Shown: positions 1 through 64,000 of the stretch, piece by piece
Layout of the letters: each line of letters begins with the position of its first letter
Numbering within the stretch: position 1 is the first letter of the stretch
DNA from: Planctomycetaceae bacterium
GTDB taxonomy: Bacteria; Planctomycetota; Planctomycetia; Planctomycetales; Planctomycetaceae
Direction of reading: 5' to 3'
DNA: 64,000 nucleotides
NCBI GenBank assembly: GCA_014762625.1
Contig: JABURQ010000067.1
Coordinates: 1 to 64,000, forward strand
Notes under the pieces: generated by a model
Told to the model about the DNA's origin: nothing
Databases searched by the model: none
The model's input: the letters and a program-made list of their open reading frames with translations, nothing else
Position numbers and translations under genes: made by a program

Positions 1-737
1 GGGTGAAGTCTTATCAACTATCCGAGAAATCCGCGTCATCCGCGGTCTTACAATTTGGGATTTTTGATTTCTGATTTTGGAACGGTGCCTGGCCTCTTGT
101 GCCTGCGGCCCCCCGGCTGTTTGTCAATGTCTAACAACAAACTGCCGTTAGGTAGAGAGATCGATCTTTGACAATTTGATTTTTTGTTAGTTGTGATTGG
201 TCAGTGGTCAGTTGCGGTTTGCTGTGTGCGCGACAACTGACTACGGACAACGAACCACGGACAAACGACTGTGGTGATCAGACTCACTGAAACCGCAGTC
301 TTTTCTCGCTTTCCCAGACAGGCGCGATTTCAGATTTCGCGGCGGACGGTCCAAAAACCGGGCAAATCCATCGGGTTTCGTCCCAAGATGACAATATGAC
401 AAGATGACAACTTCAAAATTGTCATCTTGGAAACTTTAAGGACTTACGACGAAAACAGCCGCATCTCTTCCAGACACGGAAAACATGTTTTCGCCAAACA
501 GCACACAACAACAAATCCTGCGCGAAGTGTGAGAAATCGGGCCAAAACTGGCGTTTTCCACACGTGTTGATGACTTTGTGACTTGATGTCTTTCAAATTG
601 CTCAATACGAAAACTCTCGGGATTCAGCCACAATTCAGCGAAACGTCTTCCAGACACGGAAAGCACATTCTGGAGCATGAAGGAGACGTGACGCAGCGTT
701 GCCGGTTGCCTGCATCGAAATACCCAACGTTGAGAAA
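1..737. other. Non-coding, repeat-containing region
   Basis: No convincing gene is seen. The stretch contains pieces typical of planctomycete intergenic DNA: a repeat-like CCGCGTCATCCGCGG near position 31, an alternating GACAACTGAC / GAACCACGGAC tract at about 190-270, a perfect 13-bp inverted repeat at 383-395 and 418-430, and an exact 17-bp direct repeat at 466-482 and 646-662. Short open frames here lack ribosome binding sites and recognisable products. Confidence 0.6.
383..430. repeat. Perfect 13-bp inverted repeat
   Basis: CCAAGATGACAAT at 383-395 is exactly mirrored by ATTGTCATCTTGG at 418-430. The spacer contains another copy of the core (CAAGATGACAA, 400-410), so two alternative pairings with the right arm are possible. 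It lies about 300 bp beyond the end of the oxidoreductase. No T-run makes it an obvious terminator. Confidence 0.6.
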
Positions 738-2048
738 TCAAACCCGCGGCGTTCCCCAGTGGTCGGTTCGATATTCGCGCTGGACCAGTTGGTTGGCGGC
801 TTCGTCGTTGGTGATAATTTCCCGTTCCGGGTCGAATTCCAACACTCGCCGGGTGCGGGCGGCGATATTCGCCAGATGCACGATCGTCGCCGCCCGATGG
901 CCGACATCGATATTCGCGGCGGGGCGAGAACCCGATTTGATCGCGGCGAGGAAATCGTCGTAATGATCGTTCAACGTGGGACGTCCTTCCATCTTCGCGA
1001 TCAGTTTGTTGCGACGGCCGTACATCCGCCAGCCGCGAGTGTGACCGACGATCAGCACGCCCTCCGTGCCGTAAAAGGCGGCTCCGTTTTCGTACTCTTC
1101 CTGCACGTAGGGGGACCAGTCCCGTTGTTCGAAAATCAACTGTTTCCGGCGACCTTCCGGAGTGCCGTCGACGGGATACTCGCAGACGGCGTATTGAGTA
1201 TCCGGGAATTGCTGATCGTCGTCGAAGAAATACTTCCCTCCGAGGCAGGTGACGGTCGAGGGATGAGTCTCAATGCCGAGCCCCCACAAGGCGACATCGA
1301 TATCATGGACGCCGTCGTTACCGATGTCTCCGCAGCCGAAGTCGTACCACCAGCGCCAGATACTATGCAGCATGTTGGACCGATACGGCACCATCGGAGC
1401 CGGTCCGACCCAGGTGTCGAAATCGAGATGTGCGGGGGGCGTGCTCGGCTGAGTTTTGCCGATCGATCCCCGGCGTTGACTGTTCCAGGCTTTGGCCACG
1501 AGGACTTCCCCAATCTCGCCGGCATGCAGTCGCTGGAAGGCTGCTTTCAAGAACGGTGCGCTGCGGCTTTGCGTTCCTACCTGAAGGACGCGTTTATTGC
1601 GTTCGACCGCCTCTGCCATCAAGCGTCCTTCTCGAATGTTGTGACAGCACGGCTTCTCGACGTAGACATGTTTGCCCGCATCGAGTGCGAGAATCGCGGC
1701 GGGAGCGTGCCAGTGGTCGGGAGTGGCGATCCAGACCGCCTGGACGCGTGGATCGTCGAGAACCTGACGCAGATCGGAGGTCTGCTGAGGTTTGGTATCG
1801 CTGCGCGATTCCACCTCTTCCGCGGCCTTGGCGAGTCTCTGGGAATCGACATCGCAGACCCAGGCCACCTCGATGTCCTTCCGGTCGGAGAGAGTCCGCG
1901 TGTGATTGCCGCCCATTCCGCCGGTTCCGATCACACCGATGGTCAGCCGTTGTGTCTCCTGAGCGGAAGCGATGCCGGTCGAGATGCCGACGGCCAGGGC
2001 ACCGGCTCCGGCGGATTTCATGAACAGTCGTCGTTGTTCGTCGGTCAT
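738..2048 (-). CDS. Tat-exported Gfo/Idh/MocA-family oxidoreductase
   Basis: An NAD(P)-dependent dehydrogenase-type protein of 436 residues, probably acting on a sugar or inositol-like substrate outside the cytoplasm. The N-terminus carries a twin-arginine signal (RRLFMK followed by a small hydrophobic stretch). A Rossmann motif (GVIGTGGMGG) follows, and an EKP motif (EKPCCHN) sits where the family places its substrate-adjacent lysine. The start is the Met of MTDEQRR because GAGGA lies about 9 bases upstream; an open frame continues 18 codons further without a site. Planctomycetes carry many such exported paralogues. Substrate cannot be read from the sequence. It stands alone, with a MITE-like element about 110 bp upstream. 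Confidence 0.9.
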   Translation of the reverse strand: MTDEQRRLFMKSAGAGALAVGISTGIASAQETQRLTIGVIGTGGMGGNHTRTLSDRKDIEVAWVCDVDSQRLAKAAEEVESRSDTKPQQTSDLRQVLDDPRVQAVWIATPDHWHAPAAILALDAGKHVYVEKPCCHNIREGRLMAEAVERNKRVLQVGTQSRSAPFLKAAFQRLHAGEIGEVLVAKAWNSQRRGSIGKTQPSTPPAHLDFDTWVGPAPMVPYRSNMLHSIWRWWYDFGCGDIGNDGVHDIDVALWGLGIETHPSTVTCLGGKYFFDDDQQFPDTQYAVCEYPVDGTPEGRRKQLIFEQRDWSPYVQEEYENGAAFYGTEGVLIVGHTRGWRMYGRRNKLIAKMEGRPTLNDHYDDFLAAIKSGSRPAANIDVGHRAATIVHLANIAARTRRVLEFDPEREIITNDEAANQLVQREYRTDHWGTPRV

Positions 2049-2155
2049 GATGAATTTCCTCTGCGTGGGAGACCCCTGAAGTGAGGGATAAAGCAGTGAC
2101 ACTCATTGTGCCCAAAATCGAGTCGGGTTGGGAGGAAATTCCGTGGATGAGCTAA

Positions 2156-2401
2156 CAGCCCGTTGAAAAACTCAATTTTGCCGCGAATGGCTTTTTGAGT
2201 TGAATCACATCGTCACAAATTCTCGATGAATCCCAGCATGGCTGGCTTGTTGATTCGAGACCACACCATCAAAGTCTGCGAACGGTTTGAAGCTGACAAG
2301 ACTTTGATCGGCGGAACCGGAAAGATTCACCTGCGAATTTCTTCCTTGTGCTCATCTCAAAACTCTCATTCTCGCGGACAAATCCGTTTCTCAACACGCT
2401 G
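2156..2401 (+). mobile_element. MITE-like element, copy A (long form)
   Basis: A 246-bp non-coding element. Its left end is CAGCCCGTTGAAAAAC and its right end, read on the other strand, is CAGCGTGTTGAGAAAC, so the ends are imperfect inverted repeats. CTAA stands directly outside both ends (2152-2155 and 2402-2405), as expected of a 4-bp target duplication. Outer parts match copies B (6962-7120) and C (18666-18824) closely. Copy A carries roughly 87 extra bases in the middle (about 2233-2322) that the other two lack. No transposase is encoded, so it would need one supplied in trans. Confidence 0.75.
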
Positions 2402-3418
2402 CTAAGATTGACTGACTCGCAACACTTTGGCACCACGAACGGGGCCATGCTTGAGGTCCATGATTGCCCGGTTCGCGTCCGCCAGGTCGTACACTTCGAC
2501 GGTCGGTTGAATGGGGATTTCGGCGGCGATCGGGAGAAACTCACGAATGTCGTTCGCAGTGATGTTTGCGACCGACTTGATTTCCCGTTCCATCCACAAA
2601 TCCTCGTGGTAGTTCAGGTTCTGGAGGTATTCCTGATCGCCGGCTTCCTTGCGGATGGCGTTGATCACGAGACGTCCGCCCGGCACGAGATTTTTCATCG
2701 CCTCAACGACTGGTTTCCAGGCCGGAGTGGTGTCGATAATGGCGTGCAGTGGATCGGGAGCACGGTCTGCGGTGTCGCCCGCCCAGGTCGCTCCGAGTTC
2801 CCGGGCGAATTTTCGGGCATCGTCATCGCGAGCGAAAACCGAGATCTTGGTCTCCGGGTAGAGATGTCGGGCGAGTTGGAGAACCTGGTGTCCCGAACCG
2901 CCGAATCCGGTCAGCCCCAGCCGCTGTCCGTTTTCGAGATTCGTGAGCTTCAGCGCCCGATAGCCGATCGCGCCCGCACACAAGAGCGGAGCCGCCTGTT
3001 CGTCGTCGAAGGCTTCTGGGATTGGATAAGCATAATCCTCCGAGACGGTTGTAAATTCCGCATAGCCGCCAAACGCATCTCGCCCTGTGGCGCGAAACTC
3101 AGGACTCAGGTTCTCCTGGTCTCCACCGCACGAGGAATGAATCCAACCGACTCCCACCCGATCCCCCACCTTGAAGGTTTCGACAGCTGGCCCCACCTCG
3201 ACGATTCGTCCCACAATTTCATGTCCCAGCACCATCGGGAATTCGGGCGGGGCGGTTCGTCCCTCGATTTCATCGAGTTCCGTATGACAGACGCCGCAGG
3301 TGGAAACCTGAATCAGAACTTCATGACTGGTGGGCTGGGGGCAATCCATCTCGACCATCTCAAGTGGCGAGTCGGTCTCGTCGAGGGAAACGCATTGGGG
3401 CAGGATCATGGCCTTCAT
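2402..3418 (-). CDS. Zinc-type alcohol dehydrogenase with eroded structural-zinc loop
   Basis: A 338-residue medium-chain dehydrogenase of the AdhA/zinc-binding alcohol dehydrogenase type, expected to interconvert alcohols and aldehydes with NAD(P). Catalytic-zinc residues are visible: CGVCHTELDE near residue 37 and GHEIVG near 65. The Rossmann glycines (GLTGFGGSG) are near 170. The lobe that normally holds four structural-zinc cysteines is shortened to SSCGGDQENL with a single Cys, immediately before a family-like stretch (FRATGRDAFGGYAEF). The protein stop codon TAG lies in the CTAA/CAGC edge of MITE copy A. It follows the BON and 69-residue genes with a gap of about 150 bp. AdhA, BON and stress-signalling genes often cluster in bacterial low-oxygen or stress regulons; that role is inferred here. 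Confidence 0.9.
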   Translation of the reverse strand: MKAMILPQCVSLDETDSPLEMVEMDCPQPTSHEVLIQVSTCGVCHTELDEIEGRTAPPEFPMVLGHEIVGRIVEVGPAVETFKVGDRVGVGWIHSSCGGDQENLSPEFRATGRDAFGGYAEFTTVSEDYAYPIPEAFDDEQAAPLLCAGAIGYRALKLTNLENGQRLGLTGFGGSGHQVLQLARHLYPETKISVFARDDDARKFARELGATWAGDTADRAPDPLHAIIDTTPAWKPVVEAMKNLVPGGRLVINAIRKEAGDQEYLQNLNYHEDLWMEREIKSVANITANDIREFLPIAAEIPIQPTVEVYDLADANRAIMDLKHGPVRGAKVLRVSQS

Positions 3419-3574
3419 AGCGCCATCGAATCAACTTTGGGAACTCAGTTCAAGGGCAGGATGACGGAGTTCGATCCAGAGAGAGTGATCGACGGACTGC
3501 AAGATTGTCAGTACGCTCCACTAACCCGGACGACATCTCCCTTCCCCCGATGGGAACCAAATTTGGCGGGGGAC

Positions 3575-3784
3575 TTATTCGTCCGGAAGATTCGTGGAAT
3601 CCATACTGATCGAGACCAGAGGAGCCGTCCATCTCGTCGGTTTGGAATAACCTCGTTTGAGGTATTCCCGCTCCGACCATTGAGAACGGATCATTTCACA
3701 CTGTTGACGAATTTCCTCCCGGGATGGCAAAAACACACATTCCGGATCTTCCAGAGCGAGGTGATGAGACAAGGTGTCAATCAT
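3575..3784 (-). CDS. Small hypothetical protein coupled to the BON gene
   Basis: A 69-residue soluble protein with the segment REEIRQQCEMIRSQWSERE, helical and rich in charged residues. Its ATG overlaps the TGA of the preceding BON-like gene by four bases (ATGA), which argues for translational coupling and a real gene. I recall similar short proteins ending a stress operon in planctomycetes but cannot name a family or function. Confidence 0.6.
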   Translation of the reverse strand: MIDTLSHHLALEDPECVFLPSREEIRQQCEMIRSQWSEREYLKRGYSKPTRWTAPLVSISMDSTNLPDE

Positions 3785-4077
3785 AGTTCTTTCCCTCCAA
3801 TGAGTGTGGTGCGAGTTGCTGGGTTGACTTGGATATGGTCTTCAAGAAGTTCCGGCTCAATCCGACGAAGTGCGGAGCAGATGGCTTGTTGTTTCAGATG
3901 GAAATTGTCCACCCGGCCACTTAACCGGATGGTTTGGTTGGGGGTCATCGAGACATGGATTTGACAGTGCGGATTGAAATAGCTGCTGTCATGCAGCGAT
4001 TCCAGGACCTGATCACATAAACTGAGCGTTTCGTTTGGTTCGAGGCGATAATGGCCCGTTTTGACTGTCGTCTTCAT
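3781..4077 (-). CDS. BON-domain-like protein
   Basis: A 98-residue protein resembling a single BON module (an alpha/beta fold proposed to bind phospholipid or to help oligomerisation). The central part reads IHVSMTPNQTIRLSGRVDNF followed by a helix (LKQQAICSALRRI), the beta-glycine-beta-alpha pattern of BON. No signal peptide is visible, so it is probably cytoplasmic. GAGAAG lies upstream of the ATG. The gene begins about 50 bp downstream of two tandem hairpins with T-runs, so its expression may depend on read-through from the ANTAR operon or on a promoter inside that leader. Confidence 0.65.
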   Translation of the reverse strand: MKTTVKTGHYRLEPNETLSLCDQVLESLHDSSYFNPHCQIHVSMTPNQTIRLSGRVDNFHLKQQAICSALRRIEPELLEDHIQVNPATRTTLIGGKEL

Positions 4078-4125
4078 CTCGGTCTTCTCCCGTCAAATTC
4101 ACTGGTGATCGGATCCTTCCGGCGT

Positions 4126-4255
4126 AAAAAAAGCTCCAATGGTGTTGGTCACCTTTGGAGCTGTCGTTGCCCAATAAAAAAAGCACCTCCCGCGTGCTTG
4201 CGGAATGTGCTTTCATTGCCATTCGTAAATCAGACCCGCCGTGAGTCTGATTTTT
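4126..4255 (-). terminator. Three consecutive hairpins, two with 7-U tracts (terminators or attenuator leader)
   Basis: On the minus strand, downstream of the ANTAR gene, three hairpins come in order. The first (4253-4227) has a perfect 9-bp stem, AAATCAGAC with GTCTGATTT, and a 9-base loop. The second (4213-4180) has the outer stem AAAGCAC/GTGCTTT over an inner GC stem and ends in seven T. The third (4162-4132) has a 13-bp stem with one mismatch (AGCTCCAA and its partner) and ends in seven T. Hairpins two and three look like classical intrinsic terminators. They either insulate the regulator operon from the BON operon or form a regulated leader. ANTAR proteins work by antitermination, but the expected pair of A-x-x-G hexaloops is not evident. 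Confidence 0.85.
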
Positions 4256-4348
4256 AATAACGTACCAATTGGAATGAGATGATCAAGATTATTTTCGGAA
4301 CATTCCGGCAGTCGTCTCGCTTTGAGGGTAATTCCTCGCGCGAGAGAG

Positions 4349-4936
4349 TTATGGACGAAATGCCACATCAGCTTCCATTATGGTCCGTGCAATCTCGATC
4401 ATCTTCTGGTTTTTCTGACTGGAAAGAAGCTGTAATCGCCGGAATGCTTCGGACTCGCTCAACTCGGCACGCTCCATCAGAATCCCTTTGGCGCGTTCGA
4501 TGATTTTCCGATCTTCGAGGGCTTGTTGCAGATTACTCGTCTGCTCTTCCAGAGCCTTGAATTCCCGAAATCGCTGAGCCGCGAGTTCGATCGATGTTTG
4601 CAGGCTCTTTTCATTAACCGGCTTCACCAGATAGGCGAGCACCCATTGCTTCATGGCGCGTTGCAGAAATTCGTCGTCGTTGTAAGCCGAGAGAATGACC
4701 ACAGGGACGGGTTGAATTTCGCGGATTTGCTCGATGGCCGTCAGACCATCGAGGTCTGGCATACAGATATCGGTGATGACGAGGTCAACCTGGATTTTCT
4801 GCATCTGTTCTACAAGTTCCCGCCCGTTGGCCGCGGCGATAGGGACCTCATGCCCCAATTCCTGCAGAGTTTCCTCCAAGTCGGTTCGAAGGTCTGTTTC
4901 ATCTTCCGCAATAGCAATTTTGAGGGGATGTGACAT
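4349..4936 (-). CDS. ANTAR-domain response regulator
   Basis: A 195-residue cytoplasmic regulator. Residues 1-125 form a CheY-like receiver: acidic pair ED near residue 11, the phosphoacceptor Asp in LVITDICMPDLDG near 57, a conserved Ser in VILSAYN and the Lys in YLVKPV. A coiled linker (FKALEEQTSNLQQALEDRK) leads to an ANTAR domain (IERAKGILMERAELSESEAF), the RNA-binding module that acts by transcription antitermination. It starts 5 bases after the histidine-kinase remnant and follows the phosphatase and Nudix-like genes. Since the adjacent kinase is deleted internally, another kinase or acyl phosphate must phosphorylate it. The hairpins just downstream are an obvious candidate target. Confidence 0.95.
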   Translation of the reverse strand: MSHPLKIAIAEDETDLRTDLEETLQELGHEVPIAAANGRELVEQMQKIQVDLVITDICMPDLDGLTAIEQIREIQPVPVVILSAYNDDEFLQRAMKQWVLAYLVKPVNEKSLQTSIELAAQRFREFKALEEQTSNLQQALEDRKIIERAKGILMERAELSESEAFRRLQLLSSQKNQKMIEIARTIMEADVAFRP

Positions 4937-4941
4937 TTCAC

Positions 4942-5265
4942 TTAATCCACATTTCGAGGTTTCAATGGTAGCTTGACAAGGAATCGAGTTCCCGTCTTGG
5001 AAGGTTCGATTCCGACTGTCCCGCCATGGGTTTCAATGTAACGTTTGACGATCGCGAGTCCCAAACCGGTTCCTCTCGTTTTGGTCGAATCTCCCTGCGA
5101 GTAGCCGAACATCCTTTCGGCAGAAGGGTTTGCAGCTTCGATCGTCCCGTATTTATTGATGCTGATAATCCCGTCAACAACGCTGTTGAGAATGGCGCGA
5201 AGTTTTTCCTGGTTGATCTGCATTGATGTATATCGGGTATCAGTCGATTGTTCAGTATCTGTCAT
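4942..5265 (-). pseudogene. PAS/histidine-kinase remnant with internal in-frame deletion
   Basis: This 107-residue frame starts like a PAS sensor (QINQEKLRAILNSVVDGIIS, then ANPSAERMFGYS) and, at about residue 60, jumps straight into the last part of a HATPase domain (TRGTGLGLAIVKRY, the G2 box). The rest of the PAS domain, the dimerisation helix with the phosphorylated His, and the N and G1 boxes are absent. It cannot be a working kinase. The reading frame, stop codon and a good ribosome binding site (AGAGGA, 8 bases before ATG) are intact, so a small protein may still be made. The missing pieces would normally total several hundred bases. Its place beside the ANTAR regulator suggests it was the cognate sensor kinase. 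Confidence 0.8.
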
Positions 5266-5407
5266 GAGCGATTTCCTCTCGTGTGAGATGTGATCGCATG
5301 AGTATTCATTCTATCATGAGAAAGGAGGAGACCGTTTGGCAAGAGGGTGCTTCATGCGCAGAGCAAAAAGTTCGCACTCAAGGCGAGTCAGCTGGACGCA
5401 ACGTCTT

Positions 5408-5896
5408 TTAGAGATTGGCTTTGATGTGTGCCGGAATAATATCCGCACGTTCGATCAGTTCGAGTTGTCGGGAATCGAATTGATAGCCTTCTTGGGGACT
5501 TGCCTGAGCAATTTCCGTCAGCGTAAACCATCGGATGCGGGGGTGCTGATCGATGAGATCGCGTGCCTTCTGACCATAAAGATGTACTGGGAAAAATTGG
5601 ACGATCACCCATTGAGGAGTTTCTTCGCCCGGCCATTCGATCGGCGCCTGGTGATGTGCCATTGAGAGCCCGGAGATGATGTAATCCTTCTTCGGATTTA
5701 ATCCGAGTTCGGCGATCAAGTTTTTATGCAAGCATTCTCGATACGTTTCCCCCTCTTCCCGCTGGGATTGAATCATTCGATAGACTTGTAGCTCGTCGTC
5801 CCGAATCATCAGCCATTGTTCGACTTCGTTGATGAAGCGTCGGACGATACCGATCGACCCCACGAAAGCTGTTGATACTTCATCATGTTCGTTCAT
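5408..5896 (-). CDS. Nudix-like protein with degenerate catalytic box
   Basis: A 162-residue protein that fits a Nudix fold: N-terminal strand AFVGSIGIVRR, then EEGETYRECLHKNLIAELGL at the Nudix-box position. Compared with the GX5EX7REUXEEXGU signature, the first Gly, the RE pair and one of the two metal-binding Glu are replaced, leaving part of the acidic set. It may be a non-catalytic nucleotide or metabolite sensor, or a divergent hydrolase. Its ATG overlaps the TGA of the SpoIIE phosphatase by four bases, so both are made together. Neighbours place it in the phosphatase/ANTAR signalling operon. Confidence 0.65.
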   Translation of the reverse strand: MNEHDEVSTAFVGSIGIVRRFINEVEQWLMIRDDELQVYRMIQSQREEGETYRECLHKNLIAELGLNPKKDYIISGLSMAHHQAPIEWPGEETPQWVIVQFFPVHLYGQKARDLIDQHPRIRWFTLTEIAQASPQEGYQFDSRQLELIERADIIPAHIKANL

Positions 5897-6771
5897 GATA
5901 AATTCTCACGTTGATCGCCGGAATCAATTTCCGTGACACGTCCCACCAGACGGATTGCAGCTTTAATGTTGTCTTTGAAGGAAATTCGGTTGCCCGTAGG
6001 GCGAATGAGCAGTGCGGTCACGTCATCGTTCTTCAAATTGTCGGCGTGATATTTTTCCAATTGAGAATGCAGCCATCGGATCGCATTTTCCGGCTCGTCA
6101 AGATCATTCAGAATACCGATGAGCCCTTCGGAGTTTAGAAGGTTCCCGGATTTGTCCAATGCCTCCGAGAAGGCGTCGGTATGACACAAGAGCATATCGC
6201 CCGGAGTAAAAGCGACTTGCAAGGTTTGATACGTCGTTTCCTCCAGGATACCGAAAGGGAGAGCCGGGTCCAGATTCGATCCAGCATTATCGGAGATTCC
6301 GAATGCCGTCCATTGTCTACTCTTCGCCTGGTACAACAATGGGCGAGGGTGGCCGGCGATAGAGACTGTCAACGATTGGCGAGGAGAAAAATAGGTGGCC
6401 ACGACAGCGGTGGCAAATCCACCGTCTTCGGAGATCGCATTGAATTCACGATTAATTCCAGCCATCAAATTTGATTGGCGGATGACATTGACATTTTGAC
6501 GCATGATGCTGCGGAGCTTGTCAGCCGTTTCCGCGACTTGCTGTCCATGTCCGGTAACATCCGCCAACAAAACACGTGAGATTCGCCCTGATGCGCAGGA
6601 TGTCAAGTAGTAGACATCACCGCCATTCTTGTCTCCCCCATAGGGTTTGCAGAAAACCTCCGCGGTCAGTCCTGTCATGCTGATGTTTTTTTCGACCGCG
6701 GAGTTGCCGCCCCAAAGCTCCATGCATTGCATGCGGTGCGGGGAATCAGGAGGAGGTGATGCGAGGCTCAT
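5893..6771 (-). CDS. SpoIIE-type PP2C serine phosphatase
   Basis: A 292-residue PP2C-like phosphatase. Metal-binding acidic motifs are visible: GGDVYYL near residue 50, ADVTGHG near 70, HTDAFSEA near 195 and NDDVTALLIR near 250. There is no receiver or membrane segment, so it is a stand-alone cytoplasmic enzyme. SpoIIE-type phosphatases usually act on anti-sigma-factor antagonists or other phosphorylated STAS-like partners; none lies in this window. It is first in the minus-strand operon leading to the Nudix-like protein, the kinase remnant and the ANTAR regulator. The start is the first Met; a Shine-Dalgarno site is weak, and a Met at residue 14 or 17 could also serve. Confidence 0.9.
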   Translation of the reverse strand: MSLASPPPDSPHRMQCMELWGGNSAVEKNISMTGLTAEVFCKPYGGDKNGGDVYYLTSCASGRISRVLLADVTGHGQQVAETADKLRSIMRQNVNVIRQSNLMAGINREFNAISEDGGFATAVVATYFSPRQSLTVSIAGHPRPLLYQAKSRQWTAFGISDNAGSNLDPALPFGILEETTYQTLQVAFTPGDMLLCHTDAFSEALDKSGNLLNSEGLIGILNDLDEPENAIRWLHSQLEKYHADNLKNDDVTALLIRPTGNRISFKDNIKAAIRLVGRVTEIDSGDQRENLS

Positions 6772-6961
6772 ACCTAGGGCCAGTGAAATGATTGAACGAG
6801 CATTTCAGTATAGACTGGCTGTCAATTCTTTTCAGAAGTTTACTGAAATGCGCGGGTCTGTATTTTATTTAAGAATTGTGAAATTCTTCTGTATTCGAGA
6901 AAATCCTTAATTAAAATAGGAAACTGAAGTTCGAATCAGTTCCTGTTACCTTTAATCCTAA

Positions 6962-7120
6962 CAGCGTGTTGAGAAACGGATTTGTACGCGAGAATGAGAG
7001 TTTTGAGATGAGCACAAGGAAGAAATTCGCAGGTGAATCCCATGATTCATCGAGAATTTGTGACGATGTGACTCAGCTCAAAAATCCATTCGTAGCAAAA
7101 TTAAGTTTTTCAACGGGCTG
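6962..7120 (-). mobile_element. MITE-like element, copy B (short form)
   Basis: A 159-bp copy of the same element as at 2156-2401, in inverse orientation, flanked by CTAA at 6958-6961 and 7121-7124. It lacks the central extra segment of copy A. Its edge lies 30 bp before the start codon of the DUF1592 gene, so it may contribute promoter or leader sequence there. The remaining upstream gap, 6772-6961, shows nothing recognisable. Confidence 0.75.
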
Positions 7121-7150
7121 CTAAGAGTCAAAAGTAAAGCATCCGCACTC

Positions 7151-9790
7151 ATGCGTCTCTTCCCCCATTTCCTCGTTAGCGCGATTGCGCTCGTCGTTTT
7201 GAACTCTCCAATGGCAGCTCGTGCAGAGTCCCCCGTCCGTGATGCACGAGGATTGATGGCTCTCTATGACTTTCAACAAGTCAAAGACGCAATCATTCCC
7301 GATGTTTCAGGCGTCAGCCCCAAACTCGATCTGGTCATCAAGGATGGCAAGCACGTGTCGGTCGAGCGGGGATTCTTGAGAATCACCGGCAGCACGCAGA
7401 TTTCCAGCGAACAAAATGTCGCTGGATTCGCGGACGTTTTGCGACAAACGAACGAATTGACGCTCGAAGCCTGGGTCAAGCCAGCGAATCTGAAACAGGA
7501 AGGCCCAGCCAGAATCGTCACGATCTCCAAAAACCCCTCCGAGCGGAATGCGACTCTCGGACAACAAGGCGATCAGTATGACGTTCGTTTGCGCACGACG
7601 CGAACAACCACCAACGGCATTCCGTCGTTGAGTTCGCCGAAGAAAATCGTACAAACACAACTGCAACATGTCGTCTACAGTCGCAATCGTTTTGGCCTTG
7701 CCCGACTGTTTGTGGATGGTCGTGTCGTTGGAGAAGAAAAAATTGTCGGCGATTTACGAAATTGGGATAACGGTTATCATCTGGCGCTCGCGAATGAGGT
7801 GGGGGGAGACAGGGTCTGGCAGGGAGAGATTCATCTCGTCGCGATCTACAACCGTTCGTTGACGCCTGACGATGCTCGTCAACATTTTCGCGCTGGCCCG
7901 AACGCCGCGACAAAATTACTAGCCGAAAAGAAAACGAATCCGAATGCGGAACTCTTCGAGACTCGGATTGCCGGGATTCTGGCGAAGCACTGTCTGGAAT
8001 GCCATGATCCGGCAACGAAAAAGGGAGGTCTGGACCTTTCTCAGAAATCGACCGCGTTCGCCGCAAGTGATTCGGGCAAGACATTGATTCCCGGCAAGCT
8101 CTCGGAGAGCGATCTCTGGGTGTACGTGGAATCGGACGAGATGCCCAAGAAACGAACCGCCTTGTCCGCTCAAGAGAAAGAGGCTCTCAAAACCTGGATT
8201 GCCGGTGGTGCAACCTGGACATTCGAGACGATCGATCCCGCCTTGTATCAGCATCAGTCGGATGGTGTGCGGACATTTGTTCGCCGTTTGACCGTCGATG
8301 AGTTTACGGAAACCGTGCGTGTGATCTTCGATGTCGATATCAGCCAGGAAGCGAAAGAGATTCTGCCGCCCGATCTGCGAGCCGACGGCTTCACGAATAC
8401 CGGATATAACCTCACCGTGGACCTGGGACATGTCGATGCCTTCGCACAACTCGCTGAAATCATTGTGAATCGCCTGGATGTTAAGAAGTTCGCACAGCGA
8501 TTTGAGAAGAGCGAAAAACTGACCGATGACAACATGCGAAAGCTCGTCGAGAACATGGGGCGCTGGGTATTACGCGGTCCTCTGGATGCAGACGAGATCA
8601 ATATTTTCCGGGGGATTTCGACGACCGTTGCCAGTGCGGGTGGGAATTTTGAAGAGGCGGTCGGCTTCATTCTCCAATCGATGATTCAGTCTCCCCGCTT
8701 CATCTACATCATGGAGCGGGAACGGGGGCTGGGCGAAAGCCGAATCGTGACCGGATACGAACTCGCCAATCGACTCAGCTACATCATCTGGGGCGGACCT
8801 CCCGACAAGCCATTGCTGGACGCGGCGGAACGCTTCGAGTTGCAGGACGAAGAAAAACTTCACAAGCATGTCACACGAATGTTGGCTGATCCGCGCGCTC
8901 GGACCCATTCCAAAGATTTCATCTCCCAATGGCTCAATTTGAATCGGCTCAATCATCTCAGCCCCGATCCAAAGCTGTTTCCAAACTGGTCGCCACAAAT
9001 TGCGAAGGACATGCAACAGGAAACTCTCCGCTATTTTGAAGACGTTGTCTGGGAACAGCAGCGACCGCTGGCCGATTTGTTGAACGCTCAGGTCACGTAT
9101 CTCTCCCCCGAACTGGCCAAACATTACGGCCTGTCACCTCAGGGAAATTCGATTGCCCGTTACGAGTTGGAAGCGGTCTCGTCACGTGGGGGACTGCTGA
9201 CGCAAGGAAGTGTGTTGACGATTGGAGGCGATGAAGCGTCTATGGTGACGCGTGGCTTGTTCGTCCTGCACGATTTGTTGCGCGGAACCGTGAAGGATCC
9301 TCCACCTTGCGTCGATACGACCCCCGTTCCGACCAAACCGGGCCTGACCAATCGCGATGTCGCTGAAATGAGACTCAAAAACAACGCCTGCGGAGGATGT
9401 CACGCTCGTTTCGAGCCGTTAGCGTTCGGACTCGAACGATTCGACGGACTTGGCACCTATCGCGTTAAAGACCAATACGGTAACACTCTTCGGGAAGATG
9501 GTCAGATTCTGATTCCCGGCTCGGCGGAAAAGATCGCTTACGAGAATTCCACCGAACTAATGAATTTACTCGCCAAAAGTGAACGCGTGCAGGAATCGCT
9601 GACCTGGAAGGTGACTCAGTTCTGTCTCGGACGACCTCTGGTGGCCGCCGATGCCCGACAGGTGCAACAGATTCACGAAGAGTCCCAGTCCCATGGTGGG
9701 ACCTGGTATACGCTGATCATGGCGATCGTCACCAGCGATCTCGTTAAAACATCACCCACAGTTTCGCTCTCATCTGAGGAAAAACGATGA
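7151..9790 (+). CDS. LamG plus DUF1592-family planctomycete cytochrome protein
   Basis: An exported protein of 879 residues. A Sec signal peptide (residues 1-25, ending AARA) is followed by a LamG/concanavalin-like domain at about 35-235. A planctomycete cytochrome c-like motif comes next, with haem-binding CLECH at residues 281-285, and then the DUF1587-DUF1595-DUF1592-DUF1588-DUF1585 array. A second CxxCH (CGGCH, residues 747-751) lies in the DUF1588 part (FEPLAFGLERFDGLGTYR). These proteins are abundant in planctomycetes, and their enzymatic role is not established; carbohydrate degradation coupled to redox is often suggested. The stop overlaps the DUF1552 start by four bases. Confidence 0.93.
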   Translation: MRLFPHFLVSAIALVVLNSPMAARAESPVRDARGLMALYDFQQVKDAIIPDVSGVSPKLDLVIKDGKHVSVERGFLRITGSTQISSEQNVAGFADVLRQTNELTLEAWVKPANLKQEGPARIVTISKNPSERNATLGQQGDQYDVRLRTTRTTTNGIPSLSSPKKIVQTQLQHVVYSRNRFGLARLFVDGRVVGEEKIVGDLRNWDNGYHLALANEVGGDRVWQGEIHLVAIYNRSLTPDDARQHFRAGPNAATKLLAEKKTNPNAELFETRIAGILAKHCLECHDPATKKGGLDLSQKSTAFAASDSGKTLIPGKLSESDLWVYVESDEMPKKRTALSAQEKEALKTWIAGGATWTFETIDPALYQHQSDGVRTFVRRLTVDEFTETVRVIFDVDISQEAKEILPPDLRADGFTNTGYNLTVDLGHVDAFAQLAEIIVNRLDVKKFAQRFEKSEKLTDDNMRKLVENMGRWVLRGPLDADEINIFRGISTTVASAGGNFEEAVGFILQSMIQSPRFIYIMERERGLGESRIVTGYELANRLSYIIWGGPPDKPLLDAAERFELQDEEKLHKHVTRMLADPRARTHSKDFISQWLNLNRLNHLSPDPKLFPNWSPQIAKDMQQETLRYFEDVVWEQQRPLADLLNAQVTYLSPELAKHYGLSPQGNSIARYELEAVSSRGGLLTQGSVLTIGGDEASMVTRGLFVLHDLLRGTVKDPPPCVDTTPVPTKPGLTNRDVAEMRLKNNACGGCHARFEPLAFGLERFDGLGTYRVKDQYGNTLREDGQILIPGSAEKIAYENSTELMNLLAKSERVQESLTWKVTQFCLGRPLVAADARQVQQIHEESQSHGGTWYTLIMAIVTSDLVKTSPTVSLSSEEKR

Positions 9791-11211
9791 CTCAACCTAG
9801 AATCAGTCGACGCACTGTCTTGAAAGGACTCGGTGGCATCACCATCGGCTTGCCCTTACTCGAAGAAATGATGCTCACGCATGGTTGGGGTGCGCCGGTT
9901 GCCGAAGTTCCGACGCGCGCGTTCAACGTCTTTTTCGGGTTGGGGATTCCCGCTCCTCTGCAGGAAGAGGGTTATGACGGCGTGCTGGAACCTCTCAAGC
10001 CGCTGAAAGAGAAATTGCTCATCATGCGGCACGTCGATCAGGTTCGGTGCGATGAAAAGGGCATCAACGCCCACTATGATGGTGCCTCGGGAGCGTTTAC
10101 AGCGACACCTCCGAATGGCGAAGCAAAGTCCGGAGGAGCGTCGATCGATCAACTGATTCGTCGGACGGTCTATCAGGATGGATTGCCGAAGGGAATGGTT
10201 TCGACGCTTGTCGCGGGAACATTCTTCCGCCGCAGTCGTGTCAGTCGTTACGTGCATTCCTACAATCCGGATGGCAGCGTCGCCGCCACGATGCAGGAAC
10301 GCCCGCGCGATTTGTTCGATCGCGTGTTTGGGACGATCGGTTCCTCGGCGGATGGAGACTTACGCAAAGAACGCTTGAAGCGAAGCGTTTTGGATACCGT
10401 CGTCGATCAGTACAAGTTTTACGCCGGTCAGCGATCGCCGCTGGGAAAAAATTCCCGAGCGAAAATCGCTACTCATCTCGAACGCATCCGTGAATTCGAA
10501 CAGCGTGCCTACGAGATGAAAGACAAACATCCGCTGGCCCCGAAAGCTCCCAAACCGTCCGAACTGGCTCACGGCGGACAAGCCGATCCGGGGGGCGAAG
10601 GGATCGACATGCGGCTCGGTGACCTCGTCGAGGAATGGCGACTGATGGCCGATTTATACGCACTGGCGGTTCAGATCGATCGCGTGCGATTCGGGGCACT
10701 GACGTTCCTTGCAGCCGGCGAACGTCTTCGCATTACCGGGGACTACGAATATGGAGGTCGGAAAGTTTTTACATTCAATGACGAGAAACAACTCGGCAAA
10801 TCGGGTTCTGCCGGGTGCAGTCACGAGTGGTGGCATCAGTTCCGCGAAAACAAGAAAAACGAACAACTCCGCGCTCACATCCATATGAAGATGCGCGAAG
10901 TGGCATACTTCCTGAGTCTGTTGGATCAACCCGAGATGAAGGAAGCCAACGGTCGGACGGTATTGGAAAACTCTTTGATCACTGTCTCGACCGAGTCAGG
11001 CGACGGACGACATTCCGATCCCAAACGCGAACTCTCCGGCATCTTCCACGCCATCACCGGAGCCAACAATCGCTTTAAGACGGGAAAAATCCTCAACGTC
11101 AAAGCGGAAGGGATTGACGTTTACAATTCGATGCTCGGCAGTTTCGGCGTGAAAGATCGTCTCGGGCCCAACGACCGCGAACATCAACAGGTCGACAAAA
11201 TCCGCGCGTGA
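9787..11211 (+). CDS. DUF1552 protein, Tat-type leader
   Basis: A 474-residue DUF1552 protein, the usual partner of DUF1592 cytochrome proteins. The N-terminus has a twin-arginine signal (ISRRTVLKGLGG) and the mature part begins with the family-like FNVFFGLGIPAP. The ATGA overlap with the preceding gene shows coupled translation. Later motifs include GAFTATPP and SCSHEWWH-like GCSHEWWHQF. The function is unknown; the pair probably works in the periplasm as a complex. Confidence 0.93.
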   Translation: MTQPRISRRTVLKGLGGITIGLPLLEEMMLTHGWGAPVAEVPTRAFNVFFGLGIPAPLQEEGYDGVLEPLKPLKEKLLIMRHVDQVRCDEKGINAHYDGASGAFTATPPNGEAKSGGASIDQLIRRTVYQDGLPKGMVSTLVAGTFFRRSRVSRYVHSYNPDGSVAATMQERPRDLFDRVFGTIGSSADGDLRKERLKRSVLDTVVDQYKFYAGQRSPLGKNSRAKIATHLERIREFEQRAYEMKDKHPLAPKAPKPSELAHGGQADPGGEGIDMRLGDLVEEWRLMADLYALAVQIDRVRFGALTFLAAGERLRITGDYEYGGRKVFTFNDEKQLGKSGSAGCSHEWWHQFRENKKNEQLRAHIHMKMREVAYFLSLLDQPEMKEANGRTVLENSLITVSTESGDGRHSDPKRELSGIFHAITGANNRFKTGKILNVKAEGIDVYNSMLGSFGVKDRLGPNDREHQQVDKIRA

Positions 11212-11807
11212 TCTAAACTGGATTGAGCCGGCGATGATATTCGTAGCGCTCCAGATAGGAGAATCAGAACTAAGGTCAATGTTCCAGTGTTAGTTTTCTT
11301 CAATTACTCCCCCGGCCTTGCCGAAATGAGGCGAGATGGATAGACTTCCTGCATCGAATCATGAGAAATGTTGATATCGATACAAACGACCGGCTTCAAA
11401 TGAGTAACGCGATTCGCCAGTGCGAAGCACGTTTTCGGTCGAACGGGACTCTGAAAGCTTTCATTCCCGTCCATTGACCCACAAATCGTGGGTCGCTGCC
11501 AACCACCGGTTCAATCGACCGCTCTGGAAAGCCGCCCGCGTCACGAACTGACGCAACGAACTTCGTGAGTTTCTTGTTTGTCCGGAGTTCAAACAGAGAG
11601 TCGTATTGTCTCTCGCGGCGTTTATTCCGGTGGTTATTGATCTCCGCTGTAAACACCTTCCGCCCGTCAAGTTTGGCGTGCGAATTACGGAGAGTCCCCG
11701 TCTTGAATCTGTCGAGAATCGACGGACAACGCTCGGAATCTCCCCTTGAAACAGATTTGTGATCTTCACCAGAAAACTGAAGATCGCCACACCAGTCAGG
11801 AAAACTC
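11212..11807 (+). other. Long gene-free leader upstream of the RhlE-like helicase
   Basis: Nearly 600 bp without a supported gene. A perfect 7-bp hairpin, GACCCAC / GTGGGTC with a 5-base loop, lies at about 11476-11494. Cold-induced DEAD-box helicase mRNAs often have long structured 5-prime leaders, so this may be transcribed. That is inference; no promoter was assigned. Confidence 0.4.
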
Positions 11808-13151
11808 TTGAATACTTCAGAACAGACCACCTTTAAGAACCTCGAACTCATCGGTGCCTTGCAGAAGGCGCTCGCCGAGGAGAACTACGAAAACCCGACG
11901 CCGATTCAGGCTCAAACCATTCCCCCAGCTCTCGAAGGACGGGACATTCTGGGCTGTGCGCAGACCGGGACCGGGAAAACCGCCGCGTTCGCGTTGCCGA
12001 TGTTGAACTATCTGTCCAAAGAAAATCGGAAAGCCCAGCCGACTCGGCCATTGGCTTTGGTGCTCGCTCCGACCAGGGAGCTCGCCATTCAGATCGGAGA
12101 CAGTTTTGGGACGTATGGAAAGCATCTCCATCTGCGTGCGGCCTTGGTCTACGGCGGCGTCAATCAACATCATCAGGTCAAGGCGCTTCGTCGAGGAGCC
12201 CATATTGTGATTGCGACTCCGGGACGTTTGATCGACCTGATGAATCAGGGACACATCAAACTCGACCAACTCGAAATGTTCGCGCTGGATGAAGCCGACC
12301 GCATGCTCGACATGGGGTTTCTTCCTGATTTGCGACGCATTATCAAAAAACTGCCGGAGAAGCGGCAGTCGTTGTTCTTCTCCGCGACGCTGGCTCCGAA
12401 TATCGTCGAATTGACGAAATCCCTGTTGCGCGATCCGGTGACGATCAATGTGACGCCGAAAACGACAAGCGTCGAGACGATTCAACAGCGTGTGATGTAC
12501 GTCCAACACGATCAGAAGATGACCATTCTGGAAGACATCCTGAATGGTGAGAATGTTGATCGGACGCTGATTTTCACGAAAACGAAACGAACTGCCAATA
12601 CGTTGTCCAAGCAACTGATGCGCTTTGGCGTGAACGCGACCGCCATCCACGGGAATAAATCTCAGAATGCTCGTCAGAAGGCTCTGGATGGATTCCGAAA
12701 TCGAAAAGTTCGTGTGCTGGTGGCGACCGATGTCGCCGCCCGTGGGATCGATGTCGATGGAATTACGCATGTGGTGAATTATGACATTCCGGTGGAGCCC
12801 GAATCGTACGTGCATCGGATTGGCCGCACGGGACGTGCGGGCGCCGATGGTATCGCGATTTCTTTTTGCACCTCGAAGGAACGCCGTGAATTGAAGGCGA
12901 TCGAACGCTTGATCAAGCAAGATGTTCCCGTTGATCCGGAGCATCCGTTTCCTCAAGGAGGCGGCCGCAATTCACGTGGCAAATCCAATGGTAAAAATCG
13001 ATCGTACGGCAAAGGGAAATCACGCTCGAGTAAATCGAACGGATCGCGTCCGTCAGGTCAGGCATCCGGACAAGGTGGAGGAAACTCCAACCGTCGGCGT
13101 CGAAAGCCGAAACGCTCCAGTTCCAAGCCCGTGAACGCTCAGCAGTCCTGA
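11808..13151 (+). CDS. rhlE: DEAD-box RNA helicase, RhlE-like
   Basis: An ATP-dependent RNA helicase of 447 residues. Motifs in order: Q motif (ENPTPIQAQTIP), Walker A (AQTGTGKT), PTRELA, DEADRMLDMGF, SAT (FFSATLA), and the C-lobe ATDVAARGIDV and HRIGRTGR. A basic Gly/Ser/Lys/Arg tail of about 60 residues (from GGGRNSRGKS) should bind RNA non-specifically. The start codon is TTG, with AGGA 6 bases upstream; no in-frame ATG fits better. RhlE-like enzymes take part in ribosome assembly and RNA decay at low temperature. It converges on hrpB with only 18 bp between the stops. Confidence 0.93.
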   Translation: MNTSEQTTFKNLELIGALQKALAEENYENPTPIQAQTIPPALEGRDILGCAQTGTGKTAAFALPMLNYLSKENRKAQPTRPLALVLAPTRELAIQIGDSFGTYGKHLHLRAALVYGGVNQHHQVKALRRGAHIVIATPGRLIDLMNQGHIKLDQLEMFALDEADRMLDMGFLPDLRRIIKKLPEKRQSLFFSATLAPNIVELTKSLLRDPVTINVTPKTTSVETIQQRVMYVQHDQKMTILEDILNGENVDRTLIFTKTKRTANTLSKQLMRFGVNATAIHGNKSQNARQKALDGFRNRKVRVLVATDVAARGIDVDGITHVVNYDIPVEPESYVHRIGRTGRAGADGIAISFCTSKERRELKAIERLIKQDVPVDPEHPFPQGGGRNSRGKSNGKNRSYGKGKSRSSKSNGSRPSGQASGQGGGNSNRRRRKPKRSSSKPVNAQQS

Positions 13152-13169
13152 ATCTGATCGTCTGTAGAA

Positions 13170-15707
13170 TTAAGTTTTGGCGAGCGGGTCCTCCGGCCAG
13201 GCGTGTTTCGAGTATCGTCTCCGGAGGTCTTTTCGTACCTGCGGATAAGTGTTTTCCCAGAAGCTCGTCAGGTCGTCGGTGATCTGTTGCGGTCGCATAT
13301 TGGGAGCCAGCAGGTGCAATTGTAACGGCACTCGACCATTGGCAATCGTCGGCGTCTCACGCTGACCGAACAGTTCCTGAATGCGAATGGCGAGAACCGG
13401 CGGTTTGCCGGCTTCGTATTCCAGTTTGTAACTCTTTCCCGAAGGAGCCTGCCAGCGCGTGGGGGTAAGTTGTTCGATCTGTTGGAGTGTGGAATAGTCA
13501 AACCGGCTCTGCAGCATGCCGAGCCAGTCGCTTTTCCTCAGGTCGTCGAACGAACGGCACGTCCGACAGAGATCGCGGAGGACCTCCTTGATCAGTTCCT
13601 CATCGGCAGTCGGAAGTTCGAGTTCCGGGCACCATTCGTGGAGAGACTGAACGCGAGCGACGAACTGATCGAACGCGCGTTGCTCTTTGGGAAAGATGCG
13701 ATCCCAGTGTCCACAGGCGGCCCGGAACAGGGCCTCTTCCGTTGCTTCGTTATCCGGTACGGGGATCGGACTCTCGTCCAGCTTCAGGTCGTCCCAGTAA
13801 GTCCGTCGGCGTCCCATGAGTTGCTGTTGAGTCGGGTGGAAGAAGACTTCATCACGCGTCTCCAGCAATTCCTCGGGAAGCCATTCCTGTTCCACGCCGG
13901 ACGCCAATCGGACTTTGGCATTCGCCGACTTGTCATCGACATCGATGCAGAGAAACAGATCCGCTTCCCGGACGACGGATAACGGTGCCAATTGAACTCC
14001 CCGGCCTCCCACCATCAGCGCGTTCGGTTTTCCCGCTTGTCGTCGCTTAGCCAGACGATCCGGATAAGCGGCCAACAGGGCCTGAAGAATGTGCTGCTCT
14101 TCATTGCCGTGGCTGGCGACCGGTTCTCCGAGTTGCGATTCGATCATATTCCGCAGTTGCTGAGCGATTCGTTCGATGTTCTTCCCCGTTCCCCGGTTGA
14201 AGTCTCCGAACGATTCCGGATAGGGCCGCCCCGCCATCGCCGCTTCAAATGCCTCAAGACGCTCCAGAACATCTGAGCGCCCGTTGTGTGTCGCCATCAC
14301 ATCACGTGGAGACGACTTTCCTCGCCCCCGATGTCTGACTCGAAACGGATCGCGCTCGGACAACAGGGCAGCGAGAGTCGCGATGCGGTCGGGAATTCCG
14401 CGCCGGTGTCCTTCGATCAAGAGACGAGCGAGACGCGGACTGACCGGAAAGCGGGACATGCTGATTCCCAGAACGGTCGGTCCCGTTTCATCGAGGGCTC
14501 CGAGGCGTTCGAGGAGTTGTTCCGCGTGTGCAGCCGATGCTTCCTGAGGCGGTTCGAACCACGGAAACTCGCCGAGATCGGTTTCTCCCCAGACTTTGAG
14601 TTGCAGGAAGACACCCGAGAGATCGACGCGGTGAATCTCGGCGGTTTCGTGCTCGGGACGATGCCGATGCTGTGCCTGTTCCCAGAGCCTGAGGCAATAA
14701 CCGGGAGCGGTCCGCCCTGCCCGTCCCGTCCGTTGATCCGCGCTGGCTTGCGAGATCGGAACGAGTTCCAGCCGGTCTAGTCCCAGGTCGTGGTTGAATT
14801 GCATGCTGCGGGCGAGCCCCGAGTCGATCACGCCCGTCACTCCGTCGATCGTCAATGAAGACTCGGCCACATTCGTCGCCAGGACCACTTTGCGTTGAGA
14901 GCAGGGGGATAACACCTCGTCCTGTTTCTCCAGCGGCAAATTCCCGTACAGTTGCAGGAGTTTCAGATCCCGTTTCGCGGCCAGCGATTCCAGTTCGCGG
15001 GTGGCGTTGAAGATTTCGCCTACTCCCGGCAGAAAGATCAGCACGTCTCCCGGTGTCCTGTCGAGAATGTCAGGCAGATGAGCGGCGATTTGTTGTTCGA
15101 GTCTTCGCTGATCGCGTCGTTTGACGTACTCAATGGTGACGGGATACTGTCGCCCTTCGCTATTCACGACCGGGCAGTTGCCGAGATACTCGGAGATCGG
15201 TTCCGCGGCGAGTGTTGCCGACATCACCACGATTTTCAGATCGGGCCGAATCGTCTGTTGCACGCAGCGTACCATCGCGAGGCAGACATCGCTTTCCAGC
15301 CCCCGCTCGTGGAACTCATCGAACACGACCGCTCCCACCTCTTCGAGAAACGGATCGTCCTGCAAACGGCGGAGCAGAATGCCGTCCGTGACGGTGAGTA
15401 ACTTTGTTTCCCGACTTTTGCGACTGTCGAATCGGACCTGATACCCGACCAGACCACCTAACGAGTTCCCCATCTCATCCGCAATGCGACGCGCTGCCGC
15501 TCGGGCCGCGATGCGACGCGGTTCGAGCATGATGATCTGTTTATTATCCGAAAGCCCGGCATTCCAGATCGCAGGCGGAACCCTGGTGGTTTTTCCGGCT
15601 CCCGTCGGTGCATGCAGCACGACTGAATTCGAGGTCTCCAATCGGTCGAGCAACTCGGGCAGGATCTCAGCAATCGGTAAGTCGGGATGTTCGGAGGATT
15701 CGTTCAT
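13170..15707 (-). CDS. hrpB: ATP-dependent helicase HrpB
   Basis: An 845-residue DEAH-family helicase. Walker A is APTGAGKTT, motif II is DEFHERGLESD, motif III SATLAAEP and motif VI QRTGRAGRTAPGYCLRL. The C-terminal HrpB region runs to HAWPEDP, the family-typical end. Length is normal for HrpB (about 820). The cellular role of bacterial HrpB is not settled; RNA processing or nucleic-acid remodelling is likely. It is monocistronic, divergent from the DUF1501 gene. Confidence 0.95.
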   Translation of the reverse strand: MNESSEHPDLPIAEILPELLDRLETSNSVVLHAPTGAGKTTRVPPAIWNAGLSDNKQIIMLEPRRIAARAAARRIADEMGNSLGGLVGYQVRFDSRKSRETKLLTVTDGILLRRLQDDPFLEEVGAVVFDEFHERGLESDVCLAMVRCVQQTIRPDLKIVVMSATLAAEPISEYLGNCPVVNSEGRQYPVTIEYVKRRDQRRLEQQIAAHLPDILDRTPGDVLIFLPGVGEIFNATRELESLAAKRDLKLLQLYGNLPLEKQDEVLSPCSQRKVVLATNVAESSLTIDGVTGVIDSGLARSMQFNHDLGLDRLELVPISQASADQRTGRAGRTAPGYCLRLWEQAQHRHRPEHETAEIHRVDLSGVFLQLKVWGETDLGEFPWFEPPQEASAAHAEQLLERLGALDETGPTVLGISMSRFPVSPRLARLLIEGHRRGIPDRIATLAALLSERDPFRVRHRGRGKSSPRDVMATHNGRSDVLERLEAFEAAMAGRPYPESFGDFNRGTGKNIERIAQQLRNMIESQLGEPVASHGNEEQHILQALLAAYPDRLAKRRQAGKPNALMVGGRGVQLAPLSVVREADLFLCIDVDDKSANAKVRLASGVEQEWLPEELLETRDEVFFHPTQQQLMGRRRTYWDDLKLDESPIPVPDNEATEEALFRAACGHWDRIFPKEQRAFDQFVARVQSLHEWCPELELPTADEELIKEVLRDLCRTCRSFDDLRKSDWLGMLQSRFDYSTLQQIEQLTPTRWQAPSGKSYKLEYEAGKPPVLAIRIQELFGQRETPTIANGRVPLQLHLLAPNMRPQQITDDLTSFWENTYPQVRKDLRRRYSKHAWPEDPLAKT

Positions 15708-15918
15708 GAGAATTTACAATGTCTTCGACAGGGGCGATTTGACAAGTCTGTTGGCTGATTTGGCGGAAAAATCGGTGAGAACCCGAATTTCAGCGACAAA
15801 ACTCCCTCTTTCATCCGGTGATTTTCGCGTTATAATGAATCATTGGGGATTGATTTGACGATCTTTCTTCCATCCCACCCAAAACTTCCTCCCTTGTACT
15901 CCTTCCGCGGATTTCCCT

Positions 15919-17265
15919 ATGTTGAATCTTCAAGGACGTGCCTATCAAAACTGCGACGGCGTTACCCGTCGTGATGCTCTCAAAATCGGTACGCTGGCGT
16001 TCGGCGGTCTGAACGCCTTGACCCTGCCCAATCTGCTGCGGGCCGAGTCTCTTTCCGGTGGATCGTCTCACAAGGCGATCATCATGATCTACATGTGCGG
16101 TGCTCCCGGACATCAGGATCTCTACGACCTGAAGATGGATGCTCCTGCGGAAATTCGAGGCGAGTTTAAACCGATCGAAACTTCCGTTCCCGGTTTGCAA
16201 TTGTGCGAGCACCTGCCGGGACTGGCAAAGGTCGCCGACAAGATTGTCCCGATCCGTTCGATGTACGGCTCTCCGAATGGAGCCCACGATTCCTTCATCT
16301 GCTACACCGGAAAATCTTTTCAAAATCAACCTCCCGGCGATTGGCCGGCGATCGGTTCCGTGATCTCTCATTTGCAGGGACCGACCAATCCCTCGGTCCC
16401 GCCGTTTGTCGGGTTGGCTCCCGATACGGGACACCCTCCTTACGGCTCGCCCGGCCATCCCGGTTTTCTGGGAGTTGGTCACTCAGCCTTTCGTCCTTCC
16501 GGCCCCAGCCGCCAGGATATGGTCCTGAACGGGATTAACGAAGCCCGTTTGAATTCCCGCAAGGAATTGCTGGCCCAGGTCGATAACATCCGCCGGGATA
16601 TCGATTCCAGTGGAGCGATGGACGGACTCGATTCTCTCAATCAACAGGCCCTTGATATTCTGACCTCCAGTAAACTGGCCGATGCGCTCGATCTTTCCCA
16701 GGAACCGCTGGAAGTTCGCGAACGGTACGGCAAAGGGGATCCCAAAAATTACGGCGACGGAGCTCCCCGAAATCTCGAACACTTTCTCACCGCCCGACGT
16801 CTGGTCGAAGCGGGCGCTCGTGTGGTCACGTTGAATTTCGGTCGCTGGGACTTCCACTCCAACAACTTTAACGGTCTCCGAGACACCCACCTGCCCCAAT
16901 TCGATCAGGGCCTCTCGGCGCTCATCGAAGACATCTACGAACGGGGTCTGGACAAGGATGTCGCTGTCGTGGCGTGGGGCGAATTCGGACGCACCCCCCG
17001 CATCAACAAAGACGCCGGCCGCGATCACTGGCCGCGAGTCGGCTGCGGTTTGCTTGCCGGGGGCGGCTGGAAGACCGGCCAGGTCATCGGTGCCACCGAC
17101 CGCCTGGGGGGTGAAGCGGTCGATCGACCGGTACACTTCGGCGAGGTATTCGCATCGCTGTATCAACATATGGGACTCGATCCGCACGCCATCAAGCTGC
17201 CCGACTTCTCCGGACGTCCGCAGTACATCGTCGATGATCACGAACCGCTGCCGGAACTGGTGTAA
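15919..17265 (+). CDS. DUF1501 sulfatase-like-fold protein
   Basis: A 448-residue DUF1501 protein. It opens with a Tat-like leader (VTRRDALKIGTLAFGGL) and continues with IYMCGAPGHQDLYDLK, the family equivalent of the alkaline-phosphatase-like fold start. Other family blocks are SMYGSPNGAHDSF, VVTLNFGRWDFHSN and WGEFGRTPRIN. DUF1501 proteins are very common in planctomycetes and usually pair with DUF1549/DUF1553 cytochrome proteins; no such partner is adjacent here. Function unknown. Confidence 0.93.
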   Translation: MLNLQGRAYQNCDGVTRRDALKIGTLAFGGLNALTLPNLLRAESLSGGSSHKAIIMIYMCGAPGHQDLYDLKMDAPAEIRGEFKPIETSVPGLQLCEHLPGLAKVADKIVPIRSMYGSPNGAHDSFICYTGKSFQNQPPGDWPAIGSVISHLQGPTNPSVPPFVGLAPDTGHPPYGSPGHPGFLGVGHSAFRPSGPSRQDMVLNGINEARLNSRKELLAQVDNIRRDIDSSGAMDGLDSLNQQALDILTSSKLADALDLSQEPLEVRERYGKGDPKNYGDGAPRNLEHFLTARRLVEAGARVVTLNFGRWDFHSNNFNGLRDTHLPQFDQGLSALIEDIYERGLDKDVAVVAWGEFGRTPRINKDAGRDHWPRVGCGLLAGGGWKTGQVIGATDRLGGEAVDRPVHFGEVFASLYQHMGLDPHAIKLPDFSGRPQYIVDDHEPLPELV

Positions 17266-18134
17266 CGAATTTCTGCGCCACTCGGCTTCCTGCTCCAGGA
17301 ATTCGAGCAGAAATTGATCTGGCTGTTTCGCAATGCATCGCCTCCTTTCGTCCTAAGTCCTTTGATTCTGAAAGATGGGCTGTAGACGAGATCCCATGAT
17401 TGGCATCATTGCGATCTTCGAACGAAACCCGTCGGTTTTGCTCATTTTCGGAACTCATCTTTGCTCGATCAGGCGGAATTTGTTTTTGTGTACTGTTTGG
17501 GTTTGGTCCGTTGTCATTTGTTTGTGGTCAGTGGTGTCAGAAACTGGCAACTATCCGGTTCACTAAATCAGCCGCTTGGCGCTAGCCTGCGGTTCTGTTG
17601 AGTAGAAACGCTACCCATGTCTTGAATGGTCCACCAATCTCAACTGACAACGAACCACTGACGACTAACAAATTTCCAAATTGCCAAAGATCACGTTGTG
17701 GAATTCCGGCTTCCAAAATCTGAAATCCAGAATCCAAAATCGAATAACCCCGAACGCTAACTCTGGTACGCACGAAACGGCAAGGTCAATTTTTGGAGTG
17801 CTCCGACTTGTCGAAGCTATCCCTTTCGATCCGCTCGAACTGCCGTCCCCCATCGAACGAGAATGAAAGCGGTGGCAAGCCACCGCACTCCAAATTTTCA
17901 ATGCTCGGGCCACTGGCGGCTTGCCAGTCCCTTGAAAAAGGGAGCCACGGATAACACGGTTGAAAACGGATTCTTATGGAAGGTAAAGAAGACTCGCGCA
18001 AAGGCGCGGCGGCGCAGAGAAAAGGATCAACATTCGACGCCCGCCATAAGCCGACGTGAAGGAAACGCTTCTTCTCGCGCCCTGGGCCTTACTCCGAGCA
18101 AAGCGACCGATCTCCCCGACAGTTTCCTGGTCTG
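17266..18134. repeat. Repeat-rich intergenic region
   Basis: About 870 bp without a credible gene, composed largely of dispersed repeat types. These are a CAGTGGT / GACAACGAACCACTGAC tract (about 17525-17670, similar to 190-270), an AGCCGCTTGGCGCTAGCC element near 17570, a palindrome GCGGTGGC-AA-GCCACCGC at 17869-17886, a palindrome ACTGGC-N5-GCCAGT at about 17910-17930, and a CGCAAAGGCGC / GGCGCAGAG type near 18000. It appears to be a sink for small repeats. Confidence 0.65.
17869..17886. repeat. REP-like palindrome GCGGTGGC-AA-GCCACCGC
   Basis: Perfect 8-bp arms around two bases. It stands 30 bp from a second, differently built palindrome (ACTGGC, five bases, GCCAGT), as REP-like units often do. 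Confidence 0.6.
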
Positions 18135-18650
18135 TTATTTCTCGGACATGCTGTCCGCGAGAACCGTAAAAACTTCCTTCGGGAAACCATAGTTACGACC
18201 ATCGGGGCCAGATATTGCCGACATCGGGGTCTCATTCAGGCAATTCTCAATCTCCTCGGAAGACCTGTGATCGATCATCAGATACTTCGCAGCCCGGATG
18301 TGGTCATTCATCGATCCCGTTACCGATCTGTTCAGAGCCTTGGCATAACGGACCGTTCCACACTCGGGAGCAATGAATTCTTCATAGACGTGCTGTAGAC
18401 CATCATTAGTTGTCAATTCACGGATACGCTCCAGTCCGCGGTTGATGAATGTCACGTCGTTAGTGATTCCTTTTCCACGCAACAGGCATGAGTAGAGTGA
18501 TGCTGTGTTGGTGAGAATGATGTATTGCACGCGTCCGACGGTAAAGAGGTGGCCGGACCAGTCAGTCAATGGGTTCTCGCCCATCGGCAAATCCAGCAGC
18601 TTGTCTGATTTGATCTTCTTGCTTAATTTTTGCGACAATCGAAAAATCAT
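18135..18650 (-). CDS. DUF6933-like hypothetical protein
   Basis: A 171-residue soluble protein. The start MIFRLSQKLSKKIK and the block LTDWSGHLFTVGRVQYIILTN (a residue short of quoting further) resemble the DUF6933 family, whose members share a MIIR-like start and a W-x-x-x-LF-x-x-R segment. No function is known. GGAG precedes the ATG by about 9 bases. The ribosome binding site abuts MITE copy C (18666-18824), which therefore forms the immediate upstream region. Confidence 0.75.
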   Translation of the reverse strand: MIFRLSQKLSKKIKSDKLLDLPMGENPLTDWSGHLFTVGRVQYIILTNTASLYSCLLRGKGITNDVTFINRGLERIRELTTNDGLQHVYEEFIAPECGTVRYAKALNRSVTGSMNDHIRAAKYLMIDHRSSEEIENCLNETPMSAISGPDGRNYGFPKEVFTVLADSMSEK

Positions 18651-18665
18651 TGGCGTATCTCCTCA

Positions 18666-18824
18666 CAGCCCATCGAAAAACTCAATTCTGTCGAGAGCAG
18701 TGCTTTGAGTCGAGAAACATCATCACAATCCCTCGACGAATCACCGGATTTACCTGCGCATAATTTCCTTGTGCTCATCTTGAAACTCTCATTCTCGCCA
18801 ACAAATCCGTTTCTCAATATGTGG
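18666..18824 (+). mobile_element. MITE-like element, copy C (diverged)
   Basis: A 159-bp relative of copies A and B: left end CAGCCCATCGAAAAACTCAA, a central CATCATCACAAT with CTCGACGAATCA, and right part ACAAATCCGTTTCTCAAT. Many substitutions and a spoiled right terminus mark it as older. It sits directly upstream of the DUF6933-like gene. The remaining gap to 19022 contains only a REP-like palindrome. Confidence 0.7.
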
Positions 18825-18962
18825 GTTAAGATGTCATCAAAGGGTTATTCCTTTCACCTGGAGACCGCAAGTCTGTAACGTGTGACACGTCATGCTTACG
18901 CCGGCGAGAGCGTGGCACCTGGCCAGGAATCGACTAAGATCGGACGAGTGAGGTATCCACAC

Positions 18963-18979
18963 ACTGGCGGGACGCCAGT
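18963..18979. repeat. REP-like palindrome ACTGGC-GGGAC-GCCAGT
   Basis: Perfect 6-bp arms with a 5-base loop, the same arms as the palindrome near 17910-17930, so this is a dispersed unit. It lies just beyond the end of the purine nucleoside phosphorylase gene. Confidence 0.6.
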
Positions 18980-19022
18980 TGCACCCGGCGATATAACCGT
19001 TTGACAATGCACTCCCGGCAGC

Positions 19023-19847
19023 TCACAGACCACCGATGAGTTCCGGCAGCAGTTGGGTCAGCTTTTCGCCGCCGATGCCCGCCACTTCGATGATCTTCGC
19101 GATATCGACCGGTTCCAGAGCATCCGGCAGACAAAGATCGGTCACGACCGAAAAGGCAACCGCACGTAACCCGCAATGGGCGGCGACGAGAATCTCTGGC
19201 ACCGTCGACATGCCGACGATATCGGCTCCCATGTTTCGAAGCCAGCGGTATTCGGCCCGCGTTTCGAGATTGGGGCCGGGCACGGCGACCAGGACGCCGG
19301 TATGAGCGGCGATGCCGAGTGCGAGCGATTTGGCTTTCGCGCGATCAATGATCTCTTTGTCGTACGGTTCGCACATATCCGGGAAGCGCGGCCCCAGACG
19401 TTCGTCGTTCGGACCTCGCAACGGATTATCGGGCAGCAGGTTGATGTGATCTTCGATGATTACAATATCGGCCAGATCGTATTGGGGGTTCATGCCTCCC
19501 ACAGCGGAGGTGACGAACAGAAATTCGGCTCCCAGTTCTTTCATGACGCGAACGGGAAAGGTGACCTGCTCGAGACTGTAGCCTTCGTAGTAATGGAAGC
19601 GGCCTTCCATCGCGAGGATCGGCGTGCCGTTGAGTTCGCCGAAGACCAGTTGTCCGGCGTGCGATTCGACGGTCGATTCCGGGAAGTGGGGAATGTCGCC
19701 GTAGGGGATTTTGACGGCGTTCTCGATTTGAGCGGCGAGTCCGCCGAGGCCAGTTCCGAGAATCAGTCCTGCTTTCGGCGTTCCGCTGATGGAGCCCTGG
19801 ATGAATTGAGACGCCTCGAGAATCCGATCGTGGAGCGAGATGGTCAT
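19023..19847 (-). CDS. punA: Purine nucleoside phosphorylase
   Basis: A 274-residue trimeric-type purine nucleoside phosphorylase, cleaving nucleosides with phosphate in purine salvage. Seen: [12 protein letters not shown] near residue 27, [13 protein letters not shown] near 55, [10 protein letters not shown] near 81, SAVGGMNP near 115 and [14 protein letters not shown] near 210. The base-recognition segment reads [10 protein letters not shown]; the residue that is Asn in human-type inosine/guanosine enzymes is Asp here. Adenosine or methylthioadenosine phosphorylases carry Asp at this place. The usual 6-oxopurine preference is therefore in doubt. Confidence 0.93.
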
Positions 19848-19905
19848 GGTGACTACTTAAGCGTAGAGACTCGGGAGACGCATGACGAGGTTCGGAGGTG
19901 AGGGT

Positions 19906-20229
19906 TCAGTCTTCGTCGTCGTAGTAGAAGTCGTCGTCATCATCTTCGTCGTCGTCATCGAAGTCGTCGTCGAAGTCATCTTCGAAATCGTCATCGAAGT
20001 CGTCGTCGAGGTCCTCATCCAGATCTTCGTCCAGATCGTCATCGAATTCCTCGTCGTCGCCGAATTCATCATCGTCGTCGTCATCATCTTCGAAGAAATC
20101 TTCTTCGTCTTCGATTATCCCTTCGATCCACCGTGACGGTTCTGTCTCGGTGGTCTGGGCGGTATCGTCCCAGCGCGGCGCGTCGAGTTCGTTCATAAGT
20201 TGGTTGGGAGTGAACTCAGGGGCAATCAT
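19906..20229 (-). CDS. Polyaspartate/glutamate low-complexity protein
   Basis: A 107-residue protein. The first 40 residues (MIAPEFTPNQLMNELDAPRW and onward) are ordinary sequence; the rest is almost only Asp, Glu and Phe in units such as DEDLDDDFDDDF. The DNA is a degenerate TCGTCATC-type repeat. AGAAGGA lies 8 bases before the chosen ATG, which rejects the 25 codons further upstream. Such acidic tails may bind cations or basic proteins. It ends 58 bp before the phosphorylase start, on the same strand, so the two may share a transcript. No known function. Confidence 0.65.
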   Translation of the reverse strand: MIAPEFTPNQLMNELDAPRWDDTAQTTETEPSRWIEGIIEDEEDFFEDDDDDDDEFGDDEEFDDDLDEDLDEDLDDDFDDDFEDDFDDDFDDDDEDDDDDFYYDDED

Positions 20230-20435
20230 GAATTTATCCTTCTGGTGAGATGCTTCTCGATCGACGAAATTTGTTGACAAGGAATCACCACTTCCAACAG
20301 TCAACTTCTCAAGAGACGTTCAAAGTCACATATCCTTCACTTGTGTGTGATAATTGAAAATTCCCGGCTTTGTCAAGCGAGACCTCTCGACGAAAGAGGA
20401 TTCTTCCTGAGACCGGTTCGCGCCTCGTCCGCAGG

Positions 20436-21332
20436 CTACCGGGATACGTCGATTTGCTCAAGCAGATAGGCCCCGTAAGAACTGTTTTTCACGGGTTCCG
20501 CCAACTTTCGCACCTCCTCGACGGTGAGGTAGCCCAGTCGCCAGGCAATTTCCTCCGGACAGGCGATTTTCAGCCCTTGTCTCGCTTCGATGACGCTCAC
20601 AAATGTCGCCGCTTCCAGCATTGATTCATGCGTTCCGGTGTCGAGCCAGGCGGTCCCGCGACCGAGAATTTCGACGCTGAGATCCCCCTGCTCCAGATAT
20701 TTCCGGTTCAGGTCGGTAATCTCCAGCTCCCCTCGGGCGGACGGTTCGAGTCCGCGGGCGAGCTCGACCACCTGCGAATCGTAGAAATAGAGTCCCGTGA
20801 CGGCATATTTCGATCGGGGGAATTCCGGTTTTTCCTCAATCGAAGTTGCGCGATTCTGCTCGTCGAGGGTGACGACGCCGTACCTTTGGGGATCGCGAAC
20901 GTGATACGCGAACACCGTCGCTCCCTCGGTCCGTCGATCGACTTGCTGCAGAAAAGTGGACATGCCGTGTCCGTAGAAAATGTTGTCTCCCAGAATCAGC
21001 GCCGAGGACCGATCGTCAATGAAGTCCTCGCCGATCAGGAACGCTTCCGCGAGACCGTTCGGTTCGGGCTGGACGGCGTAGGAAAATTGCAGGCCCCAGT
21101 TTGAACCGTCTCCGAGCAGTTTCTCAAACAGAGGGAGATCGGTCGGCGTGCTGATGATCAGGATGTCGCGAATTCCCGCGAGCATCAACGTCGAGAGCGG
21201 ATAATAGATCAGCGGTTTATCGTAGACGGGCAGGAGTTGCTTACTGACGACGTTGGTCATCGGGCTCAACCGCGTTCCCGATCCTCCCGCCAGGATGATT
21301 CCGCAGCGTTGGCTGGTTGGCTGATTCATCAC
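20436..21332 (-). CDS. rfbA: Glucose-1-phosphate thymidylyltransferase
   Basis: A 298-residue nucleotidyltransferase that makes dTDP-glucose, the first step to dTDP-rhamnose. The signature [16 protein letters not shown] is at residues 12-27 and [17 protein letters not shown] follows. GDNIFYGHG and [19 protein letters not shown] are further family blocks. The start is one of two successive Met codons. It begins 12 bp after the desaturase gene, so it probably shares that transcript. No rfbBCD genes are near, so the pathway must be scattered. Confidence 0.95.
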
Positions 21333-21344
21333 GATCTCCCGAGG

Positions 21345-22373
21345 TCAGGTGGCCTCCGCTGATTTTGCGGTCACATCTTCGCGCGTCAGGGACGCGCAGT
21401 GGAGACACTCCCGCACGACGCCCAGATAGGTGTTTGTCAGATGGGCGTTGGTTTGAAAGTCGGAATTCTCCAGTAAGTGCTGATGCAATCGCGGCAGGTT
21501 GTAAAATGGTACGCTTGGGTAGAGGTGATGATCGAGGTGATAATTGATGTTTTTGGGAGCAAACAGAATTTTTTCCCACCAACTGGGGTAGGTTGTGCGG
21601 GTTTCCCGGTAGATGTGGTCGTATTCCAGGGCGTAATGTTCGGAAATCGTGCGGAATCGCAACACCGCTTTCAGCCAGGTCAGCAGCGGGACAATCCAAT
21701 ACACCATGAACAATTGCCAGAAGAAACCGCCGAAGCAATACGTCATGGCGCTAAAAAAAACGAGATAGAAGGCGATCTTGCCGAAGTCCCAACCGCCGCG
21801 CGGATACGCGGGCTGGTAGGTGTAGCGTCCGAAAAACTGGACCTGATCGAGGAACCGCAGTCCAAGCGTGTCGCCGAGAAAGAGAAAGAAGAGCCCCGTA
21901 CGGGTTTTGGGAAAGCTCCAGTCGCCCGTTTCACGCAGTTCCCAATCCGGGTCGTCTTCGGTATTCGGGGTGCGATGGTGAGAGAAGTGAAGTTGTCGGT
22001 AATAGCGCATGTCGATCAGCAAGAGCCAGGCGGCTCCGAGCTGACCGATCAGTTCATTCCAAAAACGATTGCTGGAAATCCTGTAATGAGCGCCTTCGTG
22101 CATCATGATCGCCAGCGCATGTTGCCGGGATCCGATCAGGATCACAGCAGCGACATATCCGACGATTCCCGCGGCGAGATTGACCGACCATAACTGCCAG
22201 GAGAGTGCGATCGCGGTTCCGATGATGACCCATTCGGTCAAAACGCCGACGACGCTGCGCCACGTTTTCAGAGTCGAAAGTTGTTTAATCAACTCGGGAG
22301 AGACCGGTTTGTTCCAGTCGTCGGCGAGCTGGTCGTTCTCCGATATTTCGGAGATCGTGGCGGGGGCGTTCAT
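21345..22373 (-). CDS. Membrane fatty acid desaturase
   Basis: A 342-residue integral membrane di-iron desaturase. All three histidine boxes are present: HEGAH near residue 92, HFSHH near 130 and HLDHH near 280. Four hydrophobic segments surround them (for example IIGTAIALSWQLW and IAFYLVFFSAMTY). The arrangement fits acyl-lipid or carotenoid-type desaturases and hydroxylases of this superfamily; the exact substrate is not readable. It leads a two-gene unit with rfbA. Confidence 0.93.
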   Translation of the reverse strand: MNAPATISEISENDQLADDWNKPVSPELIKQLSTLKTWRSVVGVLTEWVIIGTAIALSWQLWSVNLAAGIVGYVAAVILIGSRQHALAIMMHEGAHYRISSNRFWNELIGQLGAAWLLLIDMRYYRQLHFSHHRTPNTEDDPDWELRETGDWSFPKTRTGLFFLFLGDTLGLRFLDQVQFFGRYTYQPAYPRGGWDFGKIAFYLVFFSAMTYCFGGFFWQLFMVYWIVPLLTWLKAVLRFRTISEHYALEYDHIYRETRTTYPSWWEKILFAPKNINYHLDHHLYPSVPFYNLPRLHQHLLENSDFQTNAHLTNTYLGVVRECLHCASLTREDVTAKSAEAT

Positions 22374-22540
22374 TCGAAAGGAACTCCGTGGAAATCAACC
22401 TGACTAGGAGTCGAAAAGGCGTCATTCAACTGTCACTCATTTCCGGGAAAGCGTCAACCTGAACTGGAGTCCGTTTTTCGGGAATCAGGACTCGCCTCGG
22501 CGACTTAAGCAAGTTAGGCTGACTTTATGAGCCTATTGAA

Positions 22541-22555
22541 CAGCCCGTTGTGAGC
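22541..22555 (+). repeat. Solo end of the MITE-like element
   Basis: CAGCCCGTTG, the exact terminal sequence of the MITE-like elements, occurs alone in front of a Gfo/Idh/MocA gene, with no matching body or right end. Confidence 0.4.
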
Positions 22556-22588
22556 TTGAGAGAAAGTACCGGAAAGGTGAAACCGAAG

Positions 22589-23569
22589 ATGGCCAGAATT
22601 CGCTACGCGCAGATCGGAGTCGGGCACGCACACGCCGATAAAATCGGCGTATATCGAAAGTCGGACGACTACGAAGTGATCGGCGTGGCTGAGCCGAACG
22701 ATGCGCTGCGGAAACGGGCGGAATCGTCTGATCTCTATAAAGATCTGCCCTGGATGTCGGTGGAAGAACTGTTAAATCAGCCCGGCTTGCAGGTCGTTGG
22801 AGTCGAGACGCAGGTGGGCGATTTGTTGAAGTATGCGGAGCTGGCGATCGCGTCCGAGAAGCACATTCATCTCGATAAGCCGGCGGGAGAGTCGCTTCCT
22901 CGTTTCAAAAAATTACTCGACGCGGCAGCCTCGAAACATCTCACCGTTCAGATGGGTTACATGTACCGTTTTAATCCCGCGGTTGTATTGCTGCGACAAT
23001 TTTTGAAGAACGGCTGGCTCGGAGAGCCGTTCGAGATTCATACAGTGATGAGCAAGTTGATGTCGGCTTCGGCGCGTCAACCGCTCACGAAGTATTCCGG
23101 CGGGACGATGTTCGAGTTGGGATGCCACTTGATCGATCTGGTGGTGGGAGTGCTGGGCGAGCCCGAGAATGTGGTCCCCTTCCCTCGTCATTCCTCAACC
23201 ATCGATGACAGGTTTCTCGATAACATGCTCGCCGTGCTGGAATATCCGCGTGCGACGGCGACCGTTCGTTCAAGCGTTAACGAGGTGGACGGCTTCGCCC
23301 GGCGTCACCTGACGGTCTGCGGGAGCGGAGGGACATTTCACATGCAGCCGCTCGACGCTCCCGACGTCACGGCGACTTTTTTGACCGCTCACGGAAAGTA
23401 TCAAAAAGGGAAAAACGAAATCCCGTTCGGTCGCTACGCACGCTATGAAGGGGACGCCGCCGAGCTCGCGAAAATCGTGCGTCACGAGAAGGCACCGGAG
23501 TTCGGATACGATCACGATTACGCCGTCCAGAAGACGATTCTGCTGGCGAGCGGTTTACCGGAGGAGTGA
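22589..23569 (+). CDS. Gfo/Idh/MocA-family oxidoreductase
   Basis: A 326-residue cytoplasmic dehydrogenase. The Rossmann start is YAQIGVGHAHADK and the EKP-like motif reads LDKPAGES near residue 105. The C-terminal alpha/beta domain includes the family segment SGGTMFELGCHLIDLV. AAGGTGA precedes this ATG; an upstream GTG (22550) lies inside the solo MITE end and is less likely. It is followed after 3 bp by the CPXCG protein. Substrate unknown; likely sugar metabolism. Confidence 0.9.
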   Translation: MARIRYAQIGVGHAHADKIGVYRKSDDYEVIGVAEPNDALRKRAESSDLYKDLPWMSVEELLNQPGLQVVGVETQVGDLLKYAELAIASEKHIHLDKPAGESLPRFKKLLDAAASKHLTVQMGYMYRFNPAVVLLRQFLKNGWLGEPFEIHTVMSKLMSASARQPLTKYSGGTMFELGCHLIDLVVGVLGEPENVVPFPRHSSTIDDRFLDNMLAVLEYPRATATVRSSVNEVDGFARRHLTVCGSGGTFHMQPLDAPDVTATFLTAHGKYQKGKNEIPFGRYARYEGDAAELAKIVRHEKAPEFGYDHDYAVQKTILLASGLPEE

Positions 23570-23572
23570 ACG

Positions 23573-23755
23573 ATGCAGGACGAAGCGAGCTATCTGTGTC
23601 AGTCATGCGGCGAGGAAATCGTCGTCCCGATTGATGTGACCGAGGGGGAGCATCAGGAGTATGTCGAAGATTGTCCCGTCTGCTGTTGTCCCAATGTGAT
23701 TACGGTCGAGATCGATGATGACGGCTCGGTCAGGATCTCGGCGGAGCCGGAGTGA
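23573..23755 (+). CDS. CPXCG-type cysteine-rich zinc-ribbon protein
   Basis: A 60-residue protein with two Cys pairs, CQSCGEE near residue 9 and CPVCCCP near 34, the arrangement of the CPXCG small zinc-ribbon family. The rest is acidic. GGAG, inside the end of the preceding gene, is 7 bases upstream. The tight spacing suggests co-expression with the oxidoreductase. Function unknown. Confidence 0.8.
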   Translation: MQDEASYLCQSCGEEIVVPIDVTEGEHQEYVEDCPVCCCPNVITVEIDDDGSVRISAEPE

Positions 23756-23810
23756 GTGATATTCGACCGAATTCGCGTATTCACATTGTTATCAGGCGAG
23801 AAACTGTGCT

Positions 23811-24911
23811 TCAACTGCGACGATAGAACGGCAACGGCACGACTTTGGCTCCCATCCGCTTGCCTCGAAAATCGACTTCGAGTTCGGTCCCTTCGGCGGA
23901 GTTCTCGGGAGTGACGTATGCCATGGCGATCGATTGTCCGAGTGTCGGGGACTGGGTTCCCGACGTGACTTCCCCAACAAGTTGATCGCCGGCATAGACG
24001 GGCGTCCCTTCACGAGCGATCCGACGCCCATCGAGAACCAGACCGATGCGTTTTTGCAGATCGGCTCGATCTTTGAAACTGCTTAACGCTTCCTTGCCGA
24101 TGAAATCACCCGCTTGCAATTTGACGCCGAATCCGAGACCGGCGGTATAGGGATCGGTCTCTTCATTGAGTTCATGGCCATAGAGGGGCATGGCCGCTTC
24201 CAGGCGGAGTGTGTCGCGTGCCCCCAGTCCACAGGCCGTGAGACCGTCTTTGCCATGCTCGTCGAGCAGCGATTTCCACAGATCGACCACGACATCGCCG
24301 GGGGCCAGGACTTCGCAGCCGTCTTCACCGGTGTACCCGGTGCGCGTGACGAATGCTTCCTGTCCGCCGAGGGTGGTTTTCACGCCGGAATAGTATTTGA
24401 ATTCTTCCAGTTTCGGCCCGAAGTGCGGTTGCGTCCATGCGAGTGCTTTGGGGCCCTGAATGGCGATCATGGCGAGTTCTGCGGTGCGGTCAGTGAACTG
24501 GACGTCGAAACCGTCGATGTGCTGTCCGATCCAGTCGACAATCTTCGGGCGGTTGGAGGCATTCACAACCAGAGAGTACGCATCATCCCAGCGATAAACG
24601 AGGACGTCGTCGAGAATACCCCCCTGTTGGTTGGTGACCAATGCGTAACGGATCTGGCCGACGTCCAGTTTGGTGACGTCATTCGTTACGATGTGATCGA
24701 GGAACCGGCAGGCATCGGAACCGGTGAACCAAAGTCGTCCCATGTGCGAGATATCGAATAGTCCTGCCACATTGCGGACGGCGTTATGTTCTTCGGTGAT
24801 GCCCGTGTACTGGACCGGCATCTCGAAGCCGGCGAAATCGACGAGTCGGGCTCCTGCTTCCGCGTGCCAGGCATGGAGAGGGGTTTTCTGAAGGTCACTG
24901 GGACTGTTCAT
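23811..24911 (-). CDS. gcvT: Glycine cleavage system T protein (aminomethyltransferase)
   Basis: A 366-residue aminomethyltransferase that transfers the methylene group from lipoyl-bound aminomethyl to tetrahydrofolate. Seen: the start TPLHAWHAEAGARLVDFAGF, MGRLWFTGSDACRFLD, the folate-site segment RTGYTGEDGCEVL and the C-terminal VTSGTQSPTLGQSIAMAYV. The Met 15 codons into the frame was chosen because it fits the family start. The gcvH and gcvP genes are not adjacent. A strong hairpin terminator separates it from the sdh operon. Confidence 0.95.
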   Translation of the reverse strand: MNSPSDLQKTPLHAWHAEAGARLVDFAGFEMPVQYTGITEEHNAVRNVAGLFDISHMGRLWFTGSDACRFLDHIVTNDVTKLDVGQIRYALVTNQQGGILDDVLVYRWDDAYSLVVNASNRPKIVDWIGQHIDGFDVQFTDRTAELAMIAIQGPKALAWTQPHFGPKLEEFKYYSGVKTTLGGQEAFVTRTGYTGEDGCEVLAPGDVVVDLWKSLLDEHGKDGLTACGLGARDTLRLEAAMPLYGHELNEETDPYTAGLGFGVKLQAGDFIGKEALSSFKDRADLQKRIGLVLDGRRIAREGTPVYAGDQLVGEVTSGTQSPTLGQSIAMAYVTPENSAEGTELEVDFRGKRMGAKVVPLPFYRRS

Positions 24912-24933
24912 GATTGATTCCGTTCCAATAGAA

Positions 24934-24963
24934 ACAGAGGATCGTGAAATCACGATCCTCTGT
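24934..24963 (-). terminator. Intrinsic terminator of the sdh operon
   Basis: A perfect 13-bp stem, ACAGAGGATCGTG with CACGATCCTCTGT, and a 4-base loop. On the minus strand it is followed by TTTCTATT. It lies between the end of sdhB and the start of gcvT. Confidence 0.85.
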
Positions 24964-25001
24964 GAAGTCTCAAATATGATGATTGCGCTGGTCAGTGTTG
25001 A

Positions 25002-25769
25002 CTATTGACCGCTGCTGCACAAGGAGGCTCGCAGATATTCGCGATTCATGCGGGCGATGTCCTCCAGCTTAATTCCGGCGGGACATGCCGCTTCGCATTC
25101 TCCGGTGTTGGTACACGAGCCAAATTTTTCGTCGTCCATCTGGGCCACCATTTTCAGGACGCGTTCGCTGCGTTCTGATTTGCCGTGTGGTAACGAGGAG
25201 AGGTGTGACACTTTGGCCGAGGTGAACAACATGGCCGAGGCGTTTTTGCAGGCCGCGACGCAGGCTCCACAGCCGATGCAGGCGGCAGAGTCCATCGCCT
25301 GTTGCTGATCGGGGCGCGGTATCGGAATGGCGTTGGCGTCGGGAGCGTTCCCCGTATTCACCGAGACATAGCCTCCTGCCGTGATGATCCGGTCGAATGC
25401 CGAACGGTCGACGACCAGGTCTTTCACGATCGGAAACGCCGTCGCTCGCCACGGTTCGATCGTGATTTTGTCGTTGTGCTCAAATCGTCGCATGTGAAGC
25501 TGGCAGGTGGTCGTTTCGAGATCGGGGCCGTGAGGCTGGCCGTTGATCATCATGCCGCACATACCGCAGACGCCCTCGCGACAATCGTGATCGAATGCGA
25601 CCGGTTCGATTCCCTGTTCGATCAACTCATCGTTGAGGATGTCGAGCATTTCGAGGAACGAGGCGTGCGTTGAGACACCTTCAAGTTGGTATTCCTCGAA
25701 ACGTCCTTCTGTCTCCGCGTTCGGTTGTCGCCAGATTTTCAGAGTCAGATTGATGGTTTCGTGACTCAT
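25002..25769 (-). CDS. sdhB: Succinate dehydrogenase iron-sulfur subunit
   Basis: A 255-residue iron-sulfur subunit carrying electrons from the flavoprotein to the membrane subunit. Cluster motifs: [12 protein letters not shown] with a later Cys for the 2Fe-2S centre, [11 protein letters not shown] for the 4Fe-4S and [15 protein letters not shown] for the remaining ligands. The insertion after the second motif ([13 protein letters not shown]) is of the type found with single-subunit cytochrome b partners. The start overlaps the sdhA stop by one base (TAATG). Confidence 0.96.
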
Positions 25770-27706
25770 TATTTATAACTCCTCGTAGCGAGAGGAACGT
25801 TTTCGAATTCCAGTTGTTCTTTATGAAGAGTCGCAGCTTCTCCGACTCCGTTAAACTCCCACGCTGCCACGTACGCGTAATCGTCGTCGTTTCGCAGGGC
25901 TTCGTTTTCGGAAGTCTGGTGCTCTTGGCGGAAATGGCCGCCGCACGATTCTTCGCGATTGAGTGCGTCGGTGGCGATCAGTTCGGCGAATTCCATGTAG
26001 TCGGCAACACGACCGGCCTTTTCGAGAACCTGGTTCAACTCTTCATTTTTGCCGACAATTTTCAGGTCTTCCCAGAATTCGGAACGTAGTCCCCGAATAT
26101 TTTCGATAGCGGTTTCCAGACCTGCTTTGGTGCGTTCCATGCCGACATAATCCCACAAAATCGCTCCCAGTTCTTTATGGAACTGGTTGGGAGTTCGGCT
26201 TCCGCCAATCGACATGATCTTGTTGACTCGGCCTTTCGCGTTTTCCAACGCTTCGCGGCAGGCATCGTGGTCTTCGGGAATCTTCTCGAAGGAATGTCTG
26301 GCGAGGTGGTCTCCGATGGTGTACGGGATCACGAAGTAGCCATCGGCGAGACCTTGCATCAAGGCGCTGGCACCAAGACGGTTGGCTCCGTGGTCGGAGA
26401 AGTTAGCTTCCCCGAGGGCATACAATCCCGGAATGGTTGTTTGCAGGTGATAATCGACCCACAATCCACCCATCGTATAATGGACGGCTGGGTAAATCTG
26501 CATCGGGACATGATACGGGTCGTCGCCCGTAATCTTCTTGTACATATGAAACAAGTTGCCGTACTTCGCTCGGATGACATCCTCTCCATCGCGGGCGATG
26601 GCATCCCGAAAATCGAGATAGACGGCTTGACCGGTGTCGTTGACGCCGTGTCCTTTGTCGCATTCGAGTTTGGCTGCGCGTGAGGCAATGTCACGAGGAG
26701 CTAAATTACCGAACGAGGGATAGCGTCGTTCCAGGTAGTAGTCACGTTCGCTGTCTGGTATCTCGGCGGGTGGGCGAGAGTCATCTTTGCGTTTTGGTAC
26801 CCAGACACGACCATCGTTCCGCAAACTCTCACTCATCAGCGTCAATTTTGACTGATAGTCGCCCGAACGTGGAATGCATGTGGGGTGAATTTGAGTGAAA
26901 CAGGGGTTTGCGAAAAAAGCACCTTTTTTATGGCAACGCCAGGCGGCGGTCACATTTGAACCGTTTCCGTTGGTGGACAAATACCAGGCGTTCCCATAAC
27001 CACCGGTCGCCAAAACGACCGCATCGGCGGTGTGCGTTTCAAACTCACCGTTTATCAGGTTCCGCGTGACAATCCCTCGTGCCTTGCCGTCAACAACAAT
27101 CAGGTCGAGCATTTCCCGGCGGCTGAAGATTTCCACTTTGCCGGTTGAGACCTGTCGCATGAGGGCTTGGTAGGCTCCGAGGAGTAATTGTTGTCCGGTT
27201 TGTCCGCGACAATAGAACGTCCGAGAGACTTGTGCCCCGCCAAACGAACGATTCATCAGGAAACCGCCGTATTCGCGGGCAAAAGGAACTCCTTGAGCCG
27301 TGCATTGATCGATGATGTTGTTGGAGACTTGTGCCAGTCGATAGACATTCGCTTCTCGGCTGCGAAAATCGCCCCCTTTGACGGTGTCGTAAAAGAGTCG
27401 CCAGATGCTGTCGCCGTCGTTCGGGTAATTCTTGGCGGCGTTGATGCCTCCTTGAGCGGCGATACTGTGGGCCCGTCGTGGACTGTCTTGGATACAGAAC
27501 GATTTGACGTTGTAGCCGAGTTCGCCGAGCGTCGCGGCGGCAGAGCCTCCGGCAAGACCCGTCCCGACGACGATAATGTTGAATTTTCGTTTATTCGCCG
27601 GATTGACCAGTTTGAGGTCAAACTTGCATTTGTCCCATTTGTCCTGAATCGGACCGGATGGGATTTTCGAATCCAGAATGTTGGTGGCTGGTTCCGCGAT
27701 GGCCAT
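25769..27706 (-). CDS. sdhA: Succinate dehydrogenase flavoprotein subunit
   Basis: A 645-residue flavoprotein oxidising succinate to fumarate at covalently bound FAD. Seen: the FAD-binding [20 protein letters not shown] near residue 46, [15 protein letters not shown] with the likely FAD-linked His near 83, and the active-site segment [15 protein letters not shown] near 415. Length and end ([11 protein letters not shown]) match the B-type family. It is the middle gene of the sdhC-A-B operon. Confidence 0.97.
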
Positions 27707-27772
27707 CTTGGGCTCCCTGTCGGGGCTAACTCTCAGTCGTGAAGAAATAAAGTCTGAACGGGTCTAAACTCG

Positions 27773-28438
27773 TCACTGGAACATGACCGCCCAGATCGGA
27801 AAACTGGCGAAACCGACCGCAATAATGATTGCAAAGGCCGTCCCCGCACATTGGATAAACTTATTGTATTTGGGGTGGTTCAGTCCCAGGGACTGGAAGG
27901 CACTGGAGAATCCGTGACTTAAGTGCATTCCCAGCACTAAAACACCGGCAATGTATCCCCCAAACGTGATCGGATCGTGCAGCAGACGAACCGCTTTGTC
28001 GAATGGTTCTTCGCCTTCCGGTCCGGGATTTCGTAATCCGAGACGGAAGTCGGCCAGGTGTAAGAGGACGAAACCCAAGACGATCACACCGCTCGTCCAC
28101 ATCACATCGTGAGGAAAGTAAGCGAACAGCGGAGCTTTCTGCTTGGTCTCTTTGACGTCATAATTTTGCTTGCGGGCGAGCTTATTTTCTCGTGTCGTCA
28201 CGACTGCGAGCACCACGTGAGCCAGAAATAAAACAAACAGCCCGACTTCGGCCACTGCCAGAAGCATCTTCTGCTCGTGGAGAGCGTGAGCGTAGTGGTT
28301 GTATTCTTCGGCTCCCACATAGAGGAGCAGGTTTCCGGCCAAGTGGGTGATCAGGAAACCGCACAGTAGCAGTCCCGTAATCCCCATGACAAATTTCTTG
28401 CCGATGGATGATGACAGAGCTCGGATCAGCCAGTTCAA
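27773..28438 (-). CDS. sdhC: Succinate dehydrogenase cytochrome b subunit
   Basis: A 221-residue five-helix membrane anchor of the b558 type, binding two haems and the quinone. Candidate haem histidines stand in LITHLAGNLLLY, HYAHALHE, LFLAHVVLA and LGMHLSHGF. It is the only anchor subunit, as expected for B-type complexes of Bacillus or Wolinella kind. It leads the operon; sdhA follows after 66 bp. Confidence 0.95.
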   Translation of the reverse strand: MNWLIRALSSSIGKKFVMGITGLLLCGFLITHLAGNLLLYVGAEEYNHYAHALHEQKMLLAVAEVGLFVLFLAHVVLAVVTTRENKLARKQNYDVKETKQKAPLFAYFPHDVMWTSGVIVLGFVLLHLADFRLGLRNPGPEGEEPFDKAVRLLHDPITFGGYIAGVLVLGMHLSHGFSSAFQSLGLNHPKYNKFIQCAGTAFAIIIAVGFASFPIWAVMFQ

Positions 28439-28755
28439 GATCTGCTCCTTCGTGAGCGAATCGTTCAGGGTGTCTATCGATGGTGGAGGGATCGAGTAAC
28501 CGATCCCCTAGCAGCCCGTTGTAATATAAACCGTATTGGTGACAGGTTTTTCACAACCGGCTACCCGGATTATAAGTGGTCGGTGGCCAAGTTCAATCAC
28601 CAAGCCGGTTTGCAGAGCCTGAATGCTGAGATTGTCCGATTGTTTTCATCGTTTCTTCTCGGAATCTAAGTCGGACCGACCCAAACCGCTGGGAAATGTC
28701 CCGATTGACGTGCGTTCAATGCGGGACTACGCTGAAGTAATGAGATCTCTTTCCT
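28439..28755. other. Gap with a solo MITE end
   Basis: The only recognisable item is CTAG followed by CAGCCCGTTG at 28508-28521, identical to the terminal sequence of the MITE-like elements with its CTAR target. No body or second end is visible. The rest, between divergent sdhC and the antitoxin gene, should hold both promoters but none was assigned. Confidence 0.5.
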
Positions 28756-28992
28756 ATGGAGTCTTCTATCGTGAACCTCGATCAAACCATTGAGAATCTG
28801 TCAGCATTGTCGGTGGAAGAACGCCTCCAGATTGTCCAGCGCCTGTGGGACACAATCCCAGCTGAGACTCCGGTTCAACTTTCACCCTCACAAAAAGAGG
28901 AGCTGGAACTTCGGATCGCCGCGCACGATGCTGATCCCGACTCCGCGTTGACCCGCGAACAACTCGAAGCACGACTGAAGAGTTCAAGATAA
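28756..28992 (+). CDS. Addiction-module antitoxin
   Basis: A 78-residue antitoxin of the putative addiction module component family (the short helical antitoxins paired with RelE/ParE toxins). Typical features: NLSALSVEERLQIVQRLWDT at residues 15-34 and the C-terminal REQLEARLKSSR. The stop overlaps the following toxin start (TAATG). The toxin is broken, so this antitoxin is now unpaired locally. Confidence 0.85.
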   Translation: MESSIVNLDQTIENLSALSVEERLQIVQRLWDTIPAETPVQLSPSQKEELELRIAAHDADPDSALTREQLEARLKSSR

Positions 28993-29075
28993 TGGTGAAG
29001 GTCGCCTATCGTCCTAAAGTTGCTGACGATCTTCAACAAGCCATGGATTGATATGAAGACAAGGTGAGTGAACCG
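28992..29075 (+). pseudogene. RelE/ParE-type toxin remnant with nonsense codon
   Basis: The frame begins MVKVAYRPKVADDLQQAMD and then hits TGA at 29049-29051, followed in the same frame by YEDKVSE. RelE/ParE toxins of this family normally read VDWYE here, so TGA most simply replaces the TGG of Trp. Family similarity ends about 8 codons later, so the distal toxin has also been lost. Only a 19-residue peptide could be translated. Confidence 0.85.
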
Positions 29076-29118
29076 GTGTCCGCGAATTGTGGGAAAGCTT
29101 TTTTTAGAATGATTGTAA

Positions 29119-29634
29119 ATGGGCGTTTATTATTACTACGTCAACGAGACTAACGAGCAATATTTCTGTATTGATCCGAGTGGAACTGACATCAAAAAGT
29201 ATGCGCTTGGAGACAATATTGGTTCTCGTGCTCTCCATTATTTGCTGCTCAACAATGACGAGTATTTCACTGGTGTGCCGGCTCATTCGATGGTTGGTAG
29301 TTGGATAGGTACTCATTTCTTTGTGACTGGTGATGACTACGACGAGCGTTTTAAGGATTTCCAAGAGAAGTTTGAAAATATTGGTCAGTCCGTTGTCGAG
29401 ATGATCGTCGAGATCGCACCGTACGATCTAGTCACGCATGGAGGTGTGGAGTGGCTCCTGACCGTCCTCCAATACAATGGAAAATTCATCACAATCGATC
29501 CGAAAATGCGAAAAAGAATGTCAAAAGCGTTTCGGCAGAGTAATCATCTCCAGCCAGATGAAGAGTTACAGAAGGTCATAACAGAATTGAAGGCGCTCCA
29601 CGAAAGAGATTACGAGCCATTTTTTGATGATTGA
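29119..29634 (+). CDS. Hypothetical soluble protein
   Basis: A 171-residue acidic protein with no family I recognise. It opens MGVYYYYVNETNEQYFCIDP and ends acidic (PFFDD). No signal peptide or membrane segment. Composition is more AT-rich than the core genes nearby, and it sits with immunity-like genes in the islet, so an immunity or accessory role is possible but unsupported. Confidence 0.6.
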   Translation: MGVYYYYVNETNEQYFCIDPSGTDIKKYALGDNIGSRALHYLLLNNDEYFTGVPAHSMVGSWIGTHFFVTGDDYDERFKDFQEKFENIGQSVVEMIVEIAPYDLVTHGGVEWLLTVLQYNGKFITIDPKMRKRMSKAFRQSNHLQPDEELQKVITELKALHERDYEPFFDD

Positions 29635-29822
29635 AGAAGTATCTGCTCTTACACGGAGAAGCGTCCCACTTCAAAAGAGTCTCGAAGATTGGACACGCCG
29701 ACGGAAGTCGGCAGGAGATCACGGAAGAGGGTTGGGATTTCTGGTATAATTCTAGTTGTCACGAGCCGGCCAGGAACGAGATATGTAACATGTGAGCTGC
29801 TTTTTCAACGAATGAAAGAAAA

Positions 29823-30227
29823 ATGTCATTTCGTGAATGGTACAAGGAACAGTTCTCCGAGACTCTGAAGGAACCGTTGTCTGATTCCGACCGCATTCCC
29901 GATGACGAAATTGATCGGCTGCTCGATGGACGGGAAATACCGCTCGCATTGCGTGACTATTATCGTGTCGCCGGACGGCATTGGATGAACTCCAACTACG
30001 ATCGATTGCTGGCTCCGAACGAATTACGTCGAGAACATTCCCACATCATGTTCATGGACGAAAATCAGAATGTTGGACACTGGGGATTCAATCAAGAAGA
30101 CGCTGCTGAAAATGATCCAGAGGTCTACCTGGGACAATGGGAAGGCGATGATTTTGTCTGGTACGATCAAGGACAAACCCTGAGCCGATTCATTATCGAA
30201 AGTTGGTTGGAAACCTGTACCGGCTAA
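29823..30227 (+). CDS. SMI1/KNR4-like putative immunity protein
   Basis: A 134-residue acidic protein. The pattern IPDDEIDRLLDGREIPLALRDYY followed by an aromatic, acidic segment and a closing LSRFIIESWLE resembles SMI1/KNR4-type (SUKH-like) proteins, many of which neutralise polymorphic toxins. Only the overall pattern supports the call. No toxin is adjacent. It is the first of two small genes in one direction. Confidence 0.55.
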   Translation: MSFREWYKEQFSETLKEPLSDSDRIPDDEIDRLLDGREIPLALRDYYRVAGRHWMNSNYDRLLAPNELRREHSHIMFMDENQNVGHWGFNQEDAAENDPEVYLGQWEGDDFVWYDQGQTLSRFIIESWLETCTG

Positions 30228-30305
30228 GGAAGTGATGACGAGGTTACTGATTGATGAGGCTCGGGGAAATTTATCTCCTGGATCCGCGAACAAGAGGAAC
30301 TTGCC

Positions 30306-30623
30306 ATGAATTACGAGGACGTCGAAACGAAGTTGCACAGTTTGACAAATACGCTGGTTCATGAGCTCATCTCACTGACGCCGGAATCAATGTCAGAGAT
30401 TCAGTTTGAAATTCTTTCGACGGACGACGGCGGAGCCGATGTCGGTTTACTGGAAACTCATCCTGATGCCAAAAAAGTGGCTCTCAGCGATGCTGTTTTT
30501 ACGGCATCATCTCATTATTTGCCTTTGGTCAAACAATATGTGAACGGCTGGCAGCGAACACTCATTTCGCTTCAAGAAGGTGAGGAAGGTTGGCAGGTCA
30601 ACGTGGAATTCGAGCAAGCATGA
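30306..30623 (+). CDS. YezG-like putative immunity protein
   Basis: A 105-residue acidic protein. The alternating pattern (IQFEILSTDDGGADVGLLE, then LPLVKQYVNGWQRTLISL, then a C-terminal strand WQVNVEFE) resembles YezG/DUF600-type immunity proteins. GAGGAA lies upstream. It follows the SMI1-like gene by about 80 bp. The assignment is tentative. Confidence 0.5.
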   Translation: MNYEDVETKLHSLTNTLVHELISLTPESMSEIQFEILSTDDGGADVGLLETHPDAKKVALSDAVFTASSHYLPLVKQYVNGWQRTLISLQEGEEGWQVNVEFEQA

Positions 30624-30811
30624 CACGGGTAGTACGGACCAGCGGTCCGTGTCTCAAACGACAAGAAATTCCCTCATGCGTGTGCGATCTGGAAGCGACT
30701 CACCATTCTCGCGTATTGAACAGTTCCCGTCGATTAGGCACAGCTAATCGACTCACTTGGTGACTGCGTCGGCCAGCCAATCTGAGTTGAGCTTCCTCTG
30801 AAAGGCGGAGG

Positions 30812-31536
30812 TTAGACATTCAGAAAATATTCTGGAATCGCAATGAAATATTTGAGATGAAACAAATATCGGCAAGCCATCTTCAGCGGCACGAGAAAAC
30901 CAATCTGGAGGATCAGCATCGCGACCAATGCTCTCAGTAATCCTATTCTTCTGCGGTGGGCATAGAGAACAAGAATAACCCCGCTCAAGAAATAAAACGC
31001 CAAAAGTAAGAATCCTGGAAACTCGCGAATATGCCAACTCCACCGATGATAAGAGACTCCAAGCAAGTGCCCCCAAATGTATTCTGAAAAATTCGTCAAG
31101 CTGATCGCTTCTATTCTATCAAGTCCCATTTTTCAGACGGCCAGTAGAATTGCCAGAAGGGGCCACGGCACCAGATTTCAACCCACAACAAAAACAACCA
31201 AAATGATTCCAGGCTGCACAATGCGATCAGAGCAGACTTTCTGTATGAAGTCGGTGTCGAGAATTGTGGCGTATCCGAGCTTTCTTTGGAGAGAAGGATC
31301 GAAATAGAGACGAAGCCGAGCGTAAATATCAGAGGGATAACGAATCGGGCCAACCAGGGATCAAAATAAACCAGCAGTTCTTGGACACCGGGCTGTATCA
31401 TCATCATCGGATGCTCCGATGCATCGGGTCGGCCATAGTGAGCGTCCACGATTTTGCGGATGGCAGGTTTTGAGAACCACAGCGCGATATTTATCGTGGC
31501 AAATGAAAATCCGATGATGATCAGAGCTTTTCGCAT
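30812..31536 (-). pseudogene. Membrane protein gene split by a 5-bp tandem duplication
   Basis: Two frames on the minus strand overlap by 19 bp: 31536-31111 (141 residues, at least three hydrophobic segments, ending SEKWDLIE) and 31129-30812 (105 residues, hydrophobic segments FLLLAFYFLSGVILVLY and LLRALVAMLILQIGFLV). At the junction lies an exact tandem TTCTA TTCTA on the plus strand (31109-31118). Removing one unit joins the frames as WDLIE followed by AISLTNFSEY, giving one protein of about 240 residues. A recent disruption, or a phase-variable tract, explains this better than two overlapping genes. Function unknown. Confidence 0.7.
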
Positions 31537-31661
31537 ATTTGGATCGCTCGGCTTTCCCCGGTGTTCTGACGAGGCCGGCTGCGATGGTCACTCGGCGCAG
31601 TCACTCATTCACCCACAGTGAAAATCCGTTTCCTCCGTCTCATCTGTGTTCTTACTTCTAC

Positions 31662-31694
31662 CATTCGTGTCATTCGCTTTATTCGTGGTCAAAA
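31662..31694. repeat. Dispersed CATTCGTGTCATTCG-type repeat
   Basis: The tract CATTCGTGTCATTCGCTTT leading into ATTCGTGGTCAAAAG resembles the inverted pair near 37488-37594 and the start of the window. It fills the gap beyond the end of RNase R. No gene is seen in 31537-31789. Confidence 0.5.
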
Positions 31695-31789
31695 GATTTC
31701 GGCTTGCTGGGCTGCATGAGTGGATGCCCTTGTGAGAACAGTTCCACATCGCTCATACCGACAGAGGACAATCGGCCTACAGTGATGCC

Positions 31790-34105
31790 TTAACCCTTCT
31801 TCTTCCCGCGTCTTTTCTTATTCGATTTCTTCGATGAGCCACCGGATTTGCCTTTGCCGTTCCCTTTGCTCTGCCCCTTACCTTGAGATTTTCCCTTTGG
31901 GGAGCCTTTTTTCTTCTGGCGGCTGTTCCCTTTGGACTTCTGCTTCTTCTTTTTCTTCGAATTCTCTGACTTCGATTTGCTGCCGCCGGAGAGTAACTCG
32001 AAATCGAGTTCTCGTCGGTCGATATCGACCTTGGCAACTTTGACCGTGACCGGATCGCCGAGGCGGAATTTCGTTCCCGTCGATCGACCGACGAGGGCGC
32101 GGGCTTTCTGGTCGTAATCGAAGTTCTCTTTCGCTTCGAGACGGCGAATGTGCGTCAATCCCTCGACCGGGATCTCGATTCCTTGAGAGAAGATGCCGAA
32201 CGTCTCGACGCCGGTGATGATGGCGTGCAGCTCTTCGCCGATGCGGTCTTCCATATAGCGGAGGAGCTTCAGTTTGGTCAGTTCCCGTTCGGCGCGTTCC
32301 GCGCGTCGGGATGTCTGCGAACAGTGTTTCCCCAGGCGGATCAATTCGTCTTCGTTGGATTCCTTGGGACGTCGCGTTTTCTTGATGATGGAATCGACAA
32401 TCCGATGCACGGTCAGGTCTGGATAGCGGCGGATCGGACTGGTGAAGTGGCAGTAATGTTCTTCGGCGAGTGCATAATGGCCGACTTCAAAGCGCGAATA
32501 TTCGGCCTGCTTCATGCTGCGGAGCAAGCCGTAGCTGATCGAGCGTTCCGCCGGGTGTCCCTTGACCTTGTCGAGGAGTGCCTGGAGCGATTTGCGGTCC
32601 TGGTATTTGGGTAATTGCAAATCGAGCGTTTCGACGAATTCCGCGAACGTGCGCAGCTTCACTTCGTCGGGATCGGGGTGAATTCGACGCAGGAAGAGAA
32701 TGCCGCGATCGGTCAGTTCCCGCGCGACGGCAATATTCGCCGCCAACATGAACTCTTCGATGATCTGGTGCGACTCGTCGTGTTCTTCTTCGACGGCTCC
32801 GGTAATGCGGCCTTCCTTGTCGAAGAGGAGTTTGACTTCCGGCATCGACAGTTCGAGCATACCCTTATCGTGACGTCGTTTTCGCAAGATGCGGGCGACT
32901 TTCTGCATCCGTTCGACCAGGTCGAACACTTTCGCGCCGACTTTCTTGCGACCTTTCTCTCCCGAGGCGAGCAGCGGCAGGACCTCTTCATATGCAAAGC
33001 GTTTCTTGACGTTGATCGCCGTGTTGGACAGCCGAGTCGAGACCGGAACACCGTCGGGTGTGAATTCGATGAAGCAGGACTTCGTAAAGCGAACTTTCCC
33101 TTCCTGCAAAGAGGCGAGACCGTTGGAGATGATCTCCGGCAACATGGGGATCACCTTACGCGGCAGATAGACACTGGTTCCTCGCTTAACGGCTTCGGTA
33201 TTCAAGGGGCTGTTGGAACGGACGAAGTGAGAGACGTCGGCGATATGCACGCCGAGCACGTAGTGGCCCGCTTCATTCTTCTCCAACGAAATCGCGTCGT
33301 CAAAATCACGGGCATCGGCGGGGTCGATGGTGATGATGGTTTGGTCGGTGAGATCTTCCCGGCCTTCGAGATCGGTATCGTCGAAACGGTCGGCCTGTCG
33401 TCGGGCGTCTTCGAGGACCTCTTCGGGAAACTCGTGGGGAATCCCGAACTGGTAAACAATCGACATCGTGTCGACTTCAACATCCCCGCCGGGACCGAGG
33501 ACTTTCGTGATCACCCCTTCCCCTTGTCGGCGAGGCGTGGGGAACCGCAACATGTCGAAGACGACTTTGTCGTCGGGATTGGCACCTTTCGCGCCCGGAT
33601 CGCCGACATAAACGGGTTCGTTAAAGGTGCGGCCGTCGACCTGGACGTAGCTTTGGCCGTTTTTCTCGAAATACGTGCCGACGAAGGTACTCGCCTGCCG
33701 TTCGATGATTTCGACGATCTGGGCGACGCGTTTACCGCTTCGTCCGCGTCGCTTGGTGACTCGGACCAGCACTTCGTCGCCCGATGCCGCGTCGAGCATC
33801 TCCCCTTCGGGAATCCAATATTCCTGGGGTTCTTTGGCGGGGACCTGATCGTGAGGACGGAAGAAGCCGTCGCCGCTCCCCATGCGTTTGACGACTCCGC
33901 TGATCAGATTGGGACCTTCCGAAATGGAGTAGGTTTTGTTGGCGTGCTGTTGGACTTTTCCGGCGGCGATCAGTTCGGCCAGCGAACGTCGTAATTTGCC
34001 GCGTTGTTTGTTGGTGACGTTCAGTTTTTCCGCCAGCTCGCGAAATTTAAGCGGCTGGTATTGTTTGGAGGAAAGAAGTTCGAGAACGTTCTGTTCGATA
34101 CCCAT
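31790..34105 (-). CDS. rnr: Ribonuclease R
   Basis: A 771-residue processive 3-to-5 exoribonuclease that degrades structured RNA. Parts in order: N-terminal winged helix (LKFRELAEKLNVTNKQRGKL), cold-shock domains, the RNB catalytic domain with TIDPADARDFDDAISLEKNE near residue 258 and HYCHFTSPIRRYPDLTVHR near 575, an S1 domain near 640-705, and a Lys/Gly/Ser-rich tail of about 65 residues. The basic tail resembles the end of the RhlE-like helicase and probably helps RNA binding. RNase R typically works with RNA helicases. Confidence 0.96.
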   Translation of the reverse strand: MGIEQNVLELLSSKQYQPLKFRELAEKLNVTNKQRGKLRRSLAELIAAGKVQQHANKTYSISEGPNLISGVVKRMGSGDGFFRPHDQVPAKEPQEYWIPEGEMLDAASGDEVLVRVTKRRGRSGKRVAQIVEIIERQASTFVGTYFEKNGQSYVQVDGRTFNEPVYVGDPGAKGANPDDKVVFDMLRFPTPRRQGEGVITKVLGPGGDVEVDTMSIVYQFGIPHEFPEEVLEDARRQADRFDDTDLEGREDLTDQTIITIDPADARDFDDAISLEKNEAGHYVLGVHIADVSHFVRSNSPLNTEAVKRGTSVYLPRKVIPMLPEIISNGLASLQEGKVRFTKSCFIEFTPDGVPVSTRLSNTAINVKKRFAYEEVLPLLASGEKGRKKVGAKVFDLVERMQKVARILRKRRHDKGMLELSMPEVKLLFDKEGRITGAVEEEHDESHQIIEEFMLAANIAVARELTDRGILFLRRIHPDPDEVKLRTFAEFVETLDLQLPKYQDRKSLQALLDKVKGHPAERSISYGLLRSMKQAEYSRFEVGHYALAEEHYCHFTSPIRRYPDLTVHRIVDSIIKKTRRPKESNEDELIRLGKHCSQTSRRAERAERELTKLKLLRYMEDRIGEELHAIITGVETFGIFSQGIEIPVEGLTHIRRLEAKENFDYDQKARALVGRSTGTKFRLGDPVTVKVAKVDIDRRELDFELLSGGSKSKSENSKKKKKQKSKGNSRQKKKGSPKGKSQGKGQSKGNGKGKSGGSSKKSNKKRRGKKKG

Positions 34106-34389
34106 GTAGTTTTTCTTTATTGCTAACGATATGTCTTGTTTGATATGTCATCTGTCTGCGGTAGTCCGGCTTTTCATCGAAGCGGTGTCTGGCGCAGCAG
34201 ATTAAAAACTAGGAAGCCAGGAAGGAAGGCTCCAGCGTCCCTTGGTGTCAGGGTTGCTTGCGCGTACAAGCTGGATAACCCGAACACAAATCCCGTTTTC
34301 ACTGGTGATTGTCTTTTCTGTTGAGGAAAAGACGTTCCCCTAGTGTGACTGTTCGGTCATTCAATCACAAATAGAAACCGAATCGGGGA
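34106..34389. other. Intergenic, nothing recognised
   Basis: Between the start of rnr and the end of the HD-domain gene. A 62-codon open frame in it has no supporting features. The rnr promoter should lie here. Confidence 0.5.
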
Positions 34390-35370
34390 CTATTCGCCTT
34401 TGTAGAGCTTACGGTCGAGACGTGGGATGAACGGGGTCCATTTTGATTGGCCGTCCGGATCGTCTTTGATCGTGCGCGAGAATTCGTGCATTTTGGCATC
34501 GAGGTTATCGATGTAATGCAGAGCGATCGCTTCGAGCGTCATCGGCAATCGAGAACTGCCGAATTCGTAGCTGCCATGATGCGAAATGACCATGTGTTTT
34601 AAACGCAGACCCATCTCGGGATCGAGAGGTTCGCCGGAAAGGCGTTCCGCTTCCGCAATTTTCTCGTTCAGCATTTCCACGCCGATGGTCATATGGCCGA
34701 TCAACTGGCCTTCATCGGTGTAGCTGAGCGACGTTTCCGCCGACAGTTCTTTCACTTTTCCCAAATCGTGCAGGAAGCAACCCGCCAATAAGAGGTCGAG
34801 ATCCAGATCGTCGTACAGATCGGCGATCCGGCTGGACGCTTCCATCATGCTGGCGACGTGTTCGAGGAGACCTCCCTGATACGCGTGATGGGCCTTGATA
34901 CCGGCCGGCGACATGGCGAAAGCATCCATCAGTGATTGATCGACGAGGAAACATTCCATCACCGATCGGAGCCCCGGATGGGAAATGCCGAGCAGTTTCT
35001 CCCGGACTTCGTCTAACAACTTGTCGATTTCGACGGAGGAGCTTTGCTGGAACTCGGCGGGATCGACCGACGATTCGTCAATTTTTTCGACGCGGGTGAG
35101 GATCATCTGTAACGATCCCTGGTACAACTGCACCTTGCCGCGGATTTTGACGAAGTCGCCCGTATTGATGTGGGCCAGATCGTCTTCGTTGACATTCCAC
35201 ATCAAGCCGCTCATGACGCCGGTTTTGTCCCGCAGGGTTGCCAGGAGGTACAGATCGGCGTTGCGATTGGCGCGGAGTTGTTTTTCGGCGAGCAGGTAGA
35301 CTTCTTCGACACTGTCTCCGTCGGAAAGCTCTTTCAGGAAACTTCGATTTTCGGTCTGTGTCTCGGACAT
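34390..35370 (-). CDS. YhaM-like OB/HD-domain 3-to-5 exoribonuclease
   Basis: A 326-residue protein with an N-terminal OB fold (LYLLATLRDKTGVMSGLMWN, GDFVKIRGKVQLYQG) and a C-terminal HD domain. Metal-binding residues: HHAYQGGLLEHV near residue 165, FLHDLGK near 203 and VISHHGSYEF near 260. The domain order is that of YhaM/CBF1-type exonucleases acting on RNA or single-stranded DNA. The Met of MSETQ was taken as the start because the upstream 35 codons lack similarity. It stands in line with rnr, hinting at shared RNA turnover. Confidence 0.9.
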   Translation of the reverse strand: MSETQTENRSFLKELSDGDSVEEVYLLAEKQLRANRNADLYLLATLRDKTGVMSGLMWNVNEDDLAHINTGDFVKIRGKVQLYQGSLQMILTRVEKIDESSVDPAEFQQSSSVEIDKLLDEVREKLLGISHPGLRSVMECFLVDQSLMDAFAMSPAGIKAHHAYQGGLLEHVASMMEASSRIADLYDDLDLDLLLAGCFLHDLGKVKELSAETSLSYTDEGQLIGHMTIGVEMLNEKIAEAERLSGEPLDPEMGLRLKHMVISHHGSYEFGSSRLPMTLEAIALHYIDNLDAKMHEFSRTIKDDPDGQSKWTPFIPRLDRKLYKGE

Positions 35371-35617
35371 CCGGGAAGCCTGTCTTTCATCGGTAGTCCG
35401 GAATTCTCTTTGAGATCCGAACCTGTGTAGGATTAAGGTCCTCCTGATTCTAGGTAGCGCGAGGCTCGCTCTCAAGCCAGACCGCCCGGATAAGCTTCGG
35501 GAATCGTATTTCGTTGGAAATTCCGGGGTTCCGCGTTTTGCCGAGAGTTCGGGCTTCTGCTAGAATGCCGCCCTTCCGGAGGCGGAAACTTCGGAAAACG
35601 TCCCCCCTGGCTTCTGG

Positions 35618-37408
35618 ATGAAGGAAACGCCTGTGCGTTGGTCTCAATCGCTGATTCCCACGATGAAAGAAAATCCCTCCGATGCGGAGATTCCCAGCCA
35701 TCGGCTGATGATTCGCGCGGGGCTCATTCGACAGCTTATGGCGGGGGCGTACACCTATCTGCCACTCGGTTGGAAGGCAATTCGTAAAGCCGAGGCGATT
35801 ATCCGCGAGGAAATGGATCGCGCGGGAGCCGTCGAACTGCATATGCCGGCGTTGCAGCCGATCGAATTGTTCGAACGGACGGGACGTCGAGAAGCGTTCG
35901 GCAATGTGCTGATCAACTTTCCGATTCGACGCGGAAATCAGGAAGGGCACTACGCTCTCGGTCCGACGCACGAAGAAGTCATCACCGATCTCATCTCGAA
36001 ACTGGTCAGCAGCTACCGTCAGTTGCCGTTTACGATGTATCAGATCCAGACCAAGTTCCGGAATGAGGAACGTCCCCGCTTCGGCGTGTTGCGGACGAGC
36101 GAATTTCAGATGAAGGACGCATACAGCTTCAGCTCCACTCTGGAGCAACTCGACCAGATCTACAACGCGATGTACAACGCTTACTGCCGCATCTTTGCTC
36201 GCTGCGGACTGGAATACCTGCCGGTCGAAGCGGAGAGCGGGCCGATCGGCGGCGATGCCTCTCACGAATTCATGATTCCCGCCGGTAACGGGGAGGATTC
36301 GATCTTCCGTTGTCCTTCCTGCAAGTACGCCGCGAATATCGAACGCGCCGATACCGGGCGCAGTGTGACTTTCAAGGAAGTTGCTGAGGGAGACATGCAG
36401 CCACTGGAAGAAGTGGCGACTCCCAAAGCGGGCAGCATCGAACAGGTGACCACAGCGATGGGCTGCGAAGCGTCCGACCTGATCAAGACATTGATTTACG
36501 TCGTGGATGGCAAGCCGGTCGCTGTGCTGTTGCGCGGCGATCACGAAGCCAACGAAGGGAAGATTCGCCGCGCACTCGACGCGGAATCTGTGGAACTCGC
36601 CGACAACGCCACCATCGAAAAAGTGACCGGTGCACCGGTCGGCTTCGCGGGACCGAAAGGACTCTCGATCAAGATCGTCGCCGATCACGACGTTCCGTCG
36701 ATCAACCCCGCGGTCATCGGAGCCAACAAGGCCGATGCTCATTTCAAGAATGCCTATCTCGGTCGCGATTATGAACTCGAAACCGATGCGGACGGCAACC
36801 CCGTCACCTTCGATCTGCGGAATGCCGAGCCGGGGGACGGCTGTCCCAAATGCGACGGTACTTTGGAACGCGTTCACGGGATCGAAGTCGGTCACGTCTT
36901 CAAACTTGGAACGAAGTATTCGGAAGCTCTCGATGCAACCTTTCTCGACGAGAAAGAACAGCGGCACCCGATCATCATGGGGTGTTACGGGATCGGCGTG
37001 AACCGCATCATCGCCGGCATCGCGGAAACGCGACATGACGACAACGGCATCGACTGGCCCTTGTCGCTGGCACCGTTTGAAGTCGATATCATTCCGTTGA
37101 AAGTGGACGACGAGGAAGTGATGCAGGCGGCTGAAGGCTTGTATGATTCCCTGAACTCACAGGGCGTCGATGTGATTCTGGATGACCGCCCTGCCCGTCC
37201 CGGCGTGAAATTTAAAGACTCCGAACTGATTGGTTTCCCGCTCCGCATTGTCATCGGCGGACGCGGACTGGCGGAAGGGAACCTGGAAGTCAAATGGCGG
37301 TCGGATGAAGAGCCGACGATGATTCCGGTCGCGGATGTGGAAGCTCGTGTCCTGGAAATGCTGGCGGAAAAACGCGCGGAGGAAGCGAGTCAGGTTCCGG
37401 AGGTTTGA
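35618..37408 (+). CDS. proS: Prolyl-tRNA synthetase
   Basis: A 596-residue class II synthetase charging tRNA-Pro. Seen: the N-terminal [20 protein letters not shown], motif 2 region [20 protein letters not shown] near residue 150, an editing (YbaK-like) insertion at about 240-390, motif 3 ([14 protein letters not shown] near 455) and the C-terminal anticodon domain. This is the bacterial-type ProS with editing domain. An alternative is an earlier or later Met; the chosen start fits the family. Confidence 0.97.
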
Positions 37409-37453
37409 AGTGATGAGTGGGGCGGGGAGCCCGATTCAGGTGTATTTTAAGAG

Positions 37454-37479
37454 AGCCCTGCGGCGCAAGCCGCGGGGCT
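37454..37479 (+). terminator. Strong hairpin downstream of proS
   Basis: An 11-bp stem, AGCCCTGCGGC with GCCGCGGGGCT (one G-T wobble), closed by a GCAA tetraloop. It lies about 45 bp beyond proS. There is no T-run, so it could be a transcript-stabilising or REP-like element instead of a true terminator. Confidence 0.5.
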
Positions 37480-37487
37480 GCAATGGT

Positions 37488-37594
37488 TGACCACGAATGA
37501 AAAGGAATAACTCGAATAATAAAAATCGTGTGCTTTTCTCACAGAGTTCCACTCAATTTCACATTCGTTTAATTCGAGTGATTCGTGGTTAAAA
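37488..37594. repeat. Inverted pair of a dispersed repeat
   Basis: GACCACGAATGAAAAGG at the left and, inverted, ATTCGTGGTTAAAA at the right (about 37581) are two copies of the same ATTCGTGGT-type unit facing each other around about 50 bp of AT-rich DNA. Confidence 0.5.
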
Positions 37595-37640
37595 ATTGCC
37601 AGAGTATTCATTCTGGAGCAATGGGTTAAACTCTTTCACC

Positions 37641-38315
37641 ATGAATTCCCTCACCGAACTGCCGCCGTTGGAAGTCCTCTTCGAAGACAATCACTGTCTC
37701 GTCGTGAATAAGCCCGCGCGCGTCCTCACGATGGGAGATGAAACCGGCGAGCCGACGCTGCTCGAACAGGCGAAGCAGTATCTCAAACAGAAATACGACA
37801 AGCCGGGCAATGTCTATCTCGGCGTCGTCCATCGTCTCGATCGCCCAACCTCGGGCGTGGTCCTGTTCGCCCGGACTTCCAAAGCGGCGTCCCGACTGTC
37901 GGATCAACTCAGACGTCACGCCATGACGAAGACGTACCATGCGCTGGTGGAAGGTGTGCCTGACAAAGAGAGCGATAAACTCTCCCACTGGTTGCTCAAG
38001 AATCGTGAGACCAATCTTGTCAGCGTGGTGAGCGAGGGGACACGTGACGCCCAGTCGGCGTTGTTGAATTATCGCTTATTGGAGAGACGGGGAGAGAGAA
38101 GTCTGCTGGAAGTGGTTCCCGAAACGGGACGCAGTCATCAGATACGGGTGCAACTGGCGGAAATCGGCACGCCGATCGTGGGAGACAAGAAGTACGGCTC
38201 GCCGACGTTGCTGGGAGGCAAGATCTGTCTACACGCCCTCTCGCTGGAGTTCGAGCATCCCACTTTGAAGGAGTCTGTACGCGTCGAAATGCCGGTTCCC
38301 GATTACTTTTCCTGA
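37641..38315 (+). CDS. RluA-family pseudouridine synthase
   Basis: A 224-residue enzyme converting uridine to pseudouridine in rRNA or tRNA. The catalytic Asp stands in VHRLDRPTSGVVLFA near residue 70, followed by LEVVPETGRSHQIRVQLAEIG and DKKYGSP. There is no S4 domain, so it is the short RluA/TruC-like kind. The ATG at 37641 is preferred over a TTG 45 bp upstream that lies in the repeat. Its end overlaps the convergent TPR gene by 13 bp. Confidence 0.93.
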   Translation: MNSLTELPPLEVLFEDNHCLVVNKPARVLTMGDETGEPTLLEQAKQYLKQKYDKPGNVYLGVVHRLDRPTSGVVLFARTSKAASRLSDQLRRHAMTKTYHALVEGVPDKESDKLSHWLLKNRETNLVSVVSEGTRDAQSALLNYRLLERRGERSLLEVVPETGRSHQIRVQLAEIGTPIVGDKKYGSPTLLGGKICLHALSLEFEHPTLKESVRVEMPVPDYFS

Positions 38316-38758
38316 TCATCCTGCTGAGGGTGATTCTCGAGACGTCCCTGCGGACGGTGGTCGGGTGGATTGACCAGGCCGTGGACATCTTCGTCCGAGA
38401 GGTCAAAATCCTCGCCCAAGACTTCGGCGGTTTCGGCGGCGAGCTTGGCCAGTTCGGCCATCGCTTCGTCTCCTTGGGCGGTGTAGCATTCACCCAGCGA
38501 ACGCCAGGCAAATCGGCTCAATGGGGCGGGGATCATCCGGGCCGCTTCTTCCAACCAGGGAATGGCGGCGGAATAATCGTCCAGCGCTTTGTGAGCCGAC
38601 CCTCGGAGATAGTACACGGAAGCCTCGAAATTCTCGGCGTCCTGAATTTTGTCCAGCTCACGCAGAGCGTGGGCCGGCATACTCAGGTCGAGGTATCCGT
38701 CAGCCGCCAAAATCCGTCGGGCAACTTTTTGCTGTTCGCGCGTCATCGTGGCAATCAT
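38303..38758 (-). CDS. TPR-like small protein
   Basis: A 151-residue soluble protein with helical repeats of TPR type: LDLSMPAHALRELDKIQDAE, ASVYYLRGSAHKALDDYSAA and AWRSLGECYTAQGDEAM. GGAGG lies 8 bases before this ATG, which favours it over one 11 codons upstream. It probably mediates a protein contact; partner unknown. Confidence 0.8.
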   Translation of the reverse strand: MIATMTREQQKVARRILAADGYLDLSMPAHALRELDKIQDAENFEASVYYLRGSAHKALDDYSAAIPWLEEAARMIPAPLSRFAWRSLGECYTAQGDEAMAELAKLAAETAEVLGEDFDLSDEDVHGLVNPPDHRPQGRLENHPQQDDQEK

Positions 38759-39133
38759 ATGACTGCCCTCCATATTGCGGGAAAGTGACATGTGAAACTG
38801 ACTGTTACAGAACTCACATTCGTCATAAGAATCATATGCAGTTGCCGTGCCAAGACCAGCTCTGAATGTGTGTAAAATCCTGTAAGTGACTGTCTGGAAA
38901 CAGGATAGGGGCTATGCTTGTTTCATGCATCAGTTAGACAGCTGTCAGGATGACATGGTTCGCGATGTCGTTTCTACAAACAGTGTTGCAGAAAAGTGGA
39001 GATCTGTCGCAATTTGAATCAGTTTTTACGGTATCCCGGCCTCCTGACGGAGAGTGCTTGATCCGGGACGCGACTCCCGACAAGATGAAGAAACGCCTTC
39101 CCACTAACGATCTCTTTCACAGGAGTTTATCTC
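38759..39133. other. Intergenic region before the sulfatase
   Basis: No gene is seen. There is an inverted repeat ATCCTGT (38877-38883) / ACAGGAT (38900-38906), and TGTCAGGATGACA at about 38944. One of these could be an operator for the sulfatase, but nothing else supports that. Confidence 0.4.
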
Positions 39134-39136
39134 GTG

Positions 39137-40696
39137 ATGCGTTTCGCTCGACTCAGCCTGTCTCTACTCATATTTGGAGCGTTCTCCGGTTCGCTGCTCT
39201 CCGCCGCCGACCGACCGAATATTCTGTTCATCTTCTCGGACGACCACGCGGCCCAGTCGATTTCCGCTTACGGATCCAGAATCAATAAAACCCCCAACCT
39301 AGATCGGATCGGGAACGGCGGGATGATCTTTGAGAACTGTTTCTGTACGAATTCGATTTGCGGACCGAGTCGCGCGGTGATCCTGACCGGAAAGCACTCG
39401 CACGTCAACGGGTTCATGCGGAACGGCGACCGCTTCGACGGTTCGCAGCAGACATTTCCCAAACTGTTGCAGAAGGTCGGCTATCAGACCGCGATGGTCG
39501 GGAAATGGCATCTCGGAACCGACCCGACCGGTTTCGATTACTGGCACATTCTGAAAGGACAAGGGCCGTACTACAATCCGCCGATGATTGAGAACGGCGA
39601 ACAGGTGAAGCACGTCGGCTACACGACCGATATCATCACCGACATCACCCTCGACTGGTTCAAGCAGAAGCGGGATGCCGACAAACCGTTCATGATGATG
39701 TATCAGCACAAAGCTCCGCATCGTAACTGGCAGCCCGGTCCCAAATATCTGACGAAGTACGACGACGTCACGATTCCCGAACCGCCGACATTGTTCGACG
39801 ATTACATCGGACGGGGTACCGCCGCCAAGACGCAGGATATGTCGATCGAAAAGACGATGAACGCCCGGGACTTGAAGCTCGTCCCTCCCAATAACCTAAC
39901 GCCCGAGCAACTGGAACAGTGGAACGCCGCCTACGAACCGAAAAACAAGGCGTTCCGGGAAGCGAACCTGCAGGGGAAAGATCTCGTTCGCTGGAAGTAC
40001 CAGCGCTACATCAAGGACTATCTCCGCTGTATTGCGTCGGTCGATGAGAATGTCGGTCGCGTTCTCGATTACCTCGACGAATCGGGACTCGCCGAAAACA
40101 CGGTCGTCATTTATTCTTCCGATCAGGGGTTTTATCTCGGCGAACATGGCTGGTTTGACAAACGGTTCATGTACGAAGAGTCTTACCGGATGCCGCTGAT
40201 GGTGCGTTGGCCGGGAGTCATTTCACCGGGACAGCGGAACGACGAACTGGTCTCCAATATCGATTTCGCGGAAACGTTTCTCGATCTGGCGGGAGCCGAT
40301 ATCCCCGACGATATGCAGGGCCGCTCGCTGGTGCCCCTCTTCGAAGGGGAGACTCCAGACGACTGGCGGACCGCCCTGTACTATCACTACTACGAATATC
40401 CCGGCGCTCACAGCGTCCGTCGGCATTACGGCGTCCGGACGAAGGATCACAAGCTGATATACTTCTATAATCTGGAAGAGTACGAGCTGTACGATATGGA
40501 CAAGGATCCGGACGAACTCCACAGCGTCTACGACGATCCCGCTTACGAAGACGTCGCGAAGGATCTGAAACGCCGGATCAAGGAATTCCAGGATCTGTAC
40601 GACGTCCCGGATGACAGCGGCACGATCACCAAGGACGGCCAACGCAAACCGGGAACCGATCGTCGCGGTCGTCGGATCAAGAAAGAGCAGACCTAA
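39137..40696 (+). CDS. Sulfatase
   Basis: An exported type I sulfatase of about 519 residues hydrolysing sulfate esters, probably of sulfated polysaccharides. A signal peptide ([16 protein letters not shown]) comes first, then [13 protein letters not shown] with the metal-binding Asp pair. [11 protein letters not shown] near residue 75 holds the Cys that is converted to formylglycine. VGKWHLGT and [20 protein letters not shown] are further active-site blocks. AGGAG lies 11 bases before this ATG and 8 before an adjacent GTG (39134), so either codon could be used. Planctomycetes are known for many sulfatases. Confidence 0.95.
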
Positions 40697-40722
40697 GCAG
40701 TGATGTGCGACGTCACCTGCGG

Positions 40723-40761
40723 AACTCCCGTTGAGATGTTTCTCTCAGCGGGAGTTTTTTT
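40723..40761 (+). terminator. Intrinsic terminator of the sulfatase
   Basis: AACTCCCG and CGGGAGTT form an 8-bp stem extended inward by TTGAGA/TCTC pairing, followed by seven T. It isolates the following AT-rich gene from the sulfatase transcript. Confidence 0.9.
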
Positions 40762-40840
40762 GTGTGCGGGTGAAAATCTCACTTTTTTCTCATTTCAATT
40801 CATTTTGTCATGTGAAGTAGATGGGGCGTGATTTACGATC

Positions 40841-40851
40841 ACAACTGTTGT
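40841..40851. promoter_or_regulatory. Operator-like palindrome ACAAC-T-GTTGT
   Basis: A perfect 5-1-5 palindrome, 33 bp before the preferred start of the ATPase-S24 gene. Many S24-domain proteins control their own genes, so a regulatory site is conceivable. It could also be chance. Confidence 0.25.
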
Positions 40852-40883
40852 CATGTCTATTGTTGTTTGAATGGTCATATCTC

Positions 40884-43800
40884 ATGCTGAGCCCTCAATC
40901 CCAAGAAGTGATCGACATACTCTTAGCCGGTGAAGAAGTTGGGACCGCTGAGAATTCAATAAATATCTTTGATGCTGATGCGCAGTCCTTTCTGCAAGTC
41001 CTGATTGACAATCAAGACAAACTTAATGAATTGAGTGGTGCGAGAAGAGCCGAACTCGCTCTGAAAAAATTTCTCGAAGTTAAAGAACAACTGAAAGAAG
41101 AAGCTACTGAGCAAGCACAGGAGGTCGAAACGGTAGAAGAAGCCGAACAAACGAGCGAGGTGAAACGATATCGCCTCATTTCGATAAGCTGCAATTCGTT
41201 TCGCGGAATCGCTCCGGCAGGTGAGGATTTTGAGTTCGAATTTGATGCGAAATCAACACTCATCTATGGTCCTAACGGAAGCGGCAAATCGAGCCTTATG
41301 GGAGCCATCACTTGGGCGCTTTCCGGCACTGCTGTGACAGATTCAGGCAACACAAGCAAGGGCAGTAAGGATGCTTCTCTCCATAAGAAGATAGACAATA
41401 AACAGAAGAAAGGAAGCAAGGCTACCGATTGGCCGGTTGTTGCGACAATTCCGGATGGTGAAATAGATAATACCACTGAGCCTAAATGTTCCGTAACACT
41501 TGAACTTCAATCGCAAGCAGATCAAAGCATCTTGCGAGTTCGTCGCTCATTGGAAAGGGAGCTTGAAGCCTGCGAACACGCTGATTTTGATGACGAAGCC
41601 AATTGGAAGGTTGTTCGGGATTTATCTCAGTTTCAGATCAGCGCTTTGGATATACAGTTATCAGTGGTTGCTCCGACGATTTTTGGACGATCAACAGTCG
41701 AGGAGGCGGAAAGTACGACTAAACTTCTGGGTATGGTGTTGGGATTCGATGGACTCGCAGAACTGGGAAAACTTGCCGGCGATATCGGGGGAAATTGCTC
41801 GAGGCTTGTCACAACAACAAATCAACAAAGGGATGGGATTGAAGAGGCTCTTAATACGTCTCTGCAAAATGCCCTCGAAGACATCCCAGACACTTCTCCG
41901 GAGCAACCGCGGATCAAAGAGTTCATTGCTGATGAAACAAAAGAACAAAATGTTGTCGATGAAATTATCGAATCCCTGAACCAATCTCAAGTAGAGGCGG
42001 AAGCAGCGTTAGCAGCATTGCTAGGAATAGAGATTGATGAGGAAAGCGAAGTTTCCGCCGGGCTTTCAGAGGCTTTGATTAGGGAACTGGGAAATCTCAA
42101 GAATGATGGCCTCAAACGAATTTTTCCATCTCTCGATGCTGATTTGGAGATGCAATCGATATTGAAAGGAAATGAGGAGCCCCAGGAGGAAGTGCTAAAT
42201 GCTCGATATGCCGAATTTAAAGCTTTCCTGGCGGAAGCTAGAGAGCGAATTGCTCAACGTTTTGAGTGGAAGAAAAAAGAAGATGCGCACACCAAACTTC
42301 CGCTAATGCGTCATGCTGCTGAGGAGTTTCATGCAGATGAAAACCTATGTCCCGTCTGTGATCAATCGCTGGAGCCTGTTCCCAAAGTCAAGGAAGAGCT
42401 TGAGAGCTTGCAGGATGTTGAATCAGAGTACCTTGAAGAGCCAGAACGTTTTTTTCGCACCCTAAAAATTGAACTGGAAGACACTGTCTCTAATTCAATC
42501 AGAACATTGGCCGACAAGACTCCCGGTGAAAGGTTGATCGAAGACTGGACGGACTATTTGGAGAACAGATTTCCAGAATCGCTGAATGCCATCGCAACGA
42601 CCTTAGAACCAAGTTTCAGAGAAATCGTAGACGGCTTCGAAGAGGTGACAGCTGCGTCGATCTCGTTGTATCCGGATGATGCGACTGAAGACTTCGCCAA
42701 CTCGGGGGCTGCTTTCGAACAAGCCGTTAAGGATGCCACTTCAGGGTATGCAGTCGCAGATTGGCTCCTGAAGAACATAGAAACCGCGAAGCAAAAACTC
42801 GCGAAATGCCTCACTTCAACAGAAGAGGAAGAGAATTCACTTGTACTAAAACTACAAGCAGGGAAACAGACTGCCGACGAAATCACACCCGTGAAAAATA
42901 CACTGAAGCATTTGGGACAGTCAAAACAACATTTAGAAAAACTGGAGAAAATTGATAGTCAGCTGAGTGCATTAGCTGATCTCAAAACTGCGATTGAGCG
43001 AGTAAAAGAATTGAAAACGTATGCCGAGACAGAAGTCGTGAATCGATTTACTCAAGTCTCGGATCAAACTCTCGACAACTGGAAAAAACTGTATAAGAAC
43101 AAAGTCAGTGGATTACTACCTTGCAAGATGGTGATCGAAAAACGAAAAGCTGATGTGGCAGTTTTTCTGACGCAAGGTGATGTTGAGGTCCCATCAGTTC
43201 CTTTTGCCAACGCAGGTCTTCAACGCTCGATAGCCCTCTGCTTCTACTTTGCACTTCTGGAAAAACATCCCAACGGGCTGAATTTTATTGTTATGGACGA
43301 CCCGATTTTATCTCTTGACGAAAATCACCGAGAAAGATGGTCGAGGCGTTTATTGTGTCCTGAGACGAATGATCGACAATCAATCATTGCTACACATCAG
43401 GAGCAATATGCCGAGCATTGTAGAGAACAATTTCCATCAGATAGTTACTTCAGGTTAATTGATCGAAAACATAGAAATAGAATCACATGCGAACCTACTC
43501 AACGTTTGCAGAAGGCTGAAATAAAGATTCACGCTGGGGATAAAAGCGCTGCGTTCGAAATGAGAATGTTTGTCGAAGAGATATACTTATCCTTTGAGTC
43601 TTATTCCCCGGATGCTTTTTTCTTTGGCAATTTAACTCAGATGACGAATTCATACGCTTCGTTCTCTAAACCACATCCTCTCGCAAGCAATACTCAAAAT
43701 AAGATAGTTGCACGTTTGAATAAACAAGAAGTAACCTCAGTGACAAACCCGGGATCGCACAAGTATACCCAACCAAATGTGTCAATAACGATGTGTGAAG

Positions 43801-44711
43801 ATTGCCTGGAAGAGTTAAGAACTGTCGAAGGGCAATTCAAAAACGAGCTCAAACGGTTATCAACAGTTCGAGCACATGCACTTCGAGATGCATCAATCCC
43901 TTCCGCAGTCATTCAATTCTCGCAGTTACCGGACACGGCTATATGGAGTGGTGTGCAGCTTATGAAAGTGGCGACTGCTGCCGCCAGAAATAATACATGG
44001 GTTTTGGAGGAGAGTCAGGGTGTAGCAGTGTTGTCTGTTGTTGATGGAGAGGCAATTGTTTGTGCAACAAATGCTATCGAGCCAGTGATTCGATTTGGAC
44101 AATGGATACTGATAGCTCCAGAATCTGAGTTGCCCGAGGATGGAGACTTGGTTGCCGTTGACTGCGTGAATGGTGATCGATTGGTGAGAAGGATTTGGTC
44201 AAGTCGAGATGACTGGACATTACAGGCAATTAATCCTGTAGAGCCAATTCCAGATCATACTGTCCCAAAAGTTGGATCTCCTGTTCGAAAAATTCTGGGA
44301 GTACTTTACGAGCCACTCCAGACTACTCAATCATCAAACAATAACAATATTATTGAATGGCAACCCAGTAACCACTTTAACAACAATGTTTTATCATCGT
44401 TGGAAGGTGTCCAAGTAATAGGCGAGAGCATGAAGCCAATTGCATGTCCGGGTCAGCATGTTTTGATCGACAAAGACCCAATAGCGAACAATGAGATTCA
44501 TAATGGGGATCTTGTTGTGGCTGATACAAATGACGAAGACATTGGTCGGGTAATCAAAAGATTCTACAGAACCGACAATGGATGTGTGCTTATCAGCCCC
44601 AACCCCGTTGATCCTCATGCACCCGAAACAATGAGTGAGGAACAAATGCAACTGGCGAATTTCTGGAAGGTTAAGGGCGTGTTGTTCGAAGCTCATGAAA
44701 TTGAAGATTAA
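40884..44711 (+). CDS. Rad50/SMC-like ATPase fused to tandem LexA/S24-type domains
   Basis: A protein of 1275 residues (1296 if an ATG at 40821 is used). Residues 1-95 are helical and acidic. An ABC-type ATPase follows: Walker A GPNGSGKSS at 129-137; a long interrupted coiled coil; a zinc-hook-like CPVC at 489-492; an altered signature (FANAGLQRSIAL); Walker B FIVMDDPILSLDEN around 801-815; and a switch-His segment IIATHQEQ. After about 200 residues of unknown type come two S24-like domains. The first has NAIEP where the Ser-Met motif belongs and Arg for the Lys. The second has GESMKP (Ser1182) and VIKRF (Lys1225), the complete peptidase pair. No HTH is visible. Codon use is AT-richer than its neighbours. 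It stands alone between terminator and an opposed gene, suggesting an acquired one-gene defence or damage-response module. Confidence 0.85.
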   Translation: MLSPQSQEVIDILLAGEEVGTAENSINIFDADAQSFLQVLIDNQDKLNELSGARRAELALKKFLEVKEQLKEEATEQAQEVETVEEAEQTSEVKRYRLISISCNSFRGIAPAGEDFEFEFDAKSTLIYGPNGSGKSSLMGAITWALSGTAVTDSGNTSKGSKDASLHKKIDNKQKKGSKATDWPVVATIPDGEIDNTTEPKCSVTLELQSQADQSILRVRRSLERELEACEHADFDDEANWKVVRDLSQFQISALDIQLSVVAPTIFGRSTVEEAESTTKLLGMVLGFDGLAELGKLAGDIGGNCSRLVTTTNQQRDGIEEALNTSLQNALEDIPDTSPEQPRIKEFIADETKEQNVVDEIIESLNQSQVEAEAALAALLGIEIDEESEVSAGLSEALIRELGNLKNDGLKRIFPSLDADLEMQSILKGNEEPQEEVLNARYAEFKAFLAEARERIAQRFEWKKKEDAHTKLPLMRHAAEEFHADENLCPVCDQSLEPVPKVKEELESLQDVESEYLEEPERFFRTLKIELEDTVSNSIRTLADKTPGERLIEDWTDYLENRFPESLNAIATTLEPSFREIVDGFEEVTAASISLYPDDATEDFANSGAAFEQAVKDATSGYAVADWLLKNIETAKQKLAKCLTSTEEEENSLVLKLQAGKQTADEITPVKNTLKHLGQSKQHLEKLEKIDSQLSALADLKTAIERVKELKTYAETEVVNRFTQVSDQTLDNWKKLYKNKVSGLLPCKMVIEKRKADVAVFLTQGDVEVPSVPFANAGLQRSIALCFYFALLEKHPNGLNFIVMDDPILSLDENHRERWSRRLLCPETNDRQSIIATHQEQYAEHCREQFPSDSYFRLIDRKHRNRITCEPTQRLQKAEIKIHAGDKSAAFEMRMFVEEIYLSFESYSPDAFFFGNLTQMTNSYASFSKPHPLASNTQNKIVARLNKQEVTSVTNPGSHKYTQPNVSITMCEDCLEELRTVEGQFKNELKRLSTVRAHALRDASIPSAVIQFSQLPDTAIWSGVQLMKVATAAARNNTWVLEESQGVAVLSVVDGEAIVCATNAIEPVIRFGQWILIAPESELPEDGDLVAVDCVNGDRLVRRIWSSRDDWTLQAINPVEPIPDHTVPKVGSPVRKILGVLYEPLQTTQSSNNNNIIEWQPSNHFNNNVLSSLEGVQVIGESMKPIACPGQHVLIDKDPIANNEIHNGDLVVADTNDEDIGRVIKRFYRTDNGCVLISPNPVDPHAPETMSEEQMQLANFWKVKGVLFEAHEIED

Positions 44712-44735
44712 TGACGATTTGTGAGGGGAATAGAG

Positions 44736-46238
44736 TCACAACCCCTTCAACATCTCGATCGCTTTGTCTTCAAAGATCGCCTGCCAGTGAGGGGCGAGTA
44801 AACAATCGCTGTCTTCCTGGGCACCGCCGATGTTCTCCAGTTGCTTCGTCGTCGGGGCGTAGTAGATGTAGCCGTTCGTGTAGCCGGCAATGAACGTTTT
44901 CTCGTGCGGCGATTTCTCTTTCAGGTTCAGACCGATCTGAACCGTCAATTCGCCGGGAAAGGTGAGCAGGCGGAAGTCGCCCAGACGCAGGCCGACCAGT
45001 TCGACATCGAGCGTCCGCGAACCGGCGGCGATGTTCTGGGCCTGATGCTTCTTGAGGAGTCGCAGATTCGTGTTCACGCGGGTCAGTTGCTCCATAGTGA
45101 TGATGTTGCGGATATAGCGTTCCATATTGCGGCGGTTTTCGGCATCGAGCGCTTTCAGGTCGGGCTGGCCGATCTTTTCCTCCTGGAGATAGCGGTGGGA
45201 GTAATACGAGGGGAACTCTTCCGACAGATTGTATTTGACCGCCAGCGGCAGGAACGTTTTGAGATTCAGGCTGGTGCCGCCGAGTGAGTTCAGCAGTTTC
45301 GTCTGTTCCGATTCGAGACGGGAGATGGCGTCGGCGTAATCGGCGCGGGGTAAGGCGAGCGTTTCATTCACAACGTCCAGATCGGAAATCGGTTCGGTTT
45401 CGATCTGACGAATCCCTTTCAGCGTGCTGAGAGCAAGCTGATTGCCGAGCGGTTCCGCGTCGCGAGGATGATCGACGTCTTTGTACCAGGCGGGGTTGAT
45501 GTCGCCGCCGCATCCTTGCAGGAACAAAGCGACGGTCCCCTGCCCCAGATTGTCTTCGATGACGTCGGAGGAAAATCCGGTGATGTCGGCAGTGTTCAAA
45601 CCACCGGGGACGCCCTGAATCGGATGGCAGGCGAAGTTATAGATCACGGCGACCGGTTTGCCGTCAAGATCGTCGAGTCGCAGAATTCCGATCTCCGGAT
45701 CGATGGGGCCGACGGAGGCGACTTCCTCATCGGGCGGGAGGGAGTAAGCGTGTCGGACGTCGATTTCGCGACCGTCCTTCATGATCAGGCGACGGTTTTC
45801 CTGAATCCGGTTTTCGAATCCGGAGCCGACGCCGACCTGCACCGGGACCATGTTGGCGTGGGCCTGTTGAATAACTTTGATAGTGCGAGCGTCGGTGTCC
45901 TTGGCGGGAACGCCGTGACAGTGGCTGGCGTTGATGATGACGTTTGTCGGAGGGATGCCGAGCGATTTCTGGATCTCTCCTCGAACCTTCGGCAGGAAGT
46001 CGTTCTTGATGTGTCCGATTTCTCCAATGGCGACGACGTCGAGAGCGACGACGGCGGCTGTCGTCGTGCCGTCCGAGATGACGATCGACCGCGCGTGTAG
46101 TTTTCCGTTGACCGGTCCGGCGGTTTCGCTGGTGATGTCGATTTTTGCGACTCCGGCCCGAAGTTCGGCGTTAAGAGTTTGCGGAGCGAGGCAGAAAGAG
46201 CAGAGCAGGATCGTCAGAATGGAGATGCGTAAAGTCAT
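44736..46238 (-). CDS. Neutral/alkaline ceramidase-like protein
   Basis: An exported protein of 500 residues resembling the N-terminal catalytic domain of neutral ceramidases, zinc amidases that split N-acyl sphingoid lipids. A signal peptide (ISILTILLCSFCLA) is followed by LRAGVAKIDIT, the family start. The His-rich segments NASHCHGVP near residue 105 and YNFACHPIQGVPGG near 220 fit zinc ligands, and LQGCGGDINPAW is close to the active-site serine loop of the family. The frame stays open 151 codons upstream, but that part is only the complement of the wecA-like gene. Planctomycete members may act on other amides. Confidence 0.85.
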   Translation of the reverse strand: MTLRISILTILLCSFCLAPQTLNAELRAGVAKIDITSETAGPVNGKLHARSIVISDGTTTAAVVALDVVAIGEIGHIKNDFLPKVRGEIQKSLGIPPTNVIINASHCHGVPAKDTDARTIKVIQQAHANMVPVQVGVGSGFENRIQENRRLIMKDGREIDVRHAYSLPPDEEVASVGPIDPEIGILRLDDLDGKPVAVIYNFACHPIQGVPGGLNTADITGFSSDVIEDNLGQGTVALFLQGCGGDINPAWYKDVDHPRDAEPLGNQLALSTLKGIRQIETEPISDLDVVNETLALPRADYADAISRLESEQTKLLNSLGGTSLNLKTFLPLAVKYNLSEEFPSYYSHRYLQEEKIGQPDLKALDAENRRNMERYIRNIITMEQLTRVNTNLRLLKKHQAQNIAAGSRTLDVELVGLRLGDFRLLTFPGELTVQIGLNLKEKSPHEKTFIAGYTNGYIYYAPTTKQLENIGGAQEDSDCLLAPHWQAIFEDKAIEMLKGL

Positions 46239-46466
46239 ATGTTTGGAACCATCCAGTAAAAGAGTCGTAAAGTCGCTCCAGCTTAGCAAAAAAGACCGGC
46301 AAACGCCGGGATTTTCGAGCGTATGGGATTTCCGTCTCAGCCTCGATACAATCCGCAGTCGCATTCGGGATTCGCCGGGAATCGCTTGAAATCGCTGGTT
46401 TCTTCCCTGTTTTTCCGCCGAAATTCGTAGTAGACGTATCCCGTCCTCCCTGCAGATCGATCGAAT

Positions 46467-47591
46467 ATGCTGTTTTTTGTCCTGGCCTGTTTCGTGCCCG
46501 CGTTTGTGATCGCCGTCATTTCGACCGGCATCATGCGACGCGTTGCGCCGAAGGTCGGTTTGATCGATCGCCCCGCCGCCCGCAAAGTTCACGTCACACC
46601 GACTCCGATGGGAGGAGGCATCGGAATCTGGCTGGCGGTGATTGTGACCGTTGCGCTGGGGCAATTGGTGGTGTGGTGGTTGCTGCGGCAACCGGAGTTG
46701 CCGGTCTGGATGCCGGAGATTGTGCGACCGTATCTGCCGGGCGTGCTGAATCGTTCGGGACGGTTGTGGTTGATTCTCGGCTGCGGGACGGTCCTGTTTG
46801 CGATGGGACTGCTCGACGACAAATACAATCTTCCCTGGAAGCCCCGCATGGGGATCCAGTTTCTAATCGCCCTGACGCTGGTATTAGTGGGTGATATCCG
46901 CGCGACTCTCTTTGCTCCCGCACCGGCCCTGGGAGCCGCGCTGAGTGTGATCTGGATAGTGGTGTTGATCAATTCGTTCAACTTCCTCGATAACATGGAC
47001 GCTCTCTCTGCCGGGATCGGATTGATTGCGGCATTGATTTTTGCGTTTGTGATGTTGACCGGCACGATGGTTCCCCGCTGGCTCGTTGCGGGCTTGCTGT
47101 TGATCCTCGCCGGTTCGCTGGCGGGGTTTCTGGTTCATAACCGTCCGCCGGCGAAGATTTTCATGGGGGACTCGGGGAGTCAGTTTCTCGGGATGATGAT
47201 GGGGACGCTGACGCTGTTGGGAACGTTTTACGACGAATCGACGGCAAGTCGGCATGTGATTCTGGCTCCGCTGTGCGTGTTGGCGATTCCCCTCTACGAT
47301 ACCTGTTCGGTGGTGCTGATCCGGCTCGCTCAGGGACGCAGTCCCTTCCATCCCGATAAAAGTCACTTTTCGCATCGTTTGACCGCGTTGGGACTATCCA
47401 AGCCGAAAGCGGTTCTGACCGTGCATCTCGCCACGCTGACGACGGGTCTGGGAGGCGTGTTGCTGTATCGGGTCCCCGACTGGACGTCGGCGATCCTGAT
47501 CGTCGCGCTGATTTTGTGTGTCCTGTCGATCGTCGCCATTCTCGAAGCGGCGGTTTTGAATACGCCTCGCGATTCCGGGGAGCCTTCGTGA
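46467..47591 (+). CDS. WecA/MraY-family glycosyl-1-phosphate transferase
   Basis: A 374-residue membrane enzyme with about 10 helices that loads a sugar-1-phosphate onto undecaprenyl phosphate, starting O-antigen or capsule synthesis. Seen: DRPAARKVHVTPTPMGGG near residue 35, MGLLDDKYNLPWKPR near 112, NSFNFLDNMDALSAG near 168, MGDSGSQFLG near 233 and the substrate loop HPDKSHFSHRL near 293. It lacks the MraY-specific signatures, so WecA-like is preferred over MraY. The stop overlaps the next start (TGATG). Confidence 0.93.
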   Translation: MLFFVLACFVPAFVIAVISTGIMRRVAPKVGLIDRPAARKVHVTPTPMGGGIGIWLAVIVTVALGQLVVWWLLRQPELPVWMPEIVRPYLPGVLNRSGRLWLILGCGTVLFAMGLLDDKYNLPWKPRMGIQFLIALTLVLVGDIRATLFAPAPALGAALSVIWIVVLINSFNFLDNMDALSAGIGLIAALIFAFVMLTGTMVPRWLVAGLLLILAGSLAGFLVHNRPPAKIFMGDSGSQFLGMMMGTLTLLGTFYDESTASRHVILAPLCVLAIPLYDTCSVVLIRLAQGRSPFHPDKSHFSHRLTALGLSKPKAVLTVHLATLTTGLGGVLLYRVPDWTSAILIVALILCVLSIVAILEAAVLNTPRDSGEPS

Positions 47592-49822
47592 TGGCAACGG
47601 ATCGGGAATCGACACCGTCTGTGGCCGCTCCTGAGGAGCATGATCCTTGGTTTCTGCTGCCGATTTGTCTGGGAGGTTTGTTGACCTGGCGCTGGATGCA
47701 GCCGGTGGAGAGCGCGATTCTCGGCGAGACGTTGTGGATTGCTCAAGTCTCGTTATTGCTGCCGATTCTCTGCGCGATCTGGTACTGGAAAGATCGGACG
47801 GCGTCGATTGTCTGGAGTTGGTGGGATTTCTGTTTGTGGCTGGTGATAACCGGTCACTGGTGTTCGTTGTTCTGGTTGTTCAGCACCGGCGGACAACTGC
47901 GGAGCGCGTTCAATCTTTGTTGGGAGTGGACGGCGATCGGGTGCACTTTCTTTGCCCTGCGGCAGTCGGTGCGGTCGAGCGAAGCGAGAAGCGATCTGAT
48001 CCGATTATTGCTGGTGCTTGGTGTCTGCATGGCCGGGTTGGGAGTGTGGCAGCATTTCGTTTCGTATCGTTGGGTGCTGGCCGATTATCAGAGCATCCAA
48101 CAGTCCTATGACGATTTGATGAACAAAGCGGACTCCCGCGGGCTGTCGCGTCTGGAGCAGCAGGAACTCCGTTCGCTGCAAGCGGAGTTTCAGACGATGA
48201 ACGTTCCGCTGGACGGTTCCAGTCGTGAAATGTTTGAACGTCGTCTGGCCGACAATCGACAACCGGTCGGGCGGTGGGCTTTGACGAACTCCCTCGGCGG
48301 CTGGTTGGCGATTCTGGTGGTGCTGTTCGCTGCTGGCTGGTTGGAGAATTCAGGGCGTCGTTCCGTGTTGCTCTTTGGCTTGGCTCTCGTGTTAGTCTGT
48401 TTGTGGGCGACGCACAGTCGAACGGCTCAAGTAGCGACGGTGATTGGTTTGATTCTGCTCGGCATCGAAAGATGGGCGTCTCCCGGGCGAGTTCGAATGC
48501 TGCGACTTGGGTTTCTGGTTTCGCTGGCGATTGTGGGCGGCGGAGCAATTCTCTGGGGGATCGGAGGAATCGACCAGATTGACTTTACCTCCAACTTCGC
48601 GCTGCGGTCGTTACAGTTTCGGTTGCAGTACTGGGTGGGTTCGTTGCGTGCGTTGTTCGACTCTCCATGGTTTGGCACCGGTCCCGGCAATTTCCGACAG
48701 GTCTATCTGCATTACAAACTACCCGCGTCGAGTGAACAGATCGCCGATCCCCACAATGCCTGGCTGGATGTCTGGGCGAACGGGGGCTTGTCAGCGATGA
48801 TGGCGACCGTAACGGCTTGCGTTCTGTTTGTGAAACGATATTGCAACTCTTCTCGCCGCGCGGAAGTGTCGGCGGTCGAGGTAACGTTCATGGGGTGGCT
48901 GTCGTCTCCCTGGTTTCTGGGAGCGGAGATTGCTCTGGTGGGAGCTTTTCTCACCGAACTGATCACAACGGGATACGCCGACTGGGAGTTGGTCGCTTTT
49001 GTCGTCGCGGTTCCGATGCTGGATGCAGTGCTGAAAAAAACGTCCGCGAACTTGGGGACGGTGATCTTGATGATTTGTGCGATCGTTCTCGGGGTCCATC
49101 TGATGGGGGCGGGAGGGATGGAAATGCCTGGGATCGTGTTGATCGGTCTCTGTCTGGTGGCAGCTGCAATGGGGACGGAGAAGCCGTGTTGTGCCGTTTC
49201 ACTCTCGAAAGATGCCGCGCTCATCGCGGCGAGTCTGTTATTTGTTTCGCTGATGTGGATCACCACCACCTTACCGGTGAGTCGTGCCGGGCGTTTGCTG
49301 GAAACGGCTCAGAGCAATATGTATGGAGGCGAGCGTGTTGTTGTGACCCGCAAGAACTTTCTCCAGGCGACGGAGGCGGATCCGTACGATCCCGAGCCGT
49401 GGAGAGTGTTGGGAGAATTTGAGTATGCGATCTGGCAGACCGATCCCGACCAGGTGACTTTTCTGAAGAGTGCAATGGAGGCGTGGCAGGAGGCGTTTCT
49501 TCGCGATCCTCATGCTTACCGGGATCATTTTCGACGCGCAGAAGCTTACTGGTCCGCTTTTGAACAACTGAAAATTCTCGAATACGCCATCAAGGCAGAG
49601 AAATTCTATGCACTGGCGAACGAACTCATGCCTCATGACGAGAAAATCCTGAGCGGCTGGGCATTGGCGGCCGAGGCGGCGAATCTCCCGGAAAAATCGC
49701 ATTTCGCAGCAAAAAAAGCCATCGAGATTCACGAACTGAGTCGTAAGAACGGACACTGGGAGAAAATGCTCTCTGATGAGAAATACGAGGAGATGAAAAA
49801 CTTACTGCAGGATGTCGAATAA
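47591..49822 (+). CDS. O-antigen ligase/polymerase-like membrane protein with C-terminal TPR
   Basis: A 743-residue protein with about 12 membrane helices, a large outer loop containing the family block FGTGPGNFRQVYLHYKLPAS near residue 360 and HNAWLDVWANGG near 390 (Wzy_C/WaaL region), and a soluble C-terminus of helical repeats from about residue 575 (NFLQATEADPYDPEPWRVLG). It ligates or polymerises lipid-linked glycans made with the preceding WecA-like enzyme. The one-base overlap makes the two translationally coupled. Confidence 0.88.
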   Translation: MATDRESTPSVAAPEEHDPWFLLPICLGGLLTWRWMQPVESAILGETLWIAQVSLLLPILCAIWYWKDRTASIVWSWWDFCLWLVITGHWCSLFWLFSTGGQLRSAFNLCWEWTAIGCTFFALRQSVRSSEARSDLIRLLLVLGVCMAGLGVWQHFVSYRWVLADYQSIQQSYDDLMNKADSRGLSRLEQQELRSLQAEFQTMNVPLDGSSREMFERRLADNRQPVGRWALTNSLGGWLAILVVLFAAGWLENSGRRSVLLFGLALVLVCLWATHSRTAQVATVIGLILLGIERWASPGRVRMLRLGFLVSLAIVGGGAILWGIGGIDQIDFTSNFALRSLQFRLQYWVGSLRALFDSPWFGTGPGNFRQVYLHYKLPASSEQIADPHNAWLDVWANGGLSAMMATVTACVLFVKRYCNSSRRAEVSAVEVTFMGWLSSPWFLGAEIALVGAFLTELITTGYADWELVAFVVAVPMLDAVLKKTSANLGTVILMICAIVLGVHLMGAGGMEMPGIVLIGLCLVAAAMGTEKPCCAVSLSKDAALIAASLLFVSLMWITTTLPVSRAGRLLETAQSNMYGGERVVVTRKNFLQATEADPYDPEPWRVLGEFEYAIWQTDPDQVTFLKSAMEAWQEAFLRDPHAYRDHFRRAEAYWSAFEQLKILEYAIKAEKFYALANELMPHDEKILSGWALAAEAANLPEKSHFAAKKAIEIHELSRKNGHWEKMLSDEKYEEMKNLLQDVE

Positions 49823-49859
49823 GATCAGATGTTTCTGAGAATCTCAGGAGTCCTCCGTG

Positions 49860-49902
49860 GGGCAGACTTGTTTGGAGGCTTTCCGTAAGTCCCTGTCTGC
49901 CC
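49860..49902. repeat. Inverted repeat after the ligase gene
   Basis: GGGCAGAC (49860-49867) and GTCTGCCC (49895-49902) pair perfectly over a 27-base loop. No T-run. It may be a weak terminator or a REP-like unit. Confidence 0.4.
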
Positions 49903-49992
49903 TACAATAAAGACTCGTTGATTGGGACTTCGTAGATCAACTGGAAGCCCATTTCGCTTTCAGACAGCAGCTCTCATGGGAGTTATGAAAAG

Positions 49993-51168
49993 ATGGATGT
50001 GAAAACCGTCATCGCCGTTGTGGTTCTGATCCTGGTTTCCCTGGGAATTACGGCCTGGATTGGGGTTAGTTCTCAAGAAGTCGGCGCTGAAAAGAACAAG
50101 GTCACCTATGAATCGCAGGATGAGGAAGATGCTCCTCCCATCGATGACGACGATAAACGTCCCAAAGCAGTGACGGAGGAGACTTCTTTCAATTTTGGCA
50201 GCATGGAATTGGGAGAAACCGGTAAGCACACTTTTCTGCTGAAGAACGAAGGCGAGGATGTCCTGGTGATTGCTAAAGGGGCTTCGACCTGCAAATGCAC
50301 GGTAAGCGATTTGCCTTCCAATGAAATTCCGCCAGGAGAAACCGCCGAGGTTCTGCTGGAATGGGAACCGAAAGCACCGAGCCCGGAATTTTCGCAACGT
50401 GCTCGAATCTGGACGAACGATCCCGAACGTCGAGCGATCGATTTCAGCGTCCAGGGAATGGTGGCGGATTTGTTAACGGTTTCTCCTTCGGGAGAGCTGG
50501 ACGCTGGAAACGTTCAGGAAGATGTCGGCGCCTCCGCCCGGTTTCGGATTTATTCCAACCTCGCGGACTCCTTCGACGAACCGCCGACCATGGAATACGA
50601 AGGGGATTTCTTGAGCTTTGAAGTCAAGCCGTTTGAAGAGGAAGATCTCGAGATGACTTCCGCGAAATCCGGCTACGTCGTCCAGGTCAAAATTTCTCCC
50701 GATGTCCCTGCGGGGCGAAGTCAGGAGACGTTCGGCTATCTCGCGAAAGTCGACGGCAGAGAATTCACCGAGCAAATGACAGTCAAGTATCGTCGTCGTG
50801 GACCGATCCGGGTGATGCCTCTGCCGGGCACCGTCTATTTTGAAAAGTACGGGTTGGTTGATTTCCAGCGGTTTCAGGCCGCTGAAGGTAAGACTCAGGA
50901 AGTGACGCTTTTGATTGAAGATCCGGAAGACGATGCGGAAATCGATGTAGCGATAGCAGAGGTTGAGGTTCCCCAGGTGAAGGTGGATGTTGAGCCGAAG
51001 ACGGATTTGAACTTAAAAGGGAAACAGGCGTTTCGATTGAGGTTTGAAATTCCTCCGGGAGCCCCGCCCGTCGATTTTGCACGTCAGACGGCCCCTAAAG
51101 TGATCCTCAAAACAACACACCCCGAACTTCCCGAGATTGAGTTACACGTCGAAGCTCATTCGCGTTAA
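49993..51168 (+). CDS. DUF1573 exported protein
   Basis: A 391-residue protein anchored by an N-terminal helix (TVIAVVVLILVSLGITAWIG). An acidic linker precedes a DUF1573 Ig-like domain at about 65-160: FNFGSMELGETGKHTFLLKN, then STCKCTVSDLP and IPPGETAEVLLEW. Further beta-rich repeats follow to the end. Probably periplasmic; the family role is unclear. The lipoprotein gene downstream begins about 120 bp later and may belong to the same operon. Confidence 0.85.
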   Translation: MDVKTVIAVVVLILVSLGITAWIGVSSQEVGAEKNKVTYESQDEEDAPPIDDDDKRPKAVTEETSFNFGSMELGETGKHTFLLKNEGEDVLVIAKGASTCKCTVSDLPSNEIPPGETAEVLLEWEPKAPSPEFSQRARIWTNDPERRAIDFSVQGMVADLLTVSPSGELDAGNVQEDVGASARFRIYSNLADSFDEPPTMEYEGDFLSFEVKPFEEEDLEMTSAKSGYVVQVKISPDVPAGRSQETFGYLAKVDGREFTEQMTVKYRRRGPIRVMPLPGTVYFEKYGLVDFQRFQAAEGKTQEVTLLIEDPEDDAEIDVAIAEVEVPQVKVDVEPKTDLNLKGKQAFRLRFEIPPGAPPVDFARQTAPKVILKTTHPELPEIELHVEAHSR

Positions 51169-51290
51169 CGTCGCCTCGGATGGCACCCCACAATCGTGGA
51201 ATTCATGGGAGAATTCGTGTTGTCGGCCCGGCGGGAAGCTGCCACAATCCCCTGACCGTGACGTTCGTCCCTCAAGGAAGAGTTATCACC

Positions 51291-52850
51291 ATGCGATCAT
51301 TTACAGTCTCCCTCAGTGCCGTGCTGGTGCTTGTTTGTTGTTTTGCGACCGGATGTCGCGACACTGACACGACAGGATCGACCAACACGACGAACTCGGA
51401 GAAAAAGGGTTCAGAAGACTCCGAGAAGAAGCCGATCGTGGTGGCTCCCTTGCTGGAGAACTGGGAAGAACCTACCTTCGCATTGCTGTTGACGGGAGAG
51501 CAGCATGGCTATCTGGAACCTTGCGGCTGTTCGGAAACTCAATCGGGAGGAGTTGCCCGCCGTCACGATCTGGTGAAACAGATGAACGAGAGGGGATGGA
51601 CGGTGACGGGACTCGACCTCGGCGGGACTCTCAAACGCTCTCGTCTTCAATCGAAGATCAAGTTCGATGCGATCCTACGCGCCCTACGCGAGATGGATTA
51701 TGGAGCGCTCAATCTCGGACCGGAGGAACTCGCCCTGGGAGCGGAAGAATTGCTCACCCGTTTCGATCCCAACGGTGCAGAAAAAAATAATCTCCCTTTC
51801 GTTTCCGCGAATGTGACCCTGTTCGGTTCTCCCGATTTGGGCGTTCCGGTCCGTTATCGCGTCTACGAACTGAACGGCAAAAAAATCGGGCTTACTTCGA
51901 TCGTCAGTCCGAAAATGACCGTCGATAATCCATATGTCGGAGGAGATTTGACGATCGAGGAGCCGGCGGAGGCACTGGCTCCCGTCGTTGAAAAACTGGA
52001 GTCCGAAAATCCCGATTTGTGGGTCTTGCTCTCTTACGCATCCACGGAAGAGTCGCGAGAACTGATCCGCAAGTATCCTCAGTTCCAGTTGGTCGTCTCG
52101 GCGGGAGGTTTCGCAGAACCCGAAACCTATGCGAAGTCCGAGGGGGACGCCATGCTGCTGCATGTGGGACACAAAGGGAAATATGCGGGGGTGGTTGGAT
52201 TCTATCCCGATGCCGAGGAAAAACTGAAATTTGAACTGGTCGATCTCGATCGCCATCGCTTTAAAAACTCACCCGAAATGATCGAGGTGATGCGGTACTA
52301 TCAGGATCGGCTGAAGAACGAAAACATCGTGGAGCGGGATCCGGCCCTGGCCCATCCGAGCGGATTTGAATTTGTCGGCGTGAGTGATTGCGCAAAGTGC
52401 CATACGAAGGCGCATGCCAAGTGGAAAGAAAGTCGGCACGCTCATGCTTTCGAGAGCCTGATCAAAGGACGCGAAAATTATCAGGGCGAATGGATCTCGC
52501 GGATTTACGATCCTGAATGTCTCGTCTGTCACACAACCGGATGGTCGCAAACACACTATTCCCGGTATGAGTCCGGGTATCTTTCCGAAGAAGAGACGCC
52601 GCATCTGCTCAATCAACAGTGCGAAAACTGCCATGGCCCCAGCAGTCATCACAGCGAACTCGAATGGAAGTACGACGAGGATCGCAAGTCGGTCACCTTC
52701 GAGGAACTGGTCGCGGCGCGCAAGGAAGTCCAGTTAACGGAGACGGAAGCCGTCAAGTCGGTTTGTATCCGCTGTCACGACGGCGATAACAGCCCGAATT
52801 TCAATTTTGAAAAATACTGGGAAAAAGTGAAACACCAAGGACGCGATTGA
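51291..52850 (+). CDS. Lipoprotein: metallophosphatase-like domain plus tetrahaem cytochrome c
   Basis: A 519-residue putative lipoprotein (leader ending FATGC). The N-terminal half resembles the UshA/metallophosphatase fold: LLTGEQHGYLEPCGCSETQ near residue 65, VTGLDLGGTLKRS and LNLGPEELALG. The usual Asp-x-His and Gly-Asn-His metal ligands are mostly replaced. The C-terminal part carries four haem motifs: CAKCH (367), CLVCH (410), CENCH (444) and CIRCH (492), like cytochrome c554-type multihaem domains. AAGGAAGAG precedes the ATG. It probably carries electrons in the periplasm; whether the N-terminal domain is catalytic is doubtful. Confidence 0.85.
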   Translation: MRSFTVSLSAVLVLVCCFATGCRDTDTTGSTNTTNSEKKGSEDSEKKPIVVAPLLENWEEPTFALLLTGEQHGYLEPCGCSETQSGGVARRHDLVKQMNERGWTVTGLDLGGTLKRSRLQSKIKFDAILRALREMDYGALNLGPEELALGAEELLTRFDPNGAEKNNLPFVSANVTLFGSPDLGVPVRYRVYELNGKKIGLTSIVSPKMTVDNPYVGGDLTIEEPAEALAPVVEKLESENPDLWVLLSYASTEESRELIRKYPQFQLVVSAGGFAEPETYAKSEGDAMLLHVGHKGKYAGVVGFYPDAEEKLKFELVDLDRHRFKNSPEMIEVMRYYQDRLKNENIVERDPALAHPSGFEFVGVSDCAKCHTKAHAKWKESRHAHAFESLIKGRENYQGEWISRIYDPECLVCHTTGWSQTHYSRYESGYLSEEETPHLLNQQCENCHGPSSHHSELEWKYDEDRKSVTFEELVAARKEVQLTETEAVKSVCIRCHDGDNSPNFNFEKYWEKVKHQGRD

Positions 52851-52877
52851 TCGCGTCTCGTGGCAGCCGCTTGCTCG

Positions 52878-53639
52878 CTATCGCGTCCACTCCTCAAACA
52901 GCACGCGGTAGTAGTTCATCACCTTGATCGGGTCATCGGTCGCCGGACTTTCCGAAAGACACCAGCCGTGATAGTCGATTCCTTTCAGCAGTCGGAATAA
53001 TTCCCGATAGGGATATCGCGGGTCGTAGAGATCGTGGATGTGGATGACGTCGGCGAGCGTGTCTTTGAGGAGTGCAAACGGTTCGGCGATGGAGCCGTCT
53101 TTGACTTCGCCTGGATTACAGTTCCAGCAGAGACCCACGTTGGGGTGATCGGCGAGATCGAAAATCTGGCGCATGAATTTCGGATCCTGACTCCCCCGTC
53201 CGTGGACTTCGACACGGATTTCCTGGCCGTAGCCTTCCGCGAATTCTCCGCACTCTCTCAGCGCTTTACCGATTCGGGCGGCCGTAACGTCGGGAGCTTC
53301 CCCTTTGTTGAGTCCGTTGGGGCGAACCTTGACGCCGGTTGCTCCGATGTCGTGGGAGAGCACGACGAACTTTTTGGTCAACTCAATATTGTCCCGCACG
53401 ACGGCCGCATCGGGACTGTGATATTCGCACGCCGAACCGACGCCGACACAGGTCACGGGCGAGTCGGCGAAGCGTTTCCGGACATCCTCCCGCTCGGTTT
53501 CAGTCAGCGTGACCTCGACGCCGTGCGCGTGAGTGCTGCGAAGTTCGACGCCGGCAAAACCGGTCTGTTCGCAATTCTTGATCAAGGTGGGGAGATCCCA
53601 TTTCGCTCCCCAGAGATAAGTGACCATGCCGAGTTGCAT
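52878..53639 (-). CDS. Sugar phosphate isomerase/epimerase-like TIM-barrel protein
   Basis: A 253-residue AP-endonuclease-2-type TIM barrel. Metal-binding residues of the family appear in order: GFAGVELRSTHAHGVE near residue 30, EIRVEVHGRG near 142, GLCWNCNPGEV near 172, HIHDLY near 200 and a final GWCLSESPA near 225. These enzymes isomerise or epimerise sugars or inositol derivatives; the substrate is not readable. No signal peptide. Single gene, convergent with the lipoprotein gene. Confidence 0.9.
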   Translation of the reverse strand: MQLGMVTYLWGAKWDLPTLIKNCEQTGFAGVELRSTHAHGVEVTLTETEREDVRKRFADSPVTCVGVGSACEYHSPDAAVVRDNIELTKKFVVLSHDIGATGVKVRPNGLNKGEAPDVTAARIGKALRECGEFAEGYGQEIRVEVHGRGSQDPKFMRQIFDLADHPNVGLCWNCNPGEVKDGSIAEPFALLKDTLADVIHIHDLYDPRYPYRELFRLLKGIDYHGWCLSESPATDDPIKVMNYYRVLFEEWTR

Positions 53640-53990
53640 GCTGTGGCTCCTGCAATATCTGAATTAAATGGAAGTCATTCAGAGTATGCGATTCGGTGGT
53701 CTCAGAGCAAAGAGAAAACAGGAAGGTCGGCACTTATGAGATGACTTCCTGAGAGCTTGTCTTTCAAGTCTCCATTCGTAGCCCTCAGGAAATTTGAAGG
53801 CAGGCTCTTACACTTGGAAGGTATGAATTTGCTGTTGTGGGGATGTGAATGTTTGAATCAAGTTTGATTAAAAGGTATCGTCATCTGGGACTGGGTGAAA
53901 AAAATTTGACAAGAGTTTTTTTTGAAATGTACTCTCAAGTATCCATCTTTTTCTGCTCATTGATTGAAAAGCATTAACAGAAAGTTTGGG
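53640..53990. other. Gene-free AT-rich gap
   Basis: About 350 bp between divergent genes, with no recognised gene or repeat. The last 150 bp are markedly AT-rich, like the membrane-protein gene that follows. Confidence 0.5.
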
Positions 53991-54794
53991 ATGTCTGAAA
54001 CATCAGCAGATGATCGCGGTGCTTCGAATGAATCACGTTTATCTGACACAGCAAAAATTCTTGTGGTTCAAGTACAGCAGCTCATACGCTATGGACATGG
54101 GGGCTTATTAGTTTTTGGGATTGTGGCTCTTTACAACCCTGATTTCATAAAAGAAATTGTCACGAGTCTTGGTGGTCCGCTATCGATGTTGATGGTCTTG
54201 TCTATCGGAGCACCAATTTACGTGATCCATCGATATGTGATAGGTGAGTATTGCATCTATCCGCTTACCAACATTATTCATATCTATGTTTGGGACAAGA
54301 TAAGCTGTAAGCTCCGGAAAATAAAAGAATTTGAAACAACCAGTGTGACTGGGATGCTTGAACAGCAAGGTATCAAAGTAGAATCATACGATTGGCTATT
54401 TGGGTATTTTCTCCGGCGAAAGGTTTATTCGGACTGGAGGCAAGCATATTTGCCTGAAAAGAAAAAAAATCTGCTCAACCTATTCCATGCTGAAGTACAT
54501 ATTTTATGGATATCCGCAGTTATTGTGATGGGGGTGATTCTTTCTAGCTACATGTTCAGTGATGTTGGTGATTCAATCAAAGGGGATTTGAAGTATTGGT
54601 GCATCCTGTTCTTTGTACTGGTTTTCTCAGGACTGGTAGGAGACATTCAACTTCACAGTAAGCAGTGTCGAGATCTTCGCTCACAGGAAGCTGACCTCAA
54701 GAAGTTTCTCGAGGAATATGGATATCTGGGCAAGAACACCGTAGAAGTCAATCAGCCGATTTCTCAAAGCAATCATGAGAATTTGGTAGGGTAA
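53991..54794 (+). CDS. AT-rich hypothetical membrane protein
   Basis: A 267-residue protein with four likely membrane helices in two pairs: HGGLLVFGIVALYNP and LSMLMVLSIGAPIYVI, then ILWISAVIVMGVILSSYMF and LKYWCILFFVLVFSGLVG. A cytoplasmic part of about 90 residues lies between the pairs and a charged coiled C-terminus (EEYGYLGKN region) ends the protein. No known family. Base and codon use are richer in A and T than its neighbours, as in the ATPase-S24 gene, suggesting transfer. Confidence 0.7.
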   Translation: MSETSADDRGASNESRLSDTAKILVVQVQQLIRYGHGGLLVFGIVALYNPDFIKEIVTSLGGPLSMLMVLSIGAPIYVIHRYVIGEYCIYPLTNIIHIYVWDKISCKLRKIKEFETTSVTGMLEQQGIKVESYDWLFGYFLRRKVYSDWRQAYLPEKKKNLLNLFHAEVHILWISAVIVMGVILSSYMFSDVGDSIKGDLKYWCILFFVLVFSGLVGDIQLHSKQCRDLRSQEADLKKFLEEYGYLGKNTVEVNQPISQSNHENLVG

Positions 54795-54913
54795 CTCATT
54801 CAGTCCGCAGACTCGATTGGCGACCCTTCACCTTCGAGCACAAGAATTGGAGTCTGGATCTTGTGGCACACGGCTCTTGAAGAACAAAGTAAACGGTCCT
54901 GAGTGCAGAGAAA

Positions 54914-56098
54914 CTACAGCCGGACTAAACAAGTGCCCCAGCTCAAACCCGCTCCAAACCCGCACATCAGCACGGTGTCGCCTTCCGCGATTTGTCCCGC
55001 GCGGCGGGCTTCGTCGAGCACGATAGGAATCGAGCCGGCGGAGGTATTACCGTATTTGTCGAGATTCTTAAAAACGCGGCTGGACGGGACGCCGAGTTGC
55101 TGCATGGCGTGATTGATGATGCGGACGTTAGCTTGATGCAAGAGAAACATGGAAACGTCCTGCGGTCCCATGCCGGCGTGATCGAGGACGGTTTCAATCG
55201 TTTCCGTCACGGCATTTACGGCCCATTTGAAGACGCTGCGCCCGTCCATCTTGAGGAGATGGTTTCCGCTCGCAAGATCCTCTGCGGTGGCCGGTTTCCG
55301 CGTTCCACCCGCAGGGCGATCGAGCAGCGAGCCGCCGCTTCCATCCGCGCCCAACTGATAACTGATCAATCCCTGATGAGGAGATCCGCGACCGATCAAT
55401 ACGGCTCCCGCTCCATCGCCGAACAGCGGCGCAGTTCGCATGTCGGCGGGATCGACAATCCGACTGTTGACGTCGGCTCCGATCACCAGTGCCAATTCCG
55501 AGTTGCCGGTCGCCACGTATTGCGAGGCCGTCACCAGTGAGTAGACAAAGCCGGAGCAGGCGGCCTGTAAGTCCATGGCGGGAGCATCGAGTCCGAGTCG
55601 ATCCTGAACGATGCATGCCGTGGAAGGACACATGTAGTCGGGGGTAAATGTTCCGACCACGAGCAGGTCGATGTCCTCTTTCTTGACGTGAGAGGTTTCG
55701 ATCGCTCGCAAAGCGGCTTCGACGGCCAGATCGCTGGTCGCTTCCGATTCTTCAGCATGACGACGTTCGCGGATGCCGGTCCGTTGTTCGATCCAACCCG
55801 GTTCGAAGCCGTACTGTTCTTCGAGTTGTTCGTTGGTGACAACGCGATCGGGGACGTAAGATCCTGTGGAGAGGATCTCAATTCCGAGAAGGCTCTGAAT
55901 TCTGCGACTGCGTCGAAACACGGGATTGGAGTCTCGTTTATCCTGAGTGGTCTGGCGAATCGAAACCCCGATGGAACCTTCCGAAGCGGGTGGTGCTTCA
56001 GCGGTTTCGTCCGCGAGGGGAATATGTGGTCGATGCGGTTGCGTCATAACGGAATCAGGGGCAATGTCTTGCTTCCTCTGACGAACGTTGGAATCCAT
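54914..56098 (-). CDS. fabH: 3-oxoacyl-ACP synthase III with N-terminal extension
   Basis: A KAS III enzyme starting fatty-acid chains by condensing acyl-CoA with malonyl-ACP. The catalytic triad is present: Cys in DLQAACSGFVYSLV, His in LLHQANVRIINHAM and Asn in DKYGNTSAGS. The family normally begins near LGIEILSTGSYVPD, but about 70 polar, low-similarity residues precede it here. Possible starts are this ATG, another 17 codons later, or a TTG at 56164; none has a good ribosome site. It stands alone, away from other fab genes. Confidence 0.9.
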   Translation of the reverse strand: MDSNVRQRKQDIAPDSVMTQPHRPHIPLADETAEAPPASEGSIGVSIRQTTQDKRDSNPVFRRSRRIQSLLGIEILSTGSYVPDRVVTNEQLEEQYGFEPGWIEQRTGIRERRHAEESEATSDLAVEAALRAIETSHVKKEDIDLLVVGTFTPDYMCPSTACIVQDRLGLDAPAMDLQAACSGFVYSLVTASQYVATGNSELALVIGADVNSRIVDPADMRTAPLFGDGAGAVLIGRGSPHQGLISYQLGADGSGGSLLDRPAGGTRKPATAEDLASGNHLLKMDGRSVFKWAVNAVTETIETVLDHAGMGPQDVSMFLLHQANVRIINHAMQQLGVPSSRVFKNLDKYGNTSAGSIPIVLDEARRAGQIAEGDTVLMCGFGAGLSWGTCLVRL

Positions 56099-56361
56099 GA
56101 TGTCAGTACCATCAGGAGACCGTATGACGATCGTCCCGTTTCCGTCTGCCCGCTGAGTCGTCAACGACCAGATCTCGATCCTTCGTAAAGTGTGTCTAAT
56201 ATAATGCTTCCGTCAAAATGAGACTAGCGGGATCCGGGGATTCCTGCCGTCAGTTTGAGAATTCCTGCCGGAATTTCGACAAAATGACGCAATTTATCGC
56301 GGATCCGTGGCGTTTTCGGCATACTGGCTCCGTGGCTTTCCCTGTTTTTCTTCGAGTGATT

Positions 56362-56796
56362 ATGAAAATTATCCACGAAATGCGGCTTAAAGGTCCGTGG
56401 GAATACTGCTGGAAGTCTCCAGATCTTTCCGCAGAGCAGTTGGGGTGTCCTCTGGAAGGGCGTCTGAAAGTGCCCGTTACCTGGAGCGAATGTTTCGGAG
56501 ATCGAGCGGGAGTCGTGATCTGGTCGCGTCGTTTTCAAGAACCGACGAACCTGGACACTACCGAACGAGTGATGATCGCCGCTCCCCAGTTAGCGGGAGT
56601 CGTGCAGGTTCGACTGAATCACACTCCCCTGCCCCACGACGAACAGCCTGAGACCGGCTTTCGCTTCGACGTCACCGAATTGCTCGCTCCCAGCAATGTC
56701 CTGGAGATCGAAATGGAGTGCACGTCCGAGAGTCAGTCGCAGTCACGGGGAATGACCGAAGCCGCGGTCATCGAAATCTGGTCGCTGGTGGGATAA
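56362..56796 (+). CDS. Conserved hypothetical jelly-roll-like protein
   Basis: A 144-residue beta-rich protein: IHEMRLKGPWEYCW, VTWSECFGDRAGVVIWSRRF and a closing segment FDVTELLAPSNVLEIEMECT. The pattern resembles the sugar-binding domain of glycoside hydrolase family 2 without a catalytic domain. No signal peptide. Function unknown. It converges on the following membrane-protein gene with 11 bp between. Confidence 0.65.
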   Translation: MKIIHEMRLKGPWEYCWKSPDLSAEQLGCPLEGRLKVPVTWSECFGDRAGVVIWSRRFQEPTNLDTTERVMIAAPQLAGVVQVRLNHTPLPHDEQPETGFRFDVTELLAPSNVLEIEMECTSESQSQSRGMTEAAVIEIWSLVG

Positions 56797-56807
56797 CGGT
56801 CTTCGGG

Positions 56808-57689
56808 TTACGCGGCCCCGCGGGCGGCGGATTGGGTACTCACGAAGAAGGCCAGTTCGGCGGAGTCGGGATCGAGTCCCGCAGCACGTCGAGTGAGTTC
56901 GAGCCGAATGCCCCAACGTTCCACCGTTTTGATGTCGATCTTCAGATGGGGACCGTCGAGAAGTTCGCTCCTGACCTCCGGTCGGTCGTTAAAGGCGGGC
57001 CAGAAAGGGATATGAACGATGGCGGTTTTCTGATGCCGTTGAAAATCAACGCGAAAGGTTCCTTCCAGCCATTCACGACCGTCAGGATCGGAGCCACGTT
57101 CGTAGCGTTGAGCAATTTCACGGTCCGCTGACTGAAACTGGATCGCTTGTGGATGGTCGTTCCGATCGTCGGTTGGATCGGGGACGACCTCAGGCTCGGA
57201 AGTCGTCGAGAGACGGGAGAGTAATGCCTGTTCCAGTCCCGCATCGATGTCCTGATTCTCGTTGCGTTGTGTCTCGGAGTGTAACGGCTCGGGAACCGGG
57301 GCTTTCGATGAAACTTGAACGGCAACATGCGAAACGCGGGCAGGTTGAGTTCTCAGGAAGTGTTGTTTGGCGCTCACTGCCGACAGCACCAGAATGAGAA
57401 TCGCTGTCAGGGTGACCGCAGGAAGAAATCCGAATGCCGGTAATAGGGGGAGTGTCAGCAGGCAGTAGCCCAAACTCGTTGCGATGGCGGCGAGGGAAGT
57501 ACTCAGGCGAGTGGTTGAGGCCACACTCAATCCAGACAGCGAGAGGAGCAGATATCCCACCATCCAACAGCCGACCGACAACCACGGTCCCTGAGAACTG
57601 GGGAGGAGGATCGGGATGAACACCGCCAAACCACACAGCAGAGCCGTGCCGAGATGTTGCCAAAGTTGGACGGACTGACGTTGAAGCAT
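56808..57689 (-). CDS. Hypothetical membrane protein
   Basis: A 293-residue protein. Residues 1-110 form about four hydrophobic helices (TALLCGLAVFIPILL, VGCWMVGYLLLSLSGL and YCLLTLPLLPAFGFL among them). A charged linker leads to a soluble beta-type C-terminal domain from about 200 (GTFRVDFQRHQKTAIVHIPF). The C-terminal part is probably conserved within planctomycetes; function unknown. Confidence 0.75.
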   Translation of the reverse strand: MLQRQSVQLWQHLGTALLCGLAVFIPILLPSSQGPWLSVGCWMVGYLLLSLSGLSVASTTRLSTSLAAIATSLGYCLLTLPLLPAFGFLPAVTLTAILILVLSAVSAKQHFLRTQPARVSHVAVQVSSKAPVPEPLHSETQRNENQDIDAGLEQALLSRLSTTSEPEVVPDPTDDRNDHPQAIQFQSADREIAQRYERGSDPDGREWLEGTFRVDFQRHQKTAIVHIPFWPAFNDRPEVRSELLDGPHLKIDIKTVERWGIRLELTRRAAGLDPDSAELAFFVSTQSAARGAA

Positions 57690-57717
57690 CGAGGCATCCT
57701 TGCCTGATGAGGTGAAT

Positions 57718-57759
57718 AAAAAACGGCCCGAAGACGGCTGAGACGCTGTCTTCGAGCCG
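57718..57759 (-). terminator. Intrinsic terminator downstream of metK
   Basis: On the minus strand, CGGCTCGAAGAC and GTCTTCGGGCCG pair with one mismatch over a 12-base loop and run into TTTTTTATT. It closes the secA-waaA-metK series, about 90 bp past metK. Confidence 0.85.
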
Positions 57760-57847
57760 ATGAATCTCGGCGTAATTTAGTGGATCTGCGAGAACCGGGC
57801 AAGACGATCTCGGCGGTTCGCAGCCTTCAAGCCACGTGGTGAGCAAA

Positions 57848-58990
<1,143 letters not shown>

Positions 58991-59076
58991 GGGCGGCGTC
59001 TTCCTTCCATTGAGACTGATAGTTTTGATTTGTTGAAGGAGGCATTGTATTTGCCCCACCCCCAACCCACAACCGA

Positions 59077-60426
59077 TCAAGCCGCGCGTTTGAGCGCATT
59101 TCCCCTGTTTTTCGCGTGTTTTTGCTGTTTGGGGAGTAATGAAAGCAGAGAATTCACGGTTCGCTGTGTGGCCCCTTGCTGCGGAAGGACCGCTTGACGG
59201 GCGCGCTCTCCCATCTTGTGGGCGACGTCCGGGTTTTCGAGAAAATGCTGAATGACCGAGGTCATATTTCGTCCTTCCGGAATGACGGTCGCCGCTTCCG
59301 CGGTCTTCAGTAAAAACACCGCATCGCGAAAGTGATGGGTATTCGGACCGAACATCACGGTCGCGCCGAAGGCCGCCGGTTCGATCATGTTCTGCCCGCC
59401 GCGGTTGGTCAGTGATCCTCCAACATACGCCAAGTCGGCCAATCCCCAGCACGCGCCAAGCTCCCCTAGAGTGTCGAGGAGAATGATCGGATCGGGCTTC
59501 GAAGAGTTGACCTCTTCGGTGGGAGTTCGCGGAAGATTCGATCGCCTTACAAAAGGAAGGGTGTGTGAAGCGATGAGCGAGGCGACTTCTTCAAAACGCT
59601 CCTGATGCCTGGGGACGACGATCAATCGTAGATGTGGGAAAGCGGGCTTCAGGGTTTTGTACGTCTGCAAAACAAAGGCTTCTTCGGGAGCTTGCGTACT
59701 GCCGGCAATCAGGACGGTCTCAGAGTCCTTGAATCCAAAGAGATCGCGAAGCGCTTGCGTCTCAGGGTGATTTCGGTCGGTCGTGATCTGATCATATTTC
59801 ACCGATCCAGTGACGCGGACCTGTTCACAGCCGGCACCAAGCTTTCGGAACCGGGAAGCGTAGGTCTCATTCTGGACAGCGATCATTTGAAAGCGTTGCA
59901 GGAGGCTGCTGATCACCGGGCGAATTTTTCGGTAGCCATTGAAAGATTTCTCACTCAGCCGACCGTTAATGATGGCCAGGGGAATCTGTTGTTGACTGGC
60001 TGCGCGAATCAGGTTGGGCCACAGTTCCAATTCCACGAGGACGAGTAAATCCGGCTGAATTCGACGCAGCCCGCGACTGACAGCCCACGAAAAATCGAGC
60101 GGGCAATAACAAACCGTACAATCCGGGTATTTCGTGCGGGCTACATCCTGCCCGGTGTGAGTGGTGGTCGAAATGACGATATTGAGTTCGCCGTACTGCT
60201 CACGCAGCTCGGGAATTAGCGACTTGAGCAGCAGCACTTCTCCCACACTCACCGCGTGGAACCAGATCGTGGTCTCCTCTCTATTTTGAGAGGGCAAGCG
60301 GCCTAGAAGCTTTTGAGACCATCCCCGGCGATACTTCCCCTGCACGAGCATGCGATACGCGATCAAGGGAGAAGCGGCTGCGAGTAGCAGCAGGTAGACC
60401 AGATTTGTCAACGCGGAATATAAAAT
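59077..60426 (-). CDS. waaA: Kdo transferase (3-deoxy-D-manno-octulosonate transferase)
   Basis: A 449-residue membrane-anchored glycosyltransferase adding Kdo to lipid A precursors. After the N-terminal helix come [10 protein letters not shown] near residue 55, [11 protein letters not shown] near 130, SVKYD near 212 and the C-terminal donor-binding blocks ([27 protein letters not shown]). The start is unusual: GGAGGA lies 6 bases before an ATT codon at 60426, while the first conventional codon is a TTG five codons later (60411). From ATT the protein would begin with [14 protein letters not shown], as in relatives. It follows secA by 36 bp. Confidence 0.92.
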
Positions 60427-60462
60427 GGCTCGTCCTCCGTGACGAGTGGTGTGGCTTCGAGG

Positions 60463-63400
60463 TCAGGCGACTCCCGCGCCGTGACATTTTTTGTATTTCT
60501 TGCCACTGCCGCACGGGCAGGGATCGTTCCTTCCCACTTTCGGTCCGGTGTTGATAATCGGATCGACGGCGTTGTTGGCAGCGCCCGGCTCCTGGCCTCC
60601 CGATTGCTCTTTGTATTCTTTTTGCGCGGCTTGTTGCGGATCTTCGTGTTCGACGTTTGTAATTCGCCACAGCGACCCGACGAAGTCGGGGCTTTGGCGG
60701 TCCATGCGAAAGATTGCCGCCGACACTTGCGAATCGACACGATCCCAGACGTTCTGAAACGCTTTGCGACCTTCCCGCTTGTATTCCACTTTGGGATCTT
60801 TCTGGGCGTAGCCGACCAGTCCGATGCCGGAACGGAGGTGATCCATGTAATAGAGATGTTCTTTCCAGGCGGTGTCGATCACTTCGAGAATCAGCGAGCG
60901 TTCGGCCTGCCGCAACTCGGGGCGGAATTTGGACTGATACGCATCGTTGAGTCGAATCCGCGTTCGATCGCGATCGAGTCCTTCGAGTTCTTCAGCTTTC
61001 AGTTCGGTATGGAATTCGGAATTCGCCCACTCCACCAGTTTGTCTCGTTGCATTTCAGAGAGCGGCGTTTCCACAGTCTCGAAAGCATCGTCCAGCTTCT
61101 CGTCGAGCTGTTTGATGGCCGATCCCTTCGCGAAATATTCTTCGCTCAGTTTCGTCAACATTTCTTCCATGTCATGTCGGGAGATGCTGGTGTATTCGTT
61201 CGGATCCAGACTAGCGTCGAAGCGGTTATTGGCCCAACGAACGAGACCTTCGCGGTCGTAGCGATCGCCGCCGCCGGCGTCGCTCATAAAGCGGTTCATC
61301 CCGACCGAAACGGGGAACTCGGTTTCCTTGGCCTCGTAGACTCGCGAAACTTCCTGGCGGATCAGTTCAACCCCGTCGCCGGGCTCGGTCAGGTCTTCAA
61401 ACTGTTTCGGATCCATCTCCAGGGCGAGTTGCTGTTCGAGGAAACCGCACAACGAGCCACGACCGAAATCGTCTCGCAGGAATGTATCGAGATCGGACAA
61501 GTCAAGCCTGGCAACCGCCTCGCGGGCTTTTTCATACAGATACATCTGCATGTCGTCGCGACCGATTTTCTTCAATTCTTTATCGTTGGTATTCAGGTCG
61601 AATGCCTGATTGGCCCACTTCGAGAGAGCCTGCCAACTCCACTCCCGCTCGTCTTCCACATCCTCGGGGAGGTGAGTATCGATCTGATCGTTGATGACGT
61701 CTTCCGCTTGCGTGATCGCTTCGTCGCGAATAAAGAGATCGAGTTGCTCGCGGTCCATGTCGCGGAGAGCGTTCGCACTGATGTGAAGACCGAGTCGATG
61801 TTCGGCCCAGGCGACGATCGTTTCCCGGTAGTAACTCTCGTCAAGGAATTCGGGGACGCGTTCGGTGATCAGATTGTCGATCATCTCTTCAATCATGCCG
61901 CGACAATCGGCACCATCGAGGATGCGTTGGCGGAAGGAGTAGACCTGCTTCCGCTGTTCGTCCATCACTTCGTCGTATTCGAGCAGGTTTTTCCGGATGT
62001 CGAAGTGGTATTCCTCGCGTTTTTTCTGCGCGCCTTCGATCCGACGAGTCAACATCCGACTTTCGATCGGTTCTCCTTCTTCCATGCCGAGGCGACCCAT
62101 CATGGCCTGCATCATTTCTCCACCGAACATCCGTAATAAGGGATCGTCCATGGCGAGGAAGAACCGACTGGACCCACTGTCGCCTTGGCGTCCGGCGCGA
62201 CCGCGAAGCTGCAAGTCGATGCGGCGTGAGTCGTGTCGTTCGGTTCCGATCACGTGTAAACCTCCGATTTTCTCAACCTCTTTCCCTTCCGCCTTCATCC
62301 CCATTTTTTCGGCAATCTCATTGGTTTTGTCGTCCCAGACCTGCTTGGGAATTTCGAGTCGCGAGCTGTAGGTCTCGGTCAATTCCTGCAACGCGAGGAA
62401 CTCCGGGTTTCCGCCGAGAATAATGTCGGTACCGCGACCCGCCATGTTGGTGGCGATGGTGACGGCTGCCTTACGACCGGCCTGCGACACGATTTCCGCT
62501 TCACGCTCGTGGTGCTTGGCGTTCAGGACGCTGTGTTGGATGCCGTATTTGGTCAGTTTGTTGCCGATGTATTCCGATTTTTCGATCGACGTGGTTCCGA
62601 CCAGTACGGGACGTCCGGTGTCGTGGACCTCGCGGATTTCCTTGATCACCGCATCCCATTTTTCTTTTTCGCTGCGGTAAATCTTGTCGGGATGGTTGAT
62701 GCGTTGCATCACGCGGTTCGTCGGCACCGCCACCACATCGAGGCCGTAGATTTTCCAGAACTCGCCCGCTTCCGTCATCGCGGTTCCGGTCATCCCGCCC
62801 AGCTTGTTGTAGAGTTTGAAGAAGTTCTGGAGCGTGATCGTGGCCAGCGTCTGCGATTCCGCTTTGATTTTCAGCCCTTCTTTCGCCTGGACGGCCTGAT
62901 GGAGTCCATCGCTCCACTGACGCCCTTCCATCTTACGTCCGGTGAACTCGTCGACAATAATGACTTCCCCCTTCTCGACGACGTAGTTCACATCCCGTTT
63001 GTAAAGGTGGTGTGCCTTGAGAGAGTTATCGAGCAAGTGGGGCCATTCCATGTTGCCGGCGGTATAGAAACTTTCCACACCCGCCAGTTCTTCCGCCCGA
63101 CGGATTCCGTCTTCCGTCAGGTGGCAGGAGTGTTCCTTCTCTTTGACTTCAAAGTCTTCACCGACCTTCAGTTGCCGCGCGATGGCGTCGGCGCGAGGAT
63201 ATTTGGAGAGATCGTCTTCCGCCGGTCCGGAAATAATGAGCGGCGTTCGCGCTTCGTCGATCAGGATGTTGTCGATTTCGTCGATCAGCGCGAAATCCAG
63301 CGGCCCCTGCACCTGCAGGTCCTTGCGCGGTTTCATGTTGTCGCGGAGGTAATCGAAACCGAATTCGTTATTAGTTCCGTAGGTGATGTCAGAAGCGTAG

Positions 63401-63993
63401 GCTTTTTGACGCTCGAACGGGTCCATATTGGCCTGAATCGCACCGACCGTCAGCCCGAGCCCCTGATAGATGGCTCCCATCCATTCCATGTCGCGCTGGG
63501 CCAGGTAATCGTTGACCGTGATCGCGTGAACGTGTCCCGTGAGAGCGTTCAAGGCAGCGGGTAACGTCGCGACGAGAGTTTTCCCTTCCCCCGTCACCAT
63601 CTCGGCGATCATCCCTTTATGAAGGATGTATCCTCCGACCATCTGCACATCGTAATGGCGCATTTTGAGAAACCGTCGTCCCGCTTCGCGCGTAGCGGCG
63701 AAACTTTCGGGAAGGACATCCTCGAGCGTGGCGCCCTGCTTGATTTTCTCGCGCAATTTGGGCGCGGTTTGGCGCAATTGATCGTCGGTGAGAGATTCAT
63801 ATTCCGATTCGAGCGAATTGATCCGGTCGAGGGTCGAGCCGGAAACAACTTTGGCGTTCCCTTCCTTATCCCGGTCGAAGCCGATGTCTCGAATGCGTCG
63901 CTCGTTCGACGAGCCGAAAAGTTTGGTGATAAATCGTTCGAGTCCGGACGTGAAGGCATTAAACCAGTCGCCCAGCTTTGCGAGGAATTCCAT
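60463..63993 (-). CDS. secA: Preprotein translocase ATPase SecA, extended form
   Basis: A 1176-residue SecA, about 275 residues longer than the E. coli protein (901). It drives Sec-dependent export with SecYEG. Seen: [19 protein letters not shown] near residue 130, [20 protein letters not shown] near 235, [12 protein letters not shown] near 520 and [18 protein letters not shown] near 600. The region from about 720 to 1040 is enlarged, with repeated acidic helices of the type LDRDQLDLFI / [10 protein letters not shown]. The C-terminus ends in the zinc motif [13 protein letters not shown]. The ATG lies at the window edge, so upstream signals are cut off. Confidence 0.96.
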
Positions 63994-64000
63994 GAGATTA

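What the first reader, a model, noticed from the sequence alone, without database searches (positions are those of the whole stretch)
40884..44711. Rad50/SMC-like ATPase fused to LexA-type S24 domains in one gene
The sequence directly shows Walker A (GPNGSGKSS), a CPVC hook in the middle of a coiled region, Walker B (FIVMDDP) with a following LSLDEN, then two S24-like domains, one with GESMKP and a correctly spaced Lys. S24 domains normally sit behind an HTH in LexA, UmuD or phage repressors and are triggered by a RecA filament. Here the DNA-binding part is replaced by a DNA-end-sensing type ATPase. The gene is solitary, AT-rich and follows a terminator. I know of no described defence or repair system with this order. 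A plausible model is that DNA sensing by the ATPase triggers self-cleavage, releasing or destroying an activity. The model is inference.
Basis: partly seen in the sequence, partly recalled or inferred. Interest (0 to 1): 0.88.

Follow-up and report, generated by a model that had tools for sequence, protein, structure and literature searches.

The report
DNA-sensor ATPase fused to LexA-like protease
A planctomycete bacterium carries a single acquired gene whose protein joins a DNA-break-sensing type of motor to a LexA-type protease, and relatives with the same layout sit among anti-phage genes in other bacteria, which suggests an undescribed single-protein defence system.

Summary
Window 40884-44711 (+) encodes 1275 aa: a Rad50-like ABC ATPase with Walker A, a CPVC hook and Walker B (MDDP), then two tandem S24 domains. 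The fusion is not an artefact: I aligned 16 relatives (one cut by a contig end) with the same order, at 16-39% identity, from a second planctomycete, Alphaproteobacteria and Pseudomonas. In all 17 rows the distal S24 keeps Ser1182 and Lys1225. The proximal S24 always has Arg-Arg in place of Lys-Arg, so it looks like a pseudo-protease. A structure search of the distal domain returns LexA C-terminal domains.

This resembles the RloC/PrrC tRNase motif, but homology is unproven.

Relatives sit beside AbiL, IetAS, Shedu, UG17 reverse transcriptase and SbcCD-like genes and integrases. In two congeners the site is empty, so the gene is a one-gene insert (GC 45% versus 56-59%).

LexA-type self-cleavage is unproven: the usual Ala-Gly site is absent here. 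Best reading: a mobile, single-protein anti-invader system whose ATPase controls a Ser-Lys protease. I found no described system with this order.

The parts
40884..44711 (+). Whole gene, 1275 aa: Rad50-like ATPase, central R-E-H domain, pseudo-S24, active-type S24
40770..44735 (.). Approximate extent of the single-gene insertion between a sulfatase gene and a neutral-ceramidase-like gene; the two are about 72 bp apart in two congeners (L039, L040)
40724..40762 (+). Intrinsic terminator of the upstream sulfatase gene; a similar hairpin is present in the empty-site congeners, so it belongs to the neighbour
41181..41561 (+). ABC ATPase N-terminal lobe (AAA_23, residues 100-226), Walker A GPNGSGKSS at 41268-41294
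   Evidence: Gly129, Asn131, Gly132, Gly134 and Lys135 invariant in all 16 rows that cover the site
42348..42359 (+). CPVC zinc-hook motif (residues 489-492) within the helical arm
   Evidence: CPxC in all 16 rows that cover it; Rad50_zn_hook matches in 4 of 17 members
43209..43397 (+). ABC C-terminal lobe: degenerate signature (Asn776...Arg781), Walker B VMDDPILSLD, H-loop Thr837-His838
   Evidence: Rad50 matches in PDB
43416..43913 (+). Central conserved, mainly helical domain (about residues 845-1010) with invariant Arg894-x3-Glu898 and a His at 959/960; resembles the RloC/PrrC anticodon-nuclease motif; homology unproven
   Evidence: inconclusive profile tests
43986..44318 (+). Proximal S24 domain (about 1035-1145), degenerate: Ala1064 at the Ser position, Arg1102-Arg1103 where Lys-Arg is expected
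44319..44708 (+). Distal S24 domain with its linker (about 1146-1275), with Ser1182 (44427-44429) and Lys1225 (44556-44558), both invariant in 17 of 17

Best explanation
It is a solitary, horizontally moved anti-invader protein that combines sensor and response in one chain. The Rad50/LmuB-like ATPase heads, joined through the CPVC hook, bind foreign or damaged DNA; this step is inferred from family resemblance. ATP-driven rearrangement then activates the C-terminal module, a pair of LexA-fold domains of which the first is a dead scaffold and the second a competent Ser-Lys protease. The most likely action is one regulated cut near or within the module, probably in the Ala-rich stretch just before the proximal S24. 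The cut would release or silence the preceding R-E-H domain, which I take to be an RloC/PrrC-like RNase toxin, so that translation stops in the infected cell. Shown: domain order, catalytic residues and their conservation, the degenerate proximal copy, defence neighbourhoods of relatives, single-gene mobility. Inferred: DNA sensing, proteolysis, the site of the cut, RNase activity.
For: Pfam AAA_23, SMC_N and two Peptidase_S24 stretches. The full-length model best matches Rad50 of the Mre11-Rad50 complex, with Lamassu LmuB among the next hits (low-confidence model), and LmuB is the best PADLOC model, E=3e-27. The distal domain hits LexA C-terminal domains. In 17 rows at 16-39% identity to the window protein, Ser1182, Pro1185, Lys1225 and Arg1226 are invariant, alongside Asp805, Asp806 and Pro807 of Walker B. 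The proximal copy keeps Arg-Arg while its Ser position varies (A/S/T). Arg894 and Glu898 are invariant in 17 of 17, and every row has a His at 959 or 960. RloC relatives have invariant R-x3-E and S-H, with N-x2-S-H in several; the published RloC motif is Arg-x3-Glu-x36-52-His with Ser often before His (PMC2610378). Neighbours of relatives: AbiLi/AbiLii, IetA/IetS, Shedu, UG17 reverse transcriptase; SbcD/SbcC-like genes; integrases, recombinases and plasmid genes. Empty site in two congeners and foreign composition.
Against: No canonical Ala-Gly or Cys-Gly scissile bond in this protein. The central domain alone gives no PrrC or RloC model hit, and its profile comparison is not significant (about 0.06). 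Structure models are low confidence outside part of the distal S24. In the window itself there are no defence neighbours. No function has been measured.
Confidence: 0.42

Rival explanations
1. The S24 pair is the effector itself: once the ATPase senses invader DNA, the distal S24 cleaves a host or phage protein in trans, as signal peptidases act on other proteins. The central domain is a structural or docking element.
For: Invariant dyad and no conserved scissile site in cis. Lamassu systems pair an SMC-like sensor with diverse effectors including proteases (PMC10586767). Signal peptidases also appear in the fold search.
Against: S24 enzymes known to me are mainly self-processing. The central Arg and Glu are as conserved as the dyad, which a passive docking element would not need.
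Confidence: 0.22
2. It is a RecA-coupled switch: the S24 module responds to the RecA filament like LexA or CI, and self-cleavage separates the ATPase from a regulatory tail, linking the system to the SOS response.
For: The host has canonical LexA and RecA. LexA-RecA complexes are among the fold hits. Most alphaproteobacterial relatives have [KR]-A-G-D-G at a constant 30-32 residues before the proximal Ser position.
Against: That site is absent from the window protein and from L013, L009 and L002. It lies upstream of the dead domain and closer than in LexA (35), UmuD (36) or CI (38) (textbook values). No HTH was found.
Confidence: 0.15
3. It is a DNA-repair or chromosome-maintenance protein of Rad50 type; the S24 domains serve only as a dimerisation or protein-binding module, with no proteolysis.
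For: Rad50-like ATPase and hook. S24 domains dimerise in LexA and UmuD (established knowledge). SbcD/SbcC-like genes are neighbours in several relatives.
Against: A pure scaffold would not keep Ser1182 and Lys1225 invariant at 16-20% identity while the sister copy has lost them. Patchy, mobile distribution (2 of 392 planctomycete genomes) and defence neighbours do not fit a housekeeping role.
Confidence: 0.12
4. A decaying gene or chance fusion without a system-level function.
For: Solitary and AT-rich; some relatives are split or truncated (L007, L004, L003).
Against: The gene is intact over 1275 codons and the active-site residues are conserved across three clades.
Confidence: 0.03

Closest known systems
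LexA / UmuD / CI C-terminal domains (peptidase family S24)
   Same: Same fold by structure search, G-x-S-x-x-P and K-R motifs, Ser to Lys spacing of 43 residues in this protein (42-47 in the family)
   Different: No HTH, no canonical cleavage site in this protein, tandem arrangement with an inactive first copy, fused to an ABC ATPase
Lamassu LmuB (ABC-3C, DdmABC) SMC-like sensor
   Same: Best PADLOC match; Rad50-like heads, many with a CPxC hook; a sensor ATPase tied to a variable effector; defence setting
   Different: LmuB works with separate LmuA and usually LmuC; this is one chain about twice as long, with C-terminal S24 domains and no LmuA/LmuC neighbours
RloC / PrrC anticodon nucleases
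   Same: Rad50-like ATPase with hook (RloC), DDP-type Walker B followed by a domain with R-x3-E...H, one-gene sensor plus toxin
   Different: Adds two S24 domains; E-to-H spacing about 60-70 instead of 36-52; degenerate ABC signature; no significant profile match of the RNase-like domain alone
Rad50 / SbcC
   Same: ATPase heads, coiled arm, CPxC hook
   Different: No Mre11/SbcD gene next to the window gene; Asp in place of the Glu that follows the Walker B Asp; extra C-terminal half
IetAS (ATPase plus subtilisin-like protease)
   Same: Defence logic of an ATPase coupled to a serine protease; neighbour of two relatives
   Different: Two genes, unrelated AAA ATPase and unrelated S8 protease

Membership tests
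Peptidase S24 | S24 fold | tested here: met
   Pfam E=1.4e-15; LexA C-terminal domain top PDB fold hits
Peptidase S24 | Ser-Lys catalytic dyad with correct spacing | tested here: met
   Distal copy: Ser1182 and Lys1225 in 17 of 17; proximal copy fails
Peptidase S24 | Ala-Gly or Cys-Gly cleavage site about 35 residues before Ser (self-cleaving members) | tested here: not met
   Absent in the window protein before either copy
Peptidase S24 | RecA-stimulated self-cleavage | not testable with these tools
   Needs biochemistry
Rad50-type ABC ATPase | Walker A, Walker B, H-loop, CPxC hook in a helical arm | tested here: met
Rad50-type ABC ATPase | Canonical ABC signature and catalytic Glu after the Walker B Asp | tested here: not met
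   Signature replaced by N-[AST]-[GS]; Asp806 in place of Glu, as in the DDP of RloC/PrrC
Lamassu (LmuABC) | LmuB-like ATPase of about 650 aa | tested here: inconclusive
   LmuB profile E=3e-27 over 105-859, but the chain is 1275 aa
Lamassu (LmuABC) | Adjacent LmuA effector (and usually LmuC) | tested here: not met
   Gene solitary in the window and no recurrent LmuA-like partner seen in relatives
RloC/PrrC | R-x3-E...H triad after the ATPase | tested here: inconclusive
   Motif conserved, but E-to-H spacing is longer than the published range
RloC/PrrC | Domain-level homology of the nuclease region | tested here: inconclusive
   PADLOC PrrC E=1.6e-6 spans 784-990 but appears to rest on the ATPase lobe; the domain alone has no hit

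The most novel reading that the evidence does not exclude
An undescribed class of single-gene immune protein in which a Rad50-like DNA-sensing ATPase, not RecA, triggers a LexA-fold Ser-Lys protease that switches an RloC-like RNase in the same chain.
Probability: 0.3. Interest if true: 0.9.

Novelty: new variant of a known kind. Interest (0 to 1): 0.74.

Why it matters
LexA-type proteases are known as RecA-triggered switches behind DNA-binding domains. A conserved family in which such a protease is built into a Rad50/LmuB-like ATPase would be a second way to trigger this fold. It would also add built-in proteolysis to the responses of SMC-like immune sensors. The family is single-gene and has intact members in culturable bacteria, so it can be tested directly.

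Tried and rejected
Artefact or trivial fusion: rejected, 16 relatives share the order. Phage or viral carriage: no phage record matched; two viral-contig scans gave only generic ATPase hits or nothing. The first genome-contig scan with the single protein found nothing; the second, with an alignment of relatives, worked. PrrC/RloC membership by profile: inconclusive. LexA-like cleavage site in the window protein: searched, not found. AlphaFold models from nine sequences were low confidence (mean pLDDT 40 and 42); only the distal S24 match and the Rad50 match are used, because sequence evidence agrees with both. Direct repeats at the insertion ends: none convincing. Paper searches for a described ABC ATPase-S24 fusion found none. 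The key ABC-ATPase classification paper (10.1093/nar/gkaa726) is not held, so an earlier mention there cannot be excluded.

Full report
What was checked. The ORF at 40821/40884-44711 (+) is intact. The start at 40884 is preferred because relatives begin at that point. Residue numbers below count from that ATG. Pfam finds AAA_23, SMC_N and two Peptidase_S24 stretches. The best PADLOC model is Lamassu LmuB over the ATPase.

The fusion is real and old. A tblastn search of plasmids led to relatives in Rhizobium, Sphingomonas, Phyllobacterium, Mesorhizobium, Bradyrhizobium, Pseudomonas and Methylorubrum. A profile search found a second planctomycete of the same family (L013, 39% identity). An alignment scan of GTDB genomes added ten further loci in Alphaproteobacteria. 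Seventeen sequences including the window were aligned; all reach through both S24 domains, and all but one (L027, cut by its contig end) also cover the N-terminal ATPase lobe. Identity to the window protein is 16-39%. A maximum-likelihood tree separates the planctomycete pair from two other groups, with close copies in distant hosts (a Sphingomonas plasmid and Gluconobacter, 88%), which points to horizontal movement; some deep branches are long and their joins unsure.

What is conserved. In the distal S24, Ser1182, Pro1185, Lys1225 and Arg1226 are invariant in 17 of 17, like Asp805, Asp806 and Pro807 of Walker B. In the proximal S24 the Ser position is Ala, Ser or Thr, and the Lys-Arg position is always Arg-Arg, allowing for a one-column alignment shift between clades. 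The two S24 copies are homologous to each other (hhalign probability 97, E=2e-11). A structure model of the C-terminal part is poor overall but moderately confident in the distal S24, and Foldseek matches it to LexA C-terminal domains with probability 1.00. So the last domain looks like a competent Ser-Lys protease and the one before it like a pseudo-protease.

Between the H-loop (837-838) and the S24 pair lies a mainly helical region of about 165 residues, with Arg894-x3-Glu898 invariant in 17 of 17 and a His at 959 or 960 in every row. RloC and PrrC have an Arg, Glu, His triad (Arg-x3-Glu-x36-52-His in RloC, often with Ser before His) in a tRNA anticodon nuclease that follows an ABC ATPase, with a Rad50-like zinc hook in RloC (PMC2610378; PMC3710099). 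In the window protein the His lies in N-x2-S-H, the form seen in several RloC relatives fetched here. The spacing is longer here (60-70). The domain alone gives no PrrC or RloC model hit, and the profile comparison is not significant (about 0.06). RNase identity is a lead, not a result.

Is LexA-type self-cleavage likely? The window protein has no Ala-Gly or Cys-Gly bond 30-40 residues before either Ser position. Most alphaproteobacterial relatives have [KR]-A-G-D-G at a constant 30-32 residues before the proximal Ser position, but the planctomycete and some other members do not. The canonical mechanism is therefore not supported for this protein. A cut elsewhere, or in trans, remains open. 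The host has ordinary LexA and RecA, so RecA coupling is possible in principle.

Context. In two genomes of the same genus the flanking sulfatase and ceramidase-like genes are about 72 bp apart; the window has this one gene between them. Its GC is 44.7% against 56-59% for neighbours, and GC3 is 41% against 68-72%. No flanking transposase or convincing target repeats were found. The closest genomes lack the family, and 2 of 392 sampled planctomycete genomes have it (that search scores only two candidates per genome, so this is a lower bound). Relatives are next to known defence genes: AbiLi/AbiLii immediately upstream in L018, SLATT plus UG17 reverse transcriptase upstream in L009, Shedu and IetAS in L011, IetS in L003. 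SbcD/SbcC-like genes lie beside the relatives in L003, L005, L007, L008 and L022. Integrases, large recombinases, relaxase and plasmid partition genes recur. Not every relative is in such a setting: L021, L025 and L002 look solitary or near metabolic genes.

Interpretation. The anatomy and context fit a mobile single-protein immune system of the broad LmuB/RloC/Rad50 kind, with a protease module in a position I have not found described. My preferred mechanism is that DNA sensing by the ATPase triggers the distal S24, whose cut frees or silences the central R-E-H domain. Shown: architecture, conservation, fold of the distal S24, context and mobility. Inferred: DNA sensing, proteolysis, the cut site and RNase activity. 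Membership in S24 is met for fold and dyad and not met for the cleavage site. Membership in Lamassu fails on the absence of LmuA and LmuC. Membership in RloC is inconclusive.

Novelty. Paper searches found no description of an ABC ATPase-S24 fusion. The most relevant ABC-ATPase survey is not held, so an earlier mention is possible. I rate it a new variant of a known kind.

Noticed in passing
L007 11494-12688: The Phyllobacterium relative is split by an inserted transposase-like ORF just after the hook region
   Followed up: partly
L004 15072-16187; L003 15254-15679: Two rhizobial plasmid relatives are truncated within the proximal S24, one next to an IS630 transposase
   Followed up: no
L005 15800-20821; L007 4354-9110; L008 1-2940; L022 5165-9447: SbcD/SbcC-like gene pairs lie next to four relatives and might be a partner nuclease or a separate defence system
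   Followed up: partly
L018-L027, about 30 residues before the proximal Ser position: Conserved Ala-rich stretch followed by [KR]-A-G-D-G in most alphaproteobacterial members; possible cleavage site, absent from planctomycete members
   Followed up: partly
L022 13843-14400: 185-aa ORF overlapping the end of the family gene by 4 bp, no Pfam match; possible partner in that clade
   Followed up: no
L006 13920-14399; L024 13943-14455: Weakly GNAT-like ORF directly downstream in two closely related copies (below the Pfam cut-off)
   Followed up: no
window 53500-55000 and 28500-30500: Two other low-GC stretches (about 43-48%) in the window, possible further insertions
   Followed up: no
L045 167-2697; L044 201-2673: PrrC-like genes in a distant planctomycete overlap an upstream ORF that looks like a type I restriction specificity subunit, as in classical prr loci
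   Followed up: no
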